A program made the translations under genes and the position numbers. Below the pieces are notes generated by a model, which ran no database searches, was not told the DNA's origin, and was given only the letters and a program-made list of their open reading frames with translations. Positions 1-64,000 of a stretch of DNA of 64,000 nucleotides are shown piece after piece (position 1 is the first letter of the stretch; each line of letters opens with the position of its first letter). The stretch lies in the NCBI GenBank assembly GCA_900175165.2, contig FWWN02000451.1, forward strand, positions 186,001 through 250,000. Reading direction: 5' to 3'. This stretch comes from Rhizomucor pusillus (Eukaryota > Mucoromycota > Mucoromycetes > Mucorales > Lichtheimiaceae).

Positions 1-970
1 GGTTGTCCATTAATTCCTGTGATGGGATCCGTTTGCGTTTGCGCGATCGAACTGCCTCGGCTGATAGAACCCGTTTAGCTGGCGGGCGAACAAATCCAGA
101 AAGACGTTTGTTTTCCTGATCTACGGGACCTTTTGCCGTCCATGTGATCTTGCCGACCGATTCCATAAACGCTATCAGAACCTGGCGCAACAAGCAATAT
201 CGCTCATATTCACATCCGACAAAAAGCAAATCTGCACTCAAGACGTCCGCCATGTAGTCAACAGGAAGCTTTGCGAGACTGTTGGGATGATCAGGTCCAT
301 ATCGTAGCAGAAGCAAAAGTGCAGCATCCCGTAATCGAAGATAAGCTGAATGATCGCGTGGCAATTGGCAAATATGCTCGAGGTCGCGCATGATGGTTTC
401 AATTGAGAGCTGAAGCGTGGTATACTTTTTAACACATAATTGGGCGAGATCGTCGAGTTCGAACAAGACGGCAACTGCAAGGATGCGCAACGTATCCTGC
501 TCATCCATGCTTCCCTCCAGCTCCTTTTTATCGTGAGAATACAGCCATTGCAGAGAAAATCGGATGTGTGATGCTAAGATATGGCTAAAAAGCGGCTGCT
601 CGTGCTTTTGTTGTTGTTGTTGTTTGGGAGATTTTTGCCACTTTCTACGGACAATGTGCTGAAACGGAGCGAGTATGAATCCACGGTGAGTGAGTGCCTG
701 AAGCAGGTCTATCGTCAATGTTGCAAAGTCTGTTTGCTGAAACGATTCATTTTCCATGTCGTTGTCATCTTGACGGAGCTTGTGCATATTGTCGAGAAGA
801 CGGCTGAAGAATGGTGACTGGGAAAGGATTGCTTTGTGGACGTCGAACCGCATCGTGATGGGGAATGCAGGATGTATAAAGACAATTGTTAAATCAGAGT
901 AAATGGAACGGTTGAACATGTTCTCGAGCAAGTGCTGCTCTAGTCGAGAGCGAGATCTTTTTCGTGTCAT
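1..970 (-). CDS. BTB/POZ domain protein (3' part missing at window edge)
   Basis: An uninterrupted frame runs from ATG at 970 to the left edge, at least 323 codons with no intron. After a short basic N-terminus (MTRKRSRSR) comes a typical BTB fold: SDLTIVFIHPAF at about residues 24-35, then the hallmark DVHKAILSQSPFFSRLL, then FSLQWLYSHD. A BACK-like helical part follows (LRLRDAALLLLLRYG, MADVLSADLLFVGCEYERY), and the visible end is basic (RSRKRKR), possibly a nuclear signal. BTB proteins dimerise and often act as Cullin-3 adaptors; I cannot name the substrate or an orthologue. The stop codon lies outside the window. Two short ORFs inside it, 238-504 (-) and 581-817 (+), are shadows. The BTB call is strong; the cellular role is unknown. 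Confidence 0.85.
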   Translation of the reverse strand, partial: MTRKRSRSRLEQHLLENMFNRSIYSDLTIVFIHPAFPITMRFDVHKAILSQSPFFSRLLDNMHKLRQDDNDMENESFQQTDFATLTIDLLQALTHRGFILAPFQHIVRRKWQKSPKQQQQQKHEQPLFSHILASHIRFSLQWLYSHDKKELEGSMDEQDTLRILAVAVLFELDDLAQLCVKKYTTLQLSIETIMRDLEHICQLPRDHSAYLRLRDAALLLLLRYGPDHPNSLAKLPVDYMADVLSADLLFVGCEYERYCLLRQVLIAFMESVGKITWTAKGPVDQENKRLSGFVRPPAKRVLSAEAVRSRKRKRIPSQELMDN

Positions 971-1256
971 GGTATGCGGCGAACGGGTTCGATTAAAAAT
1001 GAACAAGCGAGACGCGCGGAGCCGGAGATCCCTGAAAAGAATTTCGTTGTTAACCCTTTCGGTCGTTGTTCTGCATAAATGCTGACCTCATGAAAAATCA
1101 CTGCTCAAACGATGTGACAGTAAGGCAATAAAGAAAAGATTCATCCTAGAAGCTTCTATTCTCGACATTCCAAAAGGAAACTGAAGACAAAAATGTATGT
1201 ATCATTGTAAAGTACTGATAATTTAGAGGATTTACACACGCACACAGGAAAGCAAG

Positions 1257-3515
1257 CTATTTCCAAACATTGCCAGTTAAAAGTGCATCAGTCTCTTCAT
1301 CAAAAGAAGTATTCTGATGAGCTTCTGTCGCAAAACTGGGCCATCTGTCAGTAGTATCTACATCAGGTTGCTCTTGAAGGATAGTTTGTTCGTGGGGTAT
1401 CCTGCTTTGTGTGCTTTCAGGCGAGGAAAATGACGTTTGCATGTGCGGACGGAAATTTGATGGAGATGAAATGTAGGTATCTGGAGGTGACAGGCGAGGA
1501 GGAGATGGTCCAGTGTTGTTGTTGTTAGTGCTTTTGTTTGAAAAGCCTGGAGCTGCGTCTGCGGGTGTGGAGCGTGACGATCGTAGATGACGTGCATGGG
1601 GAGGAGGAGATATCGCGCGAGTACTTCGAGGAGGTTGTGCTACTTGCAAATGTTGCTGTTGTTGTGGCTGCTGAAATTGAGGCTTCCTACTAGGCTCCTG
1701 CAAAGCTGGTGAAACAACATAGTTGCCTTTGCCTTGCTCTATGATAACATCTATACATCCCTCACGAGGGGTTGCGGTCCTGTATTGTACAAGTTTGCCC
1801 TTTTTCTTCCCATCTCTTTCAGTCACGTCAGTGCCTCCGTAGCCTCGAGACCGAGTGCTACTGCTGGTACTAGCGCTGATCGGATGGCGCACTTGTTTCC
1901 AAAGAGGTATGCGGAAATCGATAACAGGATAGTTATAATCGCCATAGACCAAACCACGACTGGATTCATACAGCAACTCTTCTTCACTTTTTGGGTCTGG
2001 ATCTCCAAACTCCAATGGTTCTGTGTCGAAAGAATCAACTTCTCCGTTGGAGCCTCTTCCCGCGCTCAGAAACCTTGATACAGGTGCAGGCTCCAGCCAG
2101 TGCTTTTTGGAAGTACTAGTTGAATATCGTAGACCTGCCATTATACGAGATGTACGACTACTGCCAATGTGAGGTACACCCTCCGATGGTTCGAAAGATC
2201 GATAATTGAATCTGGAGCCGAGGAAAGTATCTAGCGTATCCATATATACGTCTTTGAAACCAATCGAATCCTTGATAGCCACCATGATGGGCATTCTGGC
2301 CGAATGAACACTTGGGTCGTAGTAGTCCTCGTATGAAAAAGCATATCTGCAAACTAAGCAGTCAATTTCAGCTTGTACATATTACACCGATGTATGCATA
2401 CTTACGAATGGGCAATAGAAGCGGGTATCATTTCCAAACAAATGAGGAAATCCTGGATTGCAACGGAAATATGTTCCGTTCCCTCTAAAGACTTAGATGT
2501 TAGTCCGCTATGTGTATCTGCTGTGTTACGCAAAATAAACTTGCCTCCATCTTGTATGAAGCCAGCTGAGACAAGCAGCGCAATAATGACACTCTGCCAA
2601 AAGGAGAAAAAGATGATTGCCTTGACACACAGAAATTTCGGAAAAGGTCTACCATACCATCAAATCAATCGATCAATGATGACTCGAGATGTATTGCAAC
2701 TGGAGCTGCAGAACCCACCTAAAATCTGTCAAATCTTTCTTTGTAGCGTAAAAGAATACCATCAGACACCAGAGACTCAAGCAGACGCTCAGATTGTAAA
2801 AGAAAGTGAGATAGAGATAGGAGCTCTTCCAGCTGATCTCTCCGTCCTGATAATTGCCGGTAGCCTTGAGGATCATGGTCAATATGGCCAAAATCGGTTT
2901 GACGTAAATGAATTGCAGAATCCCTCGCTTCACAAACAGGAATGTGTATGGGTCGCCAACGTATATCTCACGAGACCACAACGTGCCAGGAAAGAAATTC
3001 TCAGAGGGTGGTCTGGAGTGGAGCATGATGATCAATGCGCGCTCTCCGCCAAGCTTATTCAGCAACAAGTTGAAGAATGCATAAATCACAAATGCCTCGT
3101 AGATGTCCCGGAACGTATCGACGTAAAACGCAACGTCCAGTGACACAAGAGAGATGTAAGTGCTGATGCCATATATCGGAACCCTGCAAACACATAGGTT
3201 ACACACTCTCCTGCCAAGATACAAGCCAAGGGTTCAACACCTACATCCACAAGATCCGAATGACTTGGCGTTGTTGATTCTACAGTGCAAATAAGTATCA
3301 CTGTTGAATCGAGTCTTTTGCAAGCTGATCTATACCGGCTTCCTATAGTTCTTCCAATGGAGCCATACTGACAACAAGGAGATGCAAGTGGCCACCACGG
3401 TGCAGATTAGGGCAAGGTGAATCGCATATGGGTTGAGCTCTGCTCCGGCTCCGCCGTCACCGTATCCACTGTCTACGGTCTGCTTGATAGGAGCAAGCAG
3501 CGTGCGCAGCGGCAT
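1257..3515 (-). CDS. HFL1: TMEM184/DUF300 family multi-pass membrane protein (HFL1/LAZ1-like)
   Basis: Five exons (3515-3336, 3279-3245, 3183-2719, 2648-2406, 2346-1257) join in frame to 670 residues. The first 310 or so residues form the conserved DUF300 core with about seven membrane helices, including VRILWMVPIYGISTYISL-like, YEAFVIYAFFNLL and GDPYTFLFVKRGILQFIYVKP segments, and KFLCVKAIIFFSFWQSV followed by IPASIAHSYAFSYEDYYDP. The family includes human TMEM184, plant LAZ1 and fission yeast Hfl1, a vacuolar membrane protein that binds Atg8. The last 360 residues are a soluble, disordered Q/P/S-rich tail, longer than in animal homologues. Start is the first ATG before the first helix. The exon 2 splice (35 nt exon) is supported by restoring the family motif. 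The vacuolar role is inferred from the family. Confidence 0.9.
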
Positions 3516-4548
3516 TGCTTTCTAAAGCTGATAACAAAGGAAGAAGGAAAAAGACTGGAGAAGAAAGAAGAACGGTCAATTTTGTAGCAAGCAGCAGAAT
3601 CGCAGGAACCTCGGAGCAAAATGCATTTTGGCGTGCCACAACGTTGCGGCTCTGCAGATGTGGACAACTAAACCTTTCCGATACAGGCTTTTTCTTTTTC
3701 GCATATAGCTCATTGAATTTTTAACCGAGACTTGTCAACCGTCTAGAAAGCAGTTCCTACTATTTCGAATCAAAGGCAGCAGCTCTGTATTCAATTGGCA
3801 ACTGGTTCACAGCTTTGATCGCTGTTAGTACGGCTCATTGTCACCATATCAGATGCCAGCAGCAGCATGTACCTGTAGCTGCTCGGAAACAGTTCCGCTT
3901 TGGGTCCAAGTTTATCTGTCACGTTTCAAAGTTACTCAACACAATTTAGCATGGTACGACGATGTACATACCCTATACATCGTCCAACTATTAGGACACA
4001 CTCGTCTTCATTTTGATTAAAGAAACGAGATTCATATGGACATACATATCCTGCACATAGAGCCGCGGACTTATGTATCAATGTTGATGACTACATATTC
4101 ACAAGCGCGTGAGCTCCTTTGCAGCATATATCAAGACTTTTTACATGCGAAGATAATTTATTAACATTGTTTGCAGTAGTAACTGAGAACTTTCTTGTGG
4201 TCATGCCCATCACTAGGTGTTGCTCTGAGTGATGTATCATTTGGAGCTGCTCGATGCATTGCTGATCGAAAATTGTGATATTTGTACAGAGCATTAGAGA
4301 CTGATTATCGTACCTTGCGTTTATCGACACTATCGTTATGCATCTTAGCTCCTTAATGATTTCATGTTACGAGATACGAAGCGTACGAGACGAAAAGCAA
4401 CGGTTATGTACAAGACTGCAAAAATGTTGCAGTGATTCAAGATCAAAAGCTTTTCCTGAAAACTTAACACAGCTGTAGACGGTCGAAATGAATTGTATGT
4501 ACACCAAAAGCAAAATAAAACTTTAATTCATTGCAGCTATTAGCAAGC
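3516..4548. other. Intergenic, upstream of the HFL1-like gene
   Basis: About 1 kb between the 3' end of BRN1 and the start of the HFL1-like gene, both on the minus strand. It should hold the HFL1 promoter. Small ORFs here (for example 3838-4020 and 4091-4330) are short, lack family features and are AT-rich; I do not support them as genes. No tRNA or repeat was seen. Confidence 0.5.
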
Positions 4549-6431
4549 TCATGTGTTTTGTACAATAACAACGTCGTTGAGAAAGTTTTCATCTGAAAAG
4601 TTCCCTTGGTCACCGAGTACAAAGTCGTCGTCGTCATCTGCCGTATTTGCGCTGTTCCTGGAAATGACGAGATCTCTCTCGTTCGCCAAATGCAACAAGC
4701 AAATGAAGCAGAACGACACAGAGATATCCTTCATTGCCTTTTCGGAGTACATGGATCGCAGGTCTTGGATGATATCTGAAAATCTTTTCTCGCCATGCAC
4801 GGTGTCCCCGGCGTAATTTTCTCCTTCCTATATTCAAAATGTTCAGCTAATCCACTGCCAGTAAAGAAAATGAGCACCATATCGTCATACCGGTGGTTTC
4901 GTTAGTGCCTTCCAAAGGTTATCCTTTAACTTTTTGACATCCACTCTCTTTGCTTTCCTTGCATAATTGACATAGAGGGGTTTGGTCTTTTTGAGACGAT
5001 GACTGGTAATTAGAGCGTCACCGTATTGTGAATTTTCAGGATCGTCGTAAGTATCATAAAAGGTATCTTGGTAGAAAGAATTGTCATCGTATGCTGTAAG
5101 GATAGCTACAGTGCCACAGTTAATATTCCTTAATCTTTCTAAATCCAGGTTAAGTCCGTACTTTGATCGGCGGCAGCGGCGTCTGCAGTTTCCACGCCAT
5201 TGTCGTCCTGGGTCTGTTGAGTGTCCTGGTTCGCCCAGTATTGTGCATCAGGTTCAAAGTCAAAGCCAGGGTCGAAACCTGTGTCGTAGTCACGCTGGAG
5301 ATTGGTGGTATCATAGTCTAACAATGTAGTTTTAGGTGCTCGAGTACGTAATCGATACACTGCTCAGTTAGGTTGTACCTTTAGGATCTTCGTGTACCGA
5401 ATCGACTGTTGGTTTCTGAGGACGTTTTCGATGAATCTGATTTAATCGGTTCTAATAAGTAAATATTGCATGAGCGCAAATTACCCAACGGAATATTACC
5501 AGGAAATCAGGCTTCAAGAAAAATCTAAGGAGTTGCTTTGACGAAAAGTGCATATCATCGGGGAGAAGATGGAGGTTGGGTTTTGTAGTAGACTCTTTAT
5601 TAGCAGACATCGTGATTTTGACACGTTTGTCTGTTGCAAAGAGTTCATTTTCATCCACCACTTCACCATCCAAAAAGTCGATCTGGAAAGCTGGTCGTTT
5701 GTTTCTTTTCGGTCGATCTTCGTTTCCTTCTTCGTTGGGCTGCGTTGTTGCTGATTTTTCTAGGGGAGAATTATTATCAGACAAGGTTATTATTTGCTAG
5801 AAGGCAGCATTGGATCATACCTTTAGAAACAGGTCGTCGCAGCTTCCAATGTTCAGGACCAGCCCAGTTCTTTGTAAAAGCAGAATCAAAGTAGCTAAAC
5901 AGATCGTCGCCTTTTCCGTTCGCCAGTGCCGTCAAATAATCTTCTTCATGCAACGGTAATTGATCATCCATGTCTCCGGTTTCCTTATCGGCGTCTTCTT
6001 CCTGAAGAATGGGCGCATTTTCAATAGCATCTATCTCAGGTCCATCGTTATCAAAATCAAAATCGCCAAAGTCTCCAGGATCAAAGTCATCATTGCCATC
6101 GGCGTAACCGTTCGGTGCATCTACGTTCATGTTGTTATCTACTGAAGGTTGTATGTCATTTTCAGAATGATCCAAGTTCGGCAGAGCTTCATCGCTTTCA
6201 GAAAAGAAGTTGTATCCATGAAGCGTAGGGCAGATTTGGAGACCAGAAAATACGTCAAATGCGGGAAGTTTAGCCTTTAAACGTGAAATTTCGACGAGAC
6301 TAGAGCTTGCTAGTACCGTATTGTTTTTGTTTTCGGTCGATTCCTTTTCTTGCTCGTTTGATTCGACACCTTCCATCGGATCCTGGAGCCCTGTCTGATT
6401 ATCAGCGTTGGATTCTTCTGTTTGCTTCTGC

Positions 6432-6525
<94 letters not shown>

Positions 6526-7754
6526 GCTCCTCCTGCTGCTCCTGATCATGTTCATCTTCTTCGTCATCATCGCTGTCGTCATCTTTTCCTTCTCCTTCCT
6601 TCTCAGTTTGTTCGTCGAACACTCGTTCTCCGATGTTATCTGGAATATCAACATGCTCAAGTTCAGCATCGGCGTGGCTGGCATCCGATGCATCAAAGAT
6701 GATTCTGCATTCTCTATCAATGCTTAAATGGTTGAGAAGCAATCCTCGTGCACCGCCTTCATCGAAATCAGAGGATGTCTTTTTGAACAACGGATCCACA
6801 GCAAAGTCAAGGTCGAACTTTTTAAGCGCTATAGCTGAAAAGTCCTTCAACAACGTCGATTCGGCTCGATTACCCTTTTTGTTTTACAACGCAGTGAGCG
6901 GGCATCTGTGTGTGCTATTTAGAAGCCATTTCTGCTAACTTACTCGTCGACGAGCTCGTCTTTCGGTTCCATCGCGGCTTGTTTCGTCTTCGTCTTCGTC
7001 GTTGCTGCCTGCTTCGCCTCCTAATACATAAAAAGGAAGAAAACGTAATTAATACTGCAGCTGCCTCATTGACTACATTTTGCCGCGATACATACTTGAA
7101 CTATCCGCCAAACCGCTCAAGAGTTTACCAGTTTCTGAGGCGACAGAATCGACGCGGGATGTATAAATCTTTACACAACCGTCCAACGTACAAGAAGCTT
7201 TTTGAAAGTTGATAGAGTCGCCATCACGAATAAATGTCATCTCATGAAAATAATCAATGAGCGCAAAGTTCCAACTGTTGTTGGCGTTAATTTTCTAAGG
7301 TTACATAACGTCAGATGTGTTCCTGAGTCACCATTCGTTGAAAGCTTACGTTATCTGTAGCCATTTTAATCCACTCTTCAAAGTTCGAATACATTTGTTC
7401 TGGTGTCAAGGTCGCTACGACTGGCATCTGAATAGGTACTGGATCGGCTGTTGCTCGAGCATTCAAAGCAGAGGCGCTGCCGCTGTTCGTCATTTCCAAC
7501 TGCTGTCGTTCTCGTACCTCTCTCGTCAATCGCTCTCTTTGATCAGCAGCCGTGGACTTTAGTCTGCCCTTGCTTCGATGTGAATCATGATTGTTAGAAC
7601 GAAGTGGTGGTCGTGTCATTACAACGTTGCTGTTGCTGCTGCTGCAGACTGAATATGCCGAGGAAAAAGGCGGTGCACGCTGAAAAATTGAGAAGTGGGA
7701 TTCGCGACGCACAGGCGGGTTCTCACGCGACGCGGAGTTCTGTAAGCTGTACAA
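4549..7754 (-). CDS. BRN1: Condensin complex subunit 2 (kleisin, Barren/CAP-H/Brn1)
   Basis: Nine exons (7754-7350, 7294-7096, 7020-6944, 6874-5821, 5759-5500, 5451-5379, 5317-5162, 5093-4891, 4827-4549) encode 901 residues. Barren family blocks are visible in order: MYSNFEEWIKMATDN / NSWNFALIDYFHEM near residue 135, KKFDLDFAVDPLFKKTS and DEGGARGLLLNHLSID near 240-270, LRFFLKPDFL, VDVKKLKDNLW, and the C-terminal winged-helix block MKDISVSFCFICLLHLAN. The kleisin links the SMC2 and SMC4 heads and recruits HEAT subunits for mitotic chromosome compaction. A polyglutamine run of at least 33 residues sits at about 344-376, inside the normally acidic linker. The start is uncertain: Met46 (at 7619) is an equally plausible initiator because the preceding residues are not conserved. 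Exon 7/8 splicing is the least certain junction. Confidence 0.93.
6434..6526 (-). repeat. (CAA)31 trinucleotide repeat encoding polyglutamine in BRN1
   Basis: Thirty-one perfect TTG units on the plus strand (CAA on the coding strand), extended by two CTG units (CAG codons) at 6428-6433 and by mixed Q/E codons on the other side. It is in frame with the kleisin exon and encodes Q344-Q376. Long ORFs predicted in other frames here (poly-V, poly-L and poly-N) are artefacts of the repeat. Confidence 0.97.
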
Positions 7755-8447
7755 TGAAAACCATGCAGCAAAGTTGATTAAGAGGTTATACGTTGCTTTG
7801 AGATGTCGAAAGATAGTCTCCAGATAAATGGATACTTATTTCGGATTGTAATAAAACGTTTGATTAAAACGCTCAAGTTTATTAAAATATGTTCAACTAG
7901 TGATATTATGTGCTTGTATGAGAAGTAGTCTGCCTTTCTCTTAAAGGCCAAATCAGACTGTTCGTATTTCGCTGCCATAGTTCATCAGCATGTATGACTC
8001 TTCTTGGATCGATTCATATTATTATTGTACAACAATAGTGTATCATAATTAGAACCTTCATTCTCAAAAAGGTACATAAAGCACAATGTCACGCATAGAA
8101 CAGGCCTGCATATACATAACACTATGCAACCCAAAGAACAGGAAGAATGAAATACGTACTGCATGTGCCTAAAACATACATGTGATCTGAATGGATACTG
8201 CATTGTCCAATTTCATCCAAGTTGACTATTAAAGCCAACTGATTATCCTAACATTAGACAAGGAAGAGCCTCCTCCCAGTGTCACTAACTAAAAATCCGA
8301 CTAATATCTACTGGGCTGCGATTGGAAAATCTATCATAACATTATCTACTAGGCGTTGCGAAAGGAGAACTTTGTTTGCAAATGTGTGACACATGCGTGA
8401 TACATTGCGTCTACTACTAGAGTTTCTGTTCAACAAGAGAGATCCTC
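7755..8447. other. Intergenic, upstream of BRN1
   Basis: About 0.7 kb of AT-rich sequence 5' of BRN1 on the minus strand. Short minus-strand ORFs at 7778-7978 and 7985-8203 have no recognisable domain and look like chance frames. I see no RNA gene. Confidence 0.45.
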
Positions 8448-9601
8448 ATGAAACGGAAAGACATATATATAAAGAGAAAAAAGGTTGTGGACCCGAGATT
8501 CAAGGAGCTGGAGGCGATGTATAATTCTTTGCAGCAAGAACGGACACGGAAACTACACTCAATAAGCTTGGTCCTGAATTCGAAGTATTATCCGAGAATG
8601 AAGCGTTATGGTTGGTCCTCCTTATGAAAAGTTACAACGACGAATATGACAAAGATACGTACGAGCAATTGCTGGATCATCTAGTAGACGCAAGCAAAGC
8701 TGTGGGAAGATCGCTAAGACCTGACCAACCCAGTTCGAGCATCAGTCGAAGCAACCTTGAAACGAAATCTCAAGCGGTCATATCGCATTTGCAACGATCT
8801 TATCCATCGTGGCAGACTTGTATAATCCAAACGATGGGAAACAACGCGCTCAACATCATACGTCTCGTTGTAAACCACTACTCTCTGGATTGCTGAATAT
8901 TCTATATTATCGATCGCACGATTCCTAACCAGCAACTGATCGAAGATTATCATGAATTTATCTTGCGACGCTTCTTCCGGTCGACAGGAACGACACGATT
9001 TTATGATCTGTTTTATGAACAAAACATATCTGTGCCTGATAAAATCTTTCGCAAAGGATTGCACAAATTTCGACCCTACTGTGATTTTGTACACGCAAGA
9101 AAGAAAATCATCCCGTTTGACCGGACAAACAGTCTCCAGGCTTTCTTCTTCACTGCAAAATGTCTACATATCCAAAGACCAATGTTTCGACCTATCCAGC
9201 GTATGCTCGGTATATCCAACAGCGATTATCATGTATTTGGATACATATGTACGTATCTTTTCACATAGTCGGTCTTCATACCTAGCCAAGAAGAATTTAA
9301 CTTGGCCAAAAGCAACAGATTACTGGACAACGCTGAAAATATGCTGGGAAGATTCCTTTAAGCTTTGTCGAGAATGTGATTACTGGATCTCGACCATATG
9401 TATGATGAATCGATTTACCAATTTTTGAAATCGGCAAAACGGTATTTCTACAACTATTGGAAGGCTTTTCTAGACGATTTGCGCGAAAAGATGATGTTTG
9501 AACCGGTGACATTCTACTTTGCCATAATTTCATTCGTCTTCTCCTTTCTGACGTTCATTCAAGTGCTGCAACAAGCCAACATCATACCGCCTTTAAAATA
9601 A
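8448..9601 (+). pseudogene. Decayed protein-coding gene with C-terminal transmembrane tail, family not recognised
   Basis: One reading frame stays protein-like from about 8570 to 9601 but is cut by four in-frame stops: TGA ending at 8896, TAG ending at 9268, and a TAA and a TGA near 9360-9378. A separate opening from ATG 8448 (MKRKDIYIKRKK) joins only after a frame change near 8545. Readable pieces include FEVLSENEALWLVLLMKSYN, LLDHLVDASKAVGRSLRP, YHEFILRRFFRSTGTTRFY and a terminal block YFYNYWKAFLDDLREKMM followed by one hydrophobic helix (ISFVFSFLTFIQVLQ) and a short tail ending at a genuine TAA. Introns could remove the 9268 stop (GTACGT at 9249) but not all of them. The layout of charged helices plus one C-terminal membrane helix recalls DUF247-like proteins, but I cannot confirm that. 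Confidence 0.55.
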
Positions 9602-10852
9602 TTCAACGACAGTTCGATCAATAACCCAACGACACGCTTTGACTGCTTCCAGAGACCCATAGCAACAAATCTGGGGCAGTTTTGATGAACTTTGCAAAAG
9701 ACTCTTCTATCTTCGAGCTTTATCAAGATTAATAAACATAACGGAAGTCGATATCTAGTAATACGCAAACTTATCAATCGCTGTCCAATAACCTTGTTCA
9801 TGTGCGAACAAAAATCCATCATTTTCAACGTTGTGTAACAATGGAGTGTCCCTGCCGATCAGAGTGTCGCAACCAGACTGCACATTGACGCATTTTTACA
9901 TCTGCATTTATCTCTCTTGCAATCTTGCCATATAGGAAAACTCCACAAGTGTCTAGTAAAGGTCCTTTAATTGTTTATATTCCCCTGGGACATTTGAGTA
10001 TTCTATGATCTCAGAGAAGATAACAGTCGAATGTAGTAGCAGTATCCGACACACCCACGCATCTTTCTACCTCTTTGTGATTCTAAAGGAGGCTATTACT
10101 CTTTAGAACGCATTTTTACCTTACTAGGCAATCAACGGTTTGTAGCAGTCGGATAACCATCGGTCCGACAAGACCGAGATTTTGTTTCAGTTGCTAGATA
10201 GCACTTTCCAGATCTTTTGTCAATCATCCGTTGATATCATTACCACGTATATATCCAACGACGCGTGTTATCTATCAGATGAGATTTACCAGCAACGAAG
10301 CCGAAAAAGCATTAACTAAGAATAAAAAATACGTTAGTGCTCATCTGAAACATGTGGGTGCAAATTTTTCCGCAACATTCCAGGCACGACATGTAGCATG
10401 TCAAGCATACATTGGTGAGCTCGTGAAAATACTTAAGCCAAATTTGACGTTACGCAAACGTAGAAGCCTGCATCGCAAAGCAAAAAATCGTACCATTTGA
10501 ATACAACATATGGAACATCTGTATAGTAGGGTTTCAGATGTTCGACAAAAATTTTTTGGATAGTTCAAGCCGTGTAGGAGATTTGTTTTCAAAGCAGGCT
10601 ATTCAGACTATTAACTTTGGAAAAATTAGCCTTAAACAGGAAAATTCATAAGGGATCAAGGAAAGCTTCGTTCTAACCAGTACCACAAAGGATATCTGAT
10701 TCTATTTTATTGCCTCTGTTCCAGCTGGTCTCATCCAATGTAAAGGGGGTTTACGCTGACTGAATTGACATGCAGCGGTCTTTCCCGACTCGGATTTATT
10801 GTTTCGTGATCTCCCGGGCGGCCCTTACCCTCTGTTGTTTTCTTACCAATCT
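9602..10852. other. Intergenic, possible further gene debris; no supported gene
   Basis: About 1.25 kb between the decayed gene and the RhoGEF start. An 89-codon frame at 10231-10500 (+) contains a basic helical stretch (ALTKNKKYVSAHLKHVGANF) but begins at TTG, has no homologue I recognise and may be debris of the neighbouring relic. The rest includes the RhoGEF promoter. Confidence 0.4.
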
Positions 10853-12901
10853 ATGTTACCAAAACTCAAACGTGAAACTGGTAGTTTCCAGGATATGTTG
10901 CACTTGCGGATACCTACCAAGAAATCTCTATCAGATCAAGAGGACAAAGACGACTCTTCGTCGCCACGTTCACCTAGCGATGGAGCAACCGTCACACAGC
11001 ATGTACAAAAGAACACCGGCAATGTAAAGAAAAAACGACATTCAGGCCTCCATTATTTTTTCCACTCTCACAGCCATCAGCATCACAAAGAATCCAAATT
11101 TTTCATCGAGGATATGGATAGCCAAGAGAAACGCAAAAGTCTGACTCTTTCCGATCCTTTGCACAACCGTAAAGTAGCTTCGCCGACGTCTTCTTTGACT
11201 TCGCTGCAAAGCAAGCGTCCCAAATGGCATCTTAAGCTGCATCCACCGAGCGCTCCGCATATATCCCATCGGCGCAGAAAAAGCATCTCTGGAATCGTAG
11301 AACCTCCAGAACCGCCACCACAGCTTGTTCCTTATACCCCAGTGCACGCTGCTTCAGCGATCCAAAAGTTGGCACCGCCGGTGCAGCGCATCTCACGACG
11401 AGCAGCGTCAGAAGATGGAACCGCAGCCGTTGGACTCGTGGATGGTCCGGATCTAAAGGTCGAAAATGCAACCACAGATGTGTTACGTTCTGTTTCTGAG
11501 CAAAATGCTTTGCTGAACGCCTTGCCATCTGAGCGGATATTACGGCGCAGATCAAGTTGTCCAGCTTTGGAAAGACCCATAGAACATTTGAAAAAGCACA
11601 CCCCAAAATGCCAACGTGTTTTGAGCATAGCCGACGTACAGCATCGTAGCCAGATCTCTGGCGACACGCTGTTGAAGCGGACATCCCCTAGCGGTAGCCC
11701 TGGGACCTCATCGCCTACTTCGCCGCAACACCGGCAAACCCACACGCGCCCCCAACCATCCAAGTCTCTTCACGAACGTGCATCCAAACTGTATCCATTG
11801 CCACATCCACGTCGATGCAATAGCACAGGCCGAGTCTCGAATGTCACTGTCAGCCGGCAATCATCCGAAGACAGCGGTTCAAACGGGTCGACCAAAACAT
11901 CCCCTGCGACCAAGATCCCGAACGTGATTGATCCCGTCACAGGCCGAGAGGTCATTCGATTTTCTGATATACAACCCCGTTCTGTACGGCTACGACGCCG
12001 GGTCAGCGAGAAAAAGGAAGCCAAGGCTTTGAACAAGTGGCGAGCAACTGTGCAAGCCGCTTTGGACGAACATGCAGCCTTGCTAGAGAAGCAGCAATTA
12101 ATGCCGCCCAAGACAACCATTCCGCCTGAGAAAAAGCATAAATATGCGCTCACTCGCCGATTCATTCTGCGCGAGTTTTACACCACCGAAGTGACGTTTT
12201 GGAATCAATTGTACTACTCCAAAGTGGCAAGTATAATAATATTACATCTACGCCATCTGAAGTGCCCATTGCTGACAAAGTTACATAGATGTTTCACGAT
12301 GCGCTCACTGCCGCGGTGTCGCGACGTTCAGCCTATGTCAAAAAGGCAGATGCCGACCTGTTTGCCAACTTGTTCGATCTGCTTCAATTCTCCGCCAAGT
12401 TTCTCAACAGATTGCAATGCATCCAGTTTGAGCGCGTCGTTTTGGATAAACCCTTTCGTCTGACGCCTAGCGAAGACTACGCCTTGCAGTGTCCATCGGA
12501 TCTTTGCATCGGCAAGACTATGTGCGATCTAGCCGAGGACATGGTTGTCTTTTTGCGATGCGCATTGGATTACAAAGCCAATATGCGCCAGGTGGTTCAA
12601 TCTCGAAATAACAAGGGATACATGCGTTACAAGGAGAAACTGTATGAGCGTAAAGAAACAAGGCAGTTCACGATCGAGGATTACATGATCATCCCCATAC
12701 AGCGCATTGCCCGCTACAATTTATTACTTACTGGTAGGTGCTTACTGAAGCATGCTGCTCCATGGATAATAAAACTGACTCGCGTGATTTCCAGATCTTC
12801 TCAAACATACCCCGTCAAGCGATCCAGATTACAACAACATTTGTACTGCGCAAAAAATTGTTGATGGTTTGGCATCTGCGATGAACTATGCTCAAAAGTA
12901 A
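10853..12901 (+). CDS. RhoGEF (Dbl-homology domain) protein
   Basis: Three exons (10853-12223, 12289-12733, 12795-12901) give 640 residues. The N-terminal 425 residues are low-complexity and Ser/Pro/Arg-rich with many SP/TP sites. A DH domain fills the rest: YALTRRFILREFYTTEVTFW (CR1-like) at about 430-450, FANLFDLLQFSAKFLNRL, CDLAEDMVVFLRCALDY, and the diagnostic helix MIIPIQRIARYNLLLTDLL near 600. DH domains catalyse GDP/GTP exchange on Rho-family GTPases, so a role in actin, septum or wall polarity is likely. The chain stops about 30 residues after that helix with no PH domain, unlike most Dbl proteins. Start: the longer frame opens with TTG at 10799, so the first ATG was used. The first donor (AAA|GTGGCA) is weak but is the only one that keeps phase. 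Confidence 0.85.
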
Positions 12902-13205
12902 TTTCTACTAGTTACAGTTTGTAATAATGGATAATAAATAATCGTCTCTCTTAATATCATTACATATATAAATGTGTATATGAGTGTTTGTATTTATAGT
13001 ATTCCGCTGGCTGATCAGCAAAGGTTGGATTTCTTCTTGAGCAGCTTCTTGTAATATCATTAGGTAAGATGGAAAAGAACAAATGTACAATCTACAACGA
13101 AAGGAGATATGCTTCTCTATACAAGGGAGATAAGGGAAGAAAGAAGAAGGAAGAAGGAATAGAAAGAGGAAGAAAATACATAGCGCTCACGATATGGAAC
13201 AATTA
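12902..13205. other. Intergenic between convergent genes
   Basis: A short 3'-to-3' region shared by the RhoGEF and the phosphodiesterase. It is AT- and purine-rich (runs of GAAGAAGG near 13130-13180), consistent with 3' untranslated sequence. No gene is seen. Confidence 0.5.
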
Positions 13206-15848
13206 TTACATGAGGATGCATTGGCAGTAGACGCCGCCGCTAGATGGTGCTGGTACCACCCAGTCCGGCGGGAGATTTTGATTAATGGGGGTGGAGGGAG
13301 ATGGTGCTGGACTTCCGTAGTTGGTCATGGCGATGGTCGGCATTTGCGGTAATCCGGTGAAGTTCTTGTCTGGTGCTGTTCCGTTCGGTGCGGCGTTGTC
13401 CGTCGGTACTATAGCATGCGCAAGGTGCTCGTTTTCTTTTGGCTTTTCTTCGATTATTTGCCATGAATCGTTCTGTTTCCGACATTCCCACTGCTTCAAA
13501 TTCTGCTGCAGTGATTCGACCGCAAACGTCATTTCTGTTTAGAGTGCGTGCGTATGGGCGTGAGATTTTGCTTTCATGCGACACGTGGCATAGAGTTATT
13601 GTTTACTTTACCATGCATTACATCCGCGACAGCCTCAAATAAAACAGATGCAACAAACTTGATGAATCCAATTTGCATATCTTCCAGATTCAACTTTTCG
13701 CGGTCATTCATGGGCTGCACCGGCATGCCTAGCTCTCTTTCAATATCTCCTTGAAAGATGAACTCTTGTGCAAGCAGCTCGGCCCATTTGACCGCTCGCC
13801 TGAACGGTCGCGTCTATGCAAAATAAAGTTTAGCGCATAAACTAGACGGAAAAAATAATTTTCTCCCTTTTCACACACACGTACCACGTTGCTAATGTCT
13901 GCACATTTTATGAGCGCACTGCATATCAGCAGTCGCTCCTGCTCTCGGGCCTGCCCGTCTACATTGCTCAACCCTGATTTTCGCGTAGCTTGCTCTTTGA
14001 TTTTAGCTACGTAGTCACCATGCAGCGACATGTCCGTCGCTAAAATACTCGCTACGATTGTTTTCCTAAACTCTAAATATTTTTGGCATCTTTGAGTGAC
14101 CCGGATCGTATTAATTGAACCTTTTTTTTCTCATGCTACCTTGAAACGTCTGCGAGCTGCATCCTCCGAGAGCTTGGTCGATTCCGTGCTTCTTTAATAG
14201 CTGAAAAAGGGTCATTGAATGGAAACTTTCTAGAACAGATCGATCGTTGTAAAGGATCGCCAGCGGCGTTGCGGAATTAATCTGCGTAGAAACGGGCAAT
14301 TAGCGTGGAGTTTCGTTTTCAGATGCATGGATTATCAACTTTACCAGAAACAAGTTATTGACGCCAGGATGTGCAGCATCGTGACCTAATGCCGCAACCA
14401 AAAATCCAAAAATGTCTATTGGGCGGAGGAGACCTTGTGGTCCTGTCACGTTAGCGTGGTATGGCAGCACGCCCAATTTACGCAGAAAGTAATAGGAGCA
14501 TTGTAAAACGTCGACCGCGTGGGCGAAGTTGTGATAAGGGTTGTCATTTCGGTACGATCCGGCGAGGTCGAGGATAACATTGTACAGTTGCTCTAGTCAT
14601 TCATTCGGCAAAGTTGGATTGAGTGCCGTGCTCATTTCATCTCGATTGCATGCATTTATATTTACCTTGCGATATAGAGTTTTCGGGCATCTGAGTGCAG
14701 GATAACGCCTGATCAAAAATCAAGTATGCACAGTGAATTTGCTCCTCTTTGTCAAAATCATAAGGACAGAAATCCCACGCCGAGACTCTTTGTAAAAGGT
14801 AGTCGACACGTTGGCTATAATCCCAGTTTCCATCAGCTAACCTGACAATAAACAGCGCGGGCACACTGGTCAATTTGCTATTCACAAACCTGGAAAGTTG
14901 AGTCATGGGAAGGGGCGGCCTTGTGGTTGGTGCGTATATATCCAAGATCGCCTTAGCCAATCTAAAAAAAGTACGCGGAAGAACACGCGGGTTCTATGGT
15001 CAGCCAGCGATGTCTCGAAGCTAATAATACGCAGTGCTACACATACGCAGTGTCATTGGCGGCAATTTCCTTGATACGATGATGTAAGCCGCTGCAGTGG
15101 TTAACGACGGGAGTCGTGGGTGTGATTGGTGTGTCGCTCGTACTCGTGGTCGCAGGTGATGCAATATTCTTGTCGGCCTGATTTCGGTGGACAGCTTTCT
15201 GCAGACAATGAAAACGAGGGGTGTGTGTTACTGTCTTGCTGATAAGGATGATGTCAAAACGTGTCGCCTACCAGGAACAAGGTCTTTATCACATCTAAGC
15301 GCAGGGGTTTCAGCAGGTAATCTGCTGCACCTGCATTGATGCATTTGAGCATGAAATCAAAGTCTTCGCTTGACGAGCATACTGTGAATTATTGGGGGTT
15401 GGAAGGAATAAGGGCAAGGGAGCCATTCAGTCAGGATTGCAACAGTCAGATAAAGTAAAGCTTCTTTTCCTTTTTTCCATTACCAGTCATAACCACCCAG
15501 TCGCGTGCTATTTCCTCGATGCATTCTATCGCATGCCGATGGTCGTGGAATGTATCGAGGTCGATCAAGCATACCGTCAACGAATCCTTGATATCTTGCA
15601 GGGCATCAAAGGAATTTGATTGTATAGAAACTGCATGAAATTGTCAGTTTTCAACGATCACACATATACGCATGCACTCTCCTATCCAAAAAACAAGCGC
15701 TCTGACCTCGTCCAAACACAGACTGCAGCAGCGGTAAGTAGTCAGGCTCGGCAAAGTCACTGTTGCTCTCGATTTCGTCGTCATTGATTCGATACGGTTG
15801 AGATTCCTGCTGGTAGAGCACAACAACCGAGTAGCGTGAAGGGTCCAT
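13206..15848 (-). CDS. Receiver-domain class I cyclic-nucleotide phosphodiesterase with CaaX box (RegA-like)
   Basis: Ten exons (15848-15707, 15630-15484, 15381-15272, 15198-15047, 14961-14666, 14592-14345, 14281-14140, 14072-13885, 13813-13612, 13534-13206) encode 651 residues. Residues 1-140 form a response-regulator-type receiver: beta-3 TVCLIDLD with Asp71, TVCSSSED with Thr96, and AGAADYLLKPL with Lys121; the usual N-terminal acidic pair is absent (SVVVLYQQE). Residues 240-600 are a class I PDE catalytic domain: DEEQ-type entry KEEQIHCAYLIFDQAL, metal motifs YHNFAHAVDVLQ (His303/His307) and ALGHDAAHPGVNN (His353/Asp354/His357), FRKTIVASILATDMSLH, and ALIKCADISNV. The C-terminus ends Cys-Ile-Leu-Met, a CaaX prenylation signal, with a second Cys two residues upstream. 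Domain order matches Dictyostelium RegA, a phosphorelay-controlled cAMP phosphodiesterase. cAMP specificity and phosphorelay control are inference. Confidence 0.92.
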
Positions 15849-17842
15849 AATCGGGTAAGGTAGTTGTGATTCGTTTTTGGTTCGGATTATACACTTGTGC
15901 GCGCTCTCTCTCTCTTTCGCTCGGCTCAGCTTTTTCTCGCTCGTCTTTTCATACACACGTTGGCGCTGTATCTTGGTTTTGAGTGAGACTGCAACTATTG
16001 CCAAAGCTGATTAGAGAGGGCAAGCAACAATGTCTTGGAATGTATAGAGTTTGAGGAGAAGGGAAGAGGGAAAAAAGAAGCTAACGTCTTGAAAGGGAAA
16101 TGAGACAAAGCCAAATCGGGCGGGTGGGCTGCCTACTGCTGCTGCTGGCTGACTGGCTGGCTGGCCTTGATTTCCGCGCTGCCCAAGGCAAACGCTCTAG
16201 AAAAAAGAAGGTTGCGGGATGACAGTTTCCCTTATCCCAGCTTGCATCAACCAACATGGTCTTTGTGCATCAAAATAGTGGGAGAGTCCACAAAGTGACA
16301 TTACACACTGACCCCTCCTTCCTCTTCTTTGATCCGGTTGTCCCGTTTCTTGTTTAACGGTCGTCGAACTTTTCAAAGCCAGAACTCGACTTGCTGTCTC
16401 GATGGCGTGCAGCAACCTCTATTTCGTACATGTTTGGTAAATCATGATTCGGGTGTATTATTATTGAGCATAACAGCAGTGTTAGTCTGGACGACAGGTT
16501 TTTCCTTTTCAGAACGCTCATACAAGAATGACCTGTGCTCGCTGGGATATCTAAGCTCGCGTAACGTTACTGTTTCTGTGATTCGTTCTTTGCTTTTATC
16601 GCTGCTGCGTTCCACTCTGCCTCGCTCGGGTACTTTGTGTACCAACATGGTCCGGGTGGTGGCGGCCCGTCATGATTCAACTTCTAGTCAACATACAGTA
16701 CATGCTCCAGGAAAACCATTTTCTCAAAGTCGCTCTCATCTTTCCCTTATCTCCCTCCACCACTCTCTTGCTCGCACAGGCGAACATGACATTCCACAGT
16801 GAGGTATATACACAAAACGCATCTGTGCTTTTAAATGCATTCAATACATGCATGCAATATGCTATGATAGAATAAATGTGCAAGGAAAGGGAGAATAATA
16901 CATACCGCAAATTCGAGACTATTCTTAAACTAAGTGTCTGGATTTGGCTAGTGCTTACCTCCCCTGGCATCGACCATGTCTTTAAAAGGTTGACACATGC
17001 TTGTATTCCAGCACATTGTCCTAGTGCCATCAGCAGTTGAATAAATGAGCAATAATAACACAAATATGTATGTACTGAGTGGACAATTTTCATACAAGCA
17101 CCGCATCAATAGTAGATACAGCCCTTGCAAATGGGCATTTTGTATAATATCCAATCACCACCACGATATTAGCGATTGCTTCGTGAGTTTAACCGGTAAT
17201 ATGTAAGTCCAACATCATCGACGCTGAGCGGTCCGAAAATCCCTCGTACGCATACATCAACGGAACACGTCGCCGCGTCTCGCTTTGGAAGCGGTCCAAA
17301 GGTCTGACGTCCATGATATGATCCGACTTATTCTTTGTCCTTTTGGCAAGTTGTTGGGTACCAATATCTTAAAAAAGACCGCCTTCACGTACTCATTCTC
17401 GCAACCACTGTATTGACTCAATTCTTTGGATTCATTCTTTGAAACATTATGCAAGAACATGTTCACTAGCATGTTCTTGCCGAGATATCACTCCAATTCA
17501 TAGCTGCGGACCAATTGGGAAATATTGCTCACGATCAAAAGAAAAAAAATTATCCTCGACCTTCGTCCGACGTGTTCTGTGTTACTCAGCAAACTTTCTT
17601 AGTGATACAAAAGATGGGGAGCGAGAACTTTGAATAAAAGGCAGGACGGGACGGTGCGCAGTGAGAAAGGGAAGGAGAACGGGAGGGAAGATTGAGGTAT
17701 ACAAGGAAAACGGAACATTGCCAGGGACAGGGCAAAAAATAGAGACCGAGGAAATGAGGGGGCAATGTGTACTTGGGAGACGGAACCGGCTAATATGTTT
17801 TCTTGGGACGATCCCCCGCAGCTTTCACCTTGCTTCTTTTCA
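15849..17842. other. Long intergenic region upstream of the receiver-PDE gene
   Basis: Two kilobases between the CM1 gene and the PDE gene, both minus strand. The part next to the PDE (15850-16350) has CT/GA-rich runs typical of a fungal promoter. An unassigned minus-strand frame near 17195-17345 (IMDVRPLDRFQSETRRR, YEGFSDRSASMMLDL) reads like protein but is short and ends at stops in every direction I tried. A perfect 11-bp inverted repeat lies at 17451-17480. Other ORFs here (16197-16415, 16329-16802, 16677-17093) have no support. Confidence 0.45.
17451..17480. repeat. Perfect 11-bp inverted repeat, 8-nt spacer
   Basis: GCAAGAACATG and its exact reverse complement CATGTTCTTGC are separated by TTCACTAG. 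The left arm plus the spacer start also forms the palindrome GAACATGTTC. It could be a dimeric transcription-factor site or a hairpin; it does not look like transposon termini because no target duplication or element is present. Confidence 0.8.
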
Positions 17843-18923
17843 TTATTGGAACGCACGTGGCTTTGCGCATGACAGCGTTGTGTTGAAAGCTGGGCTACAG
17901 ACTTTGCTCTCTCGTAGTGGACTGACGTCCTTATCACTTCCATCATCGCTCGCACTGTCTTGGCCAGCCATCTGAGATAACCAACCTCGAACTTTTTTAT
18001 CGCCATGATCGTCGTTCCTCCGCCGCGAGTTTGGTGACACGATATGCACGCTCTGGAAAGCATCCAAAATCTGATCAAGAGGTCCGTCAAAGTACTGTGT
18101 TACAGATTTTCCATAGTAACCACTGGGCGTCAACCCAAATGCTTCCGGGGATGTCTCAAAAGCTGTGTAATAGCTAGTTGTGATTGATAGAGGCGATAAT
18201 GTGGCATCAATGTCTGCGGTCTGTGTTCCGACGGACCGTGAGCCTTTTTCATCTCTGTAGAGCGCCCGTTCCAGCGTGCGGATAAGCTCGTTCTTTTCTT
18301 GAAGGTCCAGGGCCAATCTGTAGTTCTACGGACACTAAACGTTAAAAATAAAAGAGCATCATGCTTATTTCACACGCACCTCATGCTCAAGCGTCTCTAT
18401 ATCCACCTGCCTATGCAAAGCGTCTTCCAAGTGATAAAGGCGTAACTTTAGGTCGAAATTTTCCTTCTTCAGGTCGGCAATCATCTAATATTTATCCAAA
18501 GATAACAAAGTCAACAATATGATCACCATTTGGTATGCACATGGACTTATGAACCTTTTCCAACTCTTTCAAAGGCGCCGTTTTGCTTGGTGCGACATTC
18601 GATGTGGAACCTGACTTTTCTGGCTTTCTTGTGCTTGCATTGTTGTTTCCCAAGGGCGGCTGTCCCAGTTGCAGCGAGCGGTAAAACTTTCTGCTGCCTG
18701 AAGGTGTGCCGGCAAGATCAGTGACCGACGATCGTGGAATGAGCGGTGAGCCTTTGCTGTCCAAGGAGGAAAACGAAGACAGCGATGGTGACGCAGGACT
18801 GGACGTGAGGAGCGTAGCAGCACTGGCGTCATCGCGTTCGTCACACAACATGCTCAAATAAGCGTTCGCACTAGCCGAGTACTGCAACCTGGAACTTGGG
18901 TACGGTAGCCGCGGAGCAGCCAT
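17843..18923 (-). CDS. Compact centrosomin-motif (CM1/Cnn_1N) protein
   Basis: Three exons (18923-18555, 18484-18380, 18325-17843) give 318 residues. Residues 1-123 are Ser/Pro-rich and disordered. Residues 124-158 carry the CM1 signature MIADLKKENFDLKLRLYHLE, the gamma-tubulin-complex binding motif found in Cnn, CDK5RAP2, Mto1, Pcp1 and Spc110. A short coiled coil follows (LDLQEKNELIRTLERALYRD) and then a disordered tail. Proteins of this family recruit and activate gamma-tubulin complexes at spindle poles or cytoplasmic nucleation sites. This one is far shorter than known fungal members, which run to roughly 900 residues or more with long coiled coils. The first intron needs a non-standard GTTCAT donor; the alternative GTGATC donor breaks frame. 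Family assignment is good, the exact 5' structure less so. Confidence 0.75.
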
Positions 18924-19591
18924 GTTGAAAAAAAGGACGGAAAATTCAACGAGGTCTGCGGCCGAGGTCGCAACACACATTGGAAGACCAAGAAAGAAAA
19001 AAAAAACTCAGTTCAAAACAAAGCGGTCATCATTTTCATCCTGCTTTGTTTTCTTCTTTCTGCATGAGCTCCTGGAAGAAACGACTGTACCACCAAATCA
19101 GCGATTTCGTACAGAGTGACGAGAGCAGTAAAAGAACAAGGGTCTCTTCATGCAAGTTTACTGACTTCGTACAACCATGCGGGGATAATCTCAGCTAAGA
19201 CAATACTTCATATTCCCAAACAGCTTGTTACTTTGATTGTCCACAATGTCGCGACGGTCATCTCGCGCCAATGCAACATCCCACTGGCGTCTCATGTTCC
19301 CGTTGTGAGCTCATTATACCACTTGACATTTCTGACCTTTCACTCGATACCGTAACAACAATGATGACCAGCGCTCAAAGTCGACACAGGTCCGTGTTGC
19401 TATGCAAGCTTATCTCTTGCTGCATATTAACCAACAACGCGACAGACAATGCCACCTCACATCGGGCCAAGTATTTACGGTTGAAATGCCGGACGGCACA
19501 TTCTTTCTGACATGGACATGTCAAGGTTGCAAAGAACTTGAAATTCTTTTATAGAACGTGTTAACAAAAATATGAAACGGATGATATCTAT
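18924..19591. other. Intergenic, upstream of the CM1 gene
   Basis: About 0.67 kb between the kinase 3' end and the CM1 gene start, both on the minus strand. Short plus-strand ORFs (18922-19119, 18980-19198, 19116-19355) have no recognisable domain. Nothing else is seen. Confidence 0.45.
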
Positions 19592-21658
19592 CTACCATCT
19601 AGGTGCACTTTGTTGGGAATGGCCGACACTGACACCAACACTGCCGGGCGCTGATCCATTGAAACTTTCGCTCATAACACCATCGTTCGCAGGATTGTAT
19701 GTAAAACCAGCAAACTGCTCCTGCATAGTTTTGGAGATTTGAGATTCATCTACTACCGATTCCAGAGGCTCTTCCGATGTGAACTCTTCGTCAAAGTTAG
19801 TAGTGTCATATGCGCTTTCCACGGAAGGTTTGAATGGTGGCTGCACTTTCTTTTGCAACAATTTGCGCCAGTCAATGCTAGCAAAGAATGGATGGTTTTT
19901 GATCTCCTCGGGTCCATTGTTACCCAACCGCTCGTTGGGATCTCGGGTCAAAAGCTAAAAGTGTAAACTTCACGTGAGCATGACCTTGATCTGTATATGG
20001 CTACAATGATATCCAAGTTCCTTACCCCCCGGAGCAAACTCTTGGCATTAGCAGACATGTCTTCAGGGAAGCGAAGTTCGTCTTGAAGGATCTTTCGGTA
20101 CATTTCGTTGGTATTTTCGTCGTAGAATGGGGGCAATCCGGTCATCATCTCATATAGTAATACGCCAAGAGTCCACCAATCGACTGTCTTTGTATAGCCC
20201 TGACCTAATAATAACTCTGGCGCCAGGTACTCAGGGGTGCCACAGAATGTGTTCGTTCGTTCGTTTTCGGTCATGTTCAGTTTGCAGAGTCCAAAGTCGC
20301 ATAATGCAATGTGGCCGTTGTAATCGATCAAGATATTCTCGGGTTTCAAGTCGCTAGAACAAAAGGTTAGCAAGTGTACATAAAAATGCATATTTGCAAA
20401 CTAGATGCATTACCGATAAATCACATTGAAACCATGCAAGCATTCAAGAGCGCTCAGAAGTTCTGCAGTGTAAAACCGAGAACGTTCTTCGCTGAATTTT
20501 CCTTCCACTTGCAAATGGTGGAACAGTTCACCTCCATTGATAAAGGCCAGAACAAGATATAGCTTATCGGGACTCTGGAATGCAAACTTGAGAGGAACAA
20601 TAAACGGGTTGCTGACTTTGGCAAGAACGGTCTTTTCAGCCATAGTGTGGGTGACTTCAGATCTGGAAATGATACGAGATTTGCGAAGCACCTTCATGGC
20701 GTATATACGGTTAGTATCCTTCTTTCGCACAACGTAAACCTGCGTACATTCAATCTCGTTAATTCATCTATTGAATACTGTATCAGTGTATCAGAGTTGT
20801 CTCACCTTGCCAAAGCTGCCCCTGCCGATCACCCGAAGAAGATCGAACGAATCAAACGCAATAGGTTGACTTTGCTGTAAAAAAACAGTTAGCAATGTCT
20901 AAATCGGACATGATGCAGTGCGACAATCACCTGTTGAGGTTTGTAGCACAACTGGACATGTATCGAACCCGTTCCACCTTGGAAATTGAGAAGCTGATCC
21001 TCCACTCTGTTGTTGTCAAAATTGGGTTGTATCTTCACTGCTCCGAGGAAGTAATCATTCGTCTTGCGAGCAGCAGGCTCCGCAGACTTTGCCGGCTGAC
21101 GCAGGTACATTGATATGGAAACCTCTGAGCTACGTGACACATCGCTAATATACAATGTTCGTTAGGGGCTATTACCAAACAGCCCGAATTAAGGAGACTT
21201 ACAAGTGTGCTCTGTAATGGTAGATGGGATTGACTGCATCGCCGCCCAGAGCATCTACCAAGATTTCATTCTTGTCGAATTCCAATACGACGTAAGGCAA
21301 CCACCAGTTCTGTTTGCGAGTCAGGGAATCACGATTACTGCGGGCATTCGGGATAGGGGCCTGTACTGGTGCGTTGGCTACTTCGATGCCTGGAGGAAGA
21401 GTGATGCCCCGTGCTTCACCGATTCGAATAAGAAGGACACCGGATTTAGGTTCCGGTTGCTGTGAAGATGAGGCAGATGGAACCGGTGAAGATGACTGAG
21501 AAGAAGGTGAAGGCGAAGAAGGCGGGTGCAGAGGCTGTGACGACGAGGATTGTTCCTTGTTTTCTGTAGCACTCTAGTGAGCAATATTGCTTTTTATCGT
21601 CCATGCATACACACTGTAATATCTTACTTTTGGTGCCGGGTAACTTCCAAGAGTTCAT
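19592..21658 (-). CDS. YPK1: AGC-family serine/threonine kinase, YPK/Gad8/SGK type, with N-terminal C2-like domain
   Basis: Seven exons (21658-21628, 21563-21203, 21144-20931, 20874-20806, 20739-20414, 20353-20026, 19954-19592) give 563 residues. It starts MNSWKLPGTK, like other fungal YPK proteins, followed by a Ser/Pro linker and a C2-like domain (about 60-195: GVLLIRIGEARG, WWLPYVVLEFDKNEILVDAL). The kinase domain has the glycine loop GRGSFGKV (219-226), catalytic Lys241, YRDLKPEN (Asp335), DFG 353-355 and activation-loop Thr369 in TFCGTPEYLAPE, the PDK1 site. The C-terminal AGC tail carries a hydrophobic motif FAGFTY (Thr528), the expected TORC2 site. In yeasts this kinase sits downstream of TORC2 and PDK1 and controls membrane lipid and stress responses. 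The 31-nt first exon was chosen because its splice restores the conserved start. The gene is divergent from MDN1. Confidence 0.95.
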
Positions 21659-21835
21659 GATTGAGAAGAAAAGCTCGACACCTCCAATTGGGATGCCGAT
21701 ATTTCATTGTCCTGGCAGAGCATTTTTGCTGTCTGAGTTTGTGAAGTTGCACAAACCTTCTGCGACAGGCAGACAATTTTTTTTTTTGTGCCTTTGCTTG
21801 ACAGATCCTGTCCTGGTGTGCGATCGACTGCAGCA
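21659..21835. promoter_or_regulatory. Shared divergent promoter of YPK kinase and MDN1
   Basis: The two start codons face away from each other only 177 bp apart, so the core promoters of both genes must lie here. It contains a T/A-run (near 21778-21790) that could exclude nucleosomes. No specific factor site is claimed. Confidence 0.6.
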
Positions 21836-24800
21836 ATGGAGAACGATGTTCCAATAACTACCATAATGGATCTGGTTGAAGACGATCTGTACAACCCTCT
21901 AGCAATCGACCTTCCAGGAACTGTTCGCCACTTTCAAAGCTCGATCCTAGCAGAGAATCAATTGCTAGACACGAAGATCTTGGAGCAATATGCATGCAAT
22001 CCCGAAAACGTTGCGAAATCAGCAGTGCTTGATAAACTCTCACAATGTCTTTTGGCTCCTCCATACACTTTGCCAATGATCAAACTGTTTCGTCCGATCG
22101 TCATTGATCTTGTCGCGCGCTGGCTATTACCAGGACTTACAAGCTTTCTCGAAACCGACAACAACAACGCTATACAGAAAATAGAGCTCGTCGCAAAAGC
22201 GTTCAGTGTAATTTTACCAGTGGTACCCCAAGTTAAAATGTAGGTATACGTGAAGATGTAGGTCAGCATACAGAAAGATCTGATGTAACTGTATTTTTAG
22301 GTTGGCTGTAAAATACTTTCAAAACTCCCCGTCATTGCTCGAACGACTCAATCATTTACCTAATGTCGAGAATATGGAAAGCTCTAAGGTGGGTTTCACT
22401 TCGATACTTGCAATATATCTTATATTAACATGTTGTGTTTCCACTTCCAGAGCAAAATGAGCGAGGAGCTCCTAAGTCTCCTGCTCACTGCATATCGATT
22501 ACTTAACTTTTCAACCAGTACATTTATACCTCTCTGGAACTGGGGCCCTTTGGTGCAAATATTGGACCATCCAGATATCACAGTGCGCTATATGAGTGTA
22601 CTTTGTCTATCTAAAGTTTACGGTCTCAGCAACGCGCAAACCAACGGGCTACTTACGTCCATCACTGGTTCGGATACAGCCTTGGATCGCCAAGATGACC
22701 CTATATTTGCTATTATTGATGGCACTCAGATTGATCTGAGAATGCTAGAGTAAGCTGATACACAAAGGAACGTACGAGCAAATAGCTAAATCGAGATCCT
22801 TCTTAGGCTCTGGGAAGCTCAAAAGCTAGCAGAATCGCAAATATCCCTTGTACACAATAGCAGCAACTCATCATCGCATCAACAATATAATTTAAAGGAT
22901 ACCGACTTATGCCCTTTTACTTGCGACATATGCGGTGTGCTGATGCCAAAATCCTCCAATGACGGAAAGCAATGTCAACAGCCGCAACTCATCCTCACCG
23001 ATACCACGAAACGCAATTTGCATACGCTCAGCCTTGCATTATCCATTGGAGCACCGACATTTCTTGAAGGAGTCACTGGATCAGGAAAAACGAGTCTCGT
23101 TGAAGAACTAGCTCGCCTTACGGGACGAGGTGATCGTAAGTGGAAAAGTTAAAAGGCTGTCTATTCTCTGGAAAGTTGACTAAACTGTTACTTGCAGGTC
23201 TTATCAAAATTCATCTAGGAGACCAAACAGATCCTAAAGTCTTACTGGGTACATACGTCTCAACATCCACACCTGGCTCATTTCGATGGCAGCCCGGTGT
23301 ATTGACAACTGCAGTGCAAGAAGGTCGCTGGGTTCTGATCGAAGATATCGATCTTGCACCTGCAGAAGTTGTCTCTGTGCTCTTACCACTTTTAGAAACT
23401 CGACATCTATTCATCCCATCTCGAGGGGAAAAGATCAAGGCAAAGGAAGGTTTTCAGCTTTTCGGCACTCGATCTTTTGTCCCGTCAAAATCTGGCAAAG
23501 CACTTACTTCCCGTGGAGGAAATGAGATCGTAACGGGCGCTAACCTGTGGACCCGTGTCCACATCGAACCTTTGTCAGCTCAAGAACTTGAAAAAGTCGT
23601 TAGAGAGAAATTCCCTAGCATCGGTGACTTTGCGCCGCACGTCATGCAACTATTCGAAGCTGTCAACAATGTCTATCAAGATCCTAATTTGTCATATCTA
23701 TCTTCTTCGACTATGGGCCGTTATGTCTCGACACGAGATTTGATGAAATGGTGCCATCGTATCAACAATCTACTCGGCAATCGTCTTAGCGGTGAAGCCC
23801 TCAGTATTGGATTGGATATGTCGATACGGGAGGATATTTTTGGAGAAGCCATTGACTGTTTTTGCGGCATGATACCTGATCAAGCGACTTGGCTTATGGT
23901 GTTGAAGAAGATCGGCGAACCTTTACAGTTGTTACCCGGCGAAGTCGAAAACTATGTTACTCAACGTACACCTGCACTTAACCATTCTGACCAACGGCTG
24001 TCCATTGGCCGTGTCAATTTATCACTGAGACCAGCAAAGGGCAAGGCGATCCGAACGGATGGAATTGGCAAAGGTTCCAACAAACGGCCATTTGCAAAAA
24101 CTCGACACGCCCTTCGCTTGTTGGAGAAGATATCTGTTTGCGTTCACTTAAATGAACCCACCCTGCTTGTCGGCGAGACTGGTACTGGCAAGACAACCGT
24201 TGTCCAGCAGTTAGCTGATATGCTCCATCAAAACTTGATTGTGGTCAACCTGTCGCAGCAATCTGACAGCTCTGATCTTCTTGGTGGTTTCAAGCCCGTC
24301 GAAGGCAAAATCTTGGCGATTCCGCTTAAAGAAGAATTTGATACGCTCTTTGAGAAGACTTTCTCTATCAAGAAAAATGCCAAGTTCCTAGAAGTTGTCC
24401 GCAAAACTTTCGTGCATAAAAAATGGAAGAATTTCATTGCTATTCTCCAGCAGGCTGTGAAAATGGCTCACCAAAAGTTTGAAGGAGAACTGAATAACGA
24501 CGGAAGCAGCAAGAAGTCATCAACTCCGGAACTGCGAAAAGCATGGAAAACTTTCGCTAAACGTCTGCAGGAATTCGAAGTACAACAGGCACAGGCTGAA
24601 AATAACTTTGTGTTCAACTTTATGGAAGGTTCTCTTGTCAAAGCTGTCAGGCAAGGTGACTGGATATTGCTAGATGAAATCAACCTGGCAACTACGGAAA
24701 CGCTTGAATGTCTATCGGGATTGTTGCAAGACGCTGAAGGTTCTCTGTTATTGACAGAAAAGGGCGATGTGGAGCCTATCAAACGTCATCCCAATTTCCG

Positions 24801-27800
24801 CTTATTCGCATGTATGAATCCTGCTACTGATGTCGGTAAACGAGATCTTCCGCCTGGTCTCCGTAATCGCTTCACAGAATTCTACGTCCATCCTCCAGAT
24901 GCGAACGATGAAGACCGCTTGCAAATTGTTGCACAATACATCGGCAAAATCGCAGTCGGAGACGGACAAGCTATACAAGATGTTGCCGATTTTTACGCTG
25001 AAGCAAAGAAGCTTTCTTTGGACCATGTCCTAGTGGACGGAGCGAATCAAAAACCCCACTTTAGTTTGCGTACACTGTCAAGAGCGTTGACTTACACGAA
25101 CCAAATCTATTCCACGTTCGGTCTCAGACGATCGTTGTACGAAGGTCTTTGCATGACGTTCTTGACACAGCTCAATAAGGACAGTGAAACGATAATGCGC
25201 AAGGTTATCTTCAAGCATATCCTCAAGAATGTCAAAAATCCCACGCATTTTCTTTCGCAGTTTGTCAAATCGCCTGGTGAAAACTACATTCAGTTCGGTC
25301 ATTTTTGGCTGGAGCAAGGACCATTTGAACCTCAAGATGATGGACAATATATTATGACAAAATCTGTAGAGGCTAATCTTTACAATCTTGCTCGTGTTAT
25401 CATGTCTCGCAAGTTCCCCGTCCTCATCCAAGGTCCGACTTCTGCCGGCAAAACAAGTATGATTGAATATCTAGCCAAGAAGACCGGTCATCGATTTGTC
25501 CGTATCAACAACCACGAACACACCGATTTGCAAGAATATCTTGGCACGTATGTGTCGAACAATGATGGCAAATTAGTCTTCCAAGAAGGTGTCCTTGTTG
25601 AAGCGCTGAGAAACGGTTATTGGATTGTGTTGGACGAGCTTAACCTTGCACCATCTGACGTTTTGGAAGCACTCAATCGTTTACTGGATGATAACCGCGA
25701 ACTTTTGATTCCAGAAACGCAAGAAATTGTCAAACCGCATCCTCACTTCATGCTTTTCGCCACTCAGAATCCAGCTGGTCTCTACGGCGGTCGAAAGGCT
25801 TTATCAAGAGCATTCAGGAATCGTTTCCTTGAATTGCATTTTGACGATATCCCTCAAGATGAATTGGAAACAATCCTTTCCAAGCGTTGCCAGATAGCAC
25901 CTTCTTACTGTACAAAGATCGTGCAAGTCTACAAATCACTCATGGCTCACCGCAAGAGTACTCGTATTTTCGAGCAGAAGAACAGTTTTATCACTCTCAG
26001 AGATCTCTTCCGCTGGGCTGGCCGAGATCCTAACGGATATCAAGAGCTTGCGGAACATGGCTATATGCTTTTGGCTGAAAGATGCCGCAAAGATGAAGAA
26101 AAGAAGGTCGTCAAGAATGTACTGGAGACTGTAATGAAAGTGAAGCTCAATGAGGAAGAAATCTATGATTGTACCAAGTTGGAGGAATATGAAATTTATG
26201 ACCGTATTCTCAAAGAGAGAGCTGAAAAAAGTGGCCAAGATACCAAGCTAGTCTGGACCAAGGCAATGAGACGCTTGTTTAGTCTAGTTGCACAATGCCT
26301 TCGTTATCGCGAACCAGTGCTCTTAGTTGGTGAAACTGGTTGCGGCAAGACGACAGTATGTCAAATGCTTGCTGAGGCATATGGTCGCGAACTCCATATT
26401 GTCAACTGTCATCAAAACACCGAGACAGGTGATCTGCTAGGTGGACAGCGCCCTGTTAGAAATCGAAGCAGCACCGATGATGAACAGAAGCAACAGCAGC
26501 TATTTGAATGGCATGATGGGCCGCTGGTACAAGCTATGCGCGAAGGACACTTGTTCCTGTTGGATGAGATATCCCTTGCTGATGATTCCGTGCTGGAGCG
26601 TCTCAATTCTGTATTGGAACCTAGTCGACTACTTGTCCTTGCTGAAAAAGGTGGCAAGCACGTAGAAGAACTCATTGCTAAAGAAGGATTCCAATTTTTG
26701 GCAACAATGAATCCTGGTGGTGATTACGGCAAAAAGGAACTATCGCCGGCTCTTCGCAATCGTTTCACGGAAATATGGGTGCCATCTGTTACCGACCGCG
26801 AAGACCTTACAGCCATCATCGACGAACAGCTTAACGCCCATCCAGACTTGAAAGGTTACGGCGCAAGAATGCTCGATTTCATCGAATGGTTTATGCATAC
26901 ATTGAGCCAGACACGTACTATTGTCAGTTTACGTGATATATTGTCATGGGTCCGTTTCATGAACGTAGCAGTATCCAAGGGACTTGATGCGGAATTGGCC
27001 TTTGCACATGGTGGTTGTCTAGTCTTGCTGGATGGTCTTGGGTCTCACGGTGCTTCGGGCTCGTTCCTCGCGGGAGATGCTCTCAAAGAATTCCGTATCA
27101 AGTGCTTGCGGCAGTTAGCAAACAAGCCCGATGCGATATCCGAGAAGGATATACTTGCAACAACAAACGAAACAGCAAACGTTACTGATCACAACTTTGC
27201 AATTGGTCCCTTTTATATTGAGCGTGGTCCTTTGGGCAAGATCGATATCAAGTTCACATTGTTGGCCCCTACAACTGCTGATAATGCTATGCGAGTGATA
27301 CGAGCTATGCAGTTGCAGAAACCCATTCTCCTCGAAGGCAGTCCTGGTGTCGGCAAGACAAGTCTCATTTCGGCTCTAGCTGCTGCGTCTGGGCATCGCC
27401 TTGTGCGTATCAATCTTTCCGAGCAGACGGACCTAATGGACCTCTTTGGCTCTGATCTTCCCGTTGAAGGTGGCGAAAGTGGAGAGTTCGCATGGAGAGA
27501 TGCTCCATTCTTGCAAGCAATGAAAGCTGGTGACTGGGTCTTACTTGACGAACTTAATCTTGCCTCGCAATCTGTGTTGGAAGGTCTCAACTCCTGCTTG
27601 GATCACCGCGGTGCTGTCTATATTCCTGAACTGGATCGCGAGTTTTTCTGTGCCGAGGGCTTCCGAGTATTTGGTGCCCAAAATCCTCTGCAACAAGGTG
27701 GCGGTCGCAAAGGTTTGCCAAAATCCTTTGTCAATCGGTTTACTCAAGTATACGTTGAACATTTGAGCCCTGAAGATTTACTGTTTATCTGCGCCCATCT

Positions 27801-30800
27801 GTTCCCCGAATTCGAGTCGGAAACGTTGAAGAAGATGATCGATTTCAACGCTTTGATGTATCACGAAACTATGGTTCTCTGTCGCTTCGGACGCAAGGGT
27901 AGTCCCTGGGAATTTAATCTTCGAGACGTATTCCGTTGGTTGGAGCTCATGAAAAAGGACAAGGTACAAGATCCGGCCGAGCATTTGGGTACAATTTATC
28001 TGCAGCGCATGCGTACCCAGGAAGATCGAGAAAAGGTTGTGGAGATCTTTGAAAAGGTCTTTGGATGCAAGTACATGCGGCCTGCTTATCCTTCGTATAC
28101 GGTCTCTGCGGATGTCTTACAAGTCGGGCACTCTCAGCTTCCGCGGTTATCGAATCGTGCAACAACGCATGATAGCGAGACGCATCTCTTGCATACTTTC
28201 TTGGCTCCATTGGAGGCATTGATGAAGTGTGTTGAATCTAGCTGGATGGCAATCGTGACAGGACCTTCAGCCTCTGGTAAAACATCTATGGTTCGTTTGC
28301 TGTCCAAGATGACGGGTAATCGTTTGCATGAATTTGCAATGAACAATAGCGTGGACACTATGGAACTTCTGGGCGGTTTCGAACAAGTTGATCTGAACCG
28401 TCACAGGCACGTCGCTGTGGAAGCTTTTGAAGAACTGATTAGCCGTGTTACACGCTCTCTGTTGATGCATATCGCAGTTATGCCTGCCGATCAACATCGC
28501 ATCGCAACAGAAAGAATTCGCCAGCTCAACGATGCTTGGTTCACCATCAAAAGTCAACGAGAAATGGCCCAAGAAGAGGTTGGTCTCGACTACACCCTAC
28601 TATCTTCGATCGTCGACGGCCTCAGACAAGCTGCTCAGCTTGCGGATTCGGATGCATTGCCTTTGATTGAAAGAGCAGTTACCATGGTCCAAAATCTTCA
28701 GAAATTGGAACAGACTTCCGTTGCTGGCAAGTTTGAATGGATCGACGGTTTGTTGATCAATGCATTGGAGCACGGACATTGGTTACTGATCGATAATGCC
28801 AACTTGTGTAACCCATCCGTGCTTGATCGTCTTAACCCGCTGTTTGAAAACGATGGAGTATTAATGGTGAACGAACGTGGTTTGGTGGATGGTCAAGTTA
28901 AAGTGATTAAGCCCCATCCAAATTTCCGCATGTTCATGACTGTGGATCCTGCCAACGGTGAACTCTCTCGTGCCATGAGAAATCGTGGTATCGAAATTGC
29001 ATTGGTCAACTCAATGTGGAATGAGGACCAGGAAGACGTGACGAAACTTGCAAACTCTATGGGGCTCCGTGGTGCAAAGCTTCCTGCTCTCTTGAACAAT
29101 ATGCAGAAACAAGCTATCCAGACGAACCGACACGCAGCACGCAACAAGTCCGTCCGTGAATTCATCATGCTCACGACCTATGTCATTGAGCGACTGCAAC
29201 GTGGACAACCTATTAAGGCGGCATTACGCGACTCGTTCCACCAAGTGTTTGTAAATGCCGATTCTATACCAGATTCGTTGGCTATTTTGTTGGAAGGCGG
29301 TGTGGCAGAACTAGACATTCTGTCGAGCATGTTGGCCCCTGCAAATTGTCCAATACTTGTGGGTGGCTCCATGTTTGAAAACGATTCGGCATTGGCAACT
29401 GTTGCACTCCACGGTGCATATCTGCTCTATCTTCTGCAACAGCCACGATCCACAGAAGATTCACACTATGCTCGCAGTCTCGAAGTTGCCGGTGACTATC
29501 TATTAGAAACATTGTCACTGAGCGATGTCGGTCTGCGTCGTCGCTGGCTCGCATTCGTTGGTGAACATGCAAATATTTCAGATAGCAGCACTGTCAAGCG
29601 TCTTTTGCAGTTACTCAAGGCAGTTAGCGAGCATCCAGTCTTTGAGGAATGGTCTCATGTAAAAAATGGAGAAGACAGACAGGTAAGAGATATCATGAAT
29701 AAAGAAAGAAGAGATCTAAAATCTGATATTTTAAAATCATTTAGACAATTGAGCGTTCTCGGCAAGCAATGAAGCTAGTCATCCGCCTCAGTAAACTCGA
29801 CTACAGCAATAATTCCGTGCGCAGTGCATCGAAGAACTTGAAGCATCGTAACATGTCTGCTCTCCAACAAGCTTATGCCTTTTCGGAAACTAGACTCAAC
29901 GAAGCGCAATTGATGCACCCTATTGTCAAGACCCTTTTGGCTATTTTCGACTCTATACGAGGCGGCTTACGCCAGTGGATTCAAACCGAAGAATACAAAC
30001 GATGCTCAGAAGAAGTATGTCTCATACATGTTGATTTCGTAACTAGGCTGTGGTCCTCTAACGATGCATTGATTTGTAGCTCTTTGTATCTTTACACAAG
30101 GTCCTGGATGCTAGCGAATTTGCATGGAATATTGCAGGGTCCAGCAAGCTTAGCCTCGATAACTTTGTTAACATTCTGCGAGTCATTCAGCAGCTTATCT
30201 CTAACCATGGATTGTCGACTACTTTCGCAACTACTCTCCAATCTATTGATCGTGCTATGCAAGGCTTTGATTTCGAAACCAGCAAATCGATGAAGGCTCT
30301 CTGGAAATACTTTGGTCCAGCGACTTTATCATCTGAGTTACTTTATGCGATAGAAGCAGAGCTTTCGAAGTTGAACGAATTGTTTGATTCCCATCGTCCC
30401 GAAAATGGTGAGTTTATAACTAAGAGGAGATATATAGAACTTTTCCTGATAAATCTCTCTGTAGTCGATCAAGGTCTCCAGCCAAATGATTTGATCATGA
30501 AAGCAAAGCCAGATTTGAAAGAAATGCTCATTGAAGGAGTGGCTACACTCTATGCTGTGGATAGAAAGGAGAACAAGGAAGCACTGAAGCTTGCAAGATC
30601 ACTGCAGCATCTGCCACAGGTAAAGACAAAATAATATTTTATATTTTGCTCGCAATCTTATTGTTGTATTTTATAGCATTTAAAGCGTCAGTTGGATGTA
30701 CTTTCGGAAGAAACACATCGTGTTCCCACAGCATGGGATACTGCTTTGGTTCCTTTGTTTGATTACAGCAGCATCTCATTCGAGATGGAGGTCCTAGCTC

Positions 30801-33800
30801 ATCTATATATTCTTCAATGCGCAAACGGAGCCGAGGTGAGTTGACTAGCGATTTAAGCGAGTGCAGCAGAAATGATAATGATTGCTTTTTGCTAGGCATT
30901 GAATGAGCAGCTCCTGGGAGCCATCAGAAGATTCCGTTCTTTCTTCATTTCCAGCACATGTCGTCCACCATTTGATATCATTGCCTATCAAAGGCTACTT
31001 TGGATGTTAGATACAGAAGGTAAGATCTGCTTGCTTCCATGCCTACGTCCTCGTATTCAGTGCTCAATATCTTGCATATAGGAACTTCACTTGATATGAT
31101 TTCTCTTCCGGGGATTATGCAGGATGCGGCGCACGCGTGGCACAAGAGACTGTGGAGGTCCAGCATAAATCAGCAGAACCTATTCCAGCTTACTCCATCA
31201 TTGAAACCAAAGGTATGTACCCTGGTTTTGCGATTAATGCAGGATACTTACTAATGATTGGTTCTAGACCTTTGGTATTACGAACGGTTCACAGATGCTG
31301 TACCAGAATTTGGAGACCGTGGCATGCTTGAATATAATGTAAGTAAGAGATATACATCGAATGGCTCTGTATTCAGAAGCTGACATTGTTTTGAGTGCTT
31401 CGGTCGATACAATGTCTGCAATTGCTTATGAAGACGCTGTCAAGCAGCTCAAGTCGCTGAAGGAATTTTTAGCCACTCGCACTGTGCTCAAGGATAAGAA
31501 AGCTCTTGAAATTGTAGCCGTTGTTGGCATTACTCGACAGGTACGTTTATAGGAGAGTATTACTGGTTCTCCAAGATTCTGATTGAATTTTGAAATAGAT
31601 GTTTGATGCGTCTCGTGAACTCATCAGCGACGAATTGTCTCGTTTGATAATGGACCATTTCCACCACCTGGATGGCTTTGTTTCGGATCTCTTCCAGCAA
31701 GATATGTATACTATCGAACGCATGTATTCTGAACTCGATAATATTCGGTCATTACTTGCAAATATGGAGCATATCCTGACTGAGCGTGGATTCAACTCTT
31801 ACTATGTATCGGCCATCTCCTCTCTGAACGATGCTCTCCTGCATTACCGAAGCAAGAATTATACCAGTTTCCTTGTGTCTATCGGCAAATCCAGAGTGTA
31901 CCTGGGTCTTTGCTTCGTTTCCGCCTATGTCCCAGACTATCCAGTTGACCCTACGGCTGAACCTCGTTTGCGAGTCAATCTTCTTCTCCACAAGAAAGGA
32001 AGCTTGGAGGAGGGTATCAAAACTCGACAGGAAATCGAAAAGCTTGTTACAGGCGGCGACACGAACGTCTACATCACTCAAGAACAAACGCAGCTGGCCG
32101 ACGTTGATGCAGAGTTATCGAAATCCTCTACAGTCTTTTCGTTGCGCCCTCAGAAATCTCAACTTGAAGATATCTTCGTTGATTTAAGCTATGCACAGAA
32201 GCATTTACTGTCAAGCAATGTGGAGTCACTGTTGAAGGATATTGAATCTGGAGACAAGAATGCTTCCCAGCGAGAGGAACTTTTGCAAGGCAACGCCCAA
32301 CAATTCATTGAACGGATGAATACCAAGTATCCTCTATATAGGGACATGCTGCAACCGCTCTTGGTTGCCATGGACAACGTCAAGTATGGTTTGCGGATCA
32401 TGATCAGCAACATCCATTCCGAACGCGCAGACATCTTTTTGAGGGAGGTGGTGGAGCTTTTCGTTCGCAACCCGAGTGTCTCTCGGTTCCCAGGAATGGA
32501 CTGGCATCAAATAGCAGAGCAAGTGCAGCTGACCAAGCTACGTGCCGTTGTTTTTGAACGCTATCCCGCTAATCGCAAATGGGCTTTCTACCTTGGCCTT
32601 CTTTTGGTGATCTTGCAACGCCTCTACAGTGTGATCAACGCCCATGGTTATCTTCGTATCGAAGACTTGACAGCGCTTAATACCCTCTTTGAGGAAATTG
32701 TTCAAGTATGGAAGGGTGCTCAAGATTACAAGCGCGAAAAAGAAGAAGAAAAGGAGCGCCTGTTCAAAGTTCGGCAGAAGCAACAAGAACCGATAAGTGA
32801 AGAAGAGCTAGATGAGCAGGATATGAAGAAGACATTCGCGGATTTCAACGAAGCGTTTGCCGATCTTGAGGAAAGGGAAGATGGTGCACCCACGCTAGAT
32901 AATGCGCAAGTGCAAGAAGAATCTGTCTTGAGAGATGGCGACGTCCAGCTGATCGGCGAGTTACACAAAGCTATCTTTGACAACTTTGAGACACAGTCCT
33001 GCCAACGAAGCACAGAATCTCGTGATCGCAGCATTTTGCGTGCCTACATTGCAGCTGGTCAACTTGTCTCCCTGTCCACCACTGCATTTAGCGATACTGT
33101 CGACTATGTTTGCGATGCTGGTCATTTGATTGCAACCAATGTCTGCATACAGAGACTCGAAGCGCAAAACTCGTTCAGCACTCAGAGCGATGATATCTAT
33201 GATTTCTACAAAAGCGAAAATGTCGCCGAAGCAAAACTACTGCAGCCCGTTATTCTTCGCTTCAAGGCCCGTGTGGAACACCTCCAGCAAGAATGGCCTG
33301 AGCATGCAATCCTCCAGCAATTGATCGTTATTTGCGACAAGATTCTGGGATTCTCTGTACTCTCGCCTGTTGCCAAATTCTTGACTGGCATTGAAATTCT
33401 GCTGCAGAAATCCGAAGATTGGGAGGCATATGCTGCTAAGCATGTTTCTTTGTCCGCACAACGCGAAGAGTTGACGAGTTTGATCGTGCGCTGGAGACAA
33501 CTTGAACTCAACTGCTGGCCAAAGCTTTTGGATGCTCAAGAACAGTATGGTTCCAATGCCGCGTACGATTGGTGGTTCCATCTATACGATGTTGTCAACA
33601 ATACTAGTCTTGAAAATTGCACGGAAGAAGAAATTATTGAACGACGACGGGAACTCCTCGGTGCTTTGGACCATTTCATGCAGACAGCTTCGCTGGTCGA
33701 GTATGAGCCTCGACTTAAAATGCTGGACTCGTTCTATCGCCAAGCGAAGGTCCAATCGCAATGGAGTGACCAATACAAGGAAGTATCGACTATTATGCGG

Positions 33801-36800
33801 AACGTGTACATGTACTATGTTCAATTCCGTGACCACGTGCAATTAATGAAGAGCCAGCTTCGTAAGCCTATTGAAAAGGATCTCAAGGACTTTGTCAAAG
33901 TTGCTACCTGGAAGGATGTCAATGTTCACGCTTTGCGCCAAAGTGCACAGAAAACGCACAGGCAATTGCACAAGTGCATCCGCAAATATCGTGAAGTGCT
34001 CAATACGTCTATGCTAACTGTGATCGCAAACTACAACCAGGAACATGCAATGTTCCAGTATGGCGATGAAAAACGTTACAATGACAGCAATCTCGGTTTC
34101 TTGGATCAACTTGGTCGAGCTGATCTTTGGATTACTGAGACCACTGTACCTCCTTTGACCATTGAGTGGCCTTCAGACGCAGCTCCCGTTAAACATCACT
34201 TGGAAGATCTACCAGGGACGCTGGCGAAAATGCAACGTTACTGTCGTCAAGATCTGATGGTGTTTGAAAACAGTGAAGGTCTACCATTGGAATCCATGAT
34301 GGCCGAAATGATTCAGCAAATCAAACAGTTCCAACGAGAAACGCCTGCTGTTATGACCGACGAGAACAAGTCCTTCGTCAAGAATCAAAAGCTCCTGAAA
34401 AAGAAGGCATTGGTCGACTTTTTGAAAGAACTGCGCCGATTGGGATTGCGTTCTCGACCTGGCACCCTTGCAGAACAAAACGCGAACAATGCCTACATTT
34501 TCAGTCAGCATGTTGCCGCTTTAGACAAGGCGTTGCAGAATCGCGGTCTGCAAAAAGAAACGTTATCAAGTTACAGCACTGCCTCGCAAGACATGATTGA
34601 ACTATGGAACAAGGCCAACGATTATTACTTCCGCAGCGTGGCACGTATTTCTCATCTACGTACATTAAGCACGACCCAAGTCAGCAAGGATCTGTCTATG
34701 CTAGAAGTTGAGCGTAGCATGAGCGCCACCGAGCACATGTTTTCGCTAGTGACCAAGGAAAGGATATTGGCTACTCGCATTGAGAGACGTATTCAGCTCC
34801 TACAAGGCGCATCGATCCAACTTGCCGGCCTTCAAGATAAGCCTTTGTCTTCGCAATCGGCTACGCAACTTGGTCACCGTCTTCTTACGCACAAGCTTTT
34901 CGTAGACGAGCTGGTTGTAATGCTTACAGATGCATCAAAGACATTGGATATCCAAGCAGAATACATATCGTCGGCCAAGTCTATCATGCAAGTCATGAAG
35001 GATGTGTGCGACCTAGCCCGAAAATTGAGAGCAAAGACAGATCAGTGCTTTGCTCAGCGATACTTGTCCGCCTCACAAAGCAAGCCTCTGCTGACTGCAG
35101 CTATTGGAGAAATGATGGATTCACATGAGTCGATTCTCCAGGACATCATCGAGAGCTTGTGCAACGTTATGCAGCAAGTGCCACAAATGACACACACAAT
35201 GCAAGCCATTTTGAAGCATATTAAGCAGCATCAGCAAACTGTATCCCAGAATGGTAATCAGGATGCACAGCAGCAACAATGGACGATGATCGACCTCCGC
35301 GACAAGGTATACTCTTTGATCAATGCCATCTTGGTAGCCGTCCAGGACATGAAGAAGATCAAAGTCAAACCTGACCTGCAACTTGAAGAAAACCAAGAAA
35401 TGGCGGATGAATATATCAAGGAGCAGCATGCACACCAGTTCACCATGGTGAATGCACTGCATATGGACGTCGTTTCTAAGCGCTGCGTTGAATCTTTGGA
35501 TTTGGCTCATGAATTGCTTGCTACACATGCGTCTGACGTTTGCAGCATTATGCAGCAATTATATCCGTTTTTGCAGCAGTACATGCTGCTTGCACAGCAT
35601 AGCATTGGCGAATTCCTGGTTCATCACAAATCCATGGCCAAGCTCACCTATGCACTTATCAATTCTTTCAGCATTATAATCAGCAAAGGTTTCTGTATGC
35701 CACAAGGTGCCGACGAAGAAGCAGAAGAAGGTGAGGGTGAAGGCACAGCAGCTGGTACTGGTATCGGCGAAGGCGAAGGTACCAAAGATGTTAGCGAGGA
35801 AATTGAAGATGAAGAACAAGTACTCGGCACTCAAAACGAGGAGCCTCAACCCAAGAGTGACAAGAAGGATACCAAGGAAGAAAAGAAAGGCATGGAAATG
35901 GAGAACGATTTTGAGGGCGAAATGGAAGATATTGAGCATGACGAGAACGAAGACGAGCAGAAGGATCAAGACGAAGAAGAGGAGGAAGAGCAAGACCTCG
36001 ACGATGAGATTGGTGACGTTGACGACATGGATCCTGATGCAGTAGATGACAAAATGTGGGGTGACGACGAAGACCATGAGCAGCGCAAGGACACCGACAA
36101 GACTGTGGACCAGCAAGGTCAATCTGAACAGCAGGAATCGGATATTGTTGCAAAGGAGGAAGAAGATAGTGCTCAACAGCAGCAGCAAAAACCAGAATCT
36201 AAAGGAAAGCAGCCTGAATCAAGTGAAGAGCAACAAAAGCAACAAGAAGAAGAAGCAGAGGAGAAAGCTGAAGAAGGTGGAGAAGGTGAAGGAGAAGAGG
36301 AGCAAGAAGCCGAAAATGGTCTTGGACAGCAGATGAATGTTGAAATACCTGAGGCCGAAACTTTGGAACTGCCCGAAGATCTTGAAATGGATGACAATGA
36401 AGAAGGACAGGAAGACGGTCAAGGAGAAGAGGAGCAGTTCCAGGATACTATGGATATGGATGAAGATCAGCAAGTAATGGAAGAGGAAAAAGGACAAGAG
36501 GCATTCCAAGATCCTCTGGACCAAATTGGTCAAGGCGAGCAAGATACAGATGAGAAGCAGGATGAAGAAATGGCGGATGCAGCCGCTCAAGTTGAAGGAG
36601 AGCAAGAATCAGATGAAGATAAAAAACAAGAAGGAGAAGAGGAGGCCCAAAAGGAGCAACAGAATGTAGAAGAAGAAACACCAGGAGATGGCCAGCAATT
36701 GGGACAAGTTGATATTGATGATGAGAATCAAGAACCCGAGCAAGAAAACAAGATTCAAGGACGTGAACATGCTGGAAATGAAGACAATATTGCTGATAAC

Positions 36801-38426
36801 CAGTTTGGTGTGCAAGGTCAAACTGGAAAGCAGAGTATGTCGACAGCTGGCGAACAGCAAGGCGAGAATGAGCAAGCAGAATCTGCAAATACTGTTGACA
36901 AGCGTTCAGAACCCCAGGATAAACAAGGTGTATCTGAGCGTGGAGCTAATCAAGCCAACGATGAAACAAACGATGATCAACAGGAAGAGAAGAAGACTGA
37001 ACAACAAAAGAGCAATCCTCAGAGAAGTCTGGGTGATGCATTGGAAAGCTGGAGACGTCGTTTAGCAGATGTAGCGGATGCTGACGAAGAAAACGAGCAA
37101 CAAGAAGCTGAAGAGTCTCAAGATGCTGCAAAGGATGATGAAAAGGATGTTCAAGTCAATGAGGATAATGCTTTTGAATATGTTAAAAACGACGAGGATG
37201 CTCATGATCTGCAAACTATGGGCAATGCAGCGAAGGATCAAATCCAAGATATCAACATGGCAGCTATGGATGAAGCAACACACGACGAAGAGAATTATGC
37301 CAGCGAAATGGATATCGATGATCAACAGAAACCAGAAGATATCGATACGATGCCTTTGCCACGGGATGCTATGGATGTGGATGGTCAACAAGATGGTCGT
37401 GGTGCTATCCTTAGTCGACGCTTCCCAGAGGCAGACTTGCCCGAAGAGGGCGAAGTACTTACCATGGATGAATCTCTTGTGGCTCATCAGCCATTGGATC
37501 AAGAAGATATTGAGCGCATGCGTCAAGAACTCGAAACCACTGTTTCTGAGTGGCGTGAAGAAGGACGTGATAGTCAGCAAGCTAGGGAGCTCTGGCAACG
37601 CTACGAGAACCTTACTCATGATCTAGCTATGGGACTTTGTGAACAGTTGCGACTTATTCTTGAACCCACTTTGGCTACAAAGCTCAAGGGCGATTACCGT
37701 ACTGGCAAACGACTCAATATGAAGAAGATTATCCCTTACATCGCTAGTCAGTTCAAGAAGGACAAGATTTGGTTACGACGAACAAAACCAAGTAAACGTC
37801 AATATCAAGTTATGATTTCAGTTGACGACTCCAAGTCCATGTCTGAATCTCGCTCGGTCCAGCTGGCGTACGAAGCATTGTCTTTGATATCCAAGGCATT
37901 GTCGCAACTTGAAGTTGGTGACCTGTCCATCACATCGTTTGGCGAACGCATTCGTATACTGCATCCATTTGACCAGCCGTTTACAGCTGAATCTGGCGCA
38001 TCTGTTCTGCAACAGTTCACCTTTGCACAGGAGCAGACAAAGGTCAAGGAGCTGATTGAAACCTCGCTGTCCTTGTTTGAAAATGCCAAATCATCGTCGC
38101 AGCAAGAACTCTGGCAGCTTCAACTCGTTATTTCTGACGGCATCTGCAACAATCATGACCAACTTCAGCAACTTGTTCGTAAAGCTATGGATCAACAGGT
38201 CATGATTATCTTTATCATTGTTGACAACAAAAAGGATGAAAAAGATTCTATTCTCAAGATGCAGCAAGTCAGTTACTCGACTGTCAATGGCAGCATGAAA
38301 ATCGAATGGAAGCCATACCTGGAAACGTTCCCCTTCCAATACTTTATGGTCCTGCGTGATATCAATGCCCTGCCTGAAGCTTTGTCAGACGCACTTAGAC
38401 AATACTTTAGTTTCGTTTCTGCATAA
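21836..38426 (+). CDS. MDN1: Midasin (Rea1/Mdn1), dynein-like AAA+ ribosome assembly ATPase
   Basis: Fourteen exons (21836-22239, 22301-22388, 22451-22749, 22807-23135, 23198-29682, 29745-30014, 30080-30407, 30465-30619, 30677-30835, 30896-31019, 31123-31212, 31268-31342, 31377-31540, 31599-38426) join in frame to 5265 residues; the yeast protein has about 4900. Six Walker A sites are visible: GVTGSGKT (about 352), GETGTGKT (699), GPTSAGKT (1119), GETGCGKT (1418), GSPGVGKT (1754) and GPSASGKT (2062). Walker B sites such as ILLDEINLA and WVLLDELNLA are intact; AAA6 has the degenerate WLLIDNANL. A long helical linker follows, then an Asp/Glu/Gln-rich region (about 4360-4965), then the MIDAS domain with DDSKS (5066-5070). 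Midasin removes assembly factors such as Rsa4 and Ytm1 from pre-60S particles in nucleolus and nucleoplasm. The upstream GTG frame extension (21788) was rejected in favour of the first ATG. Confidence 0.98.
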
Positions 38427-39701
38427 CAATATCTTTCTCTCGATTTGACTATATTACCATACTTTCAAGAAATTCACTCGGATAATTGAAATAATTGTAC
38501 GAAGCTATAGTCAGTCGTAACTTGATACGCCGGGGAGCGTAGGTTAAAATTGTAGATCTCATAGAAGGTAGTAAAAGATATGTCCATCGACGCTATGAAC
38601 AATATGGTTAGCTAGTGCTTGGAAGATGAGCGGTTGATCTTTGATCCTTGGAAGCAAATGTGACACAACAAATAACCTTGCAGACTTTAGCTTTCCAAAA
38701 TTGTCAAGACCGCTTTCAAATCATGCAATCGATGTAATTATCCAAGATTCAAACATCAATCCTTGCAATATTACATGAGCGGTGCTGTTCTCCAACTAGC
38801 CGCTTTAACGTGATCCGGAGCGCCGGATATGATTCCATTTGTTACTCAAACTTCAGCGGATCGTGATCATTGGATATCTTGCTGCTCTAGACATCATTAC
38901 ACTTCTATTTTTCCTGTCCAAATATACTCCCGAAGCTATTGTACAGAATATCACGTGTGTGTCTGGAGATTCTGCAAATTTGATGCTTTACTGTAATATC
39001 TCTTGCAAATCGATGCAGGAATTTAGATATGAGTTCCAGCGATTTCATGGAATTTCTGTAAAATATGCTGCTGTCGTCGCGGGGAACCCAAATTCATCTA
39101 AGAGAAAGTCAATACTGGTGACAACCTCCAGACAATATATTTTACGTCATGTAACATGTATTTTAGAGTCGTTGTAAAGAAGAAACTGTCCCGAAATTAA
39201 GAGGAGCACGTGAGTAAAATGTAAATCTCAAGCGAATGGTATGCGACAATTGTCAGAGAAAAGGAATCATGGCAGGAGCGGAATTGCGCGAAATTGGAAA
39301 GAAGCCGATAAGGACAATAACTTGATCGAGATTATACGGTGCAAGGAAAACATTATATAGTAGCTGAGACGCTTGGCATTCGTCGCACACAACGAGCTGT
39401 CAAGGAGCGCTGTGATTGTGGGCACCAAATTTACGGTCCCGCATATTGTCTATATAGCTTTTCTTCTCTTCCACCTCGTGGCTCCTTGTCCTTTCCCAGA
39501 AAGCAGGGCTGTAACACACACTCTGTTTTGTGTGTCCTGTTCTTTCCTTGTTCTCATCTCGAGCACGCATCTCTTTTCTTCCTCGACCGGTCGCCATAGC
39601 AATCATCACGCTGACTTTATCGTCGTGGCTACCATTTTAACGCTCAATACGATCCTTTCGTCTACACATTCATCATTACCAACAGACGTCCTCTAGCCGC
39701 G
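38427..39701. other. Intergenic: MDN1 3' end and Kelch-gene promoter
   Basis: About 1.3 kb. A 113-codon frame at 38839-39177 opens at TTG and lacks any family match, so it is not called. The last 250 bp before the Kelch gene are pyrimidine-rich (many CTCTT and TTCTT runs, 39460-39690), as expected for a fungal promoter and leader. Confidence 0.5.
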
Positions 39702-42700
39702 ATGTCGTTGTTCTCGAGGATTACAAAGAGCAGCGATAAATCGCCTTACCCCTGGTCACAGCGCAAACTCAGTGGAGGCACCAGTAGCAACGCTGTACCT
39801 AGATTTGGACACGCCGCAACAGCACTCCAAACCGAACAGCTCTTAATATACGGCGGATACCACAAGAGCCCCAACAAGAAAGATCTATTTATTGTCGATA
39901 CTGGTAAATATATCTTGATACGACTCTTGTTTTCTCCCTCTCTCTTTTTTTGCCTCGATAACTTTATATCAATCGGAACATACATATATGTTGCTAAAAA
40001 TAATGTGAAACATAGGGAATATCTCTGTCAATACCCTGAATGCATCGGGCGACATCCCTCCTCCACGAAGCTTTGCCACTGTCGTATCAGTCGGTCACCA
40101 TGTCCTACGTGAGTTTCCATATGTTGAAGAGTACTCGGGATAACATGAAGTATTTATCTTACCATAATTAGTCTATGGTGGAGAACCGACGATGCCTGAT
40201 GAAAAATGGGATCCTCATGCATACTTTCTAAATATCAGTTAGTATTTCCCGCGGAAATTTCAACGAGCAACGACTTGTTTCCTAACATGATATACTTGCC
40301 AGGTAATAAGCAGTGGTCCAGGATCCGCATGGACGGCCATTTACCAGTAGAGAGATCACGACATTCTGCTGTCGTCGCTGACGGAGTCATGTATGTTTGG
40401 GGAGGACAGCGCGCAGGCCGATATTTGAACGATTTAATTGCATTTGATATGAATGAATGTGAGCTCTACGCTGCATTGCAGAGATTTAAAAAGGCAATAT
40501 TAATTAAGATGCAAGTAGATCCATCAAAATCTCAGTGGGAATTTATCGTGCCTACAACAGGTGAAGGTCCGTCCGCGCGCGCTGGCCACGCCGCTGTAAT
40601 TTTTGATAACAAGATGTATATGTGAGTTGTAAAAATAAGTAATAGTCGGGGAATTCCTGGAAGATTGGTGGACACTAACTATTTTGATCAGATTCGGCGG
40701 CACAGATGGCGACCATCTTTACAACGATATTTGGGCTTTCGATTTACAAGCACGAGCATGGGCGCAGGTTCCTGCCGTAGGATTTATCCCAGTTCCTCGC
40801 ACAGACTTTGCTGCAGCGGCTGTCAACGGCGTAATGTACGTGTTCGGCGGCAGAGGACCCGACGGCCAAGATTTGGGGGATCTCTGCGCTTTCAAAATGA
40901 GAAGTAAGTTCCAAATGTATGATCTAAGTATCAAGAATCAAAACAAACACACGTTGATTGTAGGTCATCGCTGGTATATGTTTCAAAATATGGGACCTAC
41001 ACCATCGGCAAGATACGGCCTTAGTCTCACTGCAGTCCGGGAAAAGATGTTTGTCATTGGAGGTGATGCCAGTAGTGGCAAGCTAGAGGATGTATCTTTT
41101 GCATATATCTTGGATAGTGGTAGGTTGCATTGGATTTTCATAGTTTTCTGGTTTTCAAACATCTCAATCTTTCAGCAAAAATCCGTTATCCGCCCGAGGC
41201 ACTTATTCAAACACCGCCTCAAGCAACACCGCCCCAAGAAGCCGAATATGTATATCAAAAAGGGCCCTTGCCTTCAAATATACAAAACTCTCAAAGCACT
41301 CCCGTTAGATCAGCACCATATCCCCAGAATTCACAGCAACACCAACATCAACATTTGCATCTTCATCAACAGCAGCAACAACAGCAACAGCATCCAACCA
41401 CCGAGATAGTTTCAGCAAACCACGACATGGAAGCATCTCCTCCACAACTATTCAACGAACCACAGTCTTCAGCATCTACACCATTGCCAGGCAACACAAA
41501 CCGTACCCCACCCCCCAGTATACGATCTAATGGATCGGAAACAAGTCCTCAGCCTGTAAATACATATGGATGGAACTTTACTAGAACCTTGCTAATTATT
41601 TCCTTTTTCATTTTACCCAGACTGGAAAACCAAGGCATGCATCAGTTATACCAGAGGCAGTTAGACGTCGTACTCGAACGACTTCACCTATGCCATTTTC
41701 AGAAATAGATACCAGCTCTTCCCATGAAAAGTACTCAGACCCAACCTCACCATCCTCTATCAATTCAACTGACCATGACTTGCCGATCGCGCCCCAGCGA
41801 AGTAACATGCAATATACGGATGAAAGACAGCAGCATCAGCAACAACACCAATTACAACAACAACAGCAGCAGCAGCAGCATGCAACACCGCGACCAAGTC
41901 ACGCGAGGAATACGATTGCTGGGGCTACTCCTCCTCCCCGCCCTTCTCGCGAAGGCGTCGACTTGGGCACCGCGGCTAGGTACAATATCGTAAACAAAGA
42001 GCATAACGTAATTGATGATAGGCCAAGATCACATATGTCTCGACACGTCGAAGCTGCACCAGTCCGATCAGCATCGCCACATACCATGCCGAATGGACGC
42101 ATCCACGATACAGCTGCAAACGGACTGCCTCCTGATCGAAGTCTTTCCCCCACCCATCGTCAGCAAGCTCACCAGCCCACAATGAACTCTACTTCTCCGC
42201 AACCGTCAGCGTTGAGACCGAAATCTTTGATGCCCTCCGTTGATAGCCCGATGCAGGACGAAAAGGCGAATTTGCTACGCGAACTTAAAGCCCGGGAAAT
42301 GATCATTACAGAAATGAAGAAGAAGGAGCAATGGTGGCGAATGGAAGTATCTATAGCTCGGAAAATGCGAGCTGCCAGAGGCGAGACATTTGACGACCAA
42401 GCGCAGACTGAAGAGGCCATGCTTGTAGAATTCAGCGATGCATCCCCGGATAAACTCAAGCTGTTTGAACAGCTCATCGCTGTAAAGTCTGAAATACGAC
42501 GTGTCAAGCAGTCCATTATCCATCAAGCTCAGCCAATGTCACTTAAAGTAGAACAAGCTGACCGGATGCGAATTGCAGCTCTCCAGGAAGCCGGATATTT
42601 CAAATCCAAATATCATGCGCTTAAGTCTCAGCAGTCAGAGGAGCTGGCAAGGATAGAAATGGAACGTGCAGCAGATTTGGAGAAACGGTTAGCTCTAGCG

Positions 42701-43273
42701 ATGGCAGAAAACGATAACCTAGGACGGCAGCTGGAGCAATTGCAACAGAGAGCGCAGCATGACCATGCTTCGCGGTTAGCAGCGGAAGAACGAGCCAAAG
42801 AAGCGCACGAACGGGCGCAGGAAGCACAGGAAGCACACCAACGTGCTCTAGACGAGTTGGCAAAGATGCATACCCGAGCAACCAAAGCCGAAAACCAGGC
42901 ACGCGAGGGTGCTCTTCAAATCGCGGAACTTACGCATCAACTGGCGCAGGTGCTGTCATCCGAAACATCCTCTCACGAATTATCTGAGGCTCATCTTTCC
43001 ATATCGCGACTCGAGGCTGCCAATCTCAAGGCTAGAAATGAGGCTGCATCCTTGAGACAGCGGTTAGCGGAGAGCATGGATGAGATTGCAAGGCTGCGTA
43101 CGCTTTTGGGCGAACGGGAAGAGGCGCTAAAAGAGGCGACTCGACAGCTAGAAGATTCAGACATCCAGCTCGGTATGATGCGCGATGCTCTAAGTCGGAA
43201 AGGCATCGCTATCAATGGCATCCCTGCGTCCTCCAAACCTCAAGCCACTCCTACCATCATGGGCGGTTTTTGA
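39702..43273 (+). CDS. Kelch-repeat plus coiled-coil protein (Tea1/Kel1-type polarity factor)
   Basis: Nine exons (39702-39903, 40016-40108, 40172-40237, 40303-40458, 40516-40621, 40692-40903, 40964-41119, 41176-41555, 41621-43273) encode 1007 residues. Residues 20-330 form a six-blade Kelch propeller with repeated GG-Y/W motifs: LLIYGGYHKSP, VYGGEPTMP, MYVWGGQRAGRYLNDL, IFGGTDGDHLYNDIWAFD, MYVFGGRGPDGQDLGDL and FVIGGDASSGKLEDV. Residues 330-660 are P/Q/S-rich with two polyQ stretches. Residues 670-980 are a long coiled coil. The same order occurs in fission yeast Tea1/Tea3 and budding yeast Kel1/Kel2, which mark growing cell ends and link microtubules or the exit network to polarity. The C-terminus (QATPTIMGGF) carries no membrane or lipid signal. 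Orthology to one named member is not settled. Confidence 0.92.
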
Positions 43274-43404
43274 TAACTTATATACAGTACAGTGCATACG
43301 TATACATATATCAATGAATCAAAAATGTACTTTATCGTTCTATACAAATGTCATCCTTGGGTATGCATGAGAAAAACCAAAACTTGAGGTGAAAAACATT
43401 GTCT

Positions 43405-43867
43405 CTATCCTTCACGCCATTGATGCTGGCATGCTTCGTTGCAGCACTTGTAGAAAATGGACATTGGTTCGTCTGCTGATCGAATTTGGATTTGCATAAA
43501 GTACGCTCGTTCGTGCTCGCATTTTGGACAAGTAACTGGTTAGTTGATATGCAACTGTTAACACGCAAAGCTACTAAAGGGTATTTTATTACACTACATC
43601 AATCACTCACTCTCTGTCGAATCTACATTCTTCCATGCGTCCGCACCGCCTAACACATCGTCCAATTCTTTACGTTGTAGTAATCTTCGAGTTGTATGCT
43701 AGATCAATGCCCAAGTCAGCAACAGATTGCAAGCGCTGCAGAAGGATTTCAATAGTACTCACCCTCTTTTGAATGCTATAGACATACGGGCAGGTCTGAC
43801 AGTAGAAATCTTGACCGCCTTCGTTTTCGATCAGAAGCAAGTTCGAGCAGTGTGGGCAGAAGAGCAT
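43405..43867 (-). CDS. RPC11: RNA polymerase III subunit RPC11 (RPC10/POLR3K), TFIIS-like
   Basis: Three exons (43867-43763, 43698-43611, 43535-43405) give 107 residues, the usual size. The N-terminal zinc ribbon is MLFCPHCSNLLLIE with FYCQTCPYVYSI; the conserved middle is KELDDVLGGADAWKNVDSTE; the C-terminal TFIIS-type ribbon contains CPKCEHERAYFMQIQIRSAD followed by EPMSIFYKCC. The Arg-Ser-Ala-Asp-Glu loop carries the acidic pair needed for transcript cleavage. RPC11 gives Pol III its intrinsic RNA cleavage and helps termination and reinitiation. A longer in-frame ATG at 43999 was rejected because the family starts at MLFC. It is divergent from the HeH/MAN1 gene. Confidence 0.97.
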
Positions 43868-44004
43868 GGCTGCTGAGCTGTAGTTGGTGGCACAGGCACG
43901 AACAATCGCAGATTTTTTTTGCTTGCGGTCTCCAAATTTCCCAAAAACCAAGGCGGCGCATGAACGCGTCTTTACCTCTTTTTCCCCTGTTTCCGTCACA
44001 AAAC
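43868..44004. promoter_or_regulatory. Shared 137-bp divergent promoter of RPC11 and the HeH/MAN1 gene
   Basis: The start codons are 137 bp apart in opposite directions. The interval holds an ACGCGT hexamer at 43964-43969, identical to the MluI cell-cycle box bound by MBF in yeasts, and a T8 run. A single hexamer can occur by chance. Confidence 0.55.
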
Positions 44005-46415
44005 ATGTCTAGCGACGAGCAGGCTACAGACATACCGTATCAACTGTATTATCTGGGTAACACGGACATCCATTTTGCATTGCGCTTCATGGCATTTACT
44101 GGTATATACTTCAGAATACGATTTTGCACCTGAAACTGTGACACGGTACCAGCTTCAGGCGATCCTGCAGGCCCACGGTATCGATATTAAAAAGTCCATG
44201 AAGAAGTCTGATTTAGTCAAATTGTTCAAAAAGCATATACTGAGGAACCGTGATGCCATCTTGGCCGAATATTGGGAAAAAGAGCGTCTGAAACATGAAG
44301 AAGAGGAGAAACAAAGCGAAGAAAGCGAACGTGCACAGCGTGCTCGACGACGAACAAAAACACCTGAAGACGAGGACGAGAGCGAAACTCCGCCTCTCCT
44401 GAAATATGTAAGAATGCTTGATTGCATTTTGGTAATGAACGCGAGTCTTCATATATGGTATATAGGAAAGCGTCCAAGGTGCTAGTCTCTCGATGTACCC
44501 TGCAGTGGAGGATACTTACAAAGTAGGGGATGAAAAGGCGAGACCAAGTCGATTTGTCATGTCTCGGACGTATGGATTAAGAAAGTGCTTGTGTGCATAG
44601 GAACCATTGTCCACTTGGACTGAGTCTTCGGTGAATAATTTTGCAAATATTGAAGAATCAGATAGCTATAACGGAGAGGAATACCAGAAACAGTCTATGA
44701 GTGAGCAAACAAGAGCTGCAGCAAATGGCTCCAAATCTTCATGCAGCGTGTTAAACCGTGTAAATCATGCTATTCGCAGCTTAATTTCCGGGCGCAGCAA
44801 ACCAGAAACTCCCAAAAATGATTTTCCTGAGATTTTGATGCAAGATGAAGACGAGGACGAAGATGAGGATTTTGAACTTAATGCAGACGAGGAAAACGAA
44901 ATGGATGATCACGATGAACTTTATTCTAGCGAACCGGACGAAGATTTGGATTCTGAAGAGATTAGAGCGCTCATTAGAGGTATAACGGACATATACATCT
45001 CTCAGCGAATGGTAAGATTTTAATGCTAAAGTCCATGTAGATCTGAAGCAAAGCCCGCAAGAAATCGCTCGGCAGGCACGAATGCGGTATATAAGGGACA
45101 AAATTGAGACGTTCGCAAACAAGACGTTTAAAACTTTCAAGGACATCGTCCATACAGTACGCAGCGTCACATTGTTAGCTCTACTTTTGATTTTCTTCAA
45201 TATGTTGGTAATAACGCTTGCACGCAAAAAAGTGGGCTATTGCTCTGAAGTTATGCGTAAGTATCATCAAACTTGCACCCTGATTTCAATTTATTTCTGA
45301 TTTTTTATCTGGATAACAGCACGCAAAACTTTTGGATTTCTTCCTCCAGCTTGCATCCCTTGTCCAGATCACGGCACTTGCATTGGCGGCCAACTTACGT
45401 GCGACCGTCTTTACAAGAGACGCCATCTGTTCTACAATCCCTCCGGCATTCTACCTATCGCCGATGAATGCGTGCTGGATTCTGCAATTGGAAAAAGTGT
45501 TGCACAAGCTGAAAAACGCATAAAAGCAGTCCTCGCGAGAAAACAGGGCAAAGCAGAGTGCAATTATTTACTCAACTCTGAAGAGAGCGGTTCCGAGTCG
45601 AGTGTGCCCATGGTACAGACTAAATTGTCAGATGTACTTGAAAGAGCTCAACAATATGGAGAGGTACGGCGCGAATTCTGACAAATCTTTTAAAGCGGCA
45701 TGGACTTATGCTTTTATACAGTTCAACAATCCTATGGTATCCGACTTGGAAGTGTTATCATTCGCATCTAAAAGTGTACTTTCCGATCCTCACATTTATC
45801 ACTGGGACATGTAAGTGTCTTTTATACCACGTAATATCTATTTTTATTCATATTTTTCTACTATCCACGCAGCGACGGTGAAGTTTATCTCGCAACTGAC
45901 AGAACAAAATTTTCGATCGCTTGCAGTGCGCGGCTCCTTGCTGCAAAGATACCATCAACTGCTAAGAAGACTGCGCTAGGTAAAAAATCTTTGCGAAAAC
46001 AAGACGTTTATTTTAAAAAGGCTAAACGACGGTCGGTTGCAGCTTTGCTTGGACTGCTAAGTGTGTTACTTGCCGTTTGGTATCAGTATATCTGGAAAGT
46101 GCAGGCTCGAGAAAGGTTCAACGCACGTGTCTTGTTGGTCGTCCAGATTCTGGAGGAACAGGTATTTTTAACAGTTACGTACGCTTCCCAGTAACTAATG
46201 TTTGTGTTCCCTAGTTGAAAAAGCATGCAGATAATCCCGAGATAGATCCTGCATGTTCAGTGATCTCTCTGCGCTCCAAAATAACCGATACATATCCTGT
46301 GACTCCAGAGGAGTGGGGCCGTATATGCCAGATCCTGCGCAAATTGGGCAAAGTGCGCCAGAGTTTCCGAGACGTGAATGGTGAACCGAGGGAATACTGG
46401 GAACTTGTGGGCTAG
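44005..46415 (+). CDS. HeH/LEM-like inner nuclear membrane protein (MAN1/Src1/Heh family)
   Basis: Nine exons (44005-44056, 44115-44407, 44466-44522, 44601-44979, 45041-45256, 45320-45663, 45722-45810, 45873-46161, 46215-46415) encode 639 residues. The N-terminus has a helix-extension-helix fold (YDFAPETVTRYQLQAILQAH, KKSDLVKLFKKHIL) at about 18-60, then an acidic, basic-patch-rich nucleoplasmic region. TM1 is near 302-321 (SVTLLALLLIFFNMLVITLA) and TM2 near 530-549. Between them lies the luminal domain with the MAN1-Src1 cysteine signature CIPCPDHGTCIGGQLTC. The C-terminal MSC winged-helix domain ends EPREYWELVG. Such proteins tether chromatin to the nuclear envelope and recruit ESCRT-III (Cmp7/Chm7) to seal holes. 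Whether it is the Lem2 or Man1 type is not resolved. Confidence 0.93.
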
Positions 46416-48115
46416 CTTGTTTCCTGTACCATCCTTCACCTATTTATTCAGCCATCTGTATGTACACCTCTCTGTTCACCGCTACATATCTTTATATTAA
46501 AAAGAAATAGTCAAAGTTAAATTACAAACAAAGAAATACAGGAATGAATATGAAGAAGTCAAGAGCGAGTAGCAAATGTAGTTGATTGGGAACAAGAGAT
46601 AAGAGCATTACGTTAGTACTTGCGCTACTGCTGCGTAATCATAATTGATAATTGATACTTACGCCCCGAAGGGTAATCCTCGAATTCGCGAGGGACCAGA
46701 CCGCGCATCTAGTGTTTCTGTATCAGCCTGTGTGCACCGCAGCAAAGTAAATCAGTAGACATACTTTGTACCCGTGGGGTCGGTCTATTAACATAAAGAA
46801 GCACGACCGAGGACTTGAAGTGATGTATTGCGAGAGGCGGGAGAAAAGAGGATATTTGAGGTGGCGGGTCAGGACAGAGGTCATGTCGGCTACGAAGTTA
46901 AGCGTCAGAAATGGTACTGCACCTCGTGTGAGCAGCCAACATACCGGGATGTTTGAGAGAACAGAGCCAAAGAACGAGATTTTGGATCCAGGTCCCTTTT
47001 TATATTCGCAGCTGTGATTCAATGCATTAGTTGACGCGTTCCTGCTGTCTTTGAATGCTTATACGTGGATTGCATTCGTAATAGGATCATATTCCTGAAG
47101 GTTACATTGGAGGCATCAACGTACGTCGAGGAAGATAACCAGGATAATACCAATCTTGCTACCTGTATTTGACAGAAGATAATGAAGTGCCTCATCTACA
47201 TCATAATACGTATAAATTGTACAGAAAAGTTCTAAAGGTTTGCTTTAGTTTCTTGGAAATTTTAGGACGCATTCAAAGAAAGCAACAAAAAAAGAGCACC
47301 TATGTTCGGGGCAAAGGTGCGGAATCTCGTGTAAAATCACGTCTTAAGCAAGATACAAACCTATGATGCACAGTCTTGCCATACAGCTATCAATNTATAC
47401 GGAAATATGATTGAATCTACAAGATATTTGATTCTGCTAACACTTCAGGATTTATTATTAAATATTATTCTGCAAGGCAAGCTACTTGATAACTGTGTTG
47501 TTCTATCCATACCGTTTGTCTTATATCAAAAAACTCTAGTTTAGTAAAAGATACAACCTTCTACTATTATAATGTATCCCCGATAATTTCAAGGCCTCGG
47601 TTACAGGATTTTGCTTGAAAATAGTGAGACTTGAAAGTTGACGTCGGAAGTCTTACTAGGAATCTACTGCTAAGTATAAGAAGATGGTTTGCGGATTTGT
47701 TTCGAAGCAGCAAGAAGCTAGATTTAAGTGTAGTATTCTCTCAAACATCGATTCATGCGAGTTTATTCTACAGACTCGGATCAGCCATGAGCTTCAGCGA
47801 ACGAAGCGCAGCGAGCGAATCAAGGCGTGAAGTGCTTGTCAAACAAATAAATGAAGCTTCTAATAAATCTGTAATAGACTGCGACAGATGGATTGCCTTT
47901 TTTAAATATCCAATAGATATTTCTGTCTTTTTTAATTCATGCAGATATATATGTACAGACAATATAAAGAGAAGGAAGGATAAGGCAGGGCAGATCTCTA
48001 TACAAAGGCTAGCAGAAAGAATATGTAAAACGGTGGAGAGTGTGGAGAAGGCCAGAAAGGCGTTGTTGAAATTTAGGCGGGTGAGGGGAGTACATGCACA
48101 CATTCTTCTTGTCAT
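46416..48115. other. Intergenic between convergent genes, no supported gene
   Basis: A 1.7 kb AT-rich stretch between the 3' ends of the HeH gene and the TMEM198-like gene. It contains one ambiguous base (n) near 47395. The longest frame (47631-48119, +) starts at TTG, runs into the antisense of the neighbour and has no domain. An exact 13-mer resembling part of 5S rRNA lies at 46892-46904 but the rest does not fit. Confidence 0.45.
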
Positions 48116-49114
48116 TTAGACACGGCGCCAGCCAGCGCGCATGGGATAGCTTTCTGACCAGACTGGAGGTTGTCGGCGGTGGATGGCGCAATATTGCACA
48201 AACACGCCAACGATAGCCAACGCGAGTGTGCCGCCGAGCATGCCACGAACGCCGGAGCTTGACTGGATGAGTACGTCTGTGCTGCGAGCTTGCAAAAAGT
48301 CCTTGACAGCCTGAGCGAAACCGGTCTGGGCGTACAAGTCGATGCCGATAAAGATAACAAAGGAACCGATAAAGGATGTTGCGACGATAATGAGGAATCG
48401 TTCAAAGAAGAACATGAGCAAAGCGCCAACAACGCAACAGCAGATAATGAGGATAGCGCGTCCCCAGTTGGATTGGATCACACCATTGTCAGCCCAAGCC
48501 AAGAACCAGATGGCTGCCATGTAACCCAGTAAGGCACCCAGCAAGAATACAGCAAGGAAGAAGCAGCATGATAAAAGTGCACCGGCCAGCAAACCAACCA
48601 CAATGCTGACAACCAACAGAATTGTCTCGCTATTGCTACCATAGTCTTCCTTTGCATTGATCAGGATAATGTAGGCAACATTGCTGCCGACGTAGAAACC
48701 GACAAGGAACATTGTGAACTTTTGGTGGACGCCTAAACGGGATTCCGGTACGGGAACGTTTAGTCCCGTGTCCTTTTGATTTCTGTTGAGAAATTTTTTC
48801 GTTTACCTCCTGCAAGGCATAGATATAAACCGGTAATGAAAAGGATGATACTCAAGACGATAGCGTGTACGCTCACGGTGTGCCCGGCAACTATGTAAAT
48901 ATATTACGATGAAACATCAGGGTGGTTAGGTCAGCATATATACGAAAGATAGAACCGACAACTTTCTCCGGTTCCGAACCAACTCACTTGGAATTTCAAC
49001 GGTATTCTGGTCAGACAGCGGGTCTCTGGCAACCAAAGGTAACGCACTTGCAAGTTGCGTAAAAACCAGCATACAAAACGTGTAAAAAAAGTTGTTGACT
49101 TTGAGCGAGGTCAT
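48116..49114 (-). CDS. TMEM198/DUF4203 multi-pass membrane protein
   Basis: Three exons (49114-48988, 48890-48807, 48732-48116) give 275 residues. The chain begins with a signal peptide (FFYTFCMLVFTQLASALP), a short luminal part, and about seven closely spaced hydrophobic helices: IVLSIILFITGLYLCLAGG, FLVGFYVGSNVAYIIL, ILLVVSIVVGLLAGALLS, FLLGALLGYMAAIWFL, AILIICCCVVGALLMFFFE and IIVATSFIGSFVIFIGID are readable, then one near the C-terminus. The Gly-rich helix pattern with the GFYVGS motif is that of the TMEM198/DUF4203 family. Animal TMEM198 is linked to Wnt receptor phosphorylation; the fungal function is unknown. Start: the longer in-frame ATG at 49294 adds unlikely sequence, so the Met giving the signal peptide was chosen. 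Confidence 0.82.
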
Positions 49115-50538
49115 TTGAGGGAGAGAGAGAGGAAAAAGAGGAAAAGAAACAAAGTGTCCTGCAGCAGTAGCAGCGATGACCCAAATCGCTCTCGGAATTA
49201 GAGCTCTTTTTAAAGCACTACTGAGCGGCAGCGGGGGAAACATGATGGCGTTTGTGTAACCCTTGGCGTGGTGGTGTCGCAAGACGACAATCATTTCTTC
49301 TTGCAGGGTTCCTGAGCAAATCCACTGCCGCCGCTTCTACTAAATATAGCCTCCTTCTTTTTTCCGTTTTCCATTTTTCTGCATGCCAAGTCTTCGCTAT
49401 TGTCACTGAGGCAGAAAATTGAAAAAGCATACTTTTGTGAATGACAGAGTACGTAAAGAAAAACAAAAGATAATGCGTACCTTGTTGAAACAACTTACAC
49501 ATGCACACAAAAGGTAACTTTTGTTGGAATGTCCGACCTGATCCCAGTTTTGTTGCTGCTGCTACATTCCATATACGCGCCGCATCTTTTGCCCAGTCAA
49601 ATGTCAATTCCAAAAGTAAACTTTTAAAACGTCACAAGTTCCAGACACATGACTTTTTGTACGACTGGATTCCATGATACCTGCACCTTGGACTTATTTT
49701 GAGACCACTATGGGCGGTGTTCCAACTTGAGCCAGCCAACTACAGCCTCCTGGCTCTTGATAGCCTCCAAGACCGTGAGGCTGACAGCAGTCACCATGGC
49801 TAGTACGATTCAGCGGATCAGAGATACCCATTGGAAACAAAGGTCTCGACTACACTTTTTCCGCACTCGTGAAACTGAAGCCATCCTGGGACCGTGGATA
49901 GTTCAGATACGGCAGGAAGGTTGGCATCGCGCAAATATTCACCTCGCTCGTGGATTTTATTACTGGCACAAATAAGCTTTCACCTAATTGGCCGTACTGT
50001 TGGATTCTTTATTGCAAAAGAATGCGACGGGAACGGCAACAATGTAAGATGCTTTTCAACAGATCAAGACATCGAAGGTTTCGTTGGTCGAATCTTCAAC
50101 AATGATGGCAATAAATATATCTATTGGTCTCCTGGACAGCGTCGAGCTCTCGCCAATTGATATATGCTTCACTACATATTTACTTTGAATAACTATCTGT
50201 ATCTTCTTTATAAAAAAATCATATAGCTGAATTATTTCTTCAAAATAATTTCAAAGCTTGGAAGAATAGAGAGACTTGAAAGTCATGAAATGGGTGAATG
50301 ATAAGTTTTTTCTTCCGAAATAGGTATGTCAACTGGGATGGGTGTCCGTAGATCGCCTATGCTTTTCTGAAACAAAACTGAAATAAAAAGATGTGTTTGA
50401 TAATTCTTTTGCAAGTATAAGAGATATAGATGCTACATTCAATTTGCATGGGATGTGTGCATTTATTGCTAAAACATGAACTACATTTTCGCTCCTAAAA
50501 TGCTAATGCTAGGTATGATAACTTTGCAGTACTCTATA
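49115..50538. other. Intergenic with an unresolved small ORF
   Basis: About 1.4 kb upstream of the TMEM198-like gene and downstream of the F-box gene. On the plus strand the end of a frame, about 49985-50160, reads like a small conserved segment (FFIAKECDGNGNNVRCFS, DIEGFVGRIFNNDGNKYIYW) ending at a TGA, but I cannot place a start or signal peptide without inventing splices. The partly overlapping frame at 49797-49975 also looks plausible but stops. I leave this uncalled. Confidence 0.4.
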
Positions 50539-52644
50539 TTACACTTGTTCGCTTTGCTGCACCTCTCCATTCACGATCAATACATTGGAGAGACCGTTTA
50601 CTGTTAATTTCATCACCGACCCGAAACGCAAACTTGCATATCCGTAGTAGGCGATAGTTCCTTCGGGTTTCCAGAACCGATCATGTGGCCATCGATGGTT
50701 GAGATATAACGGATCGATCTCGGCTTTGCACACAGCTTTCTCGACTTTAGGTTGCAAAGAGTTTTCAAGGTTGCTAATGACATTTTCGATACTTTCGATA
50801 ACTTTTGGGCGTCTGATAGGTTTGCATTTGCTTGCACAAGCGGTGCCTTTCACCAAGTGCTCCTCTCCACACGGCTGAGCATGATACTTGAACGTTCGTC
50901 CAATCCCGCTCGCTTCTCGGCAGAATGCAAACCACCACCGCTTGTTCCCTCCGTCGTTGCCGTCGTTGTTACGTTTTCGTGCAACTAGTGCATCCTGCGA
51001 TGGTCCAAGCTCCAAAAAAACGAGTCGCACAGAACCTTCAGGCTTCCCTTTCGGTGCATACTTTACAGACGGATTGCATATGTCAACACGCAATAGATGG
51101 GAATGTGGTAGGTAGACCCGGAATACAGGGAAATTTTCCTGTTCATGATAGCAGCAGCTGTGAAGACCGAGCCGTTTGATTCCAGGACAGTAGTCAGCAA
51201 CGTACTCCACACCATACGAGTTGATATAACAGTCAACAAGTGTCAGAGAACACAATGCCGCAGTGCATACAGTATTTGTATTGAATACGCTATCTGCATC
51301 TTCTTGATTTTCAGGGTAAAGGACAAAGTGCTGTACCCTGATCTTTTGCAAGGACGGGCATGCCATGATAAGATCCCAGAGTGGAAAATGGATATATCCC
51401 GAGGAACTAGCCAAAGACAGCTCTGTCAAATGACTACAGGTGTTGACAAATGAAAAGAAACTATCCTTGTCCGCATCTTGTGCAATTGCCAACGCCAAGA
51501 GCTGTAACGGCTTGATGATCGCAGAGTCGTCGTTATTCTCGTTTTCACCAATATTACTGCCTGTGTTGCACAAGATAGCGTTTTGATGTATCTCCACCGG
51601 TTTACCGCTAAAGGTAATATATCGCAAAGAATTGGAATTGCTGATAATCTTTAGCAAATCTATGTGTATACCGACATTGTTGAAGTTTACGCGCGTCAAA
51701 CGCTTGCAGCCCGTAACAAGCGAAATCCATGTCTGGTCCGCCAACTCTGCAAACTGTTCTCCGGTGTGGTGATGGTAATTATCAGTATCCATCTCCAATG
51801 TTTCCAGTCCTCGATGCTTCAATGCAAAATATCGCAGCCAGGCTAAAACCCTTGTAGTACCAGCATGATCTACCTTCATACGGAGATATCGAAGCCGCGT
51901 TGGGTCACAATGCTGCGAGAGTGTATCCAGAAGTTTCTCGTCCAGTTCGATTGCATCTTTGCCGACATAATATATGCGATCATCCGTCTCGATCTCCAAT
52001 CTTGTCAACTTTGGGCAGTGGTTATGGATGCTATCCAATATCACCAAAGTTGCAATTGGGAAGACGCGGTCGACAATCAGTGTATGAAGATTGTGGAGGC
52101 CCGTAAAGTACAATCCATGGTCACGTTGGTTGTAATAATATTTGAATGCAGTGCATTTCAGAGTTAACATCGTAATCGGAAGGGTTTCAACAAGCATGCG
52201 AGGGACACCAAAGAATCGACGGTTACTTCGGATATTCATCTGCTTCTCGCGAAAGTCTCTAAGAACCCTTTCATGCGCAGAGTCGGAATCGTAGAGAAAC
52301 GTCAGCTGTATAAGGTTTGGACACTCCATTTTCAGTTCCTCCATTTCCTTGAGCGTCATATACCCGTCTCGCACTACGAGGTGCTGCGCATAATGGCCAA
52401 AATGCCCCCTCTTTGCTGTATCAGAGCGAAGAATCGACTGGAACACCTTAAATTTGGGCCGAGTATCTGTATCAATAACTCTGAATAGGATTCTCCGAAA
52501 CAGTATATGCCATTCTTGGCAGACCAGAGTGCACGTCTTTTGCTCTGCAAGATTTAGATCGTCTGCGATCGTACACAGGATCTCGAATGGCAGCCGTGCA
52601 AAGATCGTTTGTTGTTGAGACAATGGCGATGGTTCACGAGCCAT
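50539..52644 (-). CDS. F-box / leucine-rich-repeat protein
   Basis: A single 701-residue exon, unusual among its intron-rich neighbours. The F-box is at about residues 12-55 (FARLPFEILCTIADDLNLAE, CTLVCQEWHILFRRILFRVI). The rest is a run of irregular LRR-like segments such as CPNLIQLTFLYDSD, LHNLHTLIVDRVFP, CPKLTRLEIETDD and CKRLTRVNFNNVGIHID, typical of large lineage-specific F-box families in Mucoromycota. F-box proteins bring substrates to the SCF ubiquitin ligase through Skp1; no substrate can be inferred. The frame extends upstream to an ATG at 52722, but the Met at 52644 directly precedes the F-box region and was preferred. Confidence 0.88.
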   Translation of the reverse strand: MAREPSPLSQQQTIFARLPFEILCTIADDLNLAEQKTCTLVCQEWHILFRRILFRVIDTDTRPKFKVFQSILRSDTAKRGHFGHYAQHLVVRDGYMTLKEMEELKMECPNLIQLTFLYDSDSAHERVLRDFREKQMNIRSNRRFFGVPRMLVETLPITMLTLKCTAFKYYYNQRDHGLYFTGLHNLHTLIVDRVFPIATLVILDSIHNHCPKLTRLEIETDDRIYYVGKDAIELDEKLLDTLSQHCDPTRLRYLRMKVDHAGTTRVLAWLRYFALKHRGLETLEMDTDNYHHHTGEQFAELADQTWISLVTGCKRLTRVNFNNVGIHIDLLKIISNSNSLRYITFSGKPVEIHQNAILCNTGSNIGENENNDDSAIIKPLQLLALAIAQDADKDSFFSFVNTCSHLTELSLASSSGYIHFPLWDLIMACPSLQKIRVQHFVLYPENQEDADSVFNTNTVCTAALCSLTLVDCYINSYGVEYVADYCPGIKRLGLHSCCYHEQENFPVFRVYLPHSHLLRVDICNPSVKYAPKGKPEGSVRLVFLELGPSQDALVARKRNNDGNDGGNKRWWFAFCREASGIGRTFKYHAQPCGEEHLVKGTACASKCKPIRRPKVIESIENVISNLENSLQPKVEKAVCKAEIDPLYLNHRWPHDRFWKPEGTIAYYGYASLRFGSVMKLTVNGLSNVLIVNGEVQQSEQV

Positions 52645-52870
52645 TTGGTTGGAAAAGAGAAAGAGTTTATGCAGGCTGCATAAATCGATCAAAACTGACA
52701 CGCAAAAGCTTGCATAATCCAATACCCTTCAGTTACGTTGATACATTGGGTCATCCATGTTACAGATTGGGTTACAGGAAAGAACGATTGTTGATGTGTT
52801 TTTTCTTCTCCTTTAACCATAAAATAATTTGGCGTTAAGAGCTTTTATGAACTAACTATCAATATCCTAG

Positions 52871-54540
52871 GAAAATCGGTTCGGGATATACATTTATTAA
52901 GCGCAGCTTCCTTGATGAGAGGCGATAATTTGAGGAAAATCCGTTTGTCAGATCTGCAGTGCTATGGACAACCCAATGATATTTTTGGTCCCACATCTGT
53001 TACCATCCTACTCATTGTACTCAAACAAGGGAAAAAGAATGCAGTAAGCTTGTATTGAGGCAAAGAAATACAAAACAAAATATCTAAATTTGTCTGTGAA
53101 GAATAACAAACGGAATAATATATGGGCATACTTTCACGCAAAAACGTATTAGAATGTCCAGTATTTGCATTAGTACTACATTTTTACTTCCGTTTCCATG
53201 TCATGAAGGAGGAATTTCCAGACCTACTTCCACCACTTGTTGAAGCTAAATGGCATGAAACGTTACTCGTCTACTTCAACGATCCAAAAAAGAAATGAGA
53301 TACAGTGTACAGTACGATCGCATTGCAAAAGCGTTCAAAGCGTCCGGTATATCTACAAAGAAGAAAACGCATGCATTTCGTGGAAAAGGTGCTCGAGATC
53401 TTGCAAGCCAAGGGTATGTCTTTGATGAAGTAAAACTTTGATGAAACTTGCCCGTTGTATATATTTTGCTTATGTCTAGAGTGAACCACGGGTCTATTGT
53501 ACGACTGGGTGGATGAATATATGGCGATAACATGATCAAATGTTATGCAACAAATGTTCCTCCAGATGTTATGCTTGCATCAGCAGGATATTCTAAAGAG
53601 CTCGGATCATACTATCATCGAAGAAATCATCTAGAAGTTCCGCAAGCTTAATTGAGCAGATATTCCCGCATCTGAATGAATACGGTAGCAACACACTCTT
53701 TCCATCAATGGCTTCATCATCCTTTGCAGCTCTCCTCGTCTGGTTACGAAAAATTCTACTTCAAGGAATGCTTTTCTTTAAGCAAGCATATTCAACACTT
53801 CGTATTGTCCATGAACCCATCTGGAATTCACTCGAGTATCAACAATATGCCTCGCTGTCCATCGCTAAAGTAATATGCATAATACTCTTTCCTTAGCATG
53901 AGAATCGTTTACTTACTTCTTCCCACCACCATTCATAGATGAGAATTCTGGAACGAGAAGATCCTACGTTGCAGACATCGGAAACGCTTTCGCCGGCTCT
54001 TTTCACAGCGTTTAAAAATATTGATGACAAACTGGCTCATCTCACGGAAGAACTAAAGTCGAAGAAGCTAAATATCACAGGTACATCAGACTAGCAACCA
54101 TCGAAAAGCATTGTAGCCAAAGGTTTTATGATATCTAGTTCCAGAGCACACCGAACTAGCTCCTGTAGCACCTGCTCCCGTGCCAGCAGAAGAACCCAGA
54201 TCGAACAAGGATACATAGGAAATACCTAAATACCGCCTCTTTAGAGCGCATACATCTGTAAAAGTCTATATGAGGAGTGGTATATACGTGGTCATGATGG
54301 AGACCTGTGTGCGTGTGAGTTAGACAGGAAGTACAAAATCGCTTGGTGAACCAAAGACAACGCAGAAGCAAAGTTCTACAGTCTGCAAAAGCAGATTATT
54401 ACCGAAATTCAACGGCTTGCAAAGGAAAAAAAGCTTGACTGAACAAGGAGCGGTGGAGCTTTTGGATAACTGGAGAATACGTTGCACGAAGAGTCAACGC
54501 CTTTCGCAGCTTCGCACCTACCTCAACAGAGAAATAACCA
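52871..54540 (+). pseudogene. Decayed Ndc10/Crypton-type recombinase-fold gene with C-terminal GCR1_C domain
   Basis: Fragments in three frames line up in the order of fungal proteins that join an Ndc10_II (Crypton tyrosine-recombinase fold) domain to a GCR1_C DNA-binding domain. Readable parts: SLMRGDNLRKIRLSDLQCYG and LIVLKQGKKN near 52900-53040; VLECPVFALVLHFYFRFHVM near 53150; YDRIAKAFKASGISTKKKTH then HAFRGKGARDL (His-x-x-Arg box, 53370-53381); the region before the catalytic-Tyr position (MIKCYATNVPP, near 53540), PPDVMLASAGYSKELGSYYH, ALIEQIFPHLNEYG; a linker helix; then LYEEWYIRGHDGD, KFYSLQKQIITEIQRLAKE and SQRLSQLRTYLNR of GCR1_C. Lesions: TGA 53056-53058 (possibly intronic), frame change at the A6 run 53286-53291, TGA 53514-53516, frame change near 53648, TGA 54348-54350 and a frame change near 54430. 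Introns at about 53413-53480, 53872-53939 and 54083-54139 still look intact. Family by motif memory, not by search. Confidence 0.75.
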
Positions 54541-56211
54541 GCAGTACAAGAGAGCCATACTCGCCAATTTCTTTTCTTTTTTTAATGTCTTTCATTTTGA
54601 ATATAAGTAGATGTACGTATACTTTCGAATACATAACTCGTATTAGAGCTACAGTCATTATATTATCTGTTTGTCGCATTTGCATGGAGTATCGTATGCA
54701 CATATCTCGCATTGATCCTGAAGATGTGCGATACAACACAAACAGCGGTATTCGAGCACGAAAGGTTTCAATTCAAGCAAATGGGAGAAAACGAGGGAAA
54801 AAGACGAGCGAAAGAGAAAAGGAGTATTCAAAAACAGGAGAATGTTGAGACCTCTAATTTTCAGAATGCTAGTCTCAAGCGAGAGATCGAGCAAAGAAAA
54901 TATGAAAAAGACGAGAGTACAGGTGAAAGGAACGCGGGTATTCGAAAACGTACCAGTATTAACACCTCTAATTCCAGGATATGGTCTCATGCGAGAAATT
55001 GAGAAAGGACAATAAGCATCCGACTGACTTGGTGCTTGCAGCGCTGAGATCCGCCGCATGAATAAAACGATGAATGGACCAAGATATCCCAGATGACTGA
55101 CCTAGGAACGCGCAGGTAACTCGGCCAATTTGCTCAAGTTACGGGTCCGCGGCGAGTGAACGAGCCAATGGGAGGGGCAGATGCCATGAATGGGCAATAG
55201 TAACGCATAAATCACGGAGATTCCATGTCAAGTGTCATTGATCTGGCGGGTCTGGAACCTTACGTGATGTCCAATCTCCCCAATCTCCTTTACTTGGAGT
55301 ATTGAGATTGCAGCAATATTACAATGAAGATTGGATTATCACCGAGTACGAGGCAGTGCCGTAGCCAGTTATATCTCGAAGATACGAATTGTGTCTGGAA
55401 ACAAGTCTGGAAAGTGTCTGCTTGAAAAGACCGATAGGCTTGGGACGTGTTGAAACTCTGGCTGGGACGCCTGTAAAAAATGAAAGGGCCCGTTCGAAAA
55501 CTTTTTCTTCTTTTCTTTGCTGCTCGGGGACAGACGGTGACTTTATACGCATCAAAAGTCAAAGGTATTTGTTGAATGTAGATATAAAGAATCTTCTCTG
55601 ATCGTTTTTTACGTCTAACTTATCTTTGCTTGAAGGATCCGTATGCCGCCGGGCAGCCTATCCTTGCCGTTGTCTCTGTTCAGGCCACGTTACTTTGCTT
55701 TCAAGTCCCTTTTTTGCTGTCTTCCGCCCGTTGAATCTTTGCATATATCTTTTATCTATGTTTTACTTGGAAATCCCGTAACAAAAACGGGTGACGCTTG
55801 CATGACTCGCTCTGGTATGTATATTTTATTCGAGGGTCGCCTTTTTGAACTATAGACTAACTCAGAGGAAGCATTTGTGCTGCCGAGATGCTGACGGCGA
55901 CAACTGCAACAGGGTTTGCTCACGATGGTACGTACTTAAAGGAGGCAACTATTCAAATATCTAATACTAATACCCATTTTCATTTTTGCAGTGACCAAAC
56001 TTAGTTGTACTTGTCGTTAATTAGCATCTTTGGTACCGCAAATCTTTCCTCAAAATAAAGTATTTAGTATCTATATCTTGTTCGAGAATTTGCAAAGAAT
56101 TTTATATGACTAACATTTACAACGAGAAACTAAGCTTGTTGGCATCTTTTAAGCATAAAAACATGATAACGATATTTGCTTTACACGCCATTGCTGACAG
56201 GGTATATACGT
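54541..56211. other. Intergenic, no supported gene
   Basis: About 1.7 kb between the relic and the 3' end of SMC6. ORFs at 54417-54848, 54658-55059, 55290-55562 and 55643-55855 lack recognisable domains. Around 54850-55010 two imperfect copies of a segment beginning CCTCTAATT and containing GAGA(A/T)AT(T/C)GAG occur about 110 bp apart. No RNA gene was seen. Confidence 0.4.
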
Positions 56212-59200
56212 TTATTCTTGGCGTCGTTCAGGGTCGGCAAGGCGATGTACTGTCACATAAGGTCCAGGGGTCATGTTGCTGGCATCTTGAGGCGTGATGA
56301 GGATATACTGGGAAGAGTTCTCACCAGCGGAATCCATCTATGACAATAAACTTAGGTATCGATTCAATCAAGCCCGTAAACACAATGAAAGTACGTACCA
56401 TCATCTTCATACTCTGTTTTCGGTTAACGGCGTCCATGTAAACGTCAAATTCATCCAAGCTACGAGAAATAGAGTTCAAAATGACTTGCATGATATCTAC
56501 AATACAGATACATACCAGAAAATGGGTGAAGTAATGCCCTGCCACATAGCCAAAAGCAAACTGACTTGTGAAAAGGACTTCTCACCACCAGAAAGAGACT
56601 TGGAATCTTTATGACGGGTGCCCTTTTTAAATTGATCACCAGTGGATACCTGCAAGAAAAAAAAGTCATTAGAAAACATGCATCATGTATAGCATTCTAT
56701 TGCTTGCAACTCACTCGAATTTCCAGTTTCTCCTTCTCATGGTTAAACTTGAGTTGACCATTGTCACCCCGCTTGTGCATGTAATAGGTGAAATAACCAC
56801 TGGCAGTAATAGAAATAAACATCCTGAATTGTTCCCACCGCTGCAATCGATGCTCCCAAGTCCTTTTGAATAGCTGTTGCAACCGATCTTAGCATATATC
56901 CCAGAATAATGACATCGTAGCGTCTTATTTATACCTTGTAAAGCTTCTCCGTGTGCTCAATGTCGACTTTGGCGGTGTTGTATGCATCCGCTGCTTTTTG
57001 GAATTCGTTTGCGACATCATCCATAGATCTTCCCGCACTGTACGGATTCTCAAGTTAGGAAGAAACTTCGTCAAAGAAAAATCGCTTTTCATTTACGCTT
57101 TTTGATGCTCGTCACGAAGGGCTTCCATAGCCTGCACTTCCTTGAATAGCTGCTCAGGTGTCTTTGTCGTCTCAATTCGAACAGGGAATGCTTCTTGTGC
57201 TTCTCGCATCCAAGCCTAGGCAGGGAATTTTAGGAAAAGTACCTCAAATATTTCGATGTTACGGTTACTACCTCCAAAACTCTTTCTTGACGTTGCAATC
57301 GGCTTTGAGCCTCCTGCAAACGCACGTTCCGTTCTTCGACCTTCTCGTTAACACGACGCATCTTAGCGATGAGTCTTTGTCGCTTCTCTTCCTGCTCTTG
57401 GATACGTTGCTATGTTTTGCAGAAGAGAGTCAGTCATTATCCAATGCACCATGGCTATCATCAACCATATCTACCTCAAATTCTGCCAGTCTGCCAGCCT
57501 TCTGTTCATCTTGTTCGTCGAATTCCCGTAATTTTTCGATGATTTCCTGCAGTTCTCGTCTGACTTTGGTTTCAGATTGCCTCAAAGCAGCGAAAACACT
57601 CCTGTGTTGTTCAGCAGCAGCTTCTTCTTTCTATTTATATAGTTAAAAGGGATTGATCTGATTCTTTGATAATCTGTAACTTGCCTGTTTCTCATCATAG
57701 TAAGCTTGGACATTTACGGGTTCCTCTTCTTTCATTGCATCTTCAAGACGCGAAATTTCACGGGTGCAACGACCAATTTCGGCGAAAAGAGTGTTTTGCG
57801 TATTCTTTTTGCATGGATATTAATACCCAAAGTAGACACTTATTTAGGAGTCCCATATACTTACATCTATAGCAGATAACTGGCGCTGAAGAGCTAATCT
57901 TTCATATTTGAGCTTTTCATCCTTATCAGCGAGCTCGCTAATTTCTTGCGCGATCCTTTTGAGCTCCTTTTCCGCTTCCCTATGATTGTTTAAGTCATTC
58001 CATAACTAAACAGATGAGCAAATACCTGCAACTTACTGAATCTCCGGTTCGATATCCTTTGTCAAACGTGGAGGACCTCTGTACGGATTCATCGACTCAG
58101 ATCGCATACCCTGAGCTGCACCAACTTGAACGCAGGACGAAGTATAGCATGTTTTGACATTGTGTGGTCTATTGTACATGACCTTGTTGGCTTCCTTACG
58201 ATCCTCCATCAATATAGTCTTTTCAATATCGCTTGAGATAATCAGTTGTCGCTTAACCCACTCGTTGTCGAACTCGAGAGCACGCAAAATGGTGAGATAC
58301 TTTTCGTCAGGCTCTCCTTCTTCGTAAGAGAAAAGGTCGTACTTGGCGACTATCACAGGAGTCCTCTCCCTAATGCCATGGTCAGTTGCCAGTTTGTATG
58401 AGCAAAAAGATGCGTGGATTAGCCTACAGTTTGTTTCGTTGAAGGATCCTAGTCAGGAGCTGGCGATCTGCGAAATTCTCTACGATGAAAGCATTCAGCT
58501 GTTTGTTGAGCACAATTTCCAGGACTGCCGTGTACTGAGGATATTTAAGCTTGAGATAGCTACCGATGGGACCAACAGGCGTGCGACCGCGCCATCGAGT
58601 TTCAGATGCTATCTCCCGCAATACTTCAGGCATATTTAAACCATATGCCTTGAGTCCATTGGCCTTCTGTGCTTGCAATTCATGAAGTCTCCTTTTGATA
58701 TGGCTGTCACGGCTTCTGAGGATTTGCAGCTTCTTTTCGATCTCTTCAAGGTCACCCTTCTTTTCTGTATACTCTGCCATCAAACGAGACCTTCGTTCAA
58801 GATCTGCTTTCTGCTGAGCTTCCTTTTCGTTCTTCTTTTCTGTCAGACGCTCAATTTTCTCTTTAAGCTCCCGCTTCTTCGTCTGAGTGCTGGATTCAAG
58901 CTTCGCATTTTCTGCAGCTATGAGTTGTTCATATTTTGCGATTTGTTGTCTGGCTGCTTTGAATTTGGCGTTCGTATCACTCGTATCTGCCTTTACAGAA
59001 ATATTGGTATTTGCAGTGTAAATGGGCACAAAAAATGGATACTTACGTGAATCGTTTTTAGCTCCATTTCTTTCGCAACCTTTTCCCGTTCTACAGCATT
59101 TCGAGCTTCTTCCGATGGATTCAGACTTTGCTTATAACTGTCACGTTCTGCCTCGATCGCTTTGATCTGATCTGCAACTACCGCAATTTCGCCCTAGATT

Positions 59201-60567
59201 CATACAAAAGTCAATTCTGTTATTATTATGAGAAATCACAAAATTTGCATACTTCAAATGTTTTATAAGTCTCTTGAGCCGCGCGGACGTGCTGTTCTGC
59301 GACTTCAACGTCCTTCTTCAATTTTTCCACTTCCTTTTCTTTGCCGATAATTTGCGCCCATGCCATTTCCTCTTGTTTTTTATCGATGTTGACATCGATT
59401 TCCTGTGCTTCCAACAACTGCTTGTAACGTGCCTCGGCTTCTTTCAGTTTCTTTTGTCGATCCGGCAAGATATCTTTCTGCCGATCAATGTGGCTCTTCA
59501 TCATGTCAAGATGTTCCCGGAACTCAGCGTATCTTTCTGCGAGAAAACCGAGCTGAGTACCACGCATGAAAAGCTATACGGGTTGTAGCTCAGAGAGATT
59601 TGCCTTATTATTGAATATCAAAACCAAGATGGTTTACCTGATACTTCTCGTGCGACGAGCTAGCATTCAGAAATTGTCGTGCGTTATCTTGAGAGAGCAT
59701 GGTCAATGGATTGTCGACTTGGATAGACATGTGATCGCAGATTGCAATCAACTCTTCACGTTTGGTAGAGATAATCTTTCCGGATGAGCTCTTAATTTTG
59801 TAACCGCCGCTACCATCACGAAGTAACTTTCTTTCAATCTGGATAATGTCGCCGTATACATCGTTTTTGTACGCATCCGGGCCTTTGTTTGTCAGATGTA
59901 CAACGGCCAAAGCAGCACTGCCGCGACGATAGTTGTGAGTCCCTGCAACAGAGAATCGATAATATAGAGCAATCGACTTACTTTGAGCCTTCACGAATGA
60001 GTGAACTCAAGTTTTTACCACGATTAGTAGATGTAGCCTTGGCACCAAGCGCGATGGTGATAGCAGTCAAGATGGCACTTTTACCACTGCCGTTGTGACC
60101 GATAACAAAGTTGATTTTTGGTCCAAAATCGACTTTTAGGTACTTGTGGCACATGAAATTCACGACTTCCACGCGCGATATAGTGCCATGCTCAGAGATA
60201 TCCTGATAATACATTCGTTTAGAAGATAATGAAACGTAAAGCTGGTCTTTTTTCTCACCATTTGCTTGTGTGTGTTTGCTGAACCGGAAGCAGAGGCAGA
60301 AGCGCGACGCGACGCCGGTTCGTTATCAATCTCGAGATCTTCGTACTCGGATTGCTCATCGGCACTTGCTTCGTTGGATTCTTCCAATCGACGGACCTTT
60401 TTACGAGCAAACTTTACATTCTGTCAAGAAATGTCAACTATCATTAGTCTCATCCTGCTGCTCCGTTGATTGCCCTCTCTTACCAAATCTTCCGTAGTTT
60501 GAGGTGTTGCAATGGAGTCGTCTGACTCGTCGGAAGGCGTCAGGCGCCGTTTTCGAGATTGCGCCAT
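56212..60567 (-). CDS. SMC6: SMC6, structural maintenance of chromosomes protein 6
   Basis: Eighteen exons (60567-60484, 60420-60259, 60202-59982, 59917-59638, 59573-59253, 59193-59047, 58990-58428, 58369-58037, 57979-57865, 57804-57685, 57630-57475, 57409-57272, 57215-57097, 57037-56935, 56873-56715, 56649-56516, 56459-56399, 56337-56212) give 1113 residues, the family's usual size. Head: GTISRVEVVNFMCHKYLKVD and Walker A GHNGSGKS (117-124); DNPLTMLSQDNARQFLN identifies SMC6 rather than SMC5. Coiled-coil arms flank a hinge near 500-560 (TRWRGRTPVGPIGSYLKLKY). The distal head has the ABC signature LSGGEKS (1026 on) and Walker B CLDEFDVYMD (1052 on), ending ITPQD and DPERRQE. With SMC5 and Nse proteins it forms the SMC5/6 complex in DNA repair and replication-fork stability. 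The intron after exon 10 uses a GC donor (CAG|GCAAGT). Confidence 0.97.
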
Positions 60568-60880
60568 TTGCAGACGAGTTTCGAGGAGCAGACAATAATG
60601 GAAAATCGCGCCCAAGACGCGGCGCGACGGGGTTCCTTTCACCTTAAAATGGAGAACATTCCTTCAAATACTGTTTGATCCTAGGGCACATCCAAGACGT
60701 CACTCAGGAGAAAGAGTATGTGATATAATACTCACTAGATTCGTCTTCTTAATAAGATATCAAAAAAGTATTTTATTACTTCACCTTTCCACATTGGTCA
60801 GGCACACACACATCATGTAGTTACAAACGTAAGAAAAAGAAAGCAAAGGAAACATAAATGTAATATATATAGTATTTGAA
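60568..60880. other. Intergenic, SMC6 promoter
   Basis: 313 bp between the SMC6 start and the 3' end of the GPI-anchored protein gene, both minus strand. It holds the SMC6 upstream region and the neighbour's AT-rich 3' sequence. No gene is seen. Confidence 0.5.
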
Positions 60881-61601
60881 TTAGAATGCATGAACAATGG
60901 TAAGAGCTACTACACCCAAGGCAGCGATAGCTTGGTTGGAGGAAAGGCGCACGGCAGCGGAGGCAGGATTTGCAGAAGCGTTGGCTGCAGCAGCATTTGC
61001 AGAGTTGCTTCCAGAGCTTGATCCAGAGGAGGAAGAGGCTGGAGCTGCAGCTGGAGAGGCACCATTTGCAGAAGGAGCAGATGAGCCAGAAGAAGAAGCA
61101 GCACCAGACGGAGAGGCACTCGAAGAGCTGTTACCGGCTGCAACAGGGTTTCCACCAGTGAGGGATGCAAAGCCGCCGCCAGTGCAGCCTTCCAGGGAAA
61201 AGTGGCCGGTAAATGCAAGATCAGGCGAAGTACCCAATTCAAGGGCATCTATTTATATTAAGTGAGGAAAAAAAAGAAATGAATGCTGTGTAATGTAATA
61301 TATACTTACACTGGTAGCCGTTCTCACAATCGTAGGGTACATCCCATTCATACTTTCCATCAGCTGCATTGATATCGCGGGCAATGGTTGCGATAGGTTG
61401 GAGAGCATTTGCGTCGCCCTTTGCCAAAACTATCTGCGAGATCTTTGGAACAGTAGGCTTGGTCCAAGAGATAACAGCCTTTGAGCCTGCTTGGTACTTT
61501 GTACCTGTCAGCGGTGCAGTGATACTGACAGGAGGCTGTTGCTGAGCAGAAGCCAATGCAATAATGGTAGAAACGAAAGCGGCAGTGCTAAAGAACTTCA
61601 T
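60881..61601 (-). CDS. Small GPI-anchored Ser/Ala-rich secreted protein (KRE9/KNH-type domain)
   Basis: Two exons (61601-61310, 61248-60881) give 219 residues. There is a clear signal peptide (MKFFSTAAFVSTIIALASAQ), then a KRE9/KNH-like beta domain (VSITAPLTGTKYQAGSKAVI, ISWTKPTVPKISQIVLAKGD, ending with a Cys pair region CENGYQYALELG / GHFSLEGC). A Ser/Ala/Gly/Pro stretch follows, and the last 18 residues form a hydrophobic tail (AIAALGVVALTIVHAF), the pattern of a GPI-attachment signal. This is the fungal Ser-Thr-rich GPI-anchored membrane family, thought to sit at the plasma membrane or in the wall. A wall role is inferred from the domain only. The TAC CAG T|AT splice restores the domain. 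Confidence 0.88.
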
Positions 61602-62850
61602 TATGTATGTAGTATTAATATGTAAAACAGCAGAAATAAAGAAGTGTTTATAAAAAATTGGAGAGTGTCAACACTTGAGCAGCAGCTTATATAGCTTGCC
61701 TCGTTAAGTTTGCAAGGAGAGACGTATATTGTGCAATGCAGAGATATTTGGTGACATCAAAAAAGCAAGGGGGCGTGAGCAAAGCTTGCTTTTGCTTTGC
61801 AGTCCATAATATGATAGATATGCTTCTCCTGGAAGTACACGATTGTCAGACACTCCCTCCTCTGTTTACCCCCTTCCTGTTCCAAGAAGAAACTGATAGG
61901 CAGACAGACAGACATACATACACAACGGAAACTGTATGTGCATGTCTTATTTCCTGGATATGCAAACATTTAGTAAATCTGGACCCGCATTGGGGCTGCT
62001 TGTTGCAAGCAAGGCTTGTATATGGCCACCGCTATACAGCTTAATACCCAAAGCCTCCAATTTATGATTAAATAGAGGAGATTTGAATAGGGAGTCCTTA
62101 ATTCTAAAAGGATTAGGGTGCTATTAGGAAAGATGCACGTTCACTTTGCTACAGTGCACACTCCAGCGAGACCCCTAATCCTCGCGAGCCATCGGAAGTA
62201 GCTATAACGAAGGGATTACCAGTGCCCCTACTTGGATGCACGTAAGATCATACACCACATACATAGTTTACAATTTCTCGTGCATAGACTTCATTTGAGA
62301 AACTTTGAGCTGTTTACAATGGCATGCAAAAATTGGAGAAGATCAGCATTTGCAAATCTAATTTGAGAGTAAAATGCTCGCGATTTCAGTTTTGACAAGC
62401 AACATCTGGTATTGTTTCCCCTTTTGCGTTAGCACAAGCAAGAGATGGGAGCTTACCAGGAGTGGCCATGGTTGTTGTTTGCAAGGAAAAGTGCTCCGTT
62501 TCGTTTGCAGACCAAAAGATAGGGGAGGACAGAGTCTTTGCCGCCTAACACTTGAAAACACTGAACATATCCCGCGGCAAGCAGAACCCTTTACGTTTTT
62601 GTGGAAAATCCACTAGCCAGAAGCAAAGACACGCATGAGCTTCCCGCATCACAATACGCCATCAAACATTTCTGCATTGACGCCAATTGTCGATCTCTAA
62701 CTGGTCGGAGAAAAAGGCAAACATCAATCGATCAATACAATATATTACAACAGCAAGTGACAAGAAAACAATAAGAGGAAAAGCAGCGAGGGGCATTCTA
62801 GTAGGACGAGCCGAGACGCACTAAGCAGAAGCAAACAACAAAATGGATCG
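61602..62850. other. Intergenic, no supported gene
   Basis: About 1.25 kb upstream of the GPI-protein gene and downstream of VTC1. It contains the GPI-protein promoter. ORFs at 61736-62044, 62358-62561 and 62374-62616 have no recognisable features. Short ACAGACAG repeats near 61890-61915 are the only visible structure. Confidence 0.45.
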
Positions 62851-63249
62851 TTAGAAAGCAGTTTGCAATATTTCTTTCCTTTGATACTTGCGGTAAAAAT
62901 TGAAAGAGACTGCAAGCACCAGCAATATGCATAAAACCGTGGGTCCAACGCGATCGTCGTAAGGTGCAGCTTCACGCTTGCGTATCTTGGACGCACGCCA
63001 GTGAAAGGTATACAGTGCATACAGCATAACGAACATTGCCGTTAGAGTGAAAAGACTGGCCGAGATTCGGCTAATTCGATCGCCAAAGTTAAGGAGCCCT
63101 AACGCAAGACCGCCGAGAACGACAGTGAAGTTGAGCCAGGATAGGAATGTACGTTCGTTTGCGAAAAAGACTTTCGGCTCCACTCTCACTGGCAAAGCAA
63201 TGCGCTTGCCACTCGCCGGTTCGAGCACATTCGTTGAGCTGCTTGACAT
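62851..63249 (-). CDS. VTC1: Vacuolar transporter chaperone subunit Vtc1 (DUF202)
   Basis: A single-exon, 132-residue protein matching Vtc1 in length and sequence. The N-terminal block [20 protein letters not shown] and [20 protein letters not shown] is the DUF202 signature. Three membrane helices are visible, at about 39-58, 66-90 and 103-121, with a basic C-terminal tail (YRKYQRKEI). Vtc1 is the small membrane subunit of the VTC complex that makes inorganic polyphosphate and moves it into the vacuole; the catalytic subunit is Vtc4 with its SPX and tunnel domain, not present here. The start is the first ATG of the frame. Confidence 0.96.
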
Positions 63250-63432
63250 TGCAAGTCGAAGAAAAAAGCAACGAAAACCGGAGTCTTCTAACCAAATTCG
63301 GACACTGCTTTTGGGAAATCATGCAAATGATGGCCAATGGGTAAAAACCGGTAAAAAAGCTTCTTATCCCTCTTGAGCATGAATTATCTTCGAATGATTA
63401 GTGGCTACACTAGTCCAAATAAATATATTATG

Positions 63433-64000
63433 TTACTGGATGACAAGATGTAAAGTGATGGAATATTTCTTCTCGTGATCTCTCGCCTGTTGCAGCAAAT
63501 ATCCGAGAACCAAGGATGGTATCGTAAATATTACCAGCATAAATACACCTGAAAGAACCCTTGTTGTGTGTGATCCATACTTAGTATTGCATGGAAGGTG
63601 TACGGGGCAACAATGTCATTTGCATAATGGCAAGCAATAAGAAATATATCACCCAGTAGTGTCCATTTGTCCTTCGGTGTCTGTAGTGCGCACAGTACGC
63701 AAAAGACAGAGTCTATGTAGAATGTAAGGGTTGGATGCTTGCCCCAGAGCCCGGTGCCTCCGACAACGACTTTGCTGGATGGATCAAGTAGGAGATCAGA
63801 GTTGTGCACAGACCAGTCGACGATAAAGTGGGAGAAAGATGCGACGAAACCAGGGATAGACGATCCAGTACCGAAAGCATAGAGTGCTGAAATCACCAAT
63901 GAACTGAGGAGACTGTGGCTGTAGCTACAATGGATATCGACACCTAGAATGCCTGCATTATCGCTTTTGGAGAATTTCTCAACACCGAACAGAGGAAGTA
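63433..64000 (-). CDS. Multi-pass membrane protein, N-terminus beyond window edge; family uncertain
   Basis: The frame is open from the right edge (63998) to 63581, about 139 residues, and continues with a 38-codon exon (63548-63433) if a 32-nt intron GTATGG...TTTCAG is removed, giving ILSVFMLVIFTIPSLVLGYL and a stop. Without that splice the frame ends at 63531 in HTQQGFFQVYLCW. Conserved-looking features are VDIHCSYSHSLLSSLVISAL, GFVASFSHFIVDWSVHNSDL and TGLWGKHPTLTFYIDSVFCV: His and Asp residues at helix ends, as in YdjM/DUF457-type membrane proteins. That resemblance is an inference. Expect about 30-40 further residues upstream. Confidence 0.6.

Follow-up and report, generated by a model that had tools for sequence, protein, structure and literature searches.

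RegA, described from Dictyostelium, Acanthamoeba and Naegleria, has a response-regulator domain at its front, followed by a class I phosphodiesterase (PDE) for cAMP (PMC11988041 and PMC3906536, in the portions available). Phosphate passed from RdeA to Asp212 activates RegA, according to the same portion of PMC11988041. Two metazoan enzymes share other features with the protein described here: PDE8 is a cAMP PDE with an N-terminal REC domain whose regulatory significance is given as uncertain (PMC12346295, in part), and PDE6 of vertebrate photoreceptors is a class I PDE tied to the membrane by C-terminal prenylation (PMC13095499, in part). Among fungi, pde2 of Mucor lusitanicus has already been studied (excerpt of PMC9226013). 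The change between yeast and hyphal growth in Mucor has been connected with cAMP and PKA (excerpt of PMC9031258), and the site and manner of cAMP breakdown are therefore a real question. No fungal PDE with a receiver or a CaaX tail is described in the titles and abstract openings among the matches listed. The word "phosphodiesterase" is absent from the main text, as far as available, of a survey of fungal receivers (PMC8510515); its Table S4, on receivers with enzymatic domains, lies outside this statement.

We analyzed a window of 64,000 nucleotides from Rhizomucor pusillus (contig FWWN02000451.1, positions 186,001 to 250,000). Its minus strand encodes, from 15848 to 13206, a single protein in which a receiver fold is followed by a complete class I PDE. 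This is the layout of Dictyostelium RegA, a receiver and then a class I PDE in one protein, as the original prediction had stated. The fused architecture holds, whereas the ten-exon gene model and the assignment of Thr96 in that prediction had to be corrected. The features of the gene are as follows.

13206..15848, minus strand: receiver-PDE-CaaX gene, preferred model of 11 exons and 626 amino acids, from homologue comparison
15848-15707, 15630-15484, 15381-15272, 15198-15047, 14961-14890, 14814-14666, 14592-14345, 14281-14140, 14072-13885, 13813-13612, 13534-13206, minus strand: exons of the 626-residue model
15272..15848, minus strand: receiver domain, about residues 6-133, exons 1-3, from Pfam Response_reg, solved regulators, the ARR1 profile match and models of relatives
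14815..14889, minus strand: extra in-frame intron of 75 nt, GT-AG, without counterpart in the ten-exon model, from homologue spacing
13512..14536, minus strand: stretch covering the class I PDE catalytic domain with its introns, from the PDEase_I match, coordinates converted by hand
13209..13226, minus strand: C-terminus CQCILM, with the CaaX box CILM (residues 623-626) and a second Cys two residues upstream

The exons of the ten-exon model splice exactly to the 651 residues first proposed, but the homologues favour 11 exons and 626 residues. The distance from a DIY/EIY motif to a WDF motif is 28-32 residues in 12 of 12 matching relatives (13 were examined, one of which had no match). In the window gene it is 55 residues in the ten-exon model versus 30 in the 626-residue model, and the 75-nt intron was added because the spacing then fits the relatives. 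This model replaced both the ten-exon version and an alternative 11-exon version with a 48-nt intron. All ten introns are GT-AG and 63-102 nt long, the reading frame is intact, and the start is consistent with the many homologues that begin with MDPS or similar. The receiver and linker occupy the first four exons. In three relatives a single open frame runs through receiver, PDE and CaaX: P0026 (704 residues) and P0038 (676 residues), on contigs of 2480 and 2141 nt that hardly exceed the coding sequence, and P0044 (684 residues), on the longest such contig, 2724 nt. This suggests that the three sequences are spliced transcripts, the source type being judged from these lengths. The convergent neighbour on the plus strand (10769-12864) looks, by eye, like a Rho guanine-nucleotide exchange factor.

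Pfam Response_reg matched a 635-residue version of the protein weakly (19.2 bits, E=0.0014). Residues 1-154 alone scored 22.3 bits (E=1.5e-4), so that the receiver check proposed for residues 1-140 came out in favour of a receiver, at a score under the Pfam cut-off of 30.2 bits. The same 154 residues matched response regulators directly among solved structures (best 7.6e-5; ARR1 4.9e-4). All 26 N-terminal fragments of relatives matched Response_reg; they were picked from 41 cut, 43 relatives having been tried, two of which yielded no cut. A profile built from relatives' N-termini matched a solved receiver at 2.7e-10, with the ARR1 receiver among its matches. AlphaFold models of two relatives have a receiver fold, and fold comparison of relatives agrees. 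The (beta-alpha)5 fold and the profile match that define a receiver domain are thus both present. A genome-wide Response_reg scan gave 20 matches, none of them in the three receiver-PDE genes of this genome, and a receiver-only protein search with P0095 gave P0095 itself as the sole match.

For the active site we aligned the window protein with 172 relatives, obtained together from two protein searches (the best 120 of 1503 and the best 120 of 476 significant proteins). The four tested receiver columns are covered by 109 of the 173 rows; receiver counts given for these rows leave out the 64 that are gapped there, and all counts depend on the MAFFT alignments. The positions concerned are the following.

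15810..15815, minus strand: Tyr12-Gln13, at the place of the canonical metal-binding acidic pair, from the alignment
15560..15562, minus strand: Asp71, candidate phosphoacceptor at the end of beta-3; D in 129 of 137 ungapped rows, E in 7, Q in 1
15374..15376, minus strand: Ser99, conserved Ser/Thr switch position at the end of beta-4; S in 145 of 147 ungapped rows
15308..15310, minus strand: Lys121, conserved, preceding Pro at the end of beta-5; K in 149 of 165 ungapped rows

Asp71 and Lys121, both named in the original prediction, are conserved. In contrast, Thr96 is not the switch residue: its column is mostly I/V, a hydrophobic beta-4 position in which Thr occurs only in the window protein among 84 aligned rows, and Ser99 aligns with the switch position instead. 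Asp71, Ser/Thr99 and Lys121 are kept together in 97 of the 109 full-receiver rows, with at least one of them lost in the other 12, and a Tyr stands three residues before the Lys (Tyr118 in the window protein) in 120 of 165 ungapped rows. Of the canonical receiver residues, the window protein has the Asp acceptor, the Ser/Thr and the Lys but lacks the two acidic residues after beta-1. A metal held by this acidic pair is described as essential to phosphotransfer in bacterial receivers, and Pro at D+4 and Gly at D+8 as typical of receivers (PMC8510515, in the part available); the window protein has Phe75 and Arg79 at these places, and the turn is missing. By its aligned residues, this is an atypical receiver from which the acidic metal-binding pair is absent. 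Loop acids D23-E25, between beta-1 and alpha-1, might compensate for the pair; note that this loop is poorly modelled in the predicted structure of a relative.

The two beta-1 positions carry no acid in 69 of the 109 rows, one in 39 and two in a single row. A single acid is found in 16 of 17 rows from Glomeromycotina, Jimgerdemannia, Calcarisporiella and Basidiobolus, and none in 68 of the remaining 92, with clade labels taken from organism names and with nameless proteins and P0129 counted with Mucorales/Umbelopsis. P0129, assigned to the Mortierellomycotina type by us and by the tree, is the only row of that type in which the receiver is complete. Mortierellomycotina models are otherwise mostly without the receiver start, and only 1 of 26 rows covers all four test columns. 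The sole row with both acids is P0104 from Fennellomyces (VDDC at residues 12-13), which has Asp, Ser and Lys intact; judged by these residues it is, of the 109 rows, the one most likely to be phosphorylatable.

All named organisms among the matches listed are early-diverging fungi, namely Mucorales, Umbelopsis, Endogonales, Glomeromycotina, Mortierellomycotina, Calcarisporiella and Basidiobolus. As judged from these sequences, the receiver-PDE layout is widespread in early-diverging fungi; this presence rests on the best-scoring matches listed and says nothing on absence from Dikarya or chytrids. The layout had been presented as unusual for the lineage, a view that does not stand, since 109 of 173 rows carry the full receiver columns and two members, one from Lichtheimia and one from Choanephora, already bear the name regA in their sources. 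In a FastTree phylogeny of the catalytic columns of the 173 sequences, rooted on Basidiobolus by choice and with low support at several deep nodes, the window protein falls in a seven-member clade (support 0.999) with Dichotomocladium, Lichtheimia, Phascolomyces, Fennellomyces, Zychaea and Circinella, a placement that would assign its source to Mucorales. One protein from Diversispora eburnea (P0158) is a 1087-residue model with an extra PF00928 domain beside the PDE, and is perhaps two gene models fused.

The catalytic half bears out the complete class I PDE domain with both metal motifs that had been predicted. PDEase_I matched at E=1e-76 over profile positions 1-237 of 238 (residues 286-534 of the 635-residue version), and the 626-residue model contains the HD-type metal motifs of the class: YHNFAHAVD (277), GHDAAHPG (327), ATDM (399) and KCADISN (443). 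When a profile of the family was run against solved PDEs, Pde2 of Candida albicans (6cpt) scored 288 bits, the next 219 and PDE8A 214. Candida Pde2 (6cpt/6cpu) is thus the nearest solved catalytic domain by sequence, and the match takes in the preceding linker. Specificity of the window enzyme for cAMP is inferred from this kinship at the sequence level.

The kinship to Pde2 may extend to the N-terminus. When the full-length model of a relative was submitted to Foldseek, two Candida Pde2 entries ranked first, aligned over 569 and 564 columns, versus 331-355 columns for nearly all other matches listed. By this length, the N-terminal domains of the relative's model and Candida Pde2 are probably paired in the alignment. 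The rmsd was 18.3 A, however, so that either the domains are arranged differently or their N-terminal parts correspond only loosely. The original prediction had set the window protein against Dikarya Pde2 as free of a receiver; that contrast may be false, as the Foldseek alignment seems to include the N-terminal domain of Candida Pde2. In a superposition of the full model, other PDEs made up the 50 matches listed, which covered about residues 143-526 at most, and Candida Pde2 was absent among them; this result speaks neither for nor against a shared N-terminal domain. The receiver profile did not match an approximate sequence of yeast Pde2, and 6cpt was absent among the 60 listed of 182 matches of the N-terminal profile. 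The model comparison suggests, and only suggests, that Dikarya Pde2 carries a decayed, unrecognised receiver in its N-terminal domain.

A conserved C-terminal CaaX box is a feature on which the original prediction was silent. A CaaX-type end occurs in 84 of the 120 first-search proteins, and 76 of the 120 end in C-x-C-x-x-[QM]. Under a stricter pattern applied to both searches the count is 99 of 172; it includes 9 of 14 Glomeromycotina rows, where the box reads CCxxQ, and none of 26 Mortierellomycotina-type rows; some proteins without CaaX may be truncated gene models. All seven members of the window clade (P0001-P0005, P0007 and the window protein) end in C-a-a-M. Among the remaining CaaX proteins of the first search, the majority have Q as their last residue. 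In the model of P0002, residues 535-597, ahead of the tail, have pLDDT below 50 and are modelled as disordered, and conservation of the end that follows carries more weight for it. CILM matches the conserved C-a-a-X motif of prenylated proteins, and tails of the C-a-a-M or C-a-a-Q type are suited to farnesyl attachment. The conserved box would thus imply farnesylation, as predicted from the motif.

The genome holds three receiver-PDE genes: the window gene, C343 (best match P0017) and C336 (best match P0114). In translated frames read by eye, C343 and C336 have no acids at the two beta-1 positions and keep Asp, Ser and Lys. The three paralogue tails consist of CQC plus aaX, with CILM in the window protein and CIIQ and CCIQ in the others. 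Two more class I PDE genes, C250 and C45, lack a receiver in those open frames that were read. Among solved structures, one exon of C250 is nearest to PDE9, a cGMP-type enzyme, and the C45 gene is similar by eye; a PDE9-like C250 would be unexpected if it hydrolyses cGMP. The C45 gene is flanked, again by eye, by a purine nucleoside phosphorylase-like gene (near 866-1670) and an RGS-domain-like gene (near 5026-5500). Both HPt genes of the genome carry the motif HFLKGSSAAIG, which we take to be Ypd1-like. Profile scans also gave 10 HisKA and 19 HATPase_c matches, some of the latter possibly not kinases. Thus, parts of a phosphorelay exist in the genome.

We propose, with a probability of roughly 0.5, that the window gene encodes a membrane-anchored, farnesylated, cAMP-specific enzyme of the Pde2 line, in which an atypical regulatory receiver tunes activity in a non-standard manner and which lowers local cAMP. 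The last Cys would be prenylated and the upstream Cys perhaps palmitoylated. Such a lipid tag would place the enzyme beside Ras and adenylyl cyclase, where it would drain a local cAMP pool. The receiver would set PDE activity by partner binding, or by weak and unusual phosphorylation, rather than by standard Mg2+-dependent phosphotransfer. The original interpretation is partly supported: the direct coupling of two-component signalling to cAMP that it envisaged becomes less likely because the receiver lacks the acidic metal-binding pair.

A direct two-component switch may exist. As the main rival, a working phosphorelay of the RegA type would run from histidine kinases through Ypd1 to Asp71 and alter cAMP hydrolysis as in Dictyostelium. 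The domain order is that of RegA (PMC11988041, PMC3906536, in the portions available), Asp71, Ser99 and Lys121 are conserved, mostly with the Tyr ahead of the Lys, and the two HPt genes and the HisKA and HATPase_c matches would supply the upstream components. However, Tyr12-Gln13 takes the place of the acidic pair, the Pro/Gly turn is missing (F75, R79), and one or more of Asp, Ser/Thr and Lys are lost in 12 of 109 rows, and we regard this route as rather unlikely. Less probable still is a receiver that survives only as a structural remnant lying against the catalytic domain, possibly like the N-terminus of Candida Pde2, with a constitutive enzyme controlled by expression and location only. 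The loss of the metal-site acids and the 564-569 columns aligned to Candida Pde2 fit such a domain; yet the other active-site residues are selectively kept in 97 of 109 rows, and the 18.3 A rmsd speaks against a close correspondence. That the fusion is a gene-model artefact joining receiver and PDE exons of neighbouring genes is highly improbable: the model of this genome was predicted from DNA alone and confines receiver and linker to the first four exons, but many fungi have this fusion among their predicted proteins, and it is present in single frames on the transcript-like contigs of P0026, P0038 and P0044.

Rather more tentatively than the membrane-anchored, atypically regulated enzyme, and at somewhat short of an even chance, fungal Pde2 may descend from a RegA-type PDE under phosphorelay control. 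Mucoromycota-type fungi would keep the intermediates, with stepwise loss of the metal-site acids and a Ras-style lipid anchor, and Dikarya Pde2 would retain only a decayed receiver. Intermediate states are read into this descent because one acid is kept in almost every row from Glomeromycotina, Endogonales, Calcarisporiella and Basidiobolus and usually none in Mucorales. If these readings are true, the histidine-kinase and cAMP pathways would be linked in fungal evolution, the N-terminal domain of fungal Pde2 would have a concrete origin, and early-diverging fungi would be predicted to destroy cAMP at the membrane by means of a lipidated enzyme.

Compared with known systems, the window protein may differ from RegA, as the latter is described in publications, in lacking the acidic pair and in carrying a CaaX tail. 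Its receiver is recognisable by profile, whereas no receiver was named in the matches obtained for Candida Pde2, whose solved chain was matched until one residue before its end without a visible CaaX. PDE8 was rejected as nearest kin: it has a PAS domain, of which no family matched the window protein (Pfam, maximum E-value 10, filters on), and its catalytic score lies under that of Pde2 (214 versus 288 bits). PDE6 is a cGMP enzyme of other architecture, and prenylation of the window protein is predicted. The finding is only partly new, in that the layout itself is of a known kind, that of RegA; what is new, as judged from the publications listed, is a fungal family combining an atypical receiver with a conserved, predicted lipid tag.
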